Below are positions 1 to 64,000 of a stretch of DNA of 64,000 nt, one piece after another. Both the position numbers and the translations under genes were made by a program. Positions within the stretch are counted from its first letter, which is position 1, and every line of letters begins with the position of its first letter. The notes beneath the pieces are model-generated. The model was not told where the DNA came from. It worked only from the letters and a program-made list of their open reading frames with translations, and did not search any database. Location of the stretch: assembly GCF_010093815.1 (NCBI RefSeq), contig NW_022985561.1, forward strand, positions 438,045-502,044, given 5' to 3'. This DNA is from Pseudovirgaria hyperparasitica (lineage: Eukaryota > Ascomycota > Dothideomycetes > Acrospermales > Acrospermaceae).

Positions 1-1428
1 AGTGATAAAGCCGCGAACTTGGCACGATCTCCCCATGCTGGCATTTGTCCCGGCATCATAATATGAAATGGCCGCCCACGCACCAATTTGATGTGAGCTG
101 CCCCTTTGCAAAAGGCTTCGATTTCGCTATCCTCGATTTGTGAAGTTCGACCAAGTTGCTTCTCGATGGCGCGGACGTTCTCCGTGACTTCACCGATATC
201 ATGCCGCGCTTTAGTCTTATATGTGTTCTGGAGCTCGATGTAATCTTTGGACTGTGCCTTCATATCTGGTACAGAGCCTGGTAGAGGTAGTGCTGAGTGA
301 GTCTTGTGGAAGGTGGATATGGCGTGCGCTATTATCCAGAACGATGCAGACTGGGTAGTGAGATTCTGGCACTCCGCAGCCTCGAACACCTCCCTAACGC
401 CACTGCCTAGAGATGGTGGGTTTAAAGACTTCAAGACCGCAGCAACAGCCTCGTCGTAGTTTTCCTCGCCCCCTTCCGGTGTGTTGGTACGTGCTCCCTT
501 GGCGACGGACTCTCTGAACGCAGTCTTGTCTTTATAATTGCCAGGTGCCTGTCCGTCGTGTTCAGCTTTCCAGAGGTCGAGATAGTGGAGAAGCAGTAGC
601 ACATAAGGTACATGCCCATGGTCATGCTCATTCATCTGTTCTAGGCCTGTCGTCTTTCGTCTCGCCAGATCTAATAGCGAAGGCCATGGGGTAAGTAGGC
701 GAAGGTCTTGTGTTGATAACGGATCAGGATGTGTGTCGACAATGGGAAATGAAGGTGACAGATGAACGGAAAATTGTGCATAAAAACCTACACAGTGTAT
801 GTAGAAGATGGGAGTTCCTGTAGTAGACGCATGTGATGATATTTGAGCAAGGATCTCGGCTTTTACGGGAGATGTGACCATGATGAGCGTGTATGGCTTC
901 AAAGCTAATTGATTGGAGAGGAACGACTCTATATGCTAGCTGCTCGTCAGCACTCCTCTGCTACAAGTTGCGTTGGACAAACATCTGTTATGAAGTCCCC
1001 TTGGACATCTGGATTCAGTTCCTTGAGCAGATTGCACGTATGCTCTGCTCGATAACCGCCCAGATGCTGCTCCTCGAGAAAGAAGTTCACACCCAAATCA
1101 GCTTCAGTGATTATGCCGGAGTCGAGAATCGTGAAATGACCAACACCTTGACCAGTCAACAATGCGTCTGCCAGATGCCTATCCGGAAGGATCACTGACC
1201 TGGCAATACTAGATTCTTTAATGTTTCTATTCCAACTACACCAGGGCCAGAGTTTATGAGAAGAAGTCGTGATTCTTCGAGAGCAGCCTGACCGCTGGCA
1301 GCCCACAGTCGTAGCTGGCGGTCATATCTGCGTTCATCAGCGATAACGAGGCGGCGAATGCATTTCGGAGCTCACTTCTTCTCCTTGGACGTGGGCCCGT
1401 GGAGTATTGGCGGCGTGGGACTTTCCAT
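1..1428 (-). CDS. ULA1: NEDD8-activating enzyme E1 regulatory subunit (Ula1/NAE1/APP-BP1), partial at the window edge
   Basis: Regulatory half of the heterodimeric E1 that adenylates and activates NEDD8/Rub1 for cullin neddylation; its partner is Uba3. Start ATG at 1428 gives [20 protein letters not shown], the usual N-terminus. Exons read 1428-1376, 1327-1200, 1146-983 and 935 to the left edge; the introns are 48, 53 and 47 nt. Exon 2 carries the Rossmann part (RQLRLW, then [18 protein letters not shown]) and exon 3 continues [11 protein letters not shown] and [16 protein letters not shown]. Exon 4 has the family blocks [62 protein letters not shown] and [20 protein letters not shown]. About 440 residues are visible; the last 100 or so lie outside the window. 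The acceptor of the third intron (936) is the least certain junction. It faces away from RKI1. Confidence 0.93.
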
Positions 1429-2084
1429 ATCCTGCGGAATCACCAAGGCCCTAGTTTCGTGTCGGCCAGGTCGAAGAGAAGATCCGAAGTTACATTCTTG
1501 AGAAGACGTAGGCAACGCTCCGACGAACGACCAGAGAACTGCCGGCAGATTCATACACCGACATTTTGACCGCCTTACTTCTGCCTTAGGCCGCCATAGA
1601 ACATCACGCCCCTCCCTCGCCTGAACAATATCATAATACTGCGGGGCAGCCATCGTGATCCTGCATGCGCCGGGACACGCCCTGGCGGACAGTTCCAGCG
1701 GTGGGAACTATCAACGGTTTCCGACTTTGAGGATCCTTCTCCGCGCGCAATCATTGTCCGTCAGTTCCGGAGGAGAATCTTCGTTGCAACGGCCTACGTC
1801 GCAGTATCACAATTCGTCCTCCCAAGGTTGTTCAGCTCTGAGTCAGTCTATCTCACCCGAACGGCCAGTGAGAAAGACCAGGACTTGTCTCACAAGGCCT
1901 ATAAAAGAGCCCCTCCGCTCCTGTGCCATTAATGCACCTATCGTCAAGTCTGTTCCTCTGCATATCTTCAACCAAATCAACCGCAAGAGTGACCTTGCAC
2001 TGCTCCTCCATTCGACCAATTACACTTCATTGTACGTCACGTACATTTCCATCTCAAGTCTTCGTCCGGACCATCTCGTCCAAA
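1429..2084. promoter_or_regulatory. Divergent promoter between ULA1 and RKI1, with a TATA box for RKI1
   Basis: This 656-nt spacer separates two genes read in opposite directions. A TATAAAA box stands at 1900-1906 on the plus strand, 185 nt before the RKI1 start at 2085. The sequence from 1932 to 2084 is open in the RKI1 frame, which matters for the choice of start (see findings). No TATA-like site was seen on the ULA1 side. Confidence 0.55.
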
Positions 2085-2977
2085 ATGGCAGATACAGTCG
2101 AACAGGCCAAACGTAAGGCCGCAGAGCAAGCGGTGAAAGAGCACTTCGACCCTGAAGCAAGATACGTTGGCATCGGAAGCGGAACGACCATACTATACGT
2201 GGTGGACGCGATCAAAGCAGCATCCACCAACCAAAATATCAAGTTTGTTCCAACTGGCTATCAATCAAAGCAAGCTGTTCTCGCCGCTGGACTCACACCA
2301 ATTGATTTCGACTCGTTGCCTACTAATCAGGTTCTGGACGTGGCATTCGATGGAGCAGATGAGGTCGACGAGGACTTGAACTGTGTCAAAGGAGGTGGAG
2401 CCTGTCTGTTTCAAGAAAAGCTGGTAGCGGAGCGAGCTAAAAAGTTTGTGTGTGTCGCTGGTACGTATATCATTTTATCTGCTTTCAGAAATATTCGAAT
2501 TAACCTAATGTTCTTGCAGACTATAGGAAGGATCAGTCACGGCTATTAACAAAGTGGCCTGCGATCCCGATTGAGGTCGCTCCCCTCGCAAGGTACACTG
2601 TCATTGCAGCTCTCAAAGCTCTCGGCAGTTCCAATCCGGTCGTACGGGATGACTACATGGCAAAAGCTGGACCGATTAGGACCGAACAATACTTCTTCAT
2701 CATCGACGCTCCATTTCCCACTCTATTGACTACAGGTGACGCCGCGAAAGACCCAAATGGAGGAGACGGTACTGATGGCAAATGGGAAGTCGGGAAGCTC
2801 AGCCGCGCCATCAAGAAAATTACTGGCGTACTAGAAGTCGGCTTATTCTGCGGCATGGATGGTGTGGAAGCCACTAGGGCTGGTTTGACCGGCGGACAGA
2901 AGCCAGTCGCAGTTTACTTTGGTTTGCAAGATGGAAGTGTCAAGGTCCGAACGACGAGGAAAGACGAAGCTGCATAG
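2085..2977 (+). CDS. RKI1: Ribose-5-phosphate isomerase A
   Basis: Interconverts ribose-5-phosphate and ribulose-5-phosphate in the non-oxidative pentose phosphate pathway. Exons 2085-2460 and 2520-2977 flank a 59-nt intron and give 277 residues, normal for RpiA. Visible motifs are the phosphate-binding loop YVGIGSGTT, the active-site segment VAFDGADEVDED, the block NCVKGGGACLFQEKLVAERA, and a C-terminal GLFCGMDGVEA. ATG 2085 is chosen because it sits in a good context (caaaATGGC) and starts the conserved part. An in-frame ATG at 1932 would add 51 residues free of acidic residues and rich in Ser, Thr and Arg, resembling a mitochondrial presequence. The gene converges with the F-box gene; the stops are 71 nt apart. 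Confidence 0.95.
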
Positions 2978-3048
2978 GTAGATCATAATCTCCTCTGATG
3001 GCAAGAAACTCCTCGGCAAAAAAGCTTTAATGCTCAAAATGGCTGCGA

Positions 3049-4329
3049 TCAGCTTTCTAGAGCATCCCTTCCATGATTCGCTTGGACGATAGCCATGAGC
3101 TTATCGAAAGCGTTTTCATCCTTCTGTTGCTGATCATCGTCCTGTGGCCTCTCCCAATAATCCACAGGCATACTACCATACTTCGTATCCCAGCAATAGT
3201 ATACCAAATGTTCTTTACTCGTAATATTATCCTGCGGAGTCTTATTTTCATCTGAGCTCTGCTCAATCACAATTTGGAAGCTTCGCAACTTTTTAGGAGC
3301 AGCTTTTGCTATAGCATCCAGAAATTCTGCCCAAGTTGGAGACTCTTCCGTATCATACCCATGCGGCTCACTACCACTGTTGATCAACTTGACTGTTTCT
3401 AAAACCTCCGACTGCGCGCATATCAGGTCCCTCAGCTCAGGACACAGCAAGACGTACTTCAGGGTCAGATGTCGAAGTTTCGGCATGATGAACGGTTGAA
3501 CTTTGAACTCTGCAAACCACCTTTCGCTGTTAGACTTTAGCCCCAAAGGTGCCTCGTTACAGCTCTCAATCTCTAGCGTCTCGATATTTATTAGATGATC
3601 GAATAGATATCGTCCATACGCTTCCGTGGTGCTGACCCAGCCAACACACGTATCCAGATTCCATCCCGCTCCGTTCTCCGCACCACGCAATGTGAATGTG
3701 AAACTTTTCAGTCCACTCAGCATTTTCTGGAAAGCAGGCGTATTCCAAGTGGACACTAGTTTTGGCACATGTTCGCGAATTTCAAGATGTCGGATCGTAT
3801 CAAACCCTGCAACGAGCTCATAGGTTCGCGCCATGAGTCTTCGCCATGCATGAATACGCTCGTCTTCAATGACTGCAGTGTCGGATTCTACGAGGTCGAA
3901 GAGATAGAATGCAGTCCGCATCTCCGCTTCGGTCCAGGTCGGTACCTCGATGATTAGGCTATCAATACCTGGTAGAAGCGACGTATTGGACAGAACCTGC
4001 TCCACAGACTCGGGGATGACGGCGTCGAGTACACTCTGATCGTCCGCGGGGTAGTTTGACTCCAGATCAACCCATTCTTGGGGGCCGGGCGCGTTGAATT
4101 TAAGATGGATGGATTTGATATGCGAGGCATAGGGGCCTTGGATGAAATCGTTTACGGCCTTCCCACTTTCCTCTGTGTTTTTCAGGGGGACCTTCGCGAA
4201 TATGAAGGGGACGAGTAGAGACCGTAGGGCTTTACAGGTACTGCTCAAATTGATATGATCTTGGAAGGAGAGGAGTTCGACAATCGAGAGCTGCAGCTCG
4301 GGAGTGATGGTAACCAGTGTTGGGGGCAT
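3049..4329 (-). CDS. F-box domain protein
   Basis: Intronless gene for a 426-residue protein. An F-box is readable at about residues 9-50 (LQLSIVELLSFQDHINLSST, then CKALRSLLVPFIF), the module that binds Skp1 in SCF ubiquitin ligases. The remainder is acidic and leucine-rich with scattered segments such as GLKSFTFTLRG, IETLEIESCNEAPLG and MPKLRHLTLKYVLL, which look like irregular leucine-rich repeats and could form a substrate-recognition surface. Such fungal F-box proteins are numerous and fast-evolving, so the substrate cannot be named. The ATG at 4329 directly precedes the F-box. Confidence 0.85.
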   Translation of the reverse strand: MPPTLVTITPELQLSIVELLSFQDHINLSSTCKALRSLLVPFIFAKVPLKNTEESGKAVNDFIQGPYASHIKSIHLKFNAPGPQEWVDLESNYPADDQSVLDAVIPESVEQVLSNTSLLPGIDSLIIEVPTWTEAEMRTAFYLFDLVESDTAVIEDERIHAWRRLMARTYELVAGFDTIRHLEIREHVPKLVSTWNTPAFQKMLSGLKSFTFTLRGAENGAGWNLDTCVGWVSTTEAYGRYLFDHLINIETLEIESCNEAPLGLKSNSERWFAEFKVQPFIMPKLRHLTLKYVLLCPELRDLICAQSEVLETVKLINSGSEPHGYDTEESPTWAEFLDAIAKAAPKKLRSFQIVIEQSSDENKTPQDNITSKEHLVYYCWDTKYGSMPVDYWERPQDDDQQQKDENAFDKLMAIVQANHGRDALES

Positions 4330-5949
4330 CGTTCTGTGTCAGACTTGTGTTGTCGATACATGGCACTGGTATTCTAGTAGTGGGGGGTTGACATCCTTAT
4401 GCAGAATGAGCTACTCTGGGCCTTGATGGCATAGGCAGCATCTGCAAAGCGCGACGCGAATTTCAGCCAATGACAGCTACGTATTTGATGGAACTTTGCG
4501 TGTAATATTAGTACCGAGGTAAGGCTTAGTCTGTCATGATAAGCGCAGGCAGCAACCTGACCACGAGCGAACGCTAAAACGTGAACATCTTCTTGTCGGC
4601 ACGGCTCATCCTGCAGCAGACATCAAAACAAGATTGTCAGTCACCGCTGAACATTATGCCTAGGCGTTCACGAACTAGTTCCTTGTACAGTCAAGGCGCA
4701 GACATGAAGTAGAAAGGGGGAGCCGTTTGAAGTCACCCTAACGATACATAGTCTTCCTCGTTGCATCTAGAATATTCAGAGGAATATCAACGGAGTCTGA
4801 TCAGAACAGGACGCTACGTAAATATCTCGGAGTCCTCTGGACCTGACGTGAAAATATTGGGAGTCTCATATGTTGTTTTAGCCCACAGGAAAACTGTAAA
4901 AGCACGGTACCATCAAACATTAGATTCAAAATACGGAAGTCTATTGTCCGGCATGGGCAACGAGATGCCCAGAAAGCCTCGACGAAGAACCGCTCTGCAA
5001 GAGGTAAGCCAGTTTCAATGGAGAGTAGTATTAGAGACAGTATTTCAAGTGGCTGCTGAAGCTGATGCATTGGGCTGGCATTGTGGCTCAAGCAAGAGGC
5101 CCATCAACGAAATTATTGTGAAAACTCCGCTGCAAGCAAAGTCTGGATCATTTTAGGTCATCACGCGAGACGGAAAGACTGCTCTAATGAGCGCTTGGAC
5201 TATTACTTGATGCCGGAACTGACTAGAACGCACTGAATCACTTGACTGCTGTCTCTATCGCTTGTTCAGATGGTAGTTACCAGTAGCTTTTTCAGACAGG
5301 TAATGTGGTCAATGTTCATCGAAACCCGCCAGGATGGCTCCTCATACAGGCATACAGACAATGCGAAGATAGTCCTATGAACCAACGTGTTTTCAACTGC
5401 CATATCTGATTTTGCTGGAGACAAGGTGGTATAGATAAAGTAAATGGGGACCGGAAAGAGCAATGACGGAAGGAAAAATTGGGACGCAAAGAGTAAAGCC
5501 AGCTTGGTACGTACCAGAAAGGAGATATGGTCTCAACCAGACTTCGTATAATCGAAACTTCAGTGCTATCTCGCCTCAAAGTTCTTATCCAGCCAACTCA
5601 AGACTTTGGAAACCGAGAAAATTCCAAAGACGTCTTCTGAGGATGATTGAAGGCAATTGCATACACTTCTTAATTCTCCCACCCAACACTTATGTCTTAT
5701 TTATGCTCGTGTCAGAGAGGATATCCACATACGTATGACTGCCATTGATCTCATTTGTATTCATGGAAGAGGCCCCACCATACAGACCCAGCCAACTTCA
5801 GAGCATCTTTCACAAATCGGTCTAACATGTAGACCCATGGTCAGGCTCTACTTCGTTGAGCCACCCTCTGGTTGACCATAGGTGTACCATGAGAGTTACG
5901 GCTACTTCGTCAACTATTTTATACCACTTCAATGCCATGGAAGGATAAC
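4330..5949. other. Intergenic, no supported gene
   Basis: No reading frame here is convincing. The longest open stretch (4761-5156, plus strand) opens at TTG rather than ATG, and an unrelated frame of similar length overlaps it on the other strand. The 5' part should hold the promoter of the F-box gene. Confidence 0.5.
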
Positions 5950-6565
5950 CTACGCCACAATTCCCTGCGCAAGCTGTATCGCCGCCCCAGTAAGCTCTTT
6001 CGGTAACTCAGAACGATAGCCGCCGTTGAGATACACTTCCTCGAAATGCAGATCGATGATAGCAATGGTGCGAAGCTCGCTTATAGAGAGCGCACTCTCG
6101 ACTGCCTTTGACGCTGGAACCTTTCGATCGAAGCGGAATGTCATGAACGCCTCCTGGATCGTGCTGTGGCGACCATATCCAGTCTTGATGATATTGTAAC
6201 CCACGAAGTCGGACTCGCTGATCCAGCTATCTATGTCGTTTGGTATAAGTATGTAGACATTCGCGAGAGCACGATTGGTTACCAAATACGAGTATATAAT
6301 GTAGGAGTCTGATCAGATAATTGAGTTTATGAATTCTATGCTGATCCGTCCTCAGGACATTGTTACTGAGATGGGTCGTTATGGTCGAGATATCTTGCAG
6401 GACTTGTTGCCAGCGTGGATCGTGCTTGAGGCGTTGGGAACCGGGTACTCTGTTTATGGCGTGAAGGTCTATGGCTGTGAGGATATCTCTGATGAGAGCG
6501 AGAATGGTCTTGAGCTGGATGTCTGCTGCGGCGATGGCGCTGAGGTTTGAAGTGTCAAACTCCAT
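5950..6565 (-). CDS. Hypothetical protein, two exons
   Basis: Not recognised. Two open frames join cleanly through a 52-nt intron (6231-6282; donor GTAACC, acceptor CATAG), giving about 187 residues from the ATG at 6565. The junction reads HYILVF then DSWISESDFVGY. The N-terminal half is rich in Leu and Ile and probably helical (ILALIRDILTAIDLHAINRV, LNYLIRLLHYILVF). The C-terminal half looks like an alpha/beta fold (GRHSTIQEAFMTFRFDR, ELRTIAIIDLHFEEVYLNGG). There is no signal peptide or clear membrane segment. The match of frame, length and splice sites supports a real gene; function is unknown. Confidence 0.5.
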
Positions 6566-7257
6566 TCTTAAGTTGTTATTTAGATCTAAAGTTGAGGCTC
6601 TGCATGTCGGCGGTCTGTCCTATCCTAGTAGTGAAGATGCCCTGGAGTCAGGTAGTGGCACCCTGTACTCGGTGCCAGGATCACTTTGTATACCAGGCTA
6701 TGAATGAATAGCATGAAGTTGCAGTCCCCTGCGTCATGGTGCTGATTTATTATTTTGCTGTTCTACGTAGGACATGTCGCTTATAGTCCAGTCTGACAGG
6801 GCGAGATGTATGTTCATCCCTTTCGAGACTTCTGTCCTACAATGAACGCTGCTTGAGATCGGTAAGCCGCATCAAGTATCCCTCGGAAATATAGTGACCT
6901 TATGAAACTATGAGAGTCTCGGCGGTATATGCATGTCATTAATATATCTAAGCTCTCGAGTGTTCCTTTGAATATCCCTTGAGAATCTAAATGATCTTTA
7001 CCTAGCCTGTTAACCGTTAGCTTTGTTACTTTAAACATCACCTAAATCAGAAATGTAGTATACATACTTCACTCCTGCTCTACCGCCCATCTCTAAGCAA
7101 TGGCTCCCTCTCACTACAATCTCCATCCCTATTCCTCTCCAAATCCTGTCCCCTGTGCACCCACGCGTGTACTACCATTGGATAAAACACAACTCTATTC
7201 CGTCCGTCAGCCTCTACAACATCATCTCACCCCTTCCCATCGCACCCACGCATACAC
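6566..7257. other. Intergenic, no supported gene
   Basis: The segment about 6880-7060 is AT-rich. A pyrimidine-rich plus-strand frame beginning with ATG at 7100 runs into the antisense of the next gene and has no recognisable content. The left part is the expected promoter of the 5950-6565 gene. Confidence 0.45.
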
Positions 7258-7686
7258 TCACAGCAAGAACACCGCACTTCCCCCTGTTGTAACCACCCTT
7301 CGATACCACACGTCCCCATAATTCGCGTCCCGCGCCACACACGCATCTGTACATAACCACACCCATACCGCCGTCGCTGCCACGCTCTTGATGAGTTCTA
7401 AGTACAGCCCGGCATGGTCTCCGCCCATATACTCGCTATGAGCACCACCATGCCCGTGCAAGCTCGCCCTCCTCTGCACAAGCACAATACCCACGATCAG
7501 CCCCGCCATCAGCGTCACAAAGAGCGCTCGCGTTGCATCTTCGATGGGGATGTAATAGTTCCAGAACACAGCGCTTAGCACCGTGAAGCCCTGAGTCAAA
7601 AACACAGGGGTAGCGAGCAGAGCTTGGAAAAGTGTTGTTGTATGGGCAATATGTGTCGTGAGGGAGGGGGGTGTGGTGGGCATCAT
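7258..7686 (-). CDS. Small integral membrane protein of unknown function
   Basis: Single-exon gene, 142 residues from the ATG at 7686 (a second ATG follows directly). Three hydrophobic stretches look membrane-spanning: about residues 18-42 (FQALLATPVFLTQGFTVLSA), 53-70 (ALFVTLMAGLIVGIVLVQ) and 98-113 (IKSVAATAVWVWLC). The second is followed by a basic and Gly/His-rich loop (RRASLHGHGGAHSEYMGG). I do not recognise the family. The clean hydrophobic pattern and absence of stops argue that it is coding. Confidence 0.55.
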   Translation of the reverse strand: MMPTTPPSLTTHIAHTTTLFQALLATPVFLTQGFTVLSAVFWNYYIPIEDATRALFVTLMAGLIVGIVLVQRRASLHGHGGAHSEYMGGDHAGLYLELIKSVAATAVWVWLCTDACVARDANYGDVWYRRVVTTGGSAVFLL

Positions 7687-9605
7687 ATGACAGAGTGAGG
7701 GAAGGAGGGCAGCGTGGATACGGAAGGGGAACTGTAGCTAGAAAGCTAGAGTTTGGAGAGTGAGACAGAGAATAGATCTAATGAATGGATACAGTCTGAT
7801 ATCTTTATTGCATAGTCAAGGTGCGTGTGTAGCTGAGTGCTTGGGATGAGTAAGATGCGGGGCGGAGTAGGTAGCTATACCTCATATTATGACACGGCAC
7901 AGTGGGTTCTTCATAGCATGAGATGGAAACCGACGAAATAACAGCGTAGGTGCTTTCAACTTAGTCGAACAAGAGCCTACTATACGTAGATAACATTAGC
8001 TGTTCCACATTGTCGAAGAAAATAAAAATAAGAGTTATACAAGCTTTACATCTATAAGCTCAATTTGCTCCTGGTAAATAAAGATATAGTTTCATACTGA
8101 CTGCATCTCTGAACAGATCCTCTTTGACCCTGCTTCTGTTTCTAGGTTCAGTAGACTCATATCATAAGAACTATATAAATCGTGGCAGAACTTGTACTTC
8201 TGCGGCGCTCCCAAGGTTTCTAGATGTAATCGCAGTACGATCGGTACCAGGAGGCCCTGGACGGCTAATGACCAGATTCAAGGGTGTTGACCCTTGCTGG
8301 TTGCCTCCGATTGCTACTCTAACGATAGCATTGCTCGTTTCTCGATTGTGCCTGTCATCAATAGCTTGGTATACCAACATCAGCACCTACATGTCGCTCA
8401 GTCAAAGTACGAGTTGCGCAGTCGAAGTAGCACCAGACTATATGCAAGAGCTTGGAGCCTGTCATCACTGATCAGGAAGCTTACTGGGTACGTATCATCC
8501 AAGTTACCCCTTAACAGCCTCCAGACTCTCTATGTCTAGCTGTCCAAGCTTGAGATTCGACATTGAAAGTCTGTAGTCAGGCGAATAGGTCCTGGTAGAC
8601 GCGCTCGAAACACTTTGGTCATAAAATACGTTGCCAACTTATTCGAGGTATTGTTATTGCGCCTATGTTAATAGTAGTTGGAAACAATAGGTCATTCCGC
8701 ATGTCATTATTCTACCTCTCTATATTTAGCCTTTCATAACGACTTTGAAAATCTAGACCTATATGAAAATGTAATAAATTTACTCCACTTAGAAATCACA
8801 TCTAAAGCCGTAAATTCATGGATAATATTTTTGTAATATGTATACTATCGATGAAACTTATAATACTAAATACTAGGATCAAGGGATACTAAAAGGACTA
8901 TTATTGTTCTAATTAGAGTAACTTAAAATTATTAAAACACACAATGAAAGCTTGGAAAGTGATATCTATTTTTCTTCTTATCCCTTCTACATTCAGACTC
9001 TAGAGTATATAGTACTTTCTCTTAGTAACACTCTTATTCTATCACCATAAAATAATCTTACTTTATAAAGTATGATTCCCACCTCATCCACTCCTCTGAA
9101 ACAAACCCGCCAAGATTCAAACCGCGAAACCTTAAATCCGGCCTCCGTCCTCCGTCTCCACCTTTATCTTTGATCATTCTTAGCGCCGGCTCCAGATTCC
9201 GCGCGCACAACGCTAAATGCAACTCGCCCGGCCAAATCAGACCACGACTGGTTGTCACAGAGGTGTTGTGGTAGCAGAGTACGTCATCCAACATTTAGTG
9301 CCGAACGCCTATCGCCTATTGACTTTCGTCTGGGTGAGCGCTATATGTGTGTTGTGTACAGATACATACTGTACATATATAAGGTGCGCCAGTGGTTGTT
9401 GGTTGTTGCGTTTCAAAGAGAGACGAATTGAGGCTACATCCAGCGAATTACCTACGTATTGTCGTCTACCTGTATATTGCAAAGCTCCGCGCGGAAATCA
9501 CTGAAACAACCCCCTGCCAAACCCCAACAAGCAAGCACGCCCAAACGCAGAAACGCACAAACACCCCAAACACAAACACAAACCGCACAAACGCCCCGCA
9601 ACACA
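7687..9605. other. Intergenic, including an AT-rich block and the promoter of the aldo-keto reductase
   Basis: No gene is supported. Codons in the open frames at 8124-8539 and 9058-9294 show no family resemblance. A strongly AT-rich block lies at about 8610-9070. A TATATAAG element stands at 9375-9382, 224 nt before the reductase start. The leader 9480-9605 is rich in C and A (many CAAAC/ACAAA units), which is common in leaders of well-expressed fungal genes. Confidence 0.5.
8610..9070. repeat. AT-rich block, possibly a RIP-degraded repeat remnant
   Basis: Base composition changes abruptly to mostly A and T with many TA steps (for example taatactaaatactagg and cttaaaattattaaaac). It has no open frame of note and is flanked by ordinary sequence. 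In ascomycetes such blocks are often repeats mutated by RIP. No terminal repeats or coding remnant can be recognised, so the origin is inference. Confidence 0.35.
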
Positions 9606-10481
9606 ATGCCGCCATCGCCGCCGCTAACAAACACATCCACAGCCTCCCTCCTCTCAGGCCACAAAATGCCCCTCCTCGGCTACGGCGTCTACAAGACACC
9701 CGCCCAGGACACCGCAGTCGCCGTCCACCACGCCCTCTCGCACTCCTACCGCCACATCGACTGCGCCGTCGCCTACGCCAACGAAGCCGCGGCCGCCGAA
9801 GCGCTGCACAACAGCGGCATCCCGCGATCGCAGCTCTTCTTCACGTCCAAGATCCCCCCGGACAAGACGAGTTACGCGGGAGCGCGGCAGAGCGTTGCGG
9901 AGACGCTGGAGCGCACGGGGCTCGGGTATGTGGATTTGTACCTTGTGCATGCGCCGTATGGGGGGCGCGAGGGCCGGTTGGGGGCGTGGGCGGGGCTTGT
10001 GGAGGCGGTGCGGGCGGGGCAGGTGCGTAGTATTGGGGTGAGTAATTACGGGGTGCGGCATTTGGAGGAGTTGGAGGCGTATATGCGTGAGAGGGAGGCG
10101 GCGGAGGGCAGTGGTGCGGGCGGGGTGTTGAGTGTGAATCAGGTGGAGCTGCATCCCTGGCTGGGACGGCGGGAGATTGTGGAGTGGTGTCAGCGCAGAG
10201 GTGTTGTAGTGCAGGCATATGCGCCGCTGGTGCGGGCGACGAGGAACGAGGAGCCGGTGCTGGTGCGGCTAGCGGAGAGGTATGGAAAGACGCCCAGTCA
10301 GGTGCTGGTGCGATGGAGCTTGCAGAAGGGGTTTGTGCCGCTGCCAAAGAGTGTGAATAAGGAGCGAATAGAGGAAAATGCGGGCGTGTTTGGGTGGGAG
10401 ATTAGTGACGAGGACATGGAGACGTTGGAGCTCGATTGCTACGAGCCGTGTGCGTGGGATCCGACAGTCATCACGGACTAG
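9606..10481 (+). CDS. Aldo-keto reductase
   Basis: NAD(P)H-dependent oxidoreductase with a (beta/alpha)8 barrel; reduces aldehydes or ketones. Intronless, 291 residues. The catalytic tetrad can be placed: Asp and Tyr in YRHIDCAVAYANE, Lys in LFFTSKIPPD, His in DLYLVHAPYGG. The cofactor-binding parts IGVSNYG, VNQVELHPWL and VPLPKSVNKERIEENAGVF are in order. The ATG at 9606 is the first in frame. The ORF is markedly GC-rich at third positions compared with the AT-rich DNA just upstream. Subfamily looks like the 2,5-diketo-gluconate/GCY1-type reductases; substrate unknown. Confidence 0.92.
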   Translation: MPPSPPLTNTSTASLLSGHKMPLLGYGVYKTPAQDTAVAVHHALSHSYRHIDCAVAYANEAAAAEALHNSGIPRSQLFFTSKIPPDKTSYAGARQSVAETLERTGLGYVDLYLVHAPYGGREGRLGAWAGLVEAVRAGQVRSIGVSNYGVRHLEELEAYMREREAAEGSGAGGVLSVNQVELHPWLGRREIVEWCQRRGVVVQAYAPLVRATRNEEPVLVRLAERYGKTPSQVLVRWSLQKGFVPLPKSVNKERIEENAGVFGWEISDEDMETLELDCYEPCAWDPTVITD

Positions 10482-10634
10482 ACGGGTAGATGTGATGCCA
10501 TGGATGAGAGTGATTGACGGAAGCGGTCGTGTTGAGAGTGTTTTGAGGTGTTGCTATGTGGTGTGAGATATTGGACTAGATGATCGTGTCAGATCCAGAC
10601 ATTGTATATGTAACATGAACTCCTGATGTTCCTC

Positions 10635-11753
10635 CTATTTACCATCTCCTTCTCGCCACTCAGCGCCACTGCCAACTTCGGGTACTGGATCTTGCTGTTT
10701 CGTCGCTGGTTCGGCTTCACCGTCGCTCTCGTCCTCAAAAGCATCTGGGTCTGCGAGCGGCTGTCTCTCCGCATCTTTATGCACATCATGAACACCGTCA
10801 TCCGCCGAGATCGAGATCCCTCTGGCACCCCAGCGTCCAGCGCGTCGCGGCCCGGTCTGTGCCTCCGGATCGGATTGGGCCTCTTCATCCTCATCAAAGT
10901 CTGCGCTCTTGCGATTGCCCACAAGCTTGCCAATCAGCCAACCCCTACTCAAATCTTCCGAGTCCACAACTCCCCCAGCACGTAGCTTCACCCTCTGTCT
11001 CGTCCAGTATACCCACGCAAAGTCGACGTAGAACGCGACCTGAATAATGCCGAAGATCCAGGATACCGGGTTGACATCGCCTTCTTTTGCGTATCGCATG
11101 ATCCAGTTCAAGATGTAGAGCGCGCGGTAAGAGCCGAGCGTGACGAGGTAGAAAGAGTCGATCACCGTGGGCACAGTCGTTTGACGCAGTAGAACGAGCT
11201 GCGGGAGTATGCAGAACGCTTCGAGCTCTTCGGAGAATGTCCAGAGGATCTAATGCTGGTCAGTGGGCTTTGGTTAGTCAACGGTGGCGTTGGGCGACAT
11301 ACCTCAAGGATACCGTGACCCTTTGCGAATTTACTGAATATCATGTAGATAAAAGGGGCTGTTACGGCGGAGCCGATGAAGGAGTATCCGCCGAGCTTCC
11401 ACGCCTTCTCACGCTCACGCGTTCGAGCAAAGACGCGCATCATGAGGAAGACGATGTAGCAAGAGGTAGTGATGTATGCGATCTTGAGGACAAAATTCCA
11501 CTTGGAGTGCCAGTCGGTCAGATGGGGTTTGAAGACATCGAGATAGCGGGTACCGAAGACAACGATGTAAAGGATTTGGGTGAGGAGCGAGACGCCTGTG
11601 GAGAGTGAGCATGATTGATGAGGGAAGCAGCAAATGCGACGAGAGAGAACAACCTTCGGCGCTGCGGTTGGAATGTATCGCCCATATCAGGATGAGCTTG
11701 GAGGTTGCGTGGGTGGCATCGCCCAGGATGCGAAAGACGTTGAACTCTGGCAT
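10635..11753 (-). CDS. ERD2: ER lumen protein-retaining receptor (KDEL/HDEL receptor) with a long acidic C-terminal tail
   Basis: Seven-helix receptor that captures K/HDEL-bearing ER proteins in the early Golgi and returns them via COPI. Exons 11753-11654, 11595-11303 and 11249-10635 with introns of 58 and 53 nt give 335 residues. Family landmarks: MPEFNVFRILGDATHATSK at the N-terminus, VVFGTRYLDVFKPH, HGILEILWTFSEELEAFCIL, PQLVLLR, YLVTLGSYRALYILNWIMRY and VAFYVDFAWVYW. The receptor core ends near residue 215 where yeast and animal proteins stop; about 120 further residues follow, acidic and polar (DFDEDEEAQSDPEAQTG, DAFEDESDGEAEP). The tail is in frame and intact, so it is probably a real lineage-specific cytosolic extension. 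Confidence 0.93.
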
Positions 11754-13453
11754 GTTGGGGACTGGTTGGGATGCAAGTGAAGCAGGGGACTAGTGATCCA
11801 TATGACGAAGAGGGGAGCCGGTGTATGGCGTAAGAAAGGATATAGGTTGTACAACAGAATTCGTCTCGCTACAGAAGTAGTAGACAGGAAGCAAAGGTAT
11901 GTCGTTGTTCTGTACAGGACGGCTGGTGTTGCAGAGAACAAGCTTGAGATGAGGCTGAAGCTGAAGCTCACATGGCCAGGTGGTGCAAGATTGACACGTT
12001 CTGGACAGAGCCGCAGCCCAGCCACAGCCACACATATCCTTAGCCACAGTCTTGTCTATACAGTATGTTGGTACATGTTAGCCACATGCGCATTGGGTAG
12101 GTTGGGCCCCTATACCCATTGACACGGACGAAATGAAAATGTTGTCACTTGTCTTAGTACTTGTCTAGTACTATTAAAATCATAGTCCGAATCGTGACGG
12201 TGACAGCACTGTAAGTGACGCTCTTATATATCGATCACTCGTCTTTTACACCTCCACCATACTCGCTTGTTATATACTAGTCAGTGATAGTTCGTTCCTT
12301 TGAGATGCATGATGCAGGTGTGGAGAACTGCATCAACATATATGTATATGTATGCAATTATGCACTGCGAGAGTTGCGAATCGGGGACTTGGACCTGGCG
12401 TGTCGCACTCTCTCGTGCATGTCCGAGGGTATGGATGTCCATATCGCTTCTTCCACAACCGAGCGTCAAGACTTCTCAAGTGATACCCATCAGGCAATAC
12501 CGCATTATATGCCGCGACGGTCTAGGGCTCGTAGGGCTGGCATTGCGACTTGGAAGCCTGTCCTTTAGCATGTCCAAGGGGTCCAGCGAGTCCAGGGTCG
12601 ATAGTCGAGGGTCCCAGGCTCGGGCGGGCTAAACGAAGTCTGGGGGGCCTCAACCGACCGCGTGCCCCTCGTTTGTTGGGCGGCACCCGGCCTGTTTGAC
12701 GGCGGTTTGACAGCTGGCAAAAGTTAATGATGCAATGGGGGCGCTCACTGGCCCCGTTAGTCCGCTCGAGGCTCGCTAAATTAGCTGGGTGGTGCCGCTA
12801 CTGCTAGCTACCGCGGCGTACTTGCTCCCCTAGGTTTAGCTGGGGTGACTGCTGACAGGTGCTCCTGTCTGCTACTGTCCACTACTGCGATAGACATGGC
12901 TGCACTGCTAAATGATGATTATATCATGCAACCACCTGCATGCTGATCAACAAGCTCTCTATTCGGCCGAAAGATACAGTATTAGGTTGTAACCCATCAG
13001 CAAGGACAAGGTCATCAATTAGCAACGGCCCAGGACAAGGGCAGCAAGCAGAAAGCAAAGCAGAAAGCATCTCTCCTCATGAGCGTTGCTTTTCATTGTC
13101 GACCGATGCCCTTCTTCCCGTCCTCGTTCGTCCACACACCTGCGTCGACGATATAGTACCTGGGTACCTGGAAAGTCGTAAGCCCGCACTGCACTGCTCA
13201 TGAACGACGATGTGAGTCTGCTGCTGTCGCGACAATATCTGCATATCTTCTGTTGTGGCTGCTGACAAGTCCCCTATTCCAGAGTGATCGGGACTCGGCG
13301 CTTGGTGAGCAGCATTCGCCGTACGTTGCTTGCCCTGCATCCAGCTTCATTTCATCTTCAAGAGCTTCATCTTCCTCTCACTTCCTCTCCCTCATAAACC
13401 TTGCCATGTAACACTGATCTACATCGTGTAGCACCACTACTTCCATTACTTCC
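11754..13453. other. Intergenic, no supported gene
   Basis: Holds the presumed ERD2 promoter and the upstream region of the methyltransferase. The part 12580-12860 is GC-rich and the part 12120-12360 is AT-rich. No open frame shows family character. An unidentified first exon of the methyltransferase probably lies in the right-hand part. Confidence 0.45.
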
Positions 13454-14822
13454 AGCGCATATGCCTACAGATACGAACTAGGTACGCCCTTTCACCGCAT
13501 CGCCAAGCCTGACACAGCAATCTTATTCTCTTTTAGGCCGTCGCTATCATGCTTTTGAAGCCGAGAGTGCGTATCTGACTCGTCTCAATCGGTGCTCCTT
13601 CACAACTGACCCTTGTCTAGACTATATGCTACCTAATGACGACGTGCGTCCCTCCGATCCCTTGTGCCGCTTTCAGATCCGGACACTAACCCACATGGCC
13701 CTGGCAAGAATGAGGCAGAGCGTTTAGGTTCGTGCTACCATTCCAAGAACTACTTGCCTCACGCTTATCATAAAGCAGATCTACAACACCATGCATTTCG
13801 CCTGACGCTCGGTGGTGCTCTGTACCTATCGCCAATCCCCGATGACGTTCAGAGCGTGCTCGATGTGGGATGCGGCACAGGCATATGGGCCATCGACTTT
13901 GCCGATGAACACCCCTCGGCCAGTGTCGTGGGAATAGACTTGAGGTGAGATCCTTGGCTTTGCTGCATCCGTTTTGAAGCTAAACGCTGCAGTCCAATAC
14001 AACCAAACGAGTATTTACACCCATCCCTAACCACCCCCCTGTCTCGCTCACTTGACCTAGAGTACCGCCAAACTGTTCCTTCGTCATTGATGACGCCGAA
14101 AAGGAATGGCTATACAACGATCAATACGATTTTGTGCATGAGAGGATGCTTTGCTTTGGCATCAGAGACTGGTCTCGCATCTTCCAACAGACTTTCCTGT
14201 CATTCTTCCCCCCTTTTTTTCAATGCAGACTCCTACTGACAACCAAGAAGACATCTGAAACCTGGTGGCTGGATAGAATGTCAAGAAGCATGTTTCCCAC
14301 CAAGATGCGTTTCAAATCCATTACTCACACCTGAGGACTCGCCATACTTAGATTGGAGCAATAGGCTAATCCGTGCGGCCTCGCTTATCGGAGTCGACTT
14401 GACTGCACCAAGATCATTCTCAGATCACCTGCAAAACTGTGGCTTCGTCGATATCCGTGCGCATCAGTACAAGTGGCCTATAGGGCCTTGGCCGAAAGAC
14501 AAGGAGGCCAGGAAGCTGGGTTGCTACGTCAAGGAGAACATGTTTGATTTCTTGCAGGCCGCGTCCCTGGCACTGTTCACGAAAGTCCTGAAAATGTCAA
14601 GATCAGAAATCGAAGTGCTGCTGTCCGAAGTCAGGAAAGATATCAATGGTAAAGAACGGTTTGTGCTATCAATGTAAGTGACTGAGTGTGAGTACAATCA
14701 GCCACCGCTAACTCAGTATCGAAGTGGTGTTTGGTGTGCCCGGAAACCACTGGTGGGTGAACACGGCAACAACAACCATGCCCTCTTCAGCTGGTTGCCA
14801 ACACCTGGAGCTTTGGCAGTGA
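13454..14822 (+). CDS. LaeA-like SAM-dependent methyltransferase, intron-rich, 5' end unresolved
   Basis: Class I methyltransferase of the family that includes fungal LaeA and many secondary-metabolism methyltransferases. Exons that join in frame: up to 13481, 13537-13566, 13621-13643, 13709-13727, 13779-13944, 13993-14010, 14061-14198, about 14248-14673 and 14717-14822. They read YRYELGRRYHAFEAENYMLP, then NDDNEAERLDLQHHAFRLTL, the SAM motif LDVGCGTGIWAIDFADEHPS, VVGIDLSPIQPNEVPPNCSF, YDFVHERMLCFGIRDW, and LKPGGWIECQEACFPP. The final 43-nt intron is optional: unspliced, the protein stops at 14677 after VLSM; spliced, it ends ...IIEVVFGVPGNHWW plus a short tail. The start codon is not found; no ATG precedes the first exon in frame, so another 5' exon is expected upstream. 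The acceptor at 14247 or 14250 is ambiguous. Confidence 0.82.
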
Positions 14823-15317
14823 CACCGGAGCCCGATGACAACCTCTCCGAACAGCAACATCTCGACCAAGAATGATGGTGCTGACATACGCATTCCTTTG
14901 TGCGCGCTGGCCGGCATACAAGGGATGCATACAAGCCATTACTTCACATGGCTTTTCAACACGGCAGCGCACGTCTACCTGTACATGCTTACGACCAGTA
15001 CTCAGATGTAATGATACCCGTCGCAAAAGCCTTCTGCGACAATCAACATTAACGCTTTTCTGTCCTATCTATTTCCAAATCCTCGCTTTTAGTGTGGGCG
15101 TATGTAATTATGTGTGTGTGTGTAATTAGGGTTGACGTTGTGCATTGTAGGAGTAGACGAGATGGACAAATCGTGAGCTCTGATTGGTGTGGCGCTTCAT
15201 GCTGGCGCTTATGAGCAGGAACACCCCGGCGACATGACGTCTAAAGCCGGAGCCGGCTCAAATAGATCAATCTACCCGGACGTCAACCCTGTATCTATGG
15301 CTGTCTCCGGCTATGTG

Positions 15318-15353
15318 TATAAAAACACTAGCCAAAGCATGTCTTTATATAAG
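15318..15353 (+). promoter_or_regulatory. Two TATA-like elements upstream of the dienelactone hydrolase gene
   Basis: TATAAAAA at 15318-15325 and TATATAAG at 15346-15353 lie about 130-160 nt before the start codon at 15481. Position fits a TATA promoter with a leader of roughly 100 nt. Confidence 0.45.
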
Positions 15354-15480
15354 AAAGCCAGTAGAGTGCAAAACCACTCACGCACACCCGCCAGATCCCT
15401 ACAGATCGTCAGCCAATATCACCCACGCCCACCGCACTGTAGTAGCAGCAAAAGCAGCACAAAGCGGGTCAAAGTAAACA

Positions 15481-16395
15481 ATGTCCTCCGACTCGCCCCT
15501 TCCAAAAGCATGCTGCGCGCTCGCACCCGTGACGCCCGGAGCGTACACTCCAAAGGGCACGTACGAAGACATGGCCGGCATGAAGACATACACAACCGGC
15601 CCGCGTGACGCAAGTTTGGCTGTTGTATTCGTCTACGACGCGTTTGGCTTTACGAGTCAGACGCTGCAGGGCGCTGTATGTGTTTTCTTTTCCTACACTG
15701 GTCCTTTCTCATTCTTCATCTTGATCTTCATTGTCGTATTTTTGTTTTTTTTCTCACTTTTGAGGGACTGTGACGAACGAATGAACGACTTAACTCATTC
15801 ACTCAAACAGGATCTCATCGCTGCAGCACTCCCTGCACGCGTCTTCATGCCGGACCTACTCGACGGCGGCATGGACCGTGCGCTCTTCCCCGCTGACACG
15901 CCTGCGAAGCAGAAGCTTGTCGGTGACATGTTTGGTCCCACGGGCAAAGGCGACCTCACACGGTGCGCGTCACACGTGGCCAGCATGCCAGCGCAAATCC
16001 GGGCCTCGGAGCCGGATATCGCGAGCATTGTGGCGCTAGGGCTATGCTGGGGTGGCAAGGTGGTTGTGCTAGCGAGCAATAATGATAGCACGAGGAGTGG
16101 TACGGCAGGTGGGTTTGTGGCGAGTGCGCAGGCGCATCCGAGTCGGTTGGCGGAGGGGGATGCGCGTGGGTTACGGATGCCGCATTTGGTGATGGCGAGT
16201 CGGGATGAGGATGCGGTGGATGTGAGGGCGTTTGAGGCGGTGGATAGGCCGGCTGGGAGTGTGGTGTGTACGTATCCGGATATGAGGCATGGCTGGATGG
16301 GGTCGCGCGCAGAGTTGGATTCGGAGGAGGGGAGGGATGGGTTTAGGAGGGGCTATGAGCAGTTTGTGGGGTGGGTGAAGGAGGTTGTTGGATGA
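15481..16395 (+). CDS. Dienelactone hydrolase family protein
   Basis: Alpha/beta hydrolase with a cysteine nucleophile. Exons 15481-15675 and 15811-16395 give 259 residues, close to fungal homologues. The nucleophile elbow is ALGLCWGGK (Cys), the acid is in VMASRDEDAVD and the base in PDMRHGW. The N-terminal CCALAPVTPGAYTPKGTYED and AVVFVYDAFGF are usual for the fungal family. The 135-nt intron has a GTATGT donor and an AAACAG acceptor; it is a multiple of three and contains no stop, so an unspliced message would read through and insert 45 hydrophobic residues after residue 65. Substrate is unknown. The gene converges on the Zn2Cys6 regulator with 80 nt between stops. Confidence 0.9.
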   Translation: MSSDSPLPKACCALAPVTPGAYTPKGTYEDMAGMKTYTTGPRDASLAVVFVYDAFGFTSQTLQGAVCVFFSYTGPFSFFILIFIVVFLFFFSLLRDCDERMNDLTHSLKQDLIAAALPARVFMPDLLDGGMDRALFPADTPAKQKLVGDMFGPTGKGDLTRCASHVASMPAQIRASEPDIASIVALGLCWGGKVVVLASNNDSTRSGTAGGFVASAQAHPSRLAEGDARGLRMPHLVMASRDEDAVDVRAFEAVDRPAGSVVCTYPDMRHGWMGSRAELDSEEGRDGFRRGYEQFVGWVKEVVG

Positions 16396-16475
16396 GTACC
16401 TTCTGTATGGAGCATGCGAGTGGTGTGTTGACGGATACGTAGGTAGTTTCTTGGTATGCAGAAGTAGGTAATAGC

Positions 16476-18880
16476 TCAGCCTGCTGTGTTCATGTTATAT
16501 CCGTTCAGAGCGGGAGTTGCAGGCCAGGCGCCGTATGAGTTGTCCATAGACGATACTCCTGCACTGGGGTTGTCGAGGTTGAAACCAAACTCCGCTAGTA
16601 GTTGGTCGTCCATGAAGTAGTATGGTTGCATCCAGTCGAAAGTGGTCAAAGCTGGATTAGCTTCGAGTAGAGTGGAGCCCGTATCGGCGGTAGGTATTGC
16701 GTTGCCAGATGTGCATTGAACTGTATATTGTCAATGACTAACCTACACAGCCAGCAGTCATTTGTGAACTTACTCGGTGCATTCTTCTTACATTCGTCTT
16801 CATTAGTGAGTGGATACGCCCCAGCCTGACCGCCAAACTCCTCTCTCCACCACCACAGCGTGTCAGCGATCGGACTCATGATCAGTCGACTTCTGATACG
16901 CAGAGCGGAGAACTCAGACCCGTCTGGCTTCTTAAACGCCTTATCGCTACTCCAGAGTTGTGTGACAACGGGAATGAGCTTTGTCTGGGCGTCCTTGTTC
17001 CCGTGAGAGAGCAGCTTGGCCATGTCGAGGCTGAAGAATAGCTTCTGTCTGGCGACGTCAACATCCAAGTACCTTGCAAACCAACTTTTCAGTAATCGCA
17101 AAATTGACGTTGCAGCCAATAGGATCCCAAAGGTGAGATGTCGAGGTGCATATGCCAACGTTCCGGGGTTGTTCTTGTCCATGCCGTTGATCAGCTCAAT
17201 GACCTGGCAAGCACTGTTGTAGATACGCGTGAACGCCGGTGCTTCCTTGACGTTGGGCTCTTTGTAGAAATGAAATACGAGAATTGTGAGTCGAGAGATG
17301 GCCCAATTCACTCGAGTCAATTCCGTGGGTGCTTGGTGCTCGACGTCGTGTAGCTGGCCCTCGAAAACTCGGAGCAGGATATCTAGTGTGAGCTCTCTTT
17401 CGGGTGGTAGCTTTCGCAATCCATTTTCAAGGAGAGCGTCACAACATCTCGCCTCAATTCGATGGAGTGTCAGCCCGTAGTTTAGACTTGGAGACAGTCT
17501 CGCTGTTAGATGGGAGACCTGCTCAGGGTCGTGACTTTTGTCTAGAATGGTCATGGGATTTTGACCTACAAAGGCTGCACATCTACGTTGAATTAGTGGT
17601 TGATGCCCTGACTATGCACAGTAGAATGCCCGTACCGATGATACACAATGACCACACGAGCCCAGATCCCACAACGGTCATCCACTTCGGCTTCAGTGAG
17701 CCTAAGCTTGACCCTCGAAAAGTCTTGAGACGAAGCTGGAATATGCAGCCCAATCTGCATTGCAATATGAAGCAATGCTCCCGCCATAGGATACGCTACG
17801 TCTGAATCATACACGCCCTTCGGAAAAGGCCAAGTCAGGAGGAGCAGTAAGGCTTTGACGGTCTGTATTGTCGGCTGCTTCTGCAGCGTTGTCAAAGCGA
17901 GACTGACAACTTTTGGTGCCAGGGAGTAGAGCAGAGAAAGATCTTTCGTATATGTCCTGCATGCAGTGCCGATGACTGCCCAAAAAAGCAGAGGTGACTC
18001 CATGAAGTAGGCATTCGGCGGTACGGATGGATCGAGAATTTTCAGAAATCGATGATAATGGTCAAAATACCTGTACAACTGGTCAACATAGCCAGGTTGT
18101 CGTTTTATCACTTGACTCACATCATGAATATTTCGTCAAGTGTATTGCCCGAAACTTTGGTTCCATCGAGAGTCTGATCGTACGTACCTCTGGCTAATTG
18201 ATCCGGTGTGTGCACCGGAGTATGTATCGGGTACCTGTTGGTATGCAAAGGTCCGCTGTTGTAGTCTAGTGAAACCTGGTTTGCCACAGGAGGTTGGAAT
18301 GTCGGAGGTCCCAACGGAGATGCACTCGCTCCACTACTGAAAGTCTGTGTGCGTGGACTCGTAAGTTCTGCAGAGCCCCTTGTATTGCCAAGCTGTTGTT
18401 TCAGTGCCTCGGTCTCTTTCTCTAGCTCCGAAAGGCGTCTGTTTGATGTGAATAAACGATGCTAAACAATCAAAAGGTATCATAAGATTGCGTTAAGCGT
18501 TCTCGAGCAGAGTCGAGCCGTGTATAGATATGTGTAAAATGTGAAGATGCAGGCAAACTGATTAACATGTGACGTACTTTCGCTTGTGCTCTCTTTTGAA
18601 AGGATCGCTAATCACGCATTGTATCTTCATTTTCCCACACCGCGTGCATGGCCCATCCTGGTTGAGGTATGCATCACATTTTGCCTAAGCGTCGTCAGTA
18701 TACTACGAACTTGCATAATGTCATCCGTCTGCTGATTACTAGTCAGCAAGAATCTCACCTTCTGCTGCCGGCACTCGGTGCATGCTTTGCGTGCTCGTTT
18801 CATCAGTCTTTGTCGATTAGCACGATACGCGTTAAACTTGGTATTGTGCGATACCTTTGGTGCCCTGTCGACTCAGTCAT
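16476..18880 (-). CDS. Zn(II)2Cys6 transcription factor
   Basis: Nuclear DNA-binding regulator. Seven exons (18880-18855, 18807-18759, 18684-18578, 18438-18121, 18070-17636, 17582-16774, 16720-16476) keep frame throughout and give 662 residues. The binuclear zinc cluster spans residues 18-48 with spacing C-x2-C-x6-C-x9-C-x2-C-x6-C (ACTECRQQKAKC and PCTRCGKMKIQC), followed by SDPFKREHKRKRLSELEKE, a basic linker and a likely coiled-coil dimerisation segment. The middle region begins FDHYHRFLKILDPSVPP, typical of the fungal regulatory domain. The C-terminus is Asn/Ser/aromatic-rich (DWMQPYYFMDDQLLAEFGF), as in activation regions. The finger resembles WAR1-type regulators, but that is only an impression. 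The neighbouring hydrolase converges with it. Confidence 0.9.
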
Positions 18881-21800
18881 TCTGTCACATCTCCAGTGGA
18901 TGACTGGTTTGGTGAACAGGACGAGTAGAGGTCCCGCTGATCCAGAGTCGGTGAAGACGCACGGACCATACAGGCTGGAGTAGCCTAACCTTGAACGCCG
19001 GTAGGTTAAGCTTTACTATATTACAAGCGCCGTTGCATTCATAGCTACATGTGTCTACTTTCTAAATTTTATAACCATAATGAAGAAGGAGAGACAGAGA
19101 AGATGAATATACATGAGCTTGAATGCATGATCTTCGTACATACTTGAGTCTTCGTCCACTGCCGTCCATCTTTTGTACGCTATACTACTTCCACGGCGCT
19201 CAGTCACACATATTGTCTTATTGCGAGAACTGTACTCAACACCTACTCGAAAGAGCTCCCTGCAAAATATTGAAGCAAAATGACAAAAGGGCTATAATAC
19301 CCAGCGCTAGCACTGAGTAATTAACGTTGACTCCGGGAGATACTGTAGGACCCCTGACAACAACACCAGTTGAGTGCATAGATAGCATTGCCGTGCTGAT
19401 GGTTGCAGTAATTACTATTGATATATCAGATCGCATTATCACTAATCATAAGTAAACGCACGAGATCTGAGATCTCTATGATCAATACACCCGTGACCTA
19501 GCTCTAAGGGGCCACAGGACACTGATAGAGGTCTCAGAATTCGCCTTTCAAGAGCCTGAATAACTCACAGTCGCTTTTCAGGATCATCTTAAGTGATATG
19601 TTGATGAAGATATTATTCGGTCCTCGGGAGCATCAGACACCGTTGATAATTGATCAAGCGTAGCATTCCAGGGTGACTCTACTAAGCACAGCCTCCTGGA
19701 AGTTCTATTGACAAGTCGATAACTGCAATATCAGAATCTAGATTATGGTAGTTGGCTGACGCCGATGGTCAGTGCTGCTGATATCGATTGGAAGTTTGTC
19801 CATCATACTGTCTATAGCGTGAGACTCATAGGTTTGAAGCAAACAACTTATAGTCCGAGACAACTAACACAGCTTATCAAATAGATTTTTGTCTTCTATG
19901 GTTACTCTTATGGATTTCTGACGTCATAAGCAATAACAAGCTTTATGCAACACAAGTAAATCATGCAGATCATTTGTAAGCTGGTGACTACGAGCATGTC
20001 AGATGGATAGTGGACACTTTTTACGAGCTTTGCGTGCATGACTGTCTTCTATTATCATATAGATGCAGTTCCATTATGTGGGATATGTCAGTAGCTCAAG
20101 GCCTTGGCTTATCATTGATTCATAGAGGAAGCTTTATGAAGCTGGGCGACCTAATCTCGAAAGCCGGGGCCTGTTCGTGACTTCCTAGTCCGAATGTCTT
20201 TCTGACCAGCACCTTAATCATGCTAATACTTGCTTTTATCTTATAAGTCCTTATGATATTCCACTAGCGCTATATGTACTTTGCCTCATTCTATTCAGAC
20301 ATTACTATAACAAGTCAGAGGTTCATGCTTTCGGCAGGAGTCATTATGTATGCAGTCCAATTGTAGAAGTCTTATTTATTAGCAAAGAAGACAATACGAC
20401 TGATCTGCCTACGCGAAATCAATAGTGTTCTTCTCTAGCCTGGCCAACATGGACAGGTCTTCGGAGCACAAAGAGGTGTACTAGAGATCCAAAGATGAGC
20501 AACTTTCACATATTAAATTGTCACTCAAGTGTTGTAGTTGCTGCCGGGAATGTAATTGGCAAGGAAACATTAATGGAGCAGAAAGGAATATGTATATATG
20601 AATGACCCCTAGTGAGTCACGCTTTAGTTTTGTCTACTCTTAAGCTGGTCTCGATTAGTTGGTTCTTGATGACGCGGCATATCTGGAAGCAGCATTCCGT
20701 TCAAGAGTTCGAATTATACATACTTTACAGTGTGTGACACGAAAGGTCTCATAATTGCACTCGACTTCTGATACGATTACGATCGTAAAGAAGGACCGTC
20801 CGACGCTATTCTAACGAGATACAGGTCACTCAAGGCATTGCTAGGTCCCGTCGCCATTTTTGAGACTATCAGCAAGTCTAGTTTCCAAACGAAGAAATTT
20901 TGCGCGAATTCTTAAACTTAGTTGGCGTTCCGTATGAAGCGTTATTTGCGTTCGTTTGAAGATCAAGATGACGCCTTGTTACCGGTCTTCACTGCTTACT
21001 TCCTCGACCCATGCGTGTTAGGAACGGACGATGTTCCTACACCCTGTAAGATTGAAGGTAGATGTCGCTCACCCCGCGTACGATTTATTCCACCAATAAG
21101 AGACAAGTATCACAGCCAGGGCTCTTCATCAACGATAGTAATGAAGAATGACCAGCTCCGAGACACTGGGCCTAGTAGTTTGCCTTGTATATCACTTATC
21201 CTGCCCTCGTAGCAGACCTTCCATGTTCCAGGTCGTCATTTTTATGTCTGGGAAGTTCAGCTCTAGATCTAAGCAACGCCACGTCTGTTATACATTATGC
21301 ACTATACTGTAAGACTTCATCGGTAGCATTTCGACACTTGTTTAGCTTTCTAGCTCTCCACGAATGTGCCCGGGAAGAACAGTTGGTATAATCCGTGCCA
21401 TCAGGCTACAACAACCCAGCATAGAATAGTGAGTCCAGCAAGGAGCATTTCCGTACAAACGCATCTGTTCCCGAGGAGAGATAGGGCAGAAGTATTTTCA
21501 ATAACAGATTACGAGTATTCTTCGTGCTGCAATATTCAGGGACGAGTCTAAAGGTTGTTGTCAGCACTCTAAACACTGCTCATGCAGCAACACCCACGAC
21601 GCTTCGTTCATGCGGGCAGGGTGGCTCAACCTGGGCTGTCTGGGTTCTGGAAATGCCCTTGCTTGGCCAGGCAGGCGTTCAAACAGCCATGCCTTGTTCT
21701 AATGACGTGCTTGTTACTTCCTCTTTTACACGGAGATACTTCCTACTTAAAGGCAACGCTGTTGCTTAACATGTGTGGCCGGTGCACATACAGTTGGACC

Positions 21801-24800
21801 AACTATCATGGGCCAACTCTGAAGGCTGACACCCAGAAGTCCGCTTCGCAAGGTCGACCAACCAACACGACTTTGTAGCTACAAGGTTTTCAACTTCACT
21901 AAATAGAGGTACATTAGACTACTCAACAGTACTATTCTCCAAGATCAAAAGATCAAATGCTAGTAAAGAGTCTCTTACAGATAAGGTCTCCTATAATGAT
22001 TATGAGTTTCCTGTGCTACTTTGAAAATGAAGTAACCGATGTTTGAATATTTGGATAGCCAGATTCATTGTTGGTACGATCACCTTGGAACCTTCTACTA
22101 TCGACCTATATTCTATATTACAGGTGGAAAACTCTAAACACAGTTTCTAATCCCTATATTGCTGTCTAGATATCAGCGAGTAGTTACACGCAATACCTAG
22201 TGACTTCACCCTAGATAATTGGGAGAATCTTGATGATCAGCGCTACTTTCTGTGATCATGTAACAAGGAAGAACGTAGCTTAGACATTGAAATAGGTAAG
22301 CACTTTGACCTTAGGTAAAGCTCTATAAGTGTGTAAAACGTTACTATAGTTCGGACAACCCGCTCCTGACCCGTTATGATTCCATATTGACCACTACCAA
22401 TGATGAGTAAAAGGTAAAGCTATAGCCTATAGATATGTCTCAATGGATCCACAAGCACTAGATCCCCTTCCTGCCCTCCTCCATCATCTCCTTACTACTC
22501 TGCTATACTAATCACTTACATGATGATCACATGCCCTAGCCGATAAATCCCAAGCCTGGAGCATGCCATATTGTCACGCACCCAATAGCCCTTCTCCAAT
22601 GTTCCTGCACGCGTCATCTGCCGCCACGGTCCGTCACGAGCTGGGTGCATATCTCTATTGCGTGGATATCTCTATTGCCCTACCCACCCGGCCAAAGAAC
22701 GCTGTCAATAAACTTCTATTACGCGCTTAAGATATGGTATAATCCCACACTAATCATGCAAAATGTGACTCGGGTAGATATCTTATACAATGTACGTGTG
22801 CAGCTTGACGAATTGCCTATCTCCACCAATGCAAGGGAGGCGTGCTATAGTATGCAATTTCGAAACAGAAGAATGCATGCGGCTGTAGCAAGCCGCTGTA
22901 GGTCAATACTTTCTTGATACATTGTCTATCGATGCCATGCGAGACGGATAAATGATTGTGTTAGACCGGTATATTACGTTCGGCGTTTGCTTGGTACGGA
23001 CAGCGACAGTTGTGTGGCGTAGCTACATAGTCTCCACTTGATACTCAGGTCCCTCAACATAGTACCAAAGACACAGACTGGTCAGGTAATTACACCACTC
23101 CTCCAGGGCCTCGGGATTGCCGTGTCTATAACACTTTTCAAATGTAACATTCAGTGAGGGTGTTTACTAATACGAATGGATCTGGAATTCTAGTTGAACT
23201 AAAGTGTCCGTAGTGGTCTTTTGTATCGTTATGGTGTATTACGACTAGAACGACTGAAATCTAGTAGACATCCGAATACCATATCATTTTATAGGAGGGC
23301 TAATGTGCATAAACTACAGTCGAGACTATTGCAATACCAAGCGACGCATGGTCTTATCATGATAATAGATTTTTCGTACCCTACGTAGCATCAATAGCTG
23401 CTTCTATGATCGTAGTGCTTGAGCCATATTGTTAGTATCACGGTTATTACAACACGCATCTATTTTTCCATTTGGAGTACGGTGACCGAAACTGCCTCCT
23501 CAGATCACAAAACCTTTGCAGCTCTATACATGTTCTCGGTTGCTCGCTAAAGTCCGTCATGCAAGCGATCGCTTCACTTGACCAGGTTTATGGCGTGGTC
23601 CTGGGCAGATCCCGCTTCAAGCTTTTGCAATCCTGCAGATTACCGGTCAAATCGCGACTAAGGTAGCACGATGAACGCCGAGTTATTCAATAATGAGTAC
23701 CTGCCTAGAGTTCGACCAGCATTTGAGTACCAAGAGTCAGGAGCAAGTCAGACGTAGAAAGATCTGTACGCTTTGGGGCACCCCTAAACGAATAGATGTC
23801 AAAGTGGACATAGAGGTTGAAATTGCTGTTCTTGGTACCGACTAAGCAGTGCAAAGACGGTCGAACATCAGGACTGGCTACACAGATGGCGGGTTTCAAA
23901 GGACAGCGTGGGAGGCGTTATGCGTCAAGCCACAGCGTAGGATCCCGTTCCTCGTCCACGCAATTGGCAGCGCCACGTGGTATCGTCTGCGAATATCCTG
24001 CCGCATCCCACACGGAACCAGGCCGATCTCTTACTCCAAGGCGGAATGGGAATGATTAGTTTGTCTGTATAAGCGTAAGACAGAACCATAGTTAAACTTA
24101 TATGTACTTTTGCGGATCAACAATCAGATACTGCGTTTGCGACAAGGCATAAGAGGACCGACCAATACGTATAGAAAGTAAGATTGATGTGTAGTGGCGG
24201 TGGCAAATTGAAACCCATGTGGCGTAAATGTGAGTACTAAGTGACTGAAGCCCGTGTGATGAATGAACAAAGGAAATAAGAAATGTTGAAGAGCCGCGAC
24301 AAAAGGAACACACATAAGGTCCGATGGCTGGGCAAAACTGAAGACCGGTGAAGGGTTGCTAGGTTCTGAAAAGTCCATGAACATGACCAGACTGAGCCTA
24401 GAAGTGGAACTGAGGAGTAATAGATGCTTCGCAATGCACTAAAATGTTATACACTTAAGTAGTAGAATAGGTAGAATAGTAGGCTCGTACAATGAATGCT
24501 AAAATGCAGCCAAGTCTCTCCTGTTCCTCTCTATATGAGTGGCTACCCTTATCCGACAGGCAGCGAGAAGTATTTTTGGGCGTGGAGGATCACCCCATGG
24601 GATGGAGAGAAGATGAAGTACAGTACGAAGGAACACCGAACGCTGTTGAACCATTTCCAGCAGCCGTTTGATCCGCCTGGGCCATCATCGGGTCTATGCA
24701 GCCGCAGCCGTCCTGTCGCTTGGTGTGCGCACGAGCCTAGCCAGTGACTTCGAGTTAAGCTCTCACACTAGGCTGGAGCAATCGAAGCGTTATGCCTATT

Positions 24801-25600
24801 TGGGAAGTCTCTTCTGGCCACCGCGCACCTGCGTTCCAGTTGCGTCTAAGATTGGCGTTCATCATCATATGAATGTCCAGGGTTTGCAAGAATCCCATGG
24901 CCTTGCCATTCTCAAATCACGATATTCAATATTCGTGCAGAAACATGTCGGGTCGAGACATTGAATAATGTACTCCTTCGTCTCCTGAGCAATCATCTAC
25001 CGTTCAGAAAGTTGGAAATGGAACTTGCCGCTTTCAAGTTGCAATAAATAGTCCAATTCTAGCCTGGACTAACTACTAACAACTATCTATAGCCTGCGTG
25101 TATTGCAATTTATAGCCCCTACGCGGCTCATCTGTAGCTCCACTGTATCACGAACTACCACACGGGACGTTTCTTTCTGCACACATCCTCCACACCCAGA
25201 GCCCTGCTGTATTCACCATGCACAGCACCAGTACCCGGAATCCTTACCCGTCTAACACTAATAATAAAATTGCTAGCATTGTACCACCCTGAAGCGTGAC
25301 ACTAGACGAGGCTGATACTGACCCTGAACCATTACATCTAGGCATTTTGGGACACATTGTACAATATAGTAGCCATAGTAGCACCGCTATCACATATAGT
25401 CATTATACTTGTCCTCTTTAGTCCCTGGAACTACAATCGGTTACTTCGTCCTGTTTGAGTCTTTTAGAGAGTGCTTGCTGGTCTCTGGGCCTTGCTGGGC
25501 CTCGTTTAGTCAACCAGCTGCTGTAAAGCATGCTATCCTGTGTTATCTGAGACTCTCGGTGAAATGTTTCGGCCACTAACTCATGTTTGTCGATTGCAAG
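18881..25600. other. Gene-poor, moderately AT-rich region
   Basis: No gene could be supported in 6.7 kb. Open frames are all under 100 codons, several open at GTG or TTG, and none resembles a known family or pairs into exons with sensible splice sites. Composition is more AT-rich than the gene-bearing parts, most obviously at 19.4-20.9 kb and 21.9-23.4 kb. I looked for terminal repeats, tandem arrays and tRNA B-box motifs and found none that held up. Decayed repeats are the likeliest content, but this is inference. Confidence 0.4.
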
Positions 25601-28600
25601 CTCTTCAAAGCGCTCAAATGTGGAACATCATGAGACTCCTATGGGAATCCTACAGAGAGGAGATCCCACATGACCCGGCGGCCACGCGACTGGGATGAGC
25701 GTCGCAATGGTAGGATCATGGTTCGTCGTGGAAGAAATGCAGGTAGGTATGCAAGTTCGTTGTTTCACGGCCCCCAAGCCCTGCCCTCGGTGGAACTTTT
25801 GGCAGAACACGACCAGGAACGCTTTTTGGACACATCCCCGCACATTTCGCCCCAGAGATAAAAGTAACCACCCATGATCCACGCGTGTCCCACGTATTTG
25901 AAATGTCTGTCCCTAGAATAGCAAGAAGAATGGCCAAGCCTTCTTTCGCAGGGGCAGGGCAGGGCTGACGCGGACGCAGACGTTGCTGATACTGCGCGTT
26001 TTCCCGCCAAACCATGCGGGAGGCGGCGCTGGCGTCCTCGCGATTTACTCTCCTTTCTTGTAAGCGCACGCCGCCAGCTCCCTGCCATCCGCCCCTTCGC
26101 GTGCTGAGAATGGGCCACATAAGCATCGGCGATACGGAGTTCCGATCATTCGTTAATGTCTTCTCGTCTCGCAACGAGCCCATAGCGGTACTCGCACTTT
26201 TAACAAAGCGACTTGCGCGATCCAGCCACCCCGGCAATGTGGAGTCTTGATATCGGCGACCAGGGTGGGCCAAAGTCACGATGTATGACCCCCAGAAAAT
26301 GCACCCTTGGTAAACGCAATGGTGTCCGCAAGCATAGGATTGACATGGCTTCTATGTATGTGTGTTCCGCAGAAATGATGTTGCTAGGGAAGGAACTCGC
26401 CGGCGATAACGCCAGGCATTTATTCATGGTCGTCGATAGCCCTTGTAGTCAGGGTAGGATGCAGCTTATCCGGCGCAGTGAGCATGAGCGAGAGGCCGGA
26501 GCAACCACATCGAGGTTAACAAAAGTTGCTCTACCGATCGTGGAGAGTTGCTCCGTTATGTCTGTAGGCACGCACTCACTGTGTCAAACGTCGCATTCGC
26601 CTTCTTCCTCGCAAACGATCTCGTCCCTTACGGAATGCATGTCTAGGATGATGTAGCTACCCGGTAAGTTCGTCACGCCAGTTAGCTCGGCTGGATTTTT
26701 GACAGCAACACGTAAACAGAAGACTCCCACTTGGCGAATCAGAGATTGTAAAGGCTGTATTTACCATAAAGCGAGAAAGTGGAGTAGAGTGAAACCTCTC
26801 CAGACAGAAAGTTGGATACGCAATCCTGCCGCAGATGGGGTAAACACCTGCCCAGCCAGGATGGGACGTTAGCGGATCGTGACTGGGAGTCCCAAGCAGC
26901 ATCTTGAGCGCGTTTCGGCACGGCAATGGAAGGATTCGATATAGCCATGCAAGCGTTGCTGCTAGTTGTTCCATTATGAGTGTAATTTGCATGTTCGACC
27001 TCAGATTCTCAAAGCTCGAGATGTGATACATTGGGGGATTCGTGTGACTTTGCAGTGTTCGAGGCACACTTCCCATGACGTTTCCGATGATCTTGTGCGA
27101 GAACTACGCAAAGCGGCCCTCGGGTGGCTAAGGACGACGCACCGGGCTTAGGAGTGCCCGAAATAGCTTGAGTGAAAGGGGAGGGGAGGGGGCCGGAAGA
27201 TACACGCCGCACGGGTGTCAAAGGCTCGGCCGAGGTGGAAGAGATCCGGGTGCCAAAGCATGAGTAGACGGGCATAGCCGTGAAGTGATCGTCACTCTTG
27301 TTTCTTTGCCCGCAGATGTTCTTCAGCACGTTTCTTTTACCACAATCATCCGTTCTCCTCGCTCCCGAAGCTTCTGCCGCCACATATGGAGGAATTCCTC
27401 TAATGAGTTAACACTATCTTCCAGGACATCACTAGCACTTTCTGAGCCGCTGGCCAGCTACCGACACAGGACCTTTAGTTTTGATCAACCTCACCCACTG
27501 ACTCTGCCCAAGCCACTGACACGTATCAAGAGCCACGCAGGTGCAGACAAGACTCTTGAAATGGCAAGCAAGATATAAAAAGCAGCGCGCTGTGCGGACC
27601 ATTTGCATTACACACCATCTGAAACAAAGGCATGCATGCTATCATCGACGAGGCTGAGAAATCAAGTCCATTCAATTTTGAGTCTGCCTCGCACTTGTTT
27701 CCCAAAACACAACTTACCAGGGAATCCGCGGAACTACACACGCGAGAAAGCTGAAGGATCGCAAGCCCTGTCTTCTTGCACGTTAAGTGACGTTGATGAC
27801 TACTGACTCGAGGCCCTTCCACCGCAATGGTACTGAACTCTCCGTCTAGAGTTACAACGGGCCCTTACTAGTGCCCTTAAATAGTGACCCTTTCGAACAG
27901 AGCCCTGAAAATGTGATGCTTTCGATCAACTCGCGAGCAGACATGACATCGTCGTGAAACGTGTCTTACCTGATTCTTATCCCAGCTCACCGTTGAGCAA
28001 GGGCATATCTCAATCTCAAATAACTCACCCTGGAAGTAGCCGATCCATATTTCATAGATGATCCAATCCAGCGCAACGCAAAACTGTAGTATATACACAG
28101 CGCAGCACAATCCCCTACCGTCCATCACAGTCACACCGTACCAGCAGCGCGGCCTGGCGCCACGCGCAAGCTTAACCATCCTTTCTCGCTTCGGCGCACG
28201 AGGCCGACGATCTGATAAGTTAAAACCAAGATGTGGCTGTCAGAGACCGTTTTGGCCCCCCTTCTTTCGTCTACCGTTGTACAGCTATCTCATCAACCCG
28301 GGATCTCGCTCTCGCAAGTAGTCTTTCGTGGTCGATCGCTCTATGCATCCACCCGCAAATCCCTTGCCGCTTTCTACACTGCTTGCAGCGTCCTGGGACT
28401 CTCTGAAACGTGTGTCTGACTGCGCTGAGTGGCGGGGGCGTGGGAGGGAAAATGGAGACCTGCTGCGATCTCAGCGACCCTTCGAATACACATACCCGTG
28501 CTAAAATATGCATACGTCGGACCGTCGTTTACGCGTAGTACGCGTAGTGTAGACGGATTAGGAGATTGTAATCCAGGACGATGATCTCGAGATCTGCATT

Positions 28601-29314
28601 TGGGTCTGGCCGTGGGCTCTATGATGCGTGTGTCTATAGTCGCGATTCGATCAATTTTTTCTTCTGTGCTATGTACGAGGCAAGTTCCGACGCTGACTCC
28701 ATTGAATACCTAGGTTACAAGCAAATCAGTTCTCCGCCCCCTGCTGCGCATCGCCGCATGAATTGCCATTGTCCATTATCGTGGCGCAAGCTGGGCCCAT
28801 TGTCCTGATCTGTCTTATGTGTCTTTGCAGCTACCAAGGAAGTGTCTTGGTATAGTATAATCATATCAGTATGTCTCACATGCACTCATAACCTGTTTAG
28901 ATAGAGAAAATGCGGAAAGATAGTTCGTAGAATATTGTCTTGTTATTCTCGCAACGCTTTTGCGTTATGCTATTGGTATCGTATGCCCCTTCATCCTCGT
29001 CGTTACGCGAAAATCCCATTTCGTCGTCGGTCATCGTAATATTTTATATGCTGCCCCAGGTAGATTGTACAGGTAAGAGGTATCATCACATGTTGCGCCA
29101 TGCCCAATGCGTAAGTAATCAACTTTATATACAACTCCGGCAAAATCCGAAGTAGAAATTTTGTAATGCCATATACCAGAAGAGATGGTCCGTGGAGGAT
29201 GGTGGTTGGCCAGAAGGTAATTGCTATGCAGTGTAGTTGTTTTGTCCATGTAGCTCTATAGGAGGTACGTGGCTGAACTCAAATATTGAATGTTGGGTAA
29301 CTGGCTTGGGAACA
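25601..29314. other. Gene-poor region of ordinary composition
   Basis: Base composition returns to normal here, yet no gene can be assembled. The longest frame (25716-26279, minus) opens at GTG and overlaps competing frames on both strands. A minus-strand frame at 27877-28179 contains a hydrophobic stretch (CAVYILQFCVALDWIIYEIW) that could be a fragment of a membrane protein, but no neighbouring exons could be found. Confidence 0.35.
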
Positions 29315-30625
29315 TTACTGCTGAATGTGCATATATGGCAAGAAGGCGTGCGCATCTGTTGGTGGACTGGTCGCATACTGTGGCATCGGGCTTTCGTAGG
29401 AAGAAGTAGTGGTAGTTGTGTATGGTGTTGGGCCTGGATCAATGTCTGCCCATTTTCGCGCACATTGTCGTGCTGACCATCGGTCTGATGCTCCATATTC
29501 AATCATCTAGTATATGTTAGTAAACATCATCAAGCAGATACCGAGATAACATACTTTGGAGGCGATAATCTCGTATTTGCTTTGTATCCAGTAGTCATGG
29601 GCTAGATGGAGGGCTTGAACGTCTGCGTTGGTCCACACCCGAAGTCTCTCCCGCAGCCGCTTGAGACGCATTTGAAGAGCTGGGATCTGACACGTCTTGC
29701 CAAGGTCCGTTTGGAATCTCATCGCGATGTCCTTCCATGGTAGACTCTCCTCGTCCTTGAGTTTTAGTAGAAGCTTGTCTTCTTCCGTAAGTTCCTGTGT
29801 AACAGTGGCAGAGTCTGAGCGTATTCTTCGTTTGTTTGGGGAATCATGGGGTTCTTCCGAATCCCGGTGCCGCTTCTTGGATGACTGAGACTGAGCCTGC
29901 TGGGACGGGTTCGGTGCTAGAGGAATGTACGTCCGCCTCGGCTGAGGTGCATTAATATCATTTACACTAGGTATAGCTGGCTCGGTATGATGCCGAGGCG
30001 TCCGAGGGCCATATGGGTAGTTGTGAAGGGGGTCCATGGGAGGGCTTGACTGATGAGAAATACCAAGACCGTTTGACTGTTGTTGCCAAAGGAAGTCTTC
30101 AATACGAGGACCAGAAGTGGGGCTAAAGGTACTGGGGCTACTTCGAGGTCTTGGGGGTAGTGTCGAATCGTACGATGAGCCAAAGTTGTAAGCCGACTCT
30201 GCTACTTTGCTGGTGTCGATATGTGGTAGTCCTTCTGCTTTGGAATACTCTGGAGGCGAGAAGGGGCCTAAAGAGGGGGTGATGTATGTGTTATCAAAGC
30301 TAAATTCGTATGTCTAGTCGATGTAAGTAATGTTGAAGAGCAAGTGTAGGCAAATTCGACATACGCTTGCTGGTATTCCTGAGCTGTACCAACCCGAACT
30401 TTGCATGTCGTGGGCGACGACAGTAGATAGAGGCTGTGGATCTTCGGATGTGGAAGGTAGGTATGCAGATGAGAGGGAGTCAGTGGTCATAGTCGACACT
30501 GGCGAGTTCAGTGCCAGTGAGGGACAGCACGACGAATCAACAAAGGTCGATTCTGCGAATGCTGGAGGGGACCAACGTTTGTCGAGATTGGAGGGAGCCA
30601 CAGGACTTTTCAATACCAAAGCCAT
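29315..30625 (-). CDS. Myb/SANT-like DNA-binding protein
   Basis: Three exons (30625-30365, 30313-29555, 29506-29315), introns of 51 and 48 nt; the second has a textbook branch site TTTACTAACA. The product is 403 residues. The first 230 or so are Ser/Pro/Gln-rich and look disordered. A basic stretch SSKKRHRDSEEPHDSPNKRR may be a nuclear signal. A Myb/SANT-like region follows at about 245-345: LTEEDKLLLKLKDEESLPWK, DIAMRFQTDLGK, LQMRLKRLRERLRVWT and then WSARQCARKWADID. Many filamentous ascomycetes carry such single-copy proteins. Target genes cannot be inferred. It is the only confident gene between 18.9 and 38.2 kb. Confidence 0.82.
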
Positions 30626-32724
30626 TGTATGATTGACGGGACGGGACGTGGAGGATTATGGAGTTGATAAAGGATGCTTCTGGACGTGCGGTTCATCACT
30701 ACATAAATGCAGGCTGGATTAGCGGTTTAGAAGAGTGTGAACATGGCAAAACGGTTAGCCCTTCAAGCCAACCAGCTACACGCATCTCAAGGTCAGAACG
30801 AAATTAGTCGTGAGCAGCGTACCCATGGAGGCCGTGCATCCATGCATGTAGGCGCCCTTGCACTCCCTTGCACCTCACCACCGGCTCGGGTGGCGCGCGA
30901 GGCTCATGGGGGAGGGGGGTGGGGGCGGTGGAGAAGGAGTAGTCGAGAGGTGAGAATAGCAGTAGGACTAGTCGTGCGGCCCTTTCAGATCTGCGGTGTG
31001 TCCCGAAGCAGATGGATGCTTCGGGAGTGAGCCGGCGGCCACTTGCAAAACACGCCAGCTATACCTCTCTGCATTGCTCCAGTATCTTCTGTTCATAGAC
31101 CGGAAATAATTCTCCCCAATGTACCAGGAACCTGTTGGGGGTTGCTTTTGCTGTGCCTGCGAACTGTGTGAAGTCATAGACACAAGGACGGGACAAGGCC
31201 CGTACCCTTCGCCGCCGTCCGGCCCATGAAATTCAAAATCCCGTAAAGCCATCCGACGTTTTATTTGATCTTCTTTGATTCATGCGCCATCTGGAATGTG
31301 CCTCTATCACAGGTGGGAGCCTTGCCATTTGCTTTCCGCCTATCATGTTGAAGGAGGCAGCGGGACCACATGGACCGGGTGCGTATAGATGCAAACCTCG
31401 TTCTGTGTAGGTACGATGTTGTCTTACTCTCAGGCACATCTCTCGCGCCGCAAGTAATGCGCATTACTGTCATGGAGATGGCAATGTCTGCCTCTGTATC
31501 TCGCCGTCCGATCCCCGGCGAGGCAAGCAGCTCGAGCAAGTGATAGGACTGGTTGCATTTCACTGCCCTCAATTCGCGTTCAATGTCTTTCGACTCCCCA
31601 TGTCGCTATGCTTCAGGTGTTGCCGGGATAGAAATCCTTCGGCACACCAGGGCAGAGCGAAAGCGGGCAAGGCCTAGTTCCACGGCGCACGATGCGGCCG
31701 GTGCTTGACGACATACAGCGTGGAGCACAGGGATGTGTACTGAAGAACTGAAGAGAGAGGCCCTGCGCCCACGCTCCGCAGCATGGTGTGTCCACTACTG
31801 TCCCTTGCTTGGGGAGCTTGCAAGCACTTTGACCGTTGGTTGCCCACTAACGGTAAGCAGAAAAATCGCCCGCCGTCAAGAGATATAGATAGTATCTGAT
31901 CGTCAGTGCCAGTCATCATCCTTCAGAGAATGGTCAAAATCCGCAGTATTCTCACATCGGGATGTCGGCATTATTGCTCAGCATTGTCGGACTCTATGCG
32001 CTTTCTGTGCCATGATCATTGGTGTGGTGGTGGTGGTGGAAGTCGCCGTCATCGCAGTGGAGCAAATAAGCCCGGACGGGGGGAGAAATGATACCAAAAA
32101 GCCACACTCGTCTCTCATTGGCGTAATCTTGCTGCTTTGCGATCCTTCCAGAGCAAGCCAATGTCGTTAATTCCTCTCATTATGGGCTGTGCCGTACAGC
32201 TGATGCAATCAATTTAGCGGCTTGTGCTGCATCTTATCGTGGACACGAGCTCGGGACTACTCCCTTAATTGGTCTTCCTTGAGCTACATCTGCCCCTAAT
32301 GCCCCCTGTTTGAGCGCTTACACACACACCTACGCCTCAATCTCACCGCAAGCCGGCAAATACGTTGACCTCTCATTTTGCGGCATTTCGCGCTGTGGTC
32401 TTTATCTCTAGCCAGCGGAATGCTGTCAACATCGATGAGGTTTGTGATTTTACGAGATAACCAGAAGACAAGGCGACAAATTTGCACAGGTGCATCTCGT
32501 AAGCCCACGATCCCTCGTTCAAAAATGCGGAATACAATGGTCGAAATAGGCAAATCTTGCCCACGATCAGGTATGAGCGCGAGAACACCTTGAGTGTTCC
32601 ATGGCCATCGCTTGCAAAGGGCATTCTTGTGGCTATACTTCTGGCCAATTGTGTCACGATCGCGGCGCAGTCCGAAGCCTGACACCGTACCCCTTGCAAA
32701 ACTTTACCACGAGCTTCTGGATTA

Positions 32725-33222
32725 CTAGGGTTCTTTTGATACTGCTGAGTGCGCGTGGGGAAGTTGAATCATGTGGTGGATGTGCATCGAACTGAAAGCC
32801 TCCCTTGCGGCAGTACAACCTTCCGGATTAAGCCAATACACCACTGGAAGAAGTCGCAGGACTAGATTTGTGTCTTCGTGGAATTCGAACTTCCCAAGTT
32901 CCACGGTACTTGGTACAGAATTCAGAGCGAACAGTAGCTGTTCGATGACGGTACAGCCGAGTGGATGTTCCCTTCCCTTCCCGTTGGATTGTTCTGACCT
33001 AAGCATGGCATGATGCGTGAGCAATTCAATGGCAGTCATGATCGGACCCTGATAAAGTTTCATGACCAGAGAACACCTGCAACTGTTGCTACTTGTAATA
33101 GCTCATCTGGGGGTTCAGTAGGCATTTCCGAGATTAGCATCGGAAGGACCCAGCCTGAGAGATTCGCAATATCTCTCGTAATAGCCCCGCAATCCTGGTG
33201 GCGTATTGTGTGCACTGGCTAA
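32725..33222 (-). CDS. Possible exons of an unresolved gene
   Basis: A minus-strand stretch reads as protein across a plausible 48-nt intron (about 33048-33095; GTAGCA donor, TATCAG acceptor): before it GAITRDIANLSGWVLPMLIS and EMPTEPPDELLQ, after it GPIMTAIELLTHHAMLRSEQ, GCTVIEQLLFALNSVPSTVE and NLVLRLLPVVYWLNPEGC. The left exon begins right after a CTTAG acceptor at 33223, and a perfect GTAAGT donor lies about 100 nt further up. The amphipathic helical pattern looks like real protein, but I could not connect a start codon or a sound 3' end and do not recognise the family. It may be a decayed gene. Confidence 0.3.
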
Positions 33223-36200
33223 GTGTTCCTTCGAGCCCAGACAAGGAGTTGCTATTCCGTCGCGGAAGGGTGTACGAGGTGGTCAAAGGCATTGTTAAGT
33301 CCTTGACCTTATTGCCATGTCCACTTACATGGCGAAGAAGCCCACGAGAATAAAGGAAATACTAGCATGGTCCATGGACAATAATCGCGGATCGACATTT
33401 GCTAGCTTAAGGACGGGTACGAGAACGAAGGGGATGAGTTGTGTCTCAGTTTCTCACATGCAGACACTTGCTCGATGAAGCAAATTGTACTTCATAGCTA
33501 TGTAAGACGTGCTCGAAGCTCGACATTTGCGTGGATCAGAGAATCCATCCGAAGAGAAGCCGGCGGTCCAAGCTTTCCTTCGGTACTCTGGAGGATGCCA
33601 TCTGGTGAAGGAATTTTGGGACATGATGTAAACGAAACAAGGGATGTTCAACAAAGACAATCAAACAGCTTTCCAAGGCGTTATCCCTTCCTCCAAACAT
33701 TCCTACTCCCTCGGTTGGGCATGGATCGGTCCGATATTTGACTAGAAATAGACGGGAGCGTGCTCCGCAGCACAGAGCTATTTTGGTCTCCACCAACGTC
33801 ACTATCATCGATTAGCAATAGCTTTACTACCCTCTATCCCAGTCGTCTCGAGTAGCACCAATGGGCCAAGCAACGTTCCTGAATCAATCGGGGCCAGGGG
33901 TCGGCTTTGTGCCTCAAATGCAGATCACGTCGAGCCTCACATATCAGTGAGATGCAGCGCTGTTTCAAACCAACAGCGGTCTCGCTGCTTGGTGCTGCAT
34001 GCTTGATCAGCCGTCATTTAGCAAGGGTGAGGAAACGGCTTCGCATTGTCACCTTATCGAAACCTGAGAGTCATGTCAGCGTGTGGTGTGACCCCACAGT
34101 CTCATACTTGCTTTTTGGCCACAGAGTACTACTAATGGACCGAACAGTACCCACTCTTGGTCTTTGAATCCTCATTGTACAGGTCTAGGCTCAAGACAAT
34201 GGCTTTTGCAAGAGTTCACGAAGTGTGCAGCTTCCTTCTGCAGACACTTCAGGTGTATCAATATAGCATGTGAAACAATTTCTGTTGCTCCGTCTACCTC
34301 GGAAGACACTGTCACGTACCATATCTACACACTCTGTTCGTCTTCGTTCCCTAAGGAGAATTTGCCGCCTTTTACGCTTGAACTCGGTACAGGAGATGAT
34401 AACGGCTTACAAGATGTACGATTTTTCCCATCAGTACTGAGACGCCAACTATGACAAGAATTCCGTTAACGGCAAACGAAAGAGCTCCAGGTAGTGTAGA
34501 AACTTTGCACTTGGCGAACTTATACCATTTCCGTCGCTATCGAGACAGCAATATGCTTCACATGTAAGAGCTATGTGGCACTGATGACGGTGTGAACTTG
34601 TATATTTTACCTGTCTTGCATCGAGCTCCAAACCTACATGGCTACCAAGACATGGATCGGCGCTACCGTCGATGAGAGGACTGGAATTTATGTACCATCC
34701 TGCTACTATTCAGTCGGCATACTGTTCTCCCATTCCGCCGACGCACTAAGTCCTGCTGGCCTTCCTTGACAGTTGTACGGAAGATTTTCCAAGGATTTGA
34801 CTTCAATCAATGTGTTGGTCGTCCTATTTTTGATTATATACAGACAGTGCACTTCAACCCGGTAATAGCGCTTCACAAACCAAGAATGTCAACACTGCCG
34901 CTGTACGCATAGTGTATAGGGGCACCTCCCGATTACCTACACCGGCCCGGCATTCTCCAGGCCAAACTATAACGGGATCAGATCCTTGTTTTCTTTCACC
35001 GGATCTGCTTGATAATGTCGTAAAGCCAGCATAGTCGTGATTGTGATTGTTAATGTCGTCAGGGGTTAGAGCTGCCCGACGCGTTAGACCACGCTTCACA
35101 CAGGTACATAATTACCCGGCATAGCAATATTTATATCATCCACCTAGTCTCATTCTTCCTCTCTCCTTTGTTCTTTATCGTGCACAACGAATATCCGATG
35201 TCTGTGCTCCTTTTTGCGACCTGAATACTCGCGACCTGAAAACATCATGCGTTCGTCTCGTTCGGACCACGATGATTTTGGTCAGTAGCTGTCACTGATG
35301 ATCACCACGAGCACCAAGTGATATTGGATAACACGCTGATTACGTGCAGACATACTCGCGTTATTGAGCCAATGCAATGCTAGAATGGCCGAACTCTGAG
35401 GGTTGCGAATAGGAAATGCACGAGGGGAAGAATTCCATGGCGTTATGCTCTTATAACTTGACCATTTTATACAGGACCAGCATGGTTGTGTTTGTGTACG
35501 CATTGATACAGTAAATATGCAAGTCCATGAATAAGTCAAAACTGAGATAACGTGCAGACCCGTCATTTCATAGTCTAGTACTAACCGGCATCGAGAAGAA
35601 TGTACAAAGCGCCCACCCTCCACCAGACAAACTCTTCACCAAGCTCAGCAGTACCTCCAATCCATAAGCACAGCAATATTATGGCTGGCTCTCGACGCAC
35701 CCACAACCGCTTACGTTCTTCGATGTCTCTTCCATTGCGTGCCCTAAACCTTCCGTCAAGTCGCCTGATGTGCATACTCCAGGGTAGTCTCCATCAGTAG
35801 TGTTGATGATGTCCGTCATTAGCACGGTCTCTGTGCTACCATCGATGATTATCATCGCTTAGCAATGCAAAACGTGCTGCGAGAGCACATCGATTCGATT
35901 CCAGCGTATGCATCTTTGTGTAGGTGCTCCAGCGTTTAGGAGGAAGGTTCCTCCTTCAGCGAGAGTAATTGGTGAAGCCTCGCTTGATGAAGGAGACTTT
36001 GCAGCTTGGAATGATGGTATGGAACTGTTCTGGACATCCTTATGACAGTGGATGTTATCAAGCTCTTCTCGTTTGATGTAACACTCATAAGCTAGGTGTT
36101 GTGTATCACAGCTTGTCATTAACAGGTATGCATATTGGTAACCACTAGCCTGACTGTCTGATGATAGTGAACACCACTGCCAAGCACGATTCCATTCCAT

Positions 36201-36290
36201 TCCAAGCACTTGCACTTATCTCTATCTAAGTAAACGAAGCAAACGTAACAACATTCTCCTCACCAGTTCTTAGGCAAGGGAACAGATATC

Positions 36291-36310
36291 ATTGGATATA
36301 GATATCCAAT
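36291..36310. repeat. Short perfect inverted repeat
   Basis: Nine-base arms ATTGGATAT and ATATCCAAT are separated by AG. It could be a dyad-symmetric protein site or chance; it lies in an intergenic region with no assigned gene. Confidence 0.4.
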
Positions 36311-37472
36311 CCAGTACCTAATAAGTGTCATAGACACGCTGGTGCCAGCGCTCCCAAGAGCTACCACAGTGAATTTTGCTTGCACAATCACATCCTCGCA
36401 CGCCCATTCATCACCACTTCTCATCAACGATAATCAGCACCAAAGGTACACACCAATCGACAACCAGACTTTCTCCTCCCATACAGCTCTATTTGATCCT
36501 CAAGAACAAAGCCACACGGTCGTATACTCTAATGCCAATCTAACATGAACTCGTGTGGAAAAGACATGACCGGAAGGACCAAGGAATATGTATATATGCG
36601 ACAGGCATGGATAGTGGATGCATGCAATACCCGGCATTTTGCGAGACAATCATTCACTGTGCGGTCTAGTACATACCCGGATTCTACACTTCCCCACTGA
36701 TAACGCACCACCCACCACGCCACACAGCCTCTCTCGCCACACATATATATATATCCCCAGAACCTACAGGACACTCCAATTCCATAGATACTCCATTGGC
36801 CCTTTATACAGTAATCAACCCCATAATACCGAAAACACCACCTCCCTTAGTGAAAGCTTGTGCCCACTATCACAACACACGATTTAGTTCGGTACCAGAT
36901 GTATCTCGAGCGTGGGTGTACACTCGCTAGCAAACAGAATGAAGCAAGGAGAAGCTTCTTATACACCTACCCATATCCGCTTTCTAACAACCTACCTGCC
37001 ATGTCCGCACTTCCCCAACATCCTGACCAAACACGCCCAAAAGATCACCCGAGAAACTAGCAACTCCGAGCACATCAGCTTCAAGCGCAAAGACTATAAC
37101 TCCACGCTCAACCCCCCCTGCCCTTCCCAGCCCATATAAAAAAGACTACACCGCCATCAAGTGCGCTACTTCCATCTCGCAGTTAAAAACAAGAACAAAA
37201 GAAGACAAACCCAGTCCTTTCTGTACCGATGAAGGAAGTCAGGGGTTGACTTCCACTTGACCATACCTGTATCTTCACTTTGCTATGATATGCAATGCTA
37301 CAACACGACCACGGATTCTTTCATTGGTGTGGCTTAACTTGCTTACTTGCTCTTCTTGTTCAATGGGTTAGCACGTGGGAAAGCATTCGTTGTTGTTGAT
37401 GATGCTTGCGTAAGGAGCTGTGTCTAGCTATCGAATCTGTGTTGCGTGGCTGGTCTTGTAGTGTGTATATGT

Positions 37473-37562
37473 AGTATCCACAGTATCTACAGTATCTACA
37501 GTATCTACAGTATCTACAGTATCCACAGTATCCACAGTACCAATACTATCCACAGTATCTAC
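37473..37562. repeat. Minisatellite, 9-bp unit, ten copies
   Basis: Unit AGTATCTAC is repeated head to tail ten times over 90 nt. Variants are AGTATCCAC (three units), AGTACCAAT and ACTATCCAC. The last complete copy returns to the consensus. The period is a multiple of three, but all around is non-coding and no long frame crosses it. Confidence 0.9.
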
Positions 37563-38240
37563 ATCCCAGCACCCCACAAAACACCATCGACATGCACACG
37601 AGCAAAAACAAACAACTAATTACCAGTTGCACATATACTTCGACCTTGTATCTATGCAAGAAAGCGGAGCATAGGCTCAGCGTAGGTGTCCTTCGCATGA
37701 TGACTACTATGTATAGCAGAGCAGACAGGTACATGCATATTGGCTGTGCAGCATTACAGACATGTACTGCTGTCGAGGAATATATTTAGTGCAAAACGGC
37801 TATACATGCCGGATGGAGACGATCGACGCATGAATGCGGGGCCGGGGTTCCCCAGGGCGGCCGTCTATCGAAGGGGGCTGATCTTCGCCAAAACAGGGCA
37901 TGCAGTGGGCTCGAGCATGTCAACGACACTCACTACACGACACAACACAAGGTGAAAGACATAACGTCATATTGCATCTACAACGGCGCGCGCACATACG
38001 CAACAAGAGAAAAAAACGATAGGTATCAAGCGATACAAATCATGATGGTAGAAGACATTAAGATACATGAACAAATAGGGGGTATTTCTATCCACAGAAG
38101 CAGACCAGACAAAGACATGGCAGACGTTGGTACGTTTAGGCTGTAAACTTTGGCGCGACGTATTTGGGTTTCCTCTTCCGTTTCCTTTCATTCCTCCTGT
38201 GTTTCATGTACAACACACGCGCGCAACAAGCTCAAGCTGT
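37563..38240. other. Intergenic, 3' side of the GPI-protein gene
   Basis: Short overlapping frames on both strands, none credible. The right-hand part is expected to hold the 3' untranslated region of the GPI-protein gene. Confidence 0.4.
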
Positions 38241-39088
38241 TTACAGGGCGATGGCGGCGAGCACGACGGCTGCTACGGCACCCATGCCAGCGGTGACCTT
38301 TCCAGCCGCACCGGTGGGAGCGGGAAGGGGAGTGTACACGGGGGTTGAGACAGAGGTGTACAAGCTGGTGGGCACACCAACTGGGCCGGTGGGCTGAATG
38401 ATGGTCGGGGCGGGGCCGTTTCCGGTAGGAGCCCACCAAGTGGTAGGGAAGGGGGCGTTGGAGGAGACAGTAGCACTGCACGGCACAGTAGTGTACTCGA
38501 CAGACGGCTCAACAGTGGGCTCCGCGGATGGCTCGACATACGAATCGACATACGACTCAGGGACGGGCTCGACGGGTGAAGGAGTAGGAGCGTCGCTTGC
38601 AGAGCTGAGCGTGATGGTTGCAGGAGCGTCTGGGAAGGTGAAGCCGAACTGGGTAGAGTATTGGAAGATGCGCGGGTCGGACTCATCGACGAGCTGAATG
38701 CCGTAGCCGGAGCCAACGGTGGGAACAAGCTTGGGGAACTGCGCGAGTGTGGGCGTCCAGATGAAGGAGCCGGTGTTCGGCGCGGAGATGGCGATGGGCG
38801 AGTCTTGAAGCACGCAGTTGGTGGACTGACCGATGCAGAGCCAGAGCGTTACCGGGCCAGGCGAGCTGGGCTGCCAGGTGATGGTGAACGCCTTGTTGAG
38901 GGTGACTTGCTGGTCGGTTGTTAGTGGATATGTACAGGGTGGTTCGCGCAGGAGCAACATACCTCAGCGAGTTCCGGGTGGCCGATGGAGTTGCCATTGG
39001 GAACGTCGCCAACAGCGTGAACCTGGGCGCTGGCAATGGCAGCAAGGCCAGAGACGAAGAAAGCAGCAATTGAAGTCTTGGAGAACAT
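38241..39088 (-). CDS. GPI-anchored, Ser/Thr-rich cell-surface protein of the Kre9/Knh1-like family
   Basis: Exons 39088-38963 and 38909-38241 with a 53-nt intron give 264 residues. Signal peptide at 1-21 (FSKTSIAAFFVSGLAAIASA). A beta-rich domain follows (NKAFTITWQPSSPGPVTLWL; GSGYGIQLVDESD), matching the yeast Kre9/Knh1-type N-terminal domain found in many fungal GPI proteins. Then comes a Pro/Ser/Thr/Glu-rich stalk with repeated SYVEPS/TVEPSVE motifs and probable O-glycosylation. A C-terminal hydrophobic tail (GAVAAVVLAAIAL) after a small-residue stretch suits GPI attachment. Acts at the cell wall or plasma membrane; exact role unknown. Confidence 0.88.
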
Positions 39089-42049
39089 TCTGACTGAATT
39101 GTTGTGAGGAAGTGAGACAGGTGGAAAGTGGAGGAGATGCTTGAAAGGGTTGATAAGAGAGTCAAGTAAAGAGTGACTGGGCAAGGAAGCCGTGAGAGAT
39201 GGAGTCAAAGAGTGGATGAAGCACAAATGCCTCTTGATATAAGATAGCCTACTGTGAGCTGAGATGGAGTGAGAAGACGAAGAAGAGGTGACTGGGGCAG
39301 TGCATCGTGGGCATCGTGGCCGTCTTAACGGGCTGATGTCTGGCGGCGTAGACTGAACAGGGATCAGGGGTGTAAAGGGCTGGACAGTCATGGGTCATGG
39401 GTCAAGAGTAATTGTTATTACAGGAAGGAGCGACCGAGGATGACAAGCTGCACGCTCTACCTCATGTAGGCAAGCCCCAACCAGCGTAACCAGCCTGCGC
39501 GACTTCCAAGGTTGGAGGAAGGAAGGCGCCACGAGCCAATCAGCGCGTGCAGAATCCCCAGAATCCGGCGAATTTGGTGATTACGGCGTGCAAGTGGAGC
39601 CCCGTTTAAGATTGTCGTGTTGCTAGCGTGCGCTCGTCTAAATTTGTGGTGCCTGGTGCCTGGTGCCTGGTGCCTGGTTGCTGCCTGAGGAAGAAGCGAA
39701 TATCCTCTCTTCTCAGGCCAGACCAGACAACGACCACAACGCACAGGAGTCTCATTCTCCACCACAAAATGTCGCAATTCTGTCTAGGAACTGTTACTAA
39801 CCTTGTGCTCAGACGCTTCACAATTGCAACCTCACCTCTACCGTCGCAGCCGCACATCATAGTCATCGCACTCTCAAGCAAGCCATCGTTCAGCCCGTCA
39901 ATAATTCAATGCCGCCCCATTCTGCCTCGCCTACCACCACCACCACACCCTCTCCCCAATCCAGCGCCGCCATCAAGCCATCTCCAAACGCACAATAATG
40001 AAAATACCGCCGCCAGCCAGCATGGCGCGGCCGGCACCCAGTCACCGCAATGTAACCTGCGACGCCCACGCCGACGCCGGGCCCTTTTCCGCAAATGAAT
40101 TGCGCCGCAGCACACCAAATCGGCAGATTACCATCAATCACCCTACCGGCCAGGTTCGGACTTCCCAACGTCCTTTTCCTTCTTCTCACATGCCGCCATA
40201 CCTCACTCACTCACAGACATACTCTCTCTACGCGTCATCAATAACATCAAAGCCTCACACCACCTCATCACAACTAGGAGCTTTTTTTCTTCTATCGATA
40301 CCAATCAATCACACATCCCAGTTGATTCATACTAAAATTACGATCCGCCCCGTGCCGCTCGCTCGCTGCCACTTTGTGTGATCCCAGTGTCGTCTTGATT
40401 CATTCACTCACTCACTCATTCATTCATCCATCCCACTCCACTAAGAATAATTGTCCTGCGGTATAAACTAGACCTATGCCGCAGCAGCCACATCCCACCT
40501 CCCAAGAACTATAATCCCGCCATCCACATATATCACATCTCGTATCCCGCAGCTCAGCGCAAGAAAACCAAAAAAAACCAAAACAAATTCCCCTAAACGT
40601 TGCAGTAGTACTGGTGACGGCAGTAAACCATACATAAACCTCTGTTCCCCCTCCCACCCGCCATTCGCCCGCACTACCCACCCCAACGTACCGTACTCCC
40701 CCCCCCCGAAAAGCTAATTTCCCACACCCAGGAGTCTGGCCCTAACCCTGGCCCATAGCCTCCGGGTGTGTGAGGTCCTGAGGGAACTGCCCGCACCAGG
40801 CTCCCCCGTTGTCCCTTTTCTTTCATTCTTGCTTTCGCTTTCGTGTCTTTCTTCGTACTAAGTAATTATATATTAGAAGTCCCACCTACACAACAGTATT
40901 GCCTATTTCTGGGGCTGCAGTACTCCCAAACCCAAGGTTCAAGCGGGGCTCATTCAGCAACGGCTTGGCTTGGTTTCGTCTTGGCTGTCCGCGTCGCGTC
41001 GCGTCGCCTCACGTCGTATTGTGTCGTATCGCGCCTGTATGCTATCATCAATTTGCTCAATTAGCACGTAATTACCTGTAGTTTGTATCGCGTTGCAGTC
41101 AGTGCAGTCGAAGCACTCATTGAGCACGCCAGGACCCCCCTGGGTAGGGTGACTGTCAGCAGCCGACATAATTCCGGCAACATAGGCGTAAATGGAGGGT
41201 GACCACCACAGCACAGCCTCCATTTCTTTTGAGGAAACGACTCAGAAAGAGCAGTCCAGTGAATTAATGGAATATGAGAAGAGGTTTGGATAGTATGGCA
41301 CGTTTTCGAGTTTCATCTATTAATCAGTCGCAATTGGTAAGAGGTACTAATATACTAACTTGGGTAGTCATCATGAAGAGTTCCAAATACGTAAGATACC
41401 TACGTACCAAACAAAGGTTTAGTGGTAGGTAGGTAATTACTGTACTGCAGTAATCAATTCGTAGAGAGAATTGTGAACTAATTACATGTACAGCACAAGT
41501 ACCTTACTTAGCCCCCGTCTGTGACCAGTACTTAGTTAGGTACCTCAGGTACATAGACTCACAAGTGCCGTTTCAGAAATTCAGGCCAGGCGACGCGACG
41601 CGAGGCAGGCAGGCAGGCCAGTGACTTCACCTGCATGAGGTGCCGCCTCCCTCCTTGGCGATTGCGCGATGCGAGTGTCAAGTACCGGTTTGCACCAATT
41701 AGTCTGCACAAGTATGTCTGTCTGTCTGTCTGTATGAAGACGACAAAGCGAAGATATCATAGTCTAGTTAATAGGCGCGACTCCTGGCTGCTGTGTGTAT
41801 GCGTGTGCGTGTGTGTGTGGATATATAACACTAAGGTAGCATCCATGACTCCATGTGAAGCCAACCTGGAAGCAGGTTGACGATCATAAACGCGAAGAGT
41901 ATCTAATATCCCCATCCAAAGAATTTACTCAAACATGACAGCGCCCGCCTTGCTGCAACGAGAGTTCAAAGAAGTAAAACGCCGTGGCCCATGCTGTACA
42001 ATTGTTTTTCCCGCGTCTCATACATTACTACTGACCAACAAGAGCAAGC
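39089..42049. other. Intergenic, rich in simple repeats, no supported gene
   Basis: The left part is the promoter of the GPI-protein gene. Overlapping frames at 39.6-40.4 kb are Pro/His/Arg-rich on every strand, as C-rich non-coding DNA produces. Low-complexity blocks: GGTGCCT units (39649-39679), CTCA/TTCA units (about 40397-40430), GTCGC units (about 40990-41035), GGCA and TGTC units (41600-41620, 41715-41735) and GT-rich DNA (about 41790-41820). Confidence 0.45.
39649..39679. repeat. Tandem repeat, 7-bp unit GGTGCCT
   Basis: Four perfect head-to-tail copies followed by a partial one. It lies upstream of the GPI-protein gene. Confidence 0.85.
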
Positions 42050-43543
42050 TCAACGCGCTGGCGGAGGCTCTTCACTCTCCTCCACATAGCCCAGCTCCCG
42101 GAACAGCTTCTCTGCGCCAAACGCCTCTACGTACGCAACCTCCTCGTCGTCCGTCATCCGCTCCAGCTCTGTTAGTTCCTGATTGTGCCAGACGAAATGG
42201 CAGTCCTGCTCCTTGTTCTGCCCACACAACGGCTCCATGTCGCGCATGCTACCCGCCATCTGCGCCACAAACTGGTCCTCGCCGCCATACCCAGTGTGCT
42301 TCCAGAACGAGGGGCCTGAAATCATCGTCCCAAGCATCGTGCTGTTGAACGCAAAGGCCCCATAGTCAAGCGAAAACTTGCGCTGCCACGGCGAGTCGGT
42401 GCCGGTGACGACGCCGTCGTCGATGGTCGGTTTTTCCCAGTCCCCTGCGCGCAGGTTGCCGACCGGAAACACCCCAACGCGAACGAGCTTAGTCATGAGC
42501 GTCAGGAGTTCCGGGAGGATCTTGTTGTCGTCGTCGAGGCCGTAGACGGGACCGTGCCCAAGCAGACCGCGTGGCTGCGGACGGCTAAGAGAATATGCAA
42601 CCTGGAGGACGGCGTTCTTCTGCGCATTCCCATACGCTTTGGTCAGACCGTACGCAAAGTATACGTATGGCACGCCAGCGCGACGCAGCGTCTGCGAGAC
42701 GATGGGATCGATGTCTGTGTCATCCTCGGCCACGATCCAGATAACTTGGAACCCTGTCTTTTGCGCTGCCTTGGCTTCTTTATCCATCCACGCACGGAGC
42801 GCACGTCCGTGCCGCCGAAAGTACTGTTGTCTCTGCGGCCCTGACTTTCCATTTGGCGAAGTTGCCGTCGTCATGTAAATGGTGGGCTTTCTCAATTCCA
42901 GCGATCCGAGTGACCAGGTCATCATATCGGGAAGGTTGTGGAGCGACCGGCGTAATAGCTTTAACGCCTGTGCTTTGTCCAAGTGCTGCTGCGCACAGTA
43001 CATGTCCAGAATTGTCTGACGCATAAATTCATTCACGTCCGCCTGATTTTTTCCTGGCCATATGTGCTTTTGAAGCGGTCTTGCTGGTATGAACGAGTAG
43101 GCGGCTGAAGGCTCGTAGAGCTTGGGAGCCATGGTGCAATTGCAGATTACGCATATGTCGGCCGGCACGGCGGCTTGGAGGTCCAATGGGAACATGCCAG
43201 GCTCTGCTATCAGTGCATCGTACATGGGAGCGAATGCCCCGTCGTATGAGGTTGTGTAAGGTAAAGGACTGGAGGCGGCGTGGAAGGTCCCGTATACAAC
43301 GAGGAAGAGGGCCGCAACCGCAATAATGATGGTGGATGAGCGCGACCGCATACTCTGTGACCTATACCAATGTGACGATTGCCCTGCCCATTCATGTAAT
43401 TGTGAATATGCAGTATGATGTGATTGTTCCATCTCCAGCGAGGCGCGAGGAGGCTTGACCACATCGCCGTGGACGTCATCGTGTTGTTGGTCCCCATCGT
43501 CGAAGGTGCTGACTTCCGCCTTCATGACTGGCTCTCGTTCCAT
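42050..43543 (-). CDS. Family GT43 glycosyltransferase (glucuronyltransferase-like), type II membrane protein
   Basis: Single exon, 497 residues from the ATG at 43543; the frame extends 31 codons upstream but begins with GTG, not ATG. A Ser/Arg-rich cytosolic tail is followed by a signal anchor at about 69-90 (STIIIAVAALFLVVYGTFHA), then a lumenal stem with CVICNCTM. Catalytic landmarks of GT43 are all present: TGFQVIWIVAEDDTD, a GNAQKNAVLQ helix, the metal-binding GLDDDNKILPEL (the DDD motif), PVGNLRAGDWEKP, FSLDYGAFAFNSTML, the GGED acid in HTGYGGEDQF, MEPLCGQNKEQDC and HFVWHNQE. In animals GT43 adds glucuronic acid to proteoglycan linkers and in plants it acts on xylan; I recall it as uncommon in fungi. 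Expected in the Golgi. Divergent from the epimerase-fusion gene. Confidence 0.85.
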   Translation of the reverse strand: MEREPVMKAEVSTFDDGDQQHDDVHGDVVKPPRASLEMEQSHHTAYSQLHEWAGQSSHWYRSQSMRSRSSTIIIAVAALFLVVYGTFHAASSPLPYTTSYDGAFAPMYDALIAEPGMFPLDLQAAVPADICVICNCTMAPKLYEPSAAYSFIPARPLQKHIWPGKNQADVNEFMRQTILDMYCAQQHLDKAQALKLLRRSLHNLPDMMTWSLGSLELRKPTIYMTTATSPNGKSGPQRQQYFRRHGRALRAWMDKEAKAAQKTGFQVIWIVAEDDTDIDPIVSQTLRRAGVPYVYFAYGLTKAYGNAQKNAVLQVAYSLSRPQPRGLLGHGPVYGLDDDNKILPELLTLMTKLVRVGVFPVGNLRAGDWEKPTIDDGVVTGTDSPWQRKFSLDYGAFAFNSTMLGTMISGPSFWKHTGYGGEDQFVAQMAGSMRDMEPLCGQNKEQDCHFVWHNQELTELERMTDDEEVAYVEAFGAEKLFRELGYVEESEEPPPAR

Positions 43544-45271
43544 ATCGAGCCGTGCGCTGTCGAAAGCTGTCGGATGGTGAAGGAAAGATGGTTGAGGAAA
43601 GGGCAGTCCAGTACTCTTAAATTTCGCTTTCTGCACTCGTCGTCTCTTTCTGCGGCCGATTCAACAAAGTTAGCGGCACCTGTACTCTGGCGCGCGGTAA
43701 GGCATCTCAGGACGGGATTGTGGGGGTAAGACGACAGCGCATGCAAAAGTTGGGGAGATTGAGAGATTGGAATGATGAAAAGTGGCAGGAGTGAAAGAAG
43801 TCCAAGTTGGAGGGGAGTGTGGTAAGGCAGTCAGGCTTATCAGTCGAGCTGATGAATGCGTAGTAAGAAAGGTACGAAGGCTGCTGATGCCCCCACAGCA
43901 AGGGTGAAGGGTGAAGCATCACATAAAATGACAGACACTAGGTCCACATTCAGAAAGAAATAGAGGGGTCAGTGATCGAGACGCTCAATTTAGGGCTAAA
44001 TCAGCCGACGATCCGACGCCTCCTGCACCCACAGCAGAGTCCAGAGCTTGAAGATGAAAGCCATCTGAGTCCTGGTGCCCCCTATTCGTAATTCCGTATC
44101 CTGTCATACCGTTGTGTTATAACAGCGATCTCTCGAAGAAGACTCGAAGAAGGCATGTCTGCTTAGAGTCTCGTCGAGAGGGCCAGCCAACCCTAATGTT
44201 TCGTCGACTCATGCCGACTTGATGCAAGGTAATACACATAAGCCTCCGGCAGGGGGAGCATATCCATCCAGTAAGATAAGCTGAAGCGCAGCGGCTGTAT
44301 TCTATTGTACCAATCAGTGTATCCTGCAGCAACTGTCATCCGCCATCCAGTATCCAGCATCCAGCATGGAGGTGGCACCTAAGTAGTTGCGGCGCAGTGT
44401 GCAACGCTCGATATGTCAAGAAGATGTTTCGTTGTTCGTAGCAGGTGTACGACGAGGCCTGATGGAGAGAAACTCTCTGTATTACTACTATCGGGCATGA
44501 GGTGGGAACAGTGGATTGATTTGTGGACGTTCCGGACGCCAACTTGAATCGATGTGTCCAGTCAGCATCTATTATTATTCCATCTATCCAAGTGGCGATT
44601 TCCGCAGGTTGCAGGTCTCGTAGAACCCCTGGAAACGGACAGGGAGAGCGGCCAACTATCAAGGGGCTGTTTCGTTCTCTGCAAAATTGAATGAGACTCA
44701 AAAGCTCAAGAGCAGCTCATATATATAATTTTTTGGCTTGCGGTGCGTGCGGGTGCAGCAATATAGTAGTAGAAGCCAAGTCACCCATTAGTAGAGGAGG
44801 ATTTCTCGGAACAGGGAGGCACCTAGCTATTCAGGCCCAGTCCACTAGCTGGAGAGCAGAGAGAGACAGCCGCGCTAGGTCTGGTTGGCTGCCCGTCCAC
44901 ATCCATCTCCTCATCTGGCTCCCCTAAACTTTCCCCCTATCGTTCTCGTGACTTGATCTTCATCTTCACTTTTTCATCCGTTGCACTCATTCTCTGTCTC
45001 ACCCACCTCCTCTCTTTTTGCCTTGCCGCATTCTCACTTCGTTGCAGTCCTTTGACGAGTACATCGCCAATCCTCCCGGCGTGTCTCTTCTACCTTGGCT
45101 GTCCGGAAAATCCTCCACGCCTGTAATCCTTCGCTTTCTTCGCCAACAGCTTCTTACGCGCCTTTCTCTACTGCGCCTGTATCCTCATCCTCCCTCTGAA
45201 CACACTATCTACAAAGCTTCCCGATCGCCTCACTTACGCTCCATACTAAGATTCTCTATACTGGGAATAAA
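43544..45271. promoter_or_regulatory. Shared upstream region of the GT43 gene and the epimerase fusion
   Basis: 1.7 kb between two divergently read genes. No frame inside is credible. The 330 nt before the epimerase ATG (about 44930-45260) are strongly pyrimidine-rich on the plus strand, a pattern common before start sites of well-expressed fungal genes. A run of CCAGTAT/CCAGCAT units stands at 44345-44368. Confidence 0.5.
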
Positions 45272-47563
45272 ATGTCCACTATGATGATTGGCCACCGGCG
45301 GATACAGATACGAGCGGTCCTATTCGTTGCAGTCATCTTCGTTCTGATCCTCATTTTCACGGCCTCGTCCACGGGCCTCCACAACCGCTTTCCTCCCTTC
45401 AGACCTCATATTCCATCAACAAGCGAGACCACCAAATCACCGAATTCCTCAACCGATCCCACATTCGATCATACCTATGACAATATTGACAAAGCACCCG
45501 CCTCGGGTGAGAAGGCTCACGACCCATGTGTCCAAGTAGCTCTGAAGGATGGCGGGACTTCACCACAAAAAACTGATGGAACATGGGTGCTTGTCACTGG
45601 AGGAGCTGGCTTCATCGGTTCAAATCTGGTGGACCGACTGCTCGATCTTGGTTACAAAGTCCGTGTGTTTGACAGTCTCTACACCGGCTTCCTACGCAAT
45701 GTTCCTCTGGACGACAATCGCATTGAGTTTGTCTTTGGTGACATTATGGATCCAAAAGCGTTGGAGCGGGCTGTCAAGGGAGTAGACTACGTCTATCATT
45801 TGGCTGCCATGTCCAAGGTAGTACCCTCGCTCAAAAACCCTGAAATGGCTCGTTTCTGCGTTGAGGTGAATGCGCTCGGAACCTGGAATGTTCTCAATGC
45901 CGTTCGTGCAAAGGGTGATATCAAGAAGGTCATCTACGCTGCTTCTTCCACCTACTACGGCAACAACAAGCCTCCCCATAGCGAGGAACAAGCTCCCGAC
46001 TTCCTCACTCCTTATGCTGCTAGTAAATACGAGGGAGAACTCCAAATGCAGATGTTTGATCGTCTGTTCTCCGTACAGACCATTTCGACACGCTTCTTCA
46101 TGGTTTACGGTCCTCGCCAGCCCAGCACCGGCGCTTATGCCATTGTCACTGGTGTTTTCGCGAAGCAGGCAGCCGACGGCAAGCAACTGACCATCGAGGG
46201 CGATGGTTCCCACTACAGAGACTTTATCCACGTTTCGGACATTGTAAACGGTCTGATCTTGTCTCAGCAATCCCAGGATCTGCACGGCAACGTGGTCAAT
46301 CTTGGCACTGGAACGGCCTTTTCTGTTCAAGATGTTGCCGATCTTGTGTCCAAAGACCAGGTCCACATAGATGGTCGCAAGAATGATCTGGAGGGCACTC
46401 TTGCTGATACCTGCAGGATGAAACAACTCCTTAACTACAAGGCGAAGATGGACTTTACAAAAGAAATGAGCTATATGGTCAAGGAGACAATGGAAGGTAA
46501 CGTTTTCATGCAAAAATGGCTTACGCCGCTTCACGCACTCTCAGCCCCGCATCTCCTTGCTCCTGGGACCCCAGTTTTCAAGTGGCCCAAGGTTCAGAAC
46601 GATCTGGATGAACTTATTTCATCCTTGGGCAACATCGACACTGCCTCTGACAATGTTGAACGTAGCATCACCGTCATCCCGTTCAGCCTAGAGAAGAACG
46701 ATTCCTGGCTCTTCGGCGATATGCTTCTCAATACCATCCATTCTTTGGTACGTTTTGGTGGTGTCACCCAATACATCGTTGCACCGACAGACAAGGCTGC
46801 GCTAGAGCTTTGTATCGAGCTCAATGTTCCTACCTACGACGCTCAGACGGTCAACCCAGCCGACCTTCTTCATACGCTACTTGGTCTCAACTTCAATGTT
46901 CACTTTGCTCAGCTCGGAAATTCGTATGTCAGTCCCGTGCAGACATTTGTACAGGAAGCATCCAGTAAGAACGGCAATGCCGATCTCATCCAGGCCACTC
47001 CATTTGGCGATGTCTTCGTTCGTGCCAACGAAAACTCTCGCACCGCGAGCGCAGCTTGGTCCCAACAGAAGCCATCATTACCTGCTAATGATATTTTCGT
47101 TCCTGCGACATGGCCCGAAAGCCTTACTTTGAAACGCGCAAAGTTCGAAGTGTCTACTCTCTGTAAGGGTAGCCTTGGGAAGGGATCTGCCACAAATACG
47201 AACGACCAAAAGGCGAAGGCCTCCGAGGAGGCCTTACATCCGAGCGCTGCATACGCTGCTGAAGCTCAACCAACCTCGGGTCTCTTCCAAGGCAAAGCCA
47301 GCCCCGAAAAGCGTGCAGCACCTGCTAAGGCACCTACCGGCCTTTGCGACAGTTCTCGCTTCTACGTCCCGGCCAGCTGCTCGACCACAAATACCAAATT
47401 TACCAACGCTGAGGCCAAAACCATCAAGGAGGCTCTTTCGAACGTTGAACTCTGGCACATGACCGAGTGTGAGGACAAAGAGCACTGCGACCGCCAGCAG
47501 ACGGTACCATTCCGCTGGGTTCAAAGTAAGCCCGACCTGGCTGCTACTGGCGGTCTGTGCTGA
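45272..47563 (+). CDS. Membrane-anchored NAD-dependent sugar-nucleotide epimerase/dehydratase fused to a glycosyltransferase-like C-terminal domain
   Basis: Intronless, 763 residues. A signal anchor lies at about 13-33 (IRAVLFVAVIFVLILIFTAS), followed by a Ser/Thr/Pro-rich stem, so the protein is type II with its domains in the lumen. Residues about 104-420 are an extended short-chain dehydrogenase: NAD-binding VTGGAGFIGSNLVDRLLDLG, FGDIMDP, YHLAAMSKV, IYAASSTYYGN, catalytic TPYAASKYEGE (YxxxK), TRFFMVYGPRQ and GDGSHYRDFIHVSD. It most resembles UDP-glucose/UDP-glucuronate 4-epimerases and UDP-xylose synthases. Residues about 465-620 (WLFGDMLLNTIHSLVRFGGV, LELCIELNVPTYDA, LLGLNFNVHFAQLG) look like a nucleotide-diphospho-sugar transferase fold of GT77 type, but no DxD is visible where it is expected. 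A Lys/Ala-rich linker and a Cys-containing end (CEDKEHCDRQ) follow. Confidence 0.83.
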   Translation: MSTMMIGHRRIQIRAVLFVAVIFVLILIFTASSTGLHNRFPPFRPHIPSTSETTKSPNSSTDPTFDHTYDNIDKAPASGEKAHDPCVQVALKDGGTSPQKTDGTWVLVTGGAGFIGSNLVDRLLDLGYKVRVFDSLYTGFLRNVPLDDNRIEFVFGDIMDPKALERAVKGVDYVYHLAAMSKVVPSLKNPEMARFCVEVNALGTWNVLNAVRAKGDIKKVIYAASSTYYGNNKPPHSEEQAPDFLTPYAASKYEGELQMQMFDRLFSVQTISTRFFMVYGPRQPSTGAYAIVTGVFAKQAADGKQLTIEGDGSHYRDFIHVSDIVNGLILSQQSQDLHGNVVNLGTGTAFSVQDVADLVSKDQVHIDGRKNDLEGTLADTCRMKQLLNYKAKMDFTKEMSYMVKETMEGNVFMQKWLTPLHALSAPHLLAPGTPVFKWPKVQNDLDELISSLGNIDTASDNVERSITVIPFSLEKNDSWLFGDMLLNTIHSLVRFGGVTQYIVAPTDKAALELCIELNVPTYDAQTVNPADLLHTLLGLNFNVHFAQLGNSYVSPVQTFVQEASSKNGNADLIQATPFGDVFVRANENSRTASAAWSQQKPSLPANDIFVPATWPESLTLKRAKFEVSTLCKGSLGKGSATNTNDQKAKASEEALHPSAAYAAEAQPTSGLFQGKASPEKRAAPAKAPTGLCDSSRFYVPASCSTTNTKFTNAEAKTIKEALSNVELWHMTECEDKEHCDRQQTVPFRWVQSKPDLAATGGLC

Positions 47564-48251
47564 GCGTTTCCGAACAATGTTTCATGAGCAACGCCAGGGG
47601 CAGAGGATGATATTGCAGTGATGAAGAGGAAGCGCGAGAGTTCCTGAAATCTTTCAAAATGGCGCTACATACTTCTGATCAAGTCGGGCAAGTCGGGCAT
47701 TTTGAGGTGCAACCCTGGTACAGGACGAGGCGTTATCTCAGGCGTAGGCGTGGACATACACTTCCGTTATTATTATTTTGTCGTGTGAAATCTCCCCCAT
47801 TACGTCAGTGTGCCTTTGGAGATTTCCGTCGATTCATAGCGCTTCTAGACCTGCCTTTAAAACTCGAGGTGGGTCTCGGATGAGAGGGAGAGGAATGTGT
47901 GATCCCGCGCGGATCATGGAAGAGGGCTTTTTTTGTAAAGCTGCTCGTTGTATAATATTCTTCTAGTCTGCCGGACTGTCACGCTTTCCTTATACCGTAT
48001 TTTTTTGGGCATTCCCAGGTGGGGATTCATATGAGCTCTCCAAAAATGGCTACGACCGTAACACTATGATCATATAATCATTTGCATGAACTTCTTTGTG
48101 TCTTGGTGCAAAATTGGGCTGGCTGATGTATTTCACCCTATATATAGTTATATATATAGTTCAAGTAAAGTAAGAGTAAAAAGAGTACGATGAAATAGAG
48201 TTTTGTATCAGAACGGGCCACGGCTACGATAAATGACTCAAAATTGCAAAA
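47564..48251. other. Intergenic, 3' side of the epimerase fusion
   Basis: No gene seen. AT-rich near 48130-48180 with TATATATAG repeats, just downstream of the tRNA on its strand. Confidence 0.5.
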
Positions 48252-48346
48252 CGACAAGGGCAGGACTCGAACCTGCGCTCCCGAAGGAATGTGATGCCGG
48301 ATAGGAATATTCGAGTCACACGCGTTAACCACTCCGCCACCTTGCC
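48252..48346 (-). tRNA. tRNA-Ser(CGA) with an intron
   Basis: Read on the minus strand from 48346. Acceptor stem GGCAAGG pairs with CCTTGTC (one G-U); discriminator G. D arm GCG-GAGTGGTTAA-CGC, anticodon stem TGTGA/TCACA, anticodon CGA in the loop CTCGAA. A long variable arm (TCCTTCGGGA) marks a serine-type tRNA, and the T arm is GCAGG-TTCGAAC-CTGC. About 14 nt (TATTCCTATCCGGC) sit one base 3' of the anticodon, the standard place for a nuclear tRNA intron. Box B is GGTTCGAAC. A T-rich stretch follows within 100 nt. Confidence 0.95.
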
Positions 48347-48957
48347 ATAGATTGATAGAATATCCCGACAGTTGACTTATCACAGACTAATCTGGGGGAA
48401 CAAGTGCGGCCTCAGGATGCGGCTTCTTTTTGTTCTGGTGGGGCACTATCACTGGACGGATGAATGAAAGTGGGGGCATTTGGCAGGTATCATTCAGGTA
48501 TTCTATAAATGTGACTACAGTAAGTAAACATGTGTCATGCTTTATTATAGTTCTCAGAGGACCTAATCATACCAATCTATAACCTCCATGGCCCCCAATA
48601 CCTACCGCAAATCAGAATCAATCAATCAATCAATCATAGCAAAAGAAGTGATCAAGACCTCTCTACTTCAGAACGCAGCAGAAAGCCAATTACTTTTCAT
48701 TGTTTCAATTTGTAACATGATCATCATGTGAGGTAGCTAGTCTATCTATATGCGACTTTTTTTTCTCAATTCTACTTTGCTACCAACCGAAGCAGCAAGC
48801 CGTCAGAACATGTTTTCGAAGTGCACGAACGTAGCCGTGGACCTGGTGGGATTCATGGGATGGGATGCAGTGGGATGATAACATCATGTCCGAGCTCCAC
48901 ATTTCCCCCCACCCCTTCTCGTCCCTCGGCTCCCTCCCAAAAGAAAAATGCGCATTT
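48347..48957. other. Intergenic, with a short AATC repeat
   Basis: No gene seen. Five head-to-tail AATC units occupy about 48615-48636. The right end is the 3' flank of the RidA gene. Confidence 0.5.
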
Positions 48958-49604
48958 TTACACCATGGCAATGCACTCAATCTCCACCGGCACATTCTTA
49001 GGCAGGGTCTTGACAGCGACGCAGCTGCGCGCGGGCTTGTGCGTAAAGTGCGTCTCGTACGACGCGTTCATGGCGGCGAAATTGGCCATGTCGTCGAGGA
49101 AGACTGTGGTCTGTAGTAGTCGAGGTATGTTAGTTTTTTGTGCGTTTTGTTGGGGCTGCTGTGTATGTATTTCTTGTGCTTTATGTGTGTGTCTCTTTGT
49201 GTTTGTGTCTACGGGGTGGGCATGGGAGGAGGAGGAGGACAGGATGTACCTTGATGACTTTGGAGATGTCGGAGCCTGCTTCTTTGAGGATGGCCTTGAT
49301 GTTGGCGACGCAAGCGGTGGTGAGGTCGCCAATGCTGCCCTCGACGATCTTTCCCGTGGAGTCCATGGGGATTTGGCCCGAGAGGAAGATTGTGGGGCCG
49401 ACAATTATGGCTTGGGACTGTTGGGGTTGTGAGTCAGATCATCATGATAGGGACTGAGGCTGGACGAGGGCAGGGAAGAAAGTACGGAGGAGCGTACGTA
49501 TGGGCCGGCAGCTGGTCAATTGGTTAGCTTGGCTACCGTATGAGGATTGAGGAACGCATACGTGGTGCTGCCTCAGCAGAGAAGACCTTCTTCATCTCAG
49601 CCAT
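48958..49604 (-). CDS. HMF1: RidA/YjgF family 2-iminobutanoate/2-iminopropanoate deaminase
   Basis: Small trimeric enzyme that hydrolyses reactive enamine/imine intermediates released by PLP enzymes such as threonine deaminase; yeast has cytosolic Hmf1 and mitochondrial Mmf1. Four exons (49604-49562, 49511-49498, 49417-49250, 49110-48958) give 125 residues, the usual length. Exon 2 is only 14 nt and codes the end of AAPPAGPY. Motifs: PAGPYSQAIIVGPTIFLSGQ, VEGSIGDLTTACVANIKAIL, KVIKTTVFLDDMANFAAMN, and the active-site region ARSCVAVKTLPKNVPVEIEC. No presequence is visible, so the protein is probably cytosolic. The symbol follows the yeast cytosolic paralogue. Confidence 0.93.
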
Positions 49605-50193
49605 TTTGTATGTGGTTGTTCGGTAAGTGTGATTGGATGATGGATATGGCAGAGGTACCCGGGCAAATTGTCGTCGGATTGGAGAGAAGAGCCGTACAGT
49701 AGAAGATATGGCGCAGCAGGTCGGCAATTGCATGAGGAAGGAACAAGATAAGAGTGCGAGATTTATAACTCTTAGATTTTGTTTTGAGCTAGCCAAGGGA
49801 CCTCTCGTGAGCTTGTCACCAAAATTAGGGTTGAGGTACGTGGTGGGGTCGAACGGGACTCCCCGCGAATCGCCGCGGATATGCGAAACACTAATGCGCT
49901 TCCCGATGTCGGCATTAATAGTGGTCTGAATCTCAAACTTTTGATCGACGTGTGGAAATGTACATGGGCTGTTGGGTTTGGTATCTTTATACGCAGGACC
50001 GGGGTGAAAAAATGCCTGCTCGTTGAAGAACGCGATCTTCTATATGTTTAAAGGCCGAAACTATCATTAAAACTTATTTTGAAGAACGCCGAATGCGCAA
50101 GGAAATATGCAATATCAATCGTGGATTCGTCGAATAGTGGGTGAGAATGATAGACGTCTAGTCAAAAGACATTACTTCCTCAATGCATGGGTA
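49605..50193. other. Intergenic, RidA promoter region
   Basis: 589 nt between two genes read in the same direction. No gene seen. A tRNA-like motif at about 49846 (GGGGTCGAACGGG) was tested and does not fold. Confidence 0.5.
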
Positions 50194-50949
50194 TTATTTG
50201 CTGCTCTCGGTTTGACCGGACAATAGAGTAATGGCTGGAGCATCGAGCTTATCGCGACCTTTCAAGAAGTCTAGCTCAAGAATAAAGACGTAGCCCAGAA
50301 GAGTGCCTCCAAGCTGCTTAACCAGTGAGCCTGCTGCGGCTGCGGAGCCACCTAATTCGACAGTTAGTATGTTCGAGTTGTACTTCATGATTGAAATGCA
50401 GGACCTACCCGTGGCTATTATGTCGTCCACCACGAGCACACGCTGGCCGGTCTTGACTCCGTCACTTTGCATTTGGAAGAAATCCTCTCCATACTCTTTC
50501 TTGTAACTAGCAGTCACGGTGGGACCGGGAAGCTTGCCTCTCTTACGAACGGGAACGAACGCAGCTCCTAACCGCAGCGCTAATGACGGCCCAAATAGAA
50601 AACCTCGTGCATCTAGGCCAACGATTACTTCAGGCCTTTGCTCTCCAAAGTGTTGTGTGATGTGTAGCTCCAGAGCTTTGATGAGCGACTCGTGCAAGAT
50701 CGGGTCAGCGAAAATAGGCATGATATCCTCAAAGAGAATGCCAGGCTCAGGAAAGTCTGGGAATTGACGAAGGGCATTTTTTAGCTTTATCTTAAGACTG
50801 GAGAGTTCGGGGGAGCTGGTGGTGGTGGTGGTGGACTGTCCTCGCGGGGCATCTTGAGTAGTGGGGTCGATGGTTGACGATGAAGGATGGGCGGAGGTGG
50901 AGGGAATCGTGTTTGAAGGATGTGTCTGAGTGGAAGGCGAGGACATCAT
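50194..50949 (-). CDS. APT1: Adenine phosphoribosyltransferase
   Basis: Makes AMP from adenine and PRPP in purine salvage. Exons 50949-50409 and 50351-50194 with a 57-nt intron give 232 residues. The enzyme core starts near residue 50 ([20 protein letters not shown]) and continues with [31 protein letters not shown], the flexible loop [11 protein letters not shown] and the PRPP-binding motif [18 protein letters not shown], complete only after splicing. The N-terminal 50 residues are Ser/Thr/Pro-rich and low-complexity, longer than in most APRTs. The intron has length divisible by three and no stop, so unspliced RNA would insert 19 residues inside the PRPP loop. Confidence 0.94.
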
Positions 50950-53042
50950 GAAGAGAAGAAAGGAAGAAGTGAGGAGTAGATAAAAGCTGTTGGGGATCGG
51001 GATGGTGGTGTCGAGGCGGCAGCGGATGTGCGTGTAAGACGCGCAGAAAAAAATGAAATTTACATGCTATGGCGTGCCCGGAACGAGCAGGTGAGTGGAC
51101 CAATTACCCGCTCACAGACCGCTCTTCGAGCAACGTCGTTAGGAGCCCCAGACGAGTCATTCTTAGGTACACTCAGCGACAACCTACAAACACCAAACAA
51201 ACAGCGCACTATCTCGTCCATCGTACCTCTCTTTACTCGTAAAGACGCCACGACTACGCTCAGGCTCTGGCGCCGCCGCCCTAATCAGCACGCCGCATCC
51301 AGGTCGGAGGGGAACAGTACGATGTCTCTTTCAGGGCGCTCATGGAGCCACTGAGGGTGGGATGGACAAGGATCTACTACCCATGTCGGCACGGAGCAGC
51401 CGCAAAGCTACCAGCAGCTCGAGATACTGTTATCGAATAACGGCCAGCTCATTTTACACGTGAAAATGACCCCTGAGTACGGACAGCCTTGAGGATCCCG
51501 AACTCTGATCCTCTTTTTAAGGCCGCGCGCTGACGAGACTTGCCCGATACCGATCATGGCGCTGTATTGTTCGATCAAAAAATTCTCATGAAGGATCTTG
51601 TGCTTGAATAGGCTACGACAAACATTGAATCGATTACGATGCTGTTGTGGGAGAACATATGGTTGCCCAGTGTTCTGAACTGACAAATTAAATGGGTATT
51701 ATTAGGCAACTCAATGCTAGCCCAACTCCACCTGTAGTTGAGGTTTATCTTTGTGGCGAAGTATCACATTTGTGGAGCAAGAGCCGGTAGTAATGGTGGT
51801 GCAGCATCAAGATCTACGTGTCGCCTCCATCCTGGATAATCACAGACATATACATCTGAGCTGAAGGAGCGACCTCGAAAACCTAGCTCTGTATATGAAT
51901 GTCGTCCTCGATTGATCTCGGAGATTCTGAGCAGCACTTTTCCGGAAGCCTTCGAGAAGCCTGCTCTGCTCCACCTCCCGGGCTGTCAGGTCCACAATCT
52001 GGGTGCATGGGCCATAAATGCGACACAATGCTTTTGTAATGTCCTCTCCGGACTTACTGATGGTTCGGTGTGCATGTGCACGCTCATATATGGAATAATG
52101 GCAGGCGCTGGTGCAGTCAAATATCACTAGATGGATTGATTCACATGCGCTCCAGTCATCTGCGTACACGCATACATCTTCTAGATAACACACCGCACCA
52201 TTTCAGTTTGCCTGTCTAAGGTGCTATTACATGGCGTCTTAGACCGAGGGATAGTCATCGCGCTATGGTTCCTCTCTAGGTTAACGGCTTATGCTTTCTC
52301 CACGTGCAGTGTAACAGCAATCTCATTCCGTTACCATTTTGAACTCGAGACAAAGGATCGTACGGCGGTTCGTGTGAGGACAGCGAGGAAGAAGTGAAAA
52401 CCTAGTGGCCCCACAAGTTCCAGCTTTCCTTGAGTCATATCACCGGGAAAGTTTTCGGGCTAGCTTCAGTAAATTGCTGACATGTAGGTATTATGGAGCC
52501 CTTGAAAACCTCAAAAAGGCATACCGATTCTATACACGCATGAGCTGACACACCGCTTAGCAATTTTGGATACTATACTATTGCCAGTCAATGTGGGTGA
52601 TCATTAGCTACATCCTGTTCTTGCCTATCTCTTCAATATCAATTAGTCCACAATCTTATCTATAGTAGGAGGAATCCATCTTATCCCTTCGAGCCAACTT
52701 TTCTGCCCTGTAGACTACCATTTAGAGGTTTAAGAAGTAGAATCCTCTTGTCCTGTGCAGAGGGGATATAGATAAGATGCTAGCCACTCATTGATGCGAA
52801 CCTCTGGGGCGCAGTTGATGATTGTACCTTTCAGGATAACGCGTTTCTATGATCAGCTGATGATTGTACATGATTAGGTTACGCGGACACGAAAAAAAGG
52901 CTTAGCGTTACGATGAAAAAGGTAAAACGCGTGATTACTCATACAAATCAGGCCACATCCCACCCTTTACCTATTCGTAACCCAACATTACAACTTCCGG
53001 CTTCACGATACAGTAAGATTTCAAACTTGGCTCGCGATCGCC
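50950..53042. other. Intergenic, no supported gene
   Basis: 2.1 kb. The left end is the APRT promoter. A minus-strand frame of 117 codons (51840-52193) opens at GTG and faces a competing frame on the other strand. The segment 52440-52960 is AT-rich. Nothing else seen. Confidence 0.45.
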
Positions 53043-54430
53043 ATGGGAAGACACGCGAACCCCGACATCCGTCGTGCGTATGAAGAATTTCATGACAGCG
53101 ACACGCCAAGCAAGGTAAGTCAACAACATGATTCGAGTACTCGAATTCAACTTCTTCGCGCACGATCGCAATTGCACACTAACTCTCTTCAGTGTAATAA
53201 AGTTCGTTGTCGTCACTGTGGCTATGTTCGCGCAAAAAACACCACACGCCAGATCGAGCATCTACAAGAATGTCAGAGCTACCTCCAGTCTCCAGAAGCG
53301 CTTGCGCACCTAGCAACGATCAATCCTACGAACAGCAATGGCGGCACCGAAATACCTACACGGCCTCCGGGCCCAGGCATACTCAATGGCACGCATCCAA
53401 ATCCAAACCTTCACGTCAATCGACGTGGACCAAACCAGAATAAGCGCAATCGCGATTCCCTGATGATGCAAAGTGGTCTATCACAACAGCACACGCAACC
53501 GTCGGCTGGTCCTCCGCAACCCTCTCCTTCCTTGACGAGTCACCTCCTCGCGTCCTACCAGTCGGAGTTCACATCGGCCACGCAGCAGCCTTTCTTATCC
53601 CATGCTGGTTGCGGTACGCTCGCAGCTGCACCACTGAACCAGTGGCTTGTACAAGACGGACATTATGCACGTGGATACATACGCTTCATCGGCCAGCTCC
53701 TCGCGAAGATCAGACTTCCCCAGGTCCAAAACTCACAATTCCATCCAATGTACCGTACCATGGATCTCCTCATTTCGGCCTTGAATAATATCAGACGAGA
53801 AATGAGCTTCTTCGAGATCACGGTATCAAAATACGGACTGCAGGTCACCGATACCCCACCAAACCACATCACAAGAGCATACTTAGATCTGTTTGTAAGC
53901 GCAAGCAGCTCCAGCGCTTCCTTGCTCGAGGGTATGATCGTCCTATGGGGCACTGAACATGTATGTCTACCAAAGCTTTACCACGTCCCAGTCGTCTAAT
54001 CTTGCTCCAGTGTTATCGCACTGCATGGATGTACGCCGCGAATTTCTCCCATTCTCTCAGTACTCCCTCGACCGAAACACACGTTGTCGCCCTTCACCAG
54101 GCCTTCATCCCCAATTGGACGTCGCCCGCATTCGCAAAGTTCGTAGAAGCCACGCGTGGACTCGCAGATGAACTTGCCAATGCGACAGTATCGAATGGTA
54201 AAGAAGAGATGCTGCGGTGCGAGGAAGTGTTCAAGCAGATTTGCTGGCTTGCGGAACGATTTTGGCCCGATGTTGATGGAATGGGTGAAGAAGATGAAAG
54301 TGGACGGCTGGGAGCTGGCTTAGGAGGTGGAATAGGCGGTCTTGGAAGCGCTGATTCAGAAGAACAAGATCAACCTGGCAACTATGGGGCTCTAAATGGG
54401 ATGACTGATGAAGTGAATGCAGAATCATAA
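53043..54430 (+). CDS. BED-type zinc-finger protein with a TENA/THI-4/PQQC-like helical domain
   Basis: Exons 53043-53114, 53193-53960 and 54011-54430 give 419 residues. The N-terminal finger reads CRHCGYVRAKNTTRQIEHLQ with a following EC, a C-x2-C...H-x4-C pattern close to BED/C2H2-like fingers. A Pro/Gln/Asn-rich linker follows. Residues about 165-370 are helical (LVQDGHYARGYIRFIGQLLA, MDLLISALNNIRREMSFFEI, FVEATRGLADELANAT, CEEVFKQICWLAERFWPD) and match the heme-oxygenase-like fold of the TENA/THI-4 family, which includes thiaminase II. The C-terminus is acidic and Gly-rich. Fungal homologues are usually annotated as PAB1642-type transcription regulators; enzyme activity is unproven. Intron 1 (78 nt) is stop-free and a multiple of three. 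Confidence 0.82.
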
Positions 54431-56672
54431 GACTGCTTGGTGGTGAGATGATATATGTGCCGGCACATTTGCTTGCGCTTTTTCCTCGGCGGTGAGCGCA
54501 ACTCTCATCCACGGGAATGTTAGACGGAAGCACTTCATGAGGAGTTGGGGATCTTTTCTTGTATCATGAGACGGTATTGCGGACTACCTGTTTCCAATCT
54601 TGCATATGACTGATGAACAACACATAGCCAGTCTTTTAGGGTCCGTTTGATGGAGTACGAGAAGCGCATGGATGTGCGAGATGCTTGTTTTTATGAAATG
54701 TTATTCTCACGTACATAACAACGAACCCCACTTATGGATGGCTGTACAGTAGCAGTCTTTCGCGTAAGCTCACGTTAGAGTCACGGTAATGCCAACAAAT
54801 GCAGTAAGCATATGTTTCCGAGTCTAGTGTTTGCTACGTTTGGATATGCTCCGATATTGGCTATCCATGTTGCCAGACGACGAAAAGAGTCAATGAATGA
54901 GGCTGCTTGTATGGTCGGACAGCGTCGAACACAACTTTTATAATTACACAGGTACTTGGGGAACCATAGTCGCTCGGGCGATCCCCTGGATACACCACGC
55001 ACGCGACATATCCGATAACACACTCGGAACGAAGCCCGCTCACGCGACGGTAGTGCGCACGTAAGACGACTCACTCACTCACGCCCGTCACTCATGCAAT
55101 GCACCGCAAAGAAACATGCCGATGCCAAAGCTACCTACGGCATGACGCAAACAGCCACCATGTCAGATGGCATGCGCAAAAAGAAAACATGGCAGCACTC
55201 TTGTATCAACGTCATTTCACATCCCCCGGACTGAGTGCTGACTTGCCAGCATGCTATAGTAGCAGTTAGTGGACGATCAACCTGGGGGAAGTTTGTGTCG
55301 TGTGATGGGTGGATGGAAAGATGTATGGAATGTTATGACGGTTGGGCGTGCTCGTGGACAGCTGTGAGTGGGTTTTGGTGTGTTGTGCTGTCTGTGATAC
55401 ACTGCGAACCCATGGCACCGGATTGCTAAGTGCTGGGGCGACTCGCTACCAAAGCTGCCTTTTTGCGGGCGGCCGGGGGTTTGCGGGGGCGTGTTTGGTG
55501 CCCTTTGCTAGCTATTTAGCGGCTAGGTTGGCACCACATGCACCGCCTGTATGGGGAGGGTTGTGGCTGCTAGGGCTACTGTAGAGGCGTAGTTGCCCTG
55601 GCACTTTTCTTCGTCTCAGTTGTGCAACTGCAACGACAACTAATTACAACTACAACACCTCTACCTATTGACCGCACCACAATGACTACCAGTAAACTGC
55701 ATGAGAAAGTGCCGTCCGGTCAATATACGGTGTAAACAAGCAAATGCAAGCACGGACAGAGGTCATACATGAGTGATCCATCTTGGTGACTGGTTCTTGG
55801 GCCCGCCAGGATTTCCCCCGCTGTCTATCACGGTGGAGCAGCACGCATGGAGCCTACAGTCTGGGTAAGATGTTCGTGATCGACCATCACGAGAGGCGCA
55901 AAACGTGCTAATTCATGGTCAGCGTGACAGCACTTGAGCCCTACCAGATGCGGGGGTGGTTCAAACGCTGGAAGGGTCTTGAAGAAGACAGAGACGAAGC
56001 ATCGACACGAAGAAGCCTGATGATGATGATGACGATGATTATGAAGCCGGACCACGATGATTGCAGTCACCATTCACTGGGCAAAACTCTGATGATCTAT
56101 ACTCGAAACAATCTACCTTGTCCGTCCGCCGTCATAGCTTGGCCACGTCGGGCGAATCATCCACTCGTACCTGAGGTTGCTGTGTCTAGCATAACGTGCA
56201 GATCTGCATCGTCGACTGCCTCAATGGCCTTCGTCCGTACTTCGGCTGCTCTGAGGCCTGCCCGTGAACAGCACTCTGCCAGGTTTGCCTGTGCTGTAGC
56301 TGCCTGAGATCTACGTCGAAAAACGCCTCGTGCTCATCCCATTCTACCATTCCTTTCCTCGTCCAGCTTCACGGTGCGTTGCAATTGGCTACTGACCTTG
56401 CTGCTCACCATCTTAGTAGCTGGCCGATTCGGTCCCAGTTTTGCTGCACCTTGTTTTTCTCCGAATATCATGGGATCAACAACGCACTATCACTCCGCTC
56501 ATCGATGCTACCCAAAGCAACTCTTTATATTGTCCTAATGCCCTCCCGGGTATATCCATAATCGTCTCTGCTCGCCATTTCAAAGCACATGATTCTACAG
56601 ATTCGCTACTCAACTTCTCTTCTACAGTGACACAAACCAATTAACCAGACACGTCACATCAAGTTCGCCAGT
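54431..56672. other. Intergenic, no supported gene
   Basis: 2.2 kb holding the presumed glucanase promoter. The longest frame, 55915-56307 (plus), encodes a run of Met from ATG repeats and has no family features. A GC-rich, G-heavy stretch covers 55430-55590. Confidence 0.45.
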
Positions 56673-57979
56673 ATGGTATCAAGGTTGTTGTCTACGCTCG
56701 CTGTGGCGCTTTTTGCGTCTTCCAGCATAGCCGCTCCGTGAGTTGATCACCAGCCACATGAATGTCTTCCATACTGATGCTTAGATCTAGAACCGAGAAA
56801 CGTCAAGGTTCGTTGAAATTCGACTATAACAATCAGAAAGTTCGAGGTGTAAACCTCGGCGGCTGGTTTGTGCTTGAGCCATGGATCACGCCATCTATGT
56901 TCAACGACTGGGCAGATGGCAACAGTGTGAAAGACGAATACACTCTAACCCGGACCTTGGGCTACGACGAGGCATACCGACGTCTCAGCGCGCATTGGAA
57001 CTCGTGGATCACTCAGGACGACTTCAGCCAAATCGCAAAAGCAGGCCTGAATCACGTGAGGATACCAATTGGCTACTGGGCCGTGCAGAAACAGGATGGA
57101 GACCCATACGTGCAGGGTGCCTATCAGAAGCTTGGTGAAGCTCTCGACTGGGCGCAAGCTGCAGGCCTCAAGGTTATGATTGACCTCCACGGTGCTCCTG
57201 AATCGCAGAATGGCTTCGACAACAGCGGTCGCTTGGGCGCTATCGGCTGGACTCAAGGAAACACTATTGCAACCACCATCAGCGTACTGAACAAGATTCG
57301 AGATGATCACGCTAATCATCCCGCCGTTTCTGCCATCGAACTCCTCAACGAGCCCCTTGGCCCAAATCTGAACATGGACACAGTCCGCCAATTCTACATG
57401 GACGGATGGGGTAATCTCAGAGATAACAATGTGGCCATCACCTTCCACGATGCCTTCCAAGGGGTGACATCCTGGGGCAACTGGGGTTCCGGCATGTGGA
57501 ATCTTTTGCTTGACACTCACCACTACGAGATTTTCGACCAAAGCCAAGTCTCCATGGACCCAAACGCTCACATCGCAACTGCCTGTGACTTTGGCAGACA
57601 GATGGCAAGCACCGGAAAGTGGACCATCGCTGGTGAATTCACCGGCGGTATCACCGACTGTGCAAAGTGGCTCAACGGACTTGGAAAGGGTGCTCGTTAC
57701 GACGGTACCTTGGCCGGATCGTCGCATGTCGGCTCGTGTGATGGAAAGTACACAGGAACCGTCGCCGGGCTCAGCAACGACGACAAGTACAACATCGGAC
57801 GGTTCATCGAGGCTCAACTGGACGCGTACGAGAAGGCCACGGGCTGGATATTCTGGACGTGGAAGACGGAGAGTGCACCAGAGTGGGACATGCAAGATCT
57901 CCTTGCAAACGGACTATTCCCGCAGCCCTTGACTGCCCGAAAGTGTAAGCTGCATCCCATCAATCATTCCCAACCATAA
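56673..57979 (+). CDS. EXG1: Secreted exo-beta-1,3-glucanase, glycoside hydrolase family 5
   Basis: Removes glucose from the non-reducing ends of beta-1,3-glucan; acts in the wall. Exons 56673-56737 and 56785-57979 give 419 residues. Signal peptide at 1-20 (LLSTLAVALFASSSIAAP) and a dibasic Kex2 site at residue 28 (SRTEKRQ). GH5_9 landmarks: RGVNLGGWFVLEPWITPSMF, GLNHVRIPIGYWAVQ, the acid/base in ELLNEPLGPN, HHYEIFDQ, and the nucleophile in WTIAGEFTGGITDC. The loop reads DLHGAPESQNGFDNSGR; most homologues have Gly where this has Glu. The C-terminus is uncertain: the frame ends at 57979 after TARKCKLHPINHSQP, but a GTAAGC donor right after TARK suggests a last intron, as family members usually end with a short YPxQCG-like tail that I could not find. 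Confidence 0.92.
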
Positions 57980-58952
57980 CAACAACAGTACCACCAAGAA
58001 GAAATACCGCATCTTTTGGCTAACGTAAAAACACAGACCCAGGCCAGTGTGGTTGAGAATATCTCCACCCCAACAACCTCGCTCAACAACTTCTCTTGTC
58101 TCTCTCGTAACTTACTTCTTCCTCTCGCTCGACGTCAAAAAGTTTTTTCGTCCTCGGTTTTTAGCGGCAGCGCGCCATTTTTTGAGCCATTTTATCCATA
58201 TCCAACATCACCTCCACTACCACCACCACCGCCACCACCCGTCCAGACCTGATAGTCTGAGAACGATACGACATTACGGCCACATCCATACATGTGTAAA
58301 TACCACTACTACTGATACCTTCGCTAGACTGCAGACCTCAAGGTCTTCCCGGGGCTCAATCGGCCCCGTGTTTCCTATTTTCCATTTTCATATTTTCATA
58401 TTTCACATGTTTATGTCGCCTTAAATGAGCGCTTGGATGTTTTATAGGCGTATATTGGGGGTTCGTTCAGGTGGGAAATTCAAGGGGAGATTTTTGCCTA
58501 CGGCTGTTTGGCGCGCGCTAGGCTGGGATCAGGCTGGGACTGGGATACATATATCTGCGTGGAAATGGACAGGTAGTCTTGGGTCGGAATGCGGTTGTTT
58601 TTTTGGTTTTGTTGTTTGTTGTTGGGTAGTTGTAGGATGAGTCCAATCGAAATCGAAGATCAGATCAAATGACGCCGAGTTGAACACACTTGGTCTGGTT
58701 TGGCTTGGGTGTGTGACTGATGTATGCACTGAGTTTTGTGGATGTGGAGTACTAATGTGCCAACTCGCCTTCCGGTGTGTCGTCCTTCCATCAGTAAGTC
58801 AATCAGTCACTCAGACACCTAACTCTGCTCGAAGTTGATTCCTGAGGTATAGATTCTCCATCAGGCATGAATATATCTAGATCGAAGTATAGAGGAGGGT
58901 ATAATACAGGCAGTCACACTATTAATTAATTACACAACCCCCCTAAATCTAC
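57980..58952. other. Intergenic, 3' flanks of two convergent genes
   Basis: No gene seen. A CCA-repeat stretch stands at 58205-58245 and an ATTA repeat at 58920-58934. Confidence 0.5.
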
Positions 58953-61717
58953 TTAATACTCCGTCACCAAAACCTTCTTCAACGCCGCACTCTCCCTCTC
59001 GTACCGCTCAATCTTCCCCTGACACGCCGCCACCTTCTCCAACAACCACTGCACGCGCGAGCCCAACTGCTGCGGCAACTGCTGCTGTCTCGCGACGTCG
59101 CTCAAGAGCCGCAGCTCAGCCTCGTACTTGTCGATATTAGCGCTTTCGATCTTGGTCTGCTGGGTCAGCGTGGCGAGATCGAGTTTGCTGCGCAGTACGG
59201 TGTCGGCGGTCAGGCGCTGGAATGCAGAGTGGTAGATGGGCTTGCCGGGCATGATGCTGTGCGGGCGACCGTTTGCGCTGAGGATGGTGATGAGCTCGGC
59301 CTGTTCGAGGGCTTGGAGGGCGGATTCGCCGCCGGCGGGACTCTTGTTGTAGGTGTCTGCGAGGAGGACTTCGTTGTAGCGGAGCGTGGCGTGGCGGGCA
59401 AGTTGGCTGACGAGCAGCCAGGCCTGCTCGGGGCTCCAGGCGCGGGCGGCGTTGTCGTCGACGCCGATGAGGTACATTTTGAGGATCTCGCTGGCGCTCT
59501 GCTCGATCATTTCCTGGACGGCTTTCTTGGGTGTTTCGCCGGCTTTGATGCGGCGGCCGAGAAACTCGAGGTCGGTGAGGCGGCCGCCGAGATAGGAGAT
59601 GCATTCGTCGAGTTCGGCGAGGTCTTTGCGGCGTTGGGCTGGGGTGAGGGGCTTTTCGGCGTCTTCGTCTTCGTCTGCGGCGGCTGCGGCGGAGTCGGAC
59701 GTGGGTTTCTGGCTTGAGGCTTGGTCGGCGTTGATGTGGGAGATGACGTAGCGTTTGGCGACTTCGGGACTGCAGTCGCTGAGGGAGATTTGGCGGAAGA
59801 CACGGTCAGGAAGGGCTTTGCTGAGGGATTTAGAAAAAGAGACGTCGTTTGTGAGGAAGATAACATGGGCAATATTGGAGGTGGAGAGTTGTGCAGCCCT
59901 GTGAGTTACGTGAGAATGTTGGGGGACTGAGGTCATGGAGAGGACTTACCATTCTGCGATCTTGTCGTAGACGACATTGTTCTCCTGGCTCTTGTGCAGG
60001 AAATTGTCAATGACAACAACAGGTCGTTTTTCAGGGTGAGCTTCCAGCCATTCGTCGTCGCCAAGCGCCTTATCACTGTCATCGCGATGGCGATTGTCAA
60101 GGGCGATTTGACGGAGAGCTGAAGCAGTATTGTTCCAAATCTTGGCAAGCTGATTGTCCAGTGTTTCAGAGAAACCGGTCTTGACTCCAGCTGCACCTTG
60201 GGCTGCGAGATCAATCATGCCGCTGATGCTGTTCATCCAAGAGAAGACGGGTCGGTAGCCAACTTCGGCCGCTGCGGCCCTAATGGTGGCACTATCACCA
60301 TGTGCTTCTTGGATGGGCTTGCAATCGATGATGAGCTTGTTCTTTTTATGTTGGAGCGCTTGATCGATAATGAGCTCCCTTTTCCCAGAGCCACGTGGGC
60401 CCTGCACAATGATGAATGTATCGGCAGACTCCATGAGCCAGGTCTTGAGTTGGTCTATGTTTGTCTTGCGATCGTCCCATATGGCTTCCATACCATCATT
60501 TTCGGCTTTATGGTGGAATGATATGAGGTCGTTAGCCTGTGTCTTGAACCACTTGAACAGCTTATTGTCCTCGATATGGAAAGCACGAGTGATGTGGACT
60601 TTAATTGAGAAAGTCCGAAGACTGACTACGTTAGTTAATGCTTAGGGAACGGAGGTCTCACTTACGGGTCAAACACTACAATAGATATACCAGTGAGTAA
60701 AGCAACGGCGGCCGGTATCACAATTCTTGGGTGGTTCAAGAGCCAGTCCCGGATCCAATGAGCTTTGATACGTTTCTGGTATGATAAACGTAGTATGGTC
60801 CCAAGCTTCCCCCCTCCTTGTGCTTCATCAACGACATAACCATGCATGCAGTTTCGTGCCATGATCGCATGTCTGCGAGAAGTGAAATCGACCAGTGCAA
60901 ATCGAGGAGCAACTTTGGAGTCTGATTCCTGAGATACAATGTCAAGAAGCTTGCCATATGGCCGAAAGAACGAATACAAGTCTTCTTGTGTGAGCTCTGC
61001 CGCTGCCTCTCCCGGTGAAGTAGGAAGAAATTCTACTCTAAGTCTGGTCGTTGGCAGACGATACAGATCTTCTACCCACGGTTTCCCCCGGACTAAGCTA
61101 GCTTGAATACGTGCAAATGGGTTCCACCAGGGCTTCGTCTGGTTCTCGCGTAGGTACTTCTCCAGAGTTTCCTCGATTTCCTGGCGGCTCTGGCTGGGAT
61201 CATGCGTGAACTTGACAAAGGCACCACCTTCCTTTAATCGCGGAAGAACCTCTGTGACTGTCAATGGCGAGGAGTTCTTATAGGCCTTGTTGACGACCTT
61301 GACAGGGTCGGCAGCGGCAATTGCCAGATTCTGAAGCTTGCCCATGTTGTTAGTCATGACCCTCTCCCCTGAAAAAGGTACTTTGAGAAGCCATTGCAAT
61401 CGCAGCGGATATACGTCTTAGATCCACGTCAGTTACGTTCCGTCTACGTCCATAGTATGCTTACTCTCAAAAAAGAAGATTCCCTCGCTAGGAGATTGGC
61501 TGATATGTCCACTCTCATTCTCTCCGGCTTCAAGTGTCGCGTCCCCACTAGCAGCGCGCAGCTTCTGTTGCCATAGCTGGGACCTGTTGCTGTCAAGATG
61601 TGAATATGAAATAGGGTAAATGTATCCATACCTCGTACCAGCAAGACCTGGCGTAGATCGCAAACAAGTTCCTGCGCGCCTAGGCAGATGCCTCCAAGGC
61701 TTGACATGGGCGTACAT
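58953..61717 (-). CDS. YME2: Mitochondrial escape protein 2 (Yme2/Rna12)
   Basis: Inner-membrane protein needed for mitochondrial nucleoid and DNA maintenance; yeast mutants release mtDNA to the nucleus. Four exons (61717-61465, 61416-60666, 60621-59950, 59898-58953) give 873 residues, normal for fungi. The first 40 or so residues are basic and lack acid, as a presequence (YAHVKPWRHLPRRAGTCLRS). Then SEGIFFFENVYPLRLQWLLK, the family hallmark. An RRM-like region covers about 208-290 (TRLRVEFLPTS; RFALVDFTSRRHAIMARNCM). A membrane segment lies at 313-333 (VIPAAVALLTGISIVVF). The large C-terminal part has a P-loop at about 409 (FIIVQGPRGSGKRELI), then VVIDNF and HVIFLTNDVSF. The intron between exons 2 and 3 is 44 nt and has a TAACTAAC branch site. 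Confidence 0.95.
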
Positions 61718-62044
61718 GTTGCGGAAGTTGAGATGTCAACAATTTATAACTATCATCCCGGTAGCGTAGCCCTCATGCACTCATCATGGTCGTCTAGCAA
61801 AAGACCTTTGCCTTTTGTCACCTCTGAAGATGTTGGTTGTGAATTGGAGCTTTCAAGATTCCCGATCGCAGCCACGGGCCAATGACGCAACGGCTACTCA
61901 GCGCGCAACACGGGTGCACGTGCCCCCAAATCTCAAGGATGCATCGCATCGGCCACCGTTTCCACTTACGAATGCTGCTCCGCAATAACTTTTGGTAAAG
62001 TAAACACCCACACATGATCATGACTCCTTTGCAACGATAGCACC
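61718..62044. promoter_or_regulatory. Divergent promoter between YME2 and BET1
   Basis: 327 nt serve as the upstream region for both genes. No TATA box was recognised on either side. Confidence 0.5.
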
Positions 62045-62698
62045 ATGGCCTCAAGGCAAGTGATGTGGTATCCGAGCAGTGTATCTGTCTGCTAACAAAG
62101 CATGTAGATTCAATTCCAATCTCCACGAACGCTCGTCCAGATCCTCCTTATTCGGCGCATACGATGAGCGTGCAGGCTCGCAGTCACCAGGCGGGAAACA
62201 TGTGTCGAACGGTGGCTATGGATATGGACTTCCGGCAAATAGCAGTGCGCCTGCTGGAGGAGCATTCTCGGCATATCCCGGGGCAAATGGAGGCTTAGCC
62301 GCAGGGCAGCAACAGTTCAGATCAGCGACGCCGAATTCAAGAGGGCAGTACAGTTCTGCAGTACTGGACGAGCTAGAAAGTCAAAATAATGATCAGATGG
62401 AGGGCATGGGAGCACGGGTAAAGATGCTGAAAGACGTGAGTCTGCCCCAGGTGTCTCTAGGATTGCCTACACAAACTGACTATGCATCTAGCTGACGATG
62501 GCCATCGGAGACGAGATTCGAGACTCGAGTGCACTTGCTGAGAAGATGAATGAGTCTTTCGAAGGAACGAGACAACGATTAAGAGGCACCATGAACAGGA
62601 TGCTGCGCATGGCAGATAAGACTGGTGTTGGCTGGAGGGTATGGCTAATGTTCTTCGCAGCTGTGTCTTTGTTATTCTGGTACGTGTGGTTATTCTGA
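62045..62698 (+). CDS. BET1: SNARE protein Bet1
   Basis: Qc-SNARE for fusion of COPII vesicles with the cis-Golgi. Exons 62045-62055, 62108-62435 and 62492-62698 give 181 residues. Exon 1 is 11 nt. The first intron uses a GC-AG pair (donor GCAAGT), giving MASRFNSNLHERSSRSSLFG, the standard fungal start. A Gly/Ser/Ala-rich region follows. The SNARE motif covers about 100-160: SSAVLDELESQNNDQMEGMG, ARVKMLKDLTMAIGDEIRDS, NESFEGTRQRLRGTMNRMLR. A C-terminal anchor follows (WRVWLMFFAAVSLLFWYVWL). A GTACGT donor inside the last codons could splice to an alternative tail (WSVWKVKSTI...), but the unspliced end is the usual one. Confidence 0.93.
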
Positions 62699-62847
62699 TA
62701 GAGGTTCACAACACTTTGAAACTGCATTCTACAGGTCAGTATGGAAGGTTAAGAGCACAATATTGCTGTACATATAACAGTGCAGATTGAGGCGGGCGTT
62801 GCATTTAGCTTAGCGCTGTATCGCGCTTACTGGGTATCATAATATTT

Positions 62848-63793
62848 TCAGGCTTGTCTTGACTGCTGTCTCGCTTGTTGTTGTTGTGCCCTGCTGAACA
62901 GATTGCCTGCGCCACCGCGACCTGCAACTGGACTGCTACCAAGAAACGAGCTACCTCCGAAAAGCGAACTCTCGCCTTGACTCCTGAAGCTCCTGTTGAA
63001 ATTTACATTTGGGTTGCCAATGACTCTGCTGCTCCCTTCATCCATAGGCGCAAGCTCGCTCGAATCCTCTGCCTCCGTGTCCGTGTGTTGATAACTTCCG
63101 GCCTCTGGTATATCGTCGTCCAGATCGTGGCCACCGTGCATCATCGAGGCGCCTTCCTCCATCTCCAATATCTGCTCCACATCGGCTTGAACCATGCTAC
63201 CCTCTATGAAGCTTTCCTCGTTGAAAGTCATTTCTCCCTCACCATCATCACTATCACTGTCTGCTTCTGGTATGTCGTCGTCGAGATCAGGTTCCTCGTC
63301 CGCCTCGGGCACATCCTCATCTAGATCCCGGTCAACCTCATTGGCTTCTTCCGCCGCTATCTCGGCCTCTGCGCGCTGCGCTTCTGCCTCAGCGGCATTG
63401 GCAAGCTCCAGCATTGCTTGCTCTCTACGGGCGAGCAGCTCTTGCTCCTCGCGCTCGGCTAACTCATCCATGGACGCCTGGTAGGTCTTCGCTATGCCTG
63501 GCGGCCGTATCCAGCTGGCGCCAAAGCGCCTGACATTCTGCTTACGTTGTTCGATGAGGTTTTCGTCGGCAGCTAGCAGGGACAACATGGAGCGAGGGTT
63601 CGCTTGCGCTCGGCGCGAATGCTGAGGCGGGGCATGCGCTTGTGGGTTATCTGTATGCTCTAAGGTCTGGATAGGGCGGTGCGATGGGTTCGTGTGCCAG
63701 ATGTTGAGGTCCTGTAGGCTTGTTTAGTGCCGGTTGGTTATGTACAAGGTACATACCGACTTCGTGGGGTGTAATGAGAGGAAGAGAGAGCAT
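62848..63793 (-). CDS. MND2: Anaphase-promoting complex subunit Apc15/Mnd2
   Basis: Small acidic APC/C subunit linked to turnover of the mitotic checkpoint complex. Exons 63793-63761 and 63711-62848 with a 49-nt intron give 298 residues. Start MLSLPLITPHE joins DLNIWHTNP, matching the usual N-terminal pattern of fungal homologues. The conserved Apc15 block is at about 53-95: LSLLAADENLIEQRKQNVRR, FGASWIRPPGIAKTYQ. A long Glu/Ala-rich helix follows, then an acidic region with three copies of a DLD(E/D)D(V/I)PEA motif, and a Ser/Gly/Gln-rich C-terminus. The donor (GTCGGT) is weak; the better GTATGT three bases downstream would break frame. The stop is 150 nt from the BET1 stop, convergent. Confidence 0.87.
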
Positions 63794-64000
63794 AATTCTC
63801 AGTATGTGACTTTTTAATGCTATATTGGGGTGCCTGACGTCGCTAGTATACGCGTGTGAAGGTGTCAAAGTGGATCTGAATGCATGTCGAAGCTAGCAAG
63901 CGCCAGCCTTGTTTTGTTTAGAATATCCATCCATGGAAGCCCCACTTTTCGCCGACTAACGTATAAAGTCTACACCCACCTCAACGCGTCTACTTTTACA

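Follow-up and report, generated by a model that had tools for sequence, protein, structure and literature searches.

In the genome of the filamentous ascomycete Pseudovirgaria hyperparasitica, a gene for a GT43-family glycosyltransferase and a gene for a membrane-anchored extended-SDR protein of the epimerase type lie back to back and are transcribed divergently, each as one uninterrupted reading frame, within the stretch of 64,000 nucleotides analysed here (the window). It is tentatively proposed that the pair encodes two enzymes of the Golgi lumen that would help to build an acidic glycan, the GT43 protein by uronosyl transfer and the SDR protein by C4 epimerisation. We infer the activities, the substrates, the common pathway and any role of the C-terminal region, and also, from hydropathy, the Golgi location. 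The features of the pair are as follows.

42050..43543, minus strand: GT43-family glycosyltransferase gene, 497 aa from the first ATG (PF03360, E 8.6e-20)
42182..42748, minus strand: GT43 domain proper, Pfam positions 10-204 of 207
42524..42535, minus strand: DDDN nucleotide/metal motif, residues 337-340 from the ATG
43274..43339, minus strand: predicted GT43 hydrophobic anchor, residues 69-90 (hydropathy only), with an N-terminal tail of ~68 residues before it
43544..45271, no strand: shared upstream region, 1,728 bp from start codon to start codon, G+C 0.505
45272..47563, plus strand: SDR gene, 763 aa, with a hydrophobic anchor, an extended-SDR epimerase-type domain (PF01370) and a C-terminal region
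45302..45364, plus strand: predicted SDR hydrophobic anchor, residues 11-31 (hydropathy only)
45587..46471, plus strand: extended-SDR domain, PF01370, with its motifs in the alignment
46490..47560, plus strand: C-terminal 357 residues, with an alpha/beta stretch in a low-confidence model, then a linker rich in Ala and Lys and a tail that contains Cys

The preliminary description of this DNA had proposed such a divergent pair with 1.7 kb of common upstream DNA, and both points were borne out: the two frames lie where they had been placed, both domains score above their Pfam cut-offs (PF03360, 71.9 bits against 27; PF01370, 171 bits against 20.9, E 3.7e-50), and the gap was measured at 1,728 bp. 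The GT43 frame is open upstream to a GTG at 43636, but in a fungus the first ATG, at 43543, is the likelier start. Both products had also been described as type II membrane proteins; each indeed has a single N-terminal cluster of strongly hydrophobic windows on the Kyte-Doolittle scale (about residues 69-90 in the GT43 protein and about 11-31 in the SDR protein) with Arg/His shortly before it, the topology itself being predicted from this hydropathy. A literature search covering titles and abstract openings returned no description of this gene pair among the matches listed.

In animals, members of GT43 attach glucuronic acid; in plants, they contribute to the making of xylan. The window gene provides the one PF03360 match in the whole genome, and the solved relatives of its product are beta-1,3-glucuronosyltransferases, which account for all four PDB matches at E 1 (2d0j, 1fgg, 1v82 and 3cu0). 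Like DDDN, the WIVAED motif at residues 269-274 is intact (patterns: PMC4449007 Table 2, motifs 2 and 4), and the PDB alignments show that a Glu (281) and a Trp-His (307-308, PMC4449007 Table 2) near the domain end are retained. The strict motif patterns match in two cases out of eight, which places the protein below the stricter cut of PMC4449007 (at least 3/8); the fungal rows in Table 1 of that paper, with 0-4 motifs, are still counted there as GT43-like by E-value. By our own reading of the alignments, Tyr84, Arg161 and Arg310 of human GlcAT-I are replaced by Ser, Lys and Gln, and because of these changes UDP-GlcA is not assured as the donor, which, with just two strict motifs kept, is unproven.

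We know of no role for GT43 in ascomycetes; Rhodotorula/Rhodosporidium, Puccinia and Melampsora are Basidiomycota. The GT43 proteins of these genera keep few strict motifs, like the window protein (PMC4449007), and the fungal hosts in Table 1 of that paper are Basidiomycota, whereas the window host is a filamentous ascomycete. An L3 comparison, which sets filamentous ascomycetes apart from yeasts, agrees with this placement of the host; no basidiomycete was identified among its 52 listed sequences, and it does not by itself exclude that phylum. In Table 1 of a survey of 103 fungal genomes, GT43 is entered for three Basidiomycota and no Ascomycota (PMC3652786), and PMC9281073 mentions the family for environmental Sporothrix as well. 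The surface glycans of Histoplasma are described in PMC7874066 as having no GlcA or xylose, and the fungus as having no UGD1 or UXS1 orthologue; glycans with these sugars are therefore not general in ascomycetes. UDP-GlcA synthesis is predicted in PMC8092308 for most ascomycete lineages.

The SDR domain occupies about 300 of the 763 residues and, by numbers counted on the alignment with its PDB matches, contains the NAD-binding motif GGAGFIG at 110-116 (G110/G113/G116), S225-S226-T227 at the catalytic Ser/Thr site and Y248xxxK252. It had been called a dehydrogenase domain; the PF01370 score upholds the sugar-nucleotide type, but extended-SDR epimerase-type domain is the better name. At the position of Met277, within RFFMVYGPRQ, the other 23 rows of the alignment carry Asn (20), Cys (2) or Thr (1), given which the active site may be unusual. 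Among the best 60 of 141 PDB matches, 6wjb/6wj9, entries of a UDP-GlcNAcA C4-epimerase, come first (171.8 bits), followed by 8rdg, 6dnt, 6pmh, 4zrm, WbgU and WbpP, and the UXS entries stand below all of these with 95.2 bits at best. Among the 25 NCBIfam families listed, the top score belongs to LegB, a 4,6-dehydratase model, and none of the equivalog cut-offs is reached (TviC, 124 against 760; GalE, 123.1 against 262.3). Judged by its sequence, the protein looks like a C4-epimerase. The domain is matched by phrog_540 (E 2.8e-71) and, in tblastn, by 349 phage and 1,839 plasmid records; exact 8-residue-pattern scans, which reach close relatives only, confirmed no relative in viral contigs searched with both proteins or in prokaryotes searched with the SDR domain and the C-terminal region.

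A tree of 24 rows, picked for labels and spread and to be read as a sketch, combined the window SDR with 17 of the 140 match rows (some of which repeat places), three E. coli K-12 genes and three places from the same genome, in which PF01370 has 15 matches and 13 places besides the window SDR; the ArnA row was trimmed to its C-terminal part. The SDR lay nearest to cyanophage epimerases, with a support of 83/87 that is not firm. TviC is represented by one row beside tviB (score 497 against a cut-off of 760), and GAE, the UDP-GlcA 4-epimerase, by one unlabelled row on a long branch (L039), presumably GAE-like as it carries the GAE signature RFFTVYGP-WGRPDM. AU tests rejected the grouping of the SDR with the three labelled UXS rows (p 0.005) and with the RmlB/RHM rows (p 0.0056), and did not reject its grouping with UXS plus ArnA (p 0.187), GalE (p 0.058), the TviC-like row (p 0.084) or the GAE-like row (p 0.216); with these last four all standing, the tests do not fix the substrate. 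The grouping by donor class, on which the preliminary description had made its proposal depend, came out divided, UXS being rejected by itself but not together with ArnA.

That description had named UDP-xylose as a possible product, in which case the SDR would decarboxylate UDP-GlcA to the GT43 enzyme's own donor and the pair would be a dedicated unit for a glycan containing xylose. In human UXS, too, the SDR is a type II protein anchored in the membrane, as is predicted for the window SDR. The window SDR is also the best match to a UXS query in its own genome (5.8e-20), the other two of the three matches being RHM-like loci, and the same query, run without a fungal UXS as positive control, found no canonical UXS closer than the window SDR; yet the identity to the query is just 35%. 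The unrejected grouping with UXS plus ArnA and the tie of plant GT43 enzymes to xylan (PMC4449007) point the same way, but the SDR has S-S-T where TSE stands in ArnA and in all three UXS rows with labels, and so is missing the decarboxylase Glu described for UXS in PMC7984243; the UXS entries of the PDB, moreover, score far below the epimerases. With the TSE replaced and the grouping with UXS alone rejected, against one AU test that did not reject, UDP-xylose was given up as the main reading, and the dedicated xylose unit is highly improbable.

It would be unlikely, too, that the SDR is the fungal counterpart of the plant Golgi GAE, making UDP-GalA for GT43 or another transferase. Plant GAE has an anchor followed by an SDR domain, the same layout as is predicted here. 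The RFFxVYGP of the window SDR resembles that of the GAE-like row, with which its grouping is unrejected, but the full signature is absent: the window SDR has RFFMVYGPRQPSTGAY, and in place of WGRPDM there is RQPSTGAY, a stretch more like that of the phage rows and of the TviC-like row. The genome does contain UGDH-like genes, and a Ser of the SDR corresponds in position to Ser127, which binds the carboxylate in a bacterial UDP-GlcA epimerase (PMC7984243), an equivalence placed via the catalytic Tyr-Gly stretch with the bacterial enzyme's sequence absent from the alignment. Against GAE, MoeE5 (6kv9), treated as a UDP-GlcA epimerase in PMC7984243, scores 107 bits and 6wjb 172, and UDP-GalA is predicted just sparsely in Ascomycetes according to PMC8092308.

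In the proposed acidic-glycan pathway, the GT43 enzyme would transfer glucuronic acid, or the hexuronate of another UDP-hexuronate, from the UDP donor via its DDDN metal motif, and the anchored SDR would carry out an NAD-dependent C4 epimerisation of a UDP-sugar, by oxidation at C4 and then reduction from the other face, to give a sugar of galacto configuration in the same compartment. Animal GT43 enzymes cap a galacto-configured acceptor with GlcA, and in one version of the pathway the SDR would provide UDP-Gal or UDP-GalNAc for the acceptor, which GT43 would then cap with GlcA. None of the known GT43 donors would be made by a C4-epimerase: from UDP-GlcA it would form UDP-GalA, using up that donor, and its products from UDP-Glc or UDP-GlcNAc would be UDP-Gal or UDP-GalNAc. 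A donor plus its transferase is for this reason too simple, and the better fit is a module with the SDR as the source of a galacto-configured sugar and GT43 as the enzyme that attaches a further residue.

A supply of UDP-GlcA is plausible because the genome has three UGDH (UDP-glucose-dehydrogenase)-like loci, one of which was checked against the PDB and matched UDP-glucose 6-dehydrogenases. At each of the three, a GT2- or GT4-type gene lies no more than about 2.5 kb away (the scan took in 9 of the 22 frames with at least 170 aa, three of them the UGDH frames), in a 35 Mb genome with at least 13 places for PF00535 and PF00534 (at least seven and at least six; the PF00535 list lacks the GT2 gene at C27). 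This neighbourhood fits the published ascomycete two-gene pairs UGD-GT1 and UNGD-CHSL (PMC4059230). At five other nucleotide-sugar loci, a scan of 15 of the 23 frames with at least 190 aa found no glycosyltransferase (three of the remaining frames are the sugar enzymes themselves, and a transferase that is small or split by introns could escape such scans); donor-transferase pairing is consequently not general for epimerase-type genes here. The dedicated donor-plus-transferase system of the preliminary description is partly supported, by the predicted anchors, the UGDH-like genes and their transferase neighbours, but not as regards UDP-xylose or the SDR as maker of a known GT43 donor.

The two genes could quite possibly be neighbours by chance, encoding Golgi or secretory proteins of unrelated pathways from two separate promoters in the gap. 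The width of that gap, a third-position G+C that differs between the genes (0.67 vs 0.56) and the five loci with no transferase in the frames scanned agree with this, and the common pathway is itself a proposal. It is harder to reconcile with chance that the genome's only GT43 match adjoins a sugar-nucleotide enzyme of the same predicted topology, and that a donor-transferase neighbourhood recurs at every UGDH-like locus.

The C-terminal 357 residues of the SDR protein gave no significant match in Pfam, the PDB, PHROGs, phages, plasmids or the rest of the genome, and fragment scans against Pfam gave sub-threshold matches only. The mean pLDDT of two AlphaFold2 models, computed without an alignment, was 39.2 and 37.5; a mixed alpha/beta stretch is seen at about residues 478-596 of the low-confidence model. 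Foldseek, run on the first model with a threshold of E 0.001, found no match. It is very unlikely that the protein joins an anchored epimerase to a degenerate GT-A-like domain, a pseudo-transferase scaffolding or feeding GT43 in a Golgi complex for an acidic glycan new to ascomycetes: the sole basis of the GT-A idea is a presumed resemblance of residues 470-600 to Nucleotid_trans-type domains, and it drew no support from Pfam, the PDB or the two structure predictions.

Should the pair work together, two genes are named for deletion to find the acidic glycan, and one use of ascomycete UDP-glucuronic acid would be explained. The recurring dehydrogenase-transferase neighbours suggest that such pairs are a practical route to fungal glycan pathways. 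The pair, with its putative link between the two enzymes, hints at an acidic surface glycan not yet described.

Animal GT43 enzymes are type II membrane proteins, and the predicted anchor of the window GT43 is of the same type. The protein has DDDN, a WIVAED-type motif and Trp-His in common with the animal beta-1,3-glucuronosyltransferases (1v82, 2d0j, 1fgg), but differs from them in its few strict motifs (2/8) and its long N-terminal tail and stem. The SDR shares the catalytic Ser-Ser and YxxxK with the TviC/WbpP/WbgU-type UDP-GlcNAc(A) C4-epimerases and GalE, and its RQ-GAY stretch is that of the TviC-like row (L036), whereas Met277 in place of Asn, the anchor and the C-terminal region set it apart. 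Among the sequences found, the SDR domain is closest (41.2% over 96%) to cyanophage epimerases of Synechococcus phage S-SKS1 and Prochlorococcus phage P-SSM2, to our knowledge of no known function, which have the same short C-terminal lobe but, at ~300 aa, neither the anchor nor the C-terminal region of the window protein. As in the UGD-GT1/UNGD-CHSL clusters (PMC4059230), the gene of a nucleotide-sugar enzyme adjoins that of a glycosyltransferase, with other enzyme families on both sides in the window pair.

The two genes lie back to back, as the preliminary description held, each in one uninterrupted reading frame and with their start codons 1,728 bp apart:

42050-43543, minus strand, GT43 glycosyltransferase gene, 497 aa from the first ATG (frame listed from a GTG at 43636)
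45272-47563, plus strand, epimerase-type extended-SDR gene (SDR), 763 aa

The type II topology claimed for both proteins is likewise predicted: hydropathy analysis revealed in each a single strong hydrophobic stretch near the N-terminus, preceded by basic residues, as would fit type II membrane proteins. Less than 10 kb from the pair are genes for a Kre9/KNH-domain protein (38241-38960) and a GH5-family (Cellulase) protein (56762-57979), both possibly wall-related. At 48251-48347, ARAGORN with the bacterial code gives a tRNA gene a four-base anticodon; this tRNA may contain an intron that the call did not take into account.

The GT43 protein clearly passes the Pfam threshold (71.9 bits, cut-off 27) and is the sole GT43 match in the genome (35.0 Mb, 59 contigs); its four PDB matches are all glucuronosyltransferases (best E 1.4e-10). 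Counted with the strict patterns of PMC4449007, it carries two of the eight motifs, DDDN and WIVAED, which is below the stricter cut of three given there; the fungal proteins tabulated in that paper have 0 to 4. Compared with human GlcAT-I in the PDB alignments, read beside the motif positions, it keeps Glu281, Trp307 and His308 but has Ser, Lys and Gln in place of Tyr84, Arg161 and Arg310, so that the protein is likely a working transferase, with UDP-GlcA as a possible donor. Host affinity was judged from ribosomal protein L3: a 225-residue stretch encoded in the genome scored 449.6, 449.6 and 443.8 bits with the L3 of 8oo0, 7olc (both Chaetomium) and 7r81 (Neurospora crassa), and 401.5 bits at best with the other 49 sequences in the list, among which no basidiomycete reference was recognised, so that a filamentous ascomycete appears likely. 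A survey of 103 fungi reported GT43 in three Basidiomycota and in no Ascomycota (PMC3652786), and PMC4449007 reports no further GT43 from about 400 fungal genomes, yet the family has been described from environmental Sporothrix species, which are ascomycetes (PMC9281073); its presence here is thus uncommon but has precedent. The family is known, and the window protein is a new, divergent member of it.

PF01370 matches the SDR protein at 171 bits over residues 106-345; the PDB alignment shows that its GGAGFIG motif for NAD binding and both YxxxK residues are preserved. Among the best 60 of its 141 PDB matches, 6wjb and 6wj9 came first (171.8 and 168.7 bits), followed by 8rdg, 6dnt, 6pmh and the UDP-glucose 4-epimerase entry 4zrm, then by WbgU and WbpP (131-132 bits), with MoeE5 (107 bits) and UDP-glucuronate decarboxylase entries (94-95 bits) lower. 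No cut-off was reached among the 25 NCBIfam families listed, where the top score was that of LegB, a 4,6-dehydratase model (144.5 vs. 475). The aligned SDR lacks the Asp-Glu of the RmlB/RHM rows and reads RFFMVYGPRQPSTGAY, where the GAE-like row (plant-type UDP-GlcA 4-epimerase, so called from its motif) has WGRPDM instead. Residue 277 is Met, with Asn in 20 of the 23 other rows, and the active site may differ accordingly. UDP-GlcA decarboxylases are described as having Glu at the position of Ser128 of UDP-GlcA epimerase (PMC7984243); the alignment shows TSE in the three labelled UDP-xylose synthase (UXS) rows and in ArnA, and S225-S226-T227 in the window SDR. In approximately unbiased (AU) tests, grouping with the three UXS rows (p 0.005) or with the RmlB/RHM rows (p 0.0056) was rejected, but not grouping with UXS plus ArnA (p 0.187), nor with the single GAE-like row (p 0.216), GalE (p 0.058) or the single TviC-like row (p 0.084). 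We concluded that the SDR is probably of the C4-epimerase type. In the 24-row tree, it joins two cyanophage nucleotide-sugar epimerases with support of 83/87, which is not firm; these are the closest sequences found for the SDR domain (window 45587-46471; 41.2% identity) and have in common with it a shortened C-terminal lobe, and phrog_540 matches the domain at E 2.8e-71.

The C-terminal 357 residues gave no significant match in Pfam, PDB (best E 0.48), PHROGs, plasmids and phages (at E 1), prokaryote genome contigs or the rest of the genome itself. Two structure predictions without alignment had low mean pLDDT (39.2 and 37.5), and Foldseek returned nothing at E 0.001. The codon usage resembles that of the SDR half (cosine 0.88; 0.63 to 0.87 against other nearby genes), which, with the continuous frame, indicates that the region is part of the SDR protein. 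As a variant the SDR is new, with a predicted membrane anchor and this C-terminal region.

With regard to donor supply, PF03721 has eight matches in the genome, at three loci (contigs C2, C20 and C27), each with additional dehydrogenase domains; PDB comparison of the C2 frame gave UDP-glucose 6-dehydrogenases (E 3.3e-31). These enzymes appear UDP-glucose-dehydrogenase-like (UGDH-like), and their product would be UDP-GlcA or UDP-GlcNAcA. With a bacterial UXS as query, the matches in the genome were two RHM-like (dehydratase-type) loci and the SDR of the window, the latter at 35% identity, so that this query detected no canonical UDP-xylose synthase; 15 of the 57 candidates from the PF01370 genome search were scored. 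Within 619800-629700 of contig C7, an RHM-like dehydratase gene has a topoisomerase II gene and frames with WSC and peroxidase domains in its vicinity. Of the donors first proposed, UDP-GlcA thus remains plausible and UDP-xylose is disfavoured. In ascomycetes, PMC8092308 predicts UDP-GlcA in most lineages, inconsistently in Dothideomycetes, and UDP-GalA and UDP-Xyl sparsely.

The proposal that the SDR makes the GT43 enzyme's own donor is disfavoured, since a C4-epimerase gives no known GT43 donor; the likeliest joint role is therefore one in which, within the Golgi lumen, the SDR would provide a donor of galacto configuration and the GT43 would add a uronic acid, perhaps onto the very residue so provided, in the way that GT43 enzymes of animals transfer GlcA to galactose. 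That the two are neighbours by chance is about as likely. Five further nucleotide-sugar loci were compared, of which two are RHM-like, two UGE-like and one GMD-like; the 15 frames scanned there, out of 23, include no transferase, so that epimerase-type genes in this genome do not generally have a transferase nearby. Against chance, a glycosyltransferase gene lies close to the UGDH-like gene at all three loci:

C20:366400-376300, 2112-3578, minus strand, GT4-type (group 1) transferase gene, divergent from the UGDH-like gene
C20:366400-376300, 4324-6328, plus strand, UGDH-like gene, 745 bp between the two frames
C2:2164500-2174400, UGDH-like gene with GT2-type genes ~2.2-2.3 kb away
C27:156700-166600, UGDH-like gene with GT2-type genes ~2.2-2.3 kb away

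With PF00535 at at least seven places and PF00534 at at least six in 35 Mb, chance is unlikely to account for all three, and a functional link between the two window genes gains in plausibility. Overall, the pair stands, the interpretation is partly supported and its UDP-xylose branch is disfavoured; the pair offers a promising starting point for a deletion study and is no discovery in itself.

Two-gene clusters of this kind, UGD-GT1 and UNGD-CHSL, are reported from ascomycetes in PMC4059230, where UGD of A. fumigatus is essential for an acidic glycolipid and UGD-GT1 is placed in many Eurotiomycetes and Sordariomycetes and in one Dothideomycete only. The divergent genes on C20 are arranged as in the UGD-GT1 cluster, and the UGDH-like genes of C2 and C27, with their GT2-type neighbours, recall the UNGD-CHSL pair.
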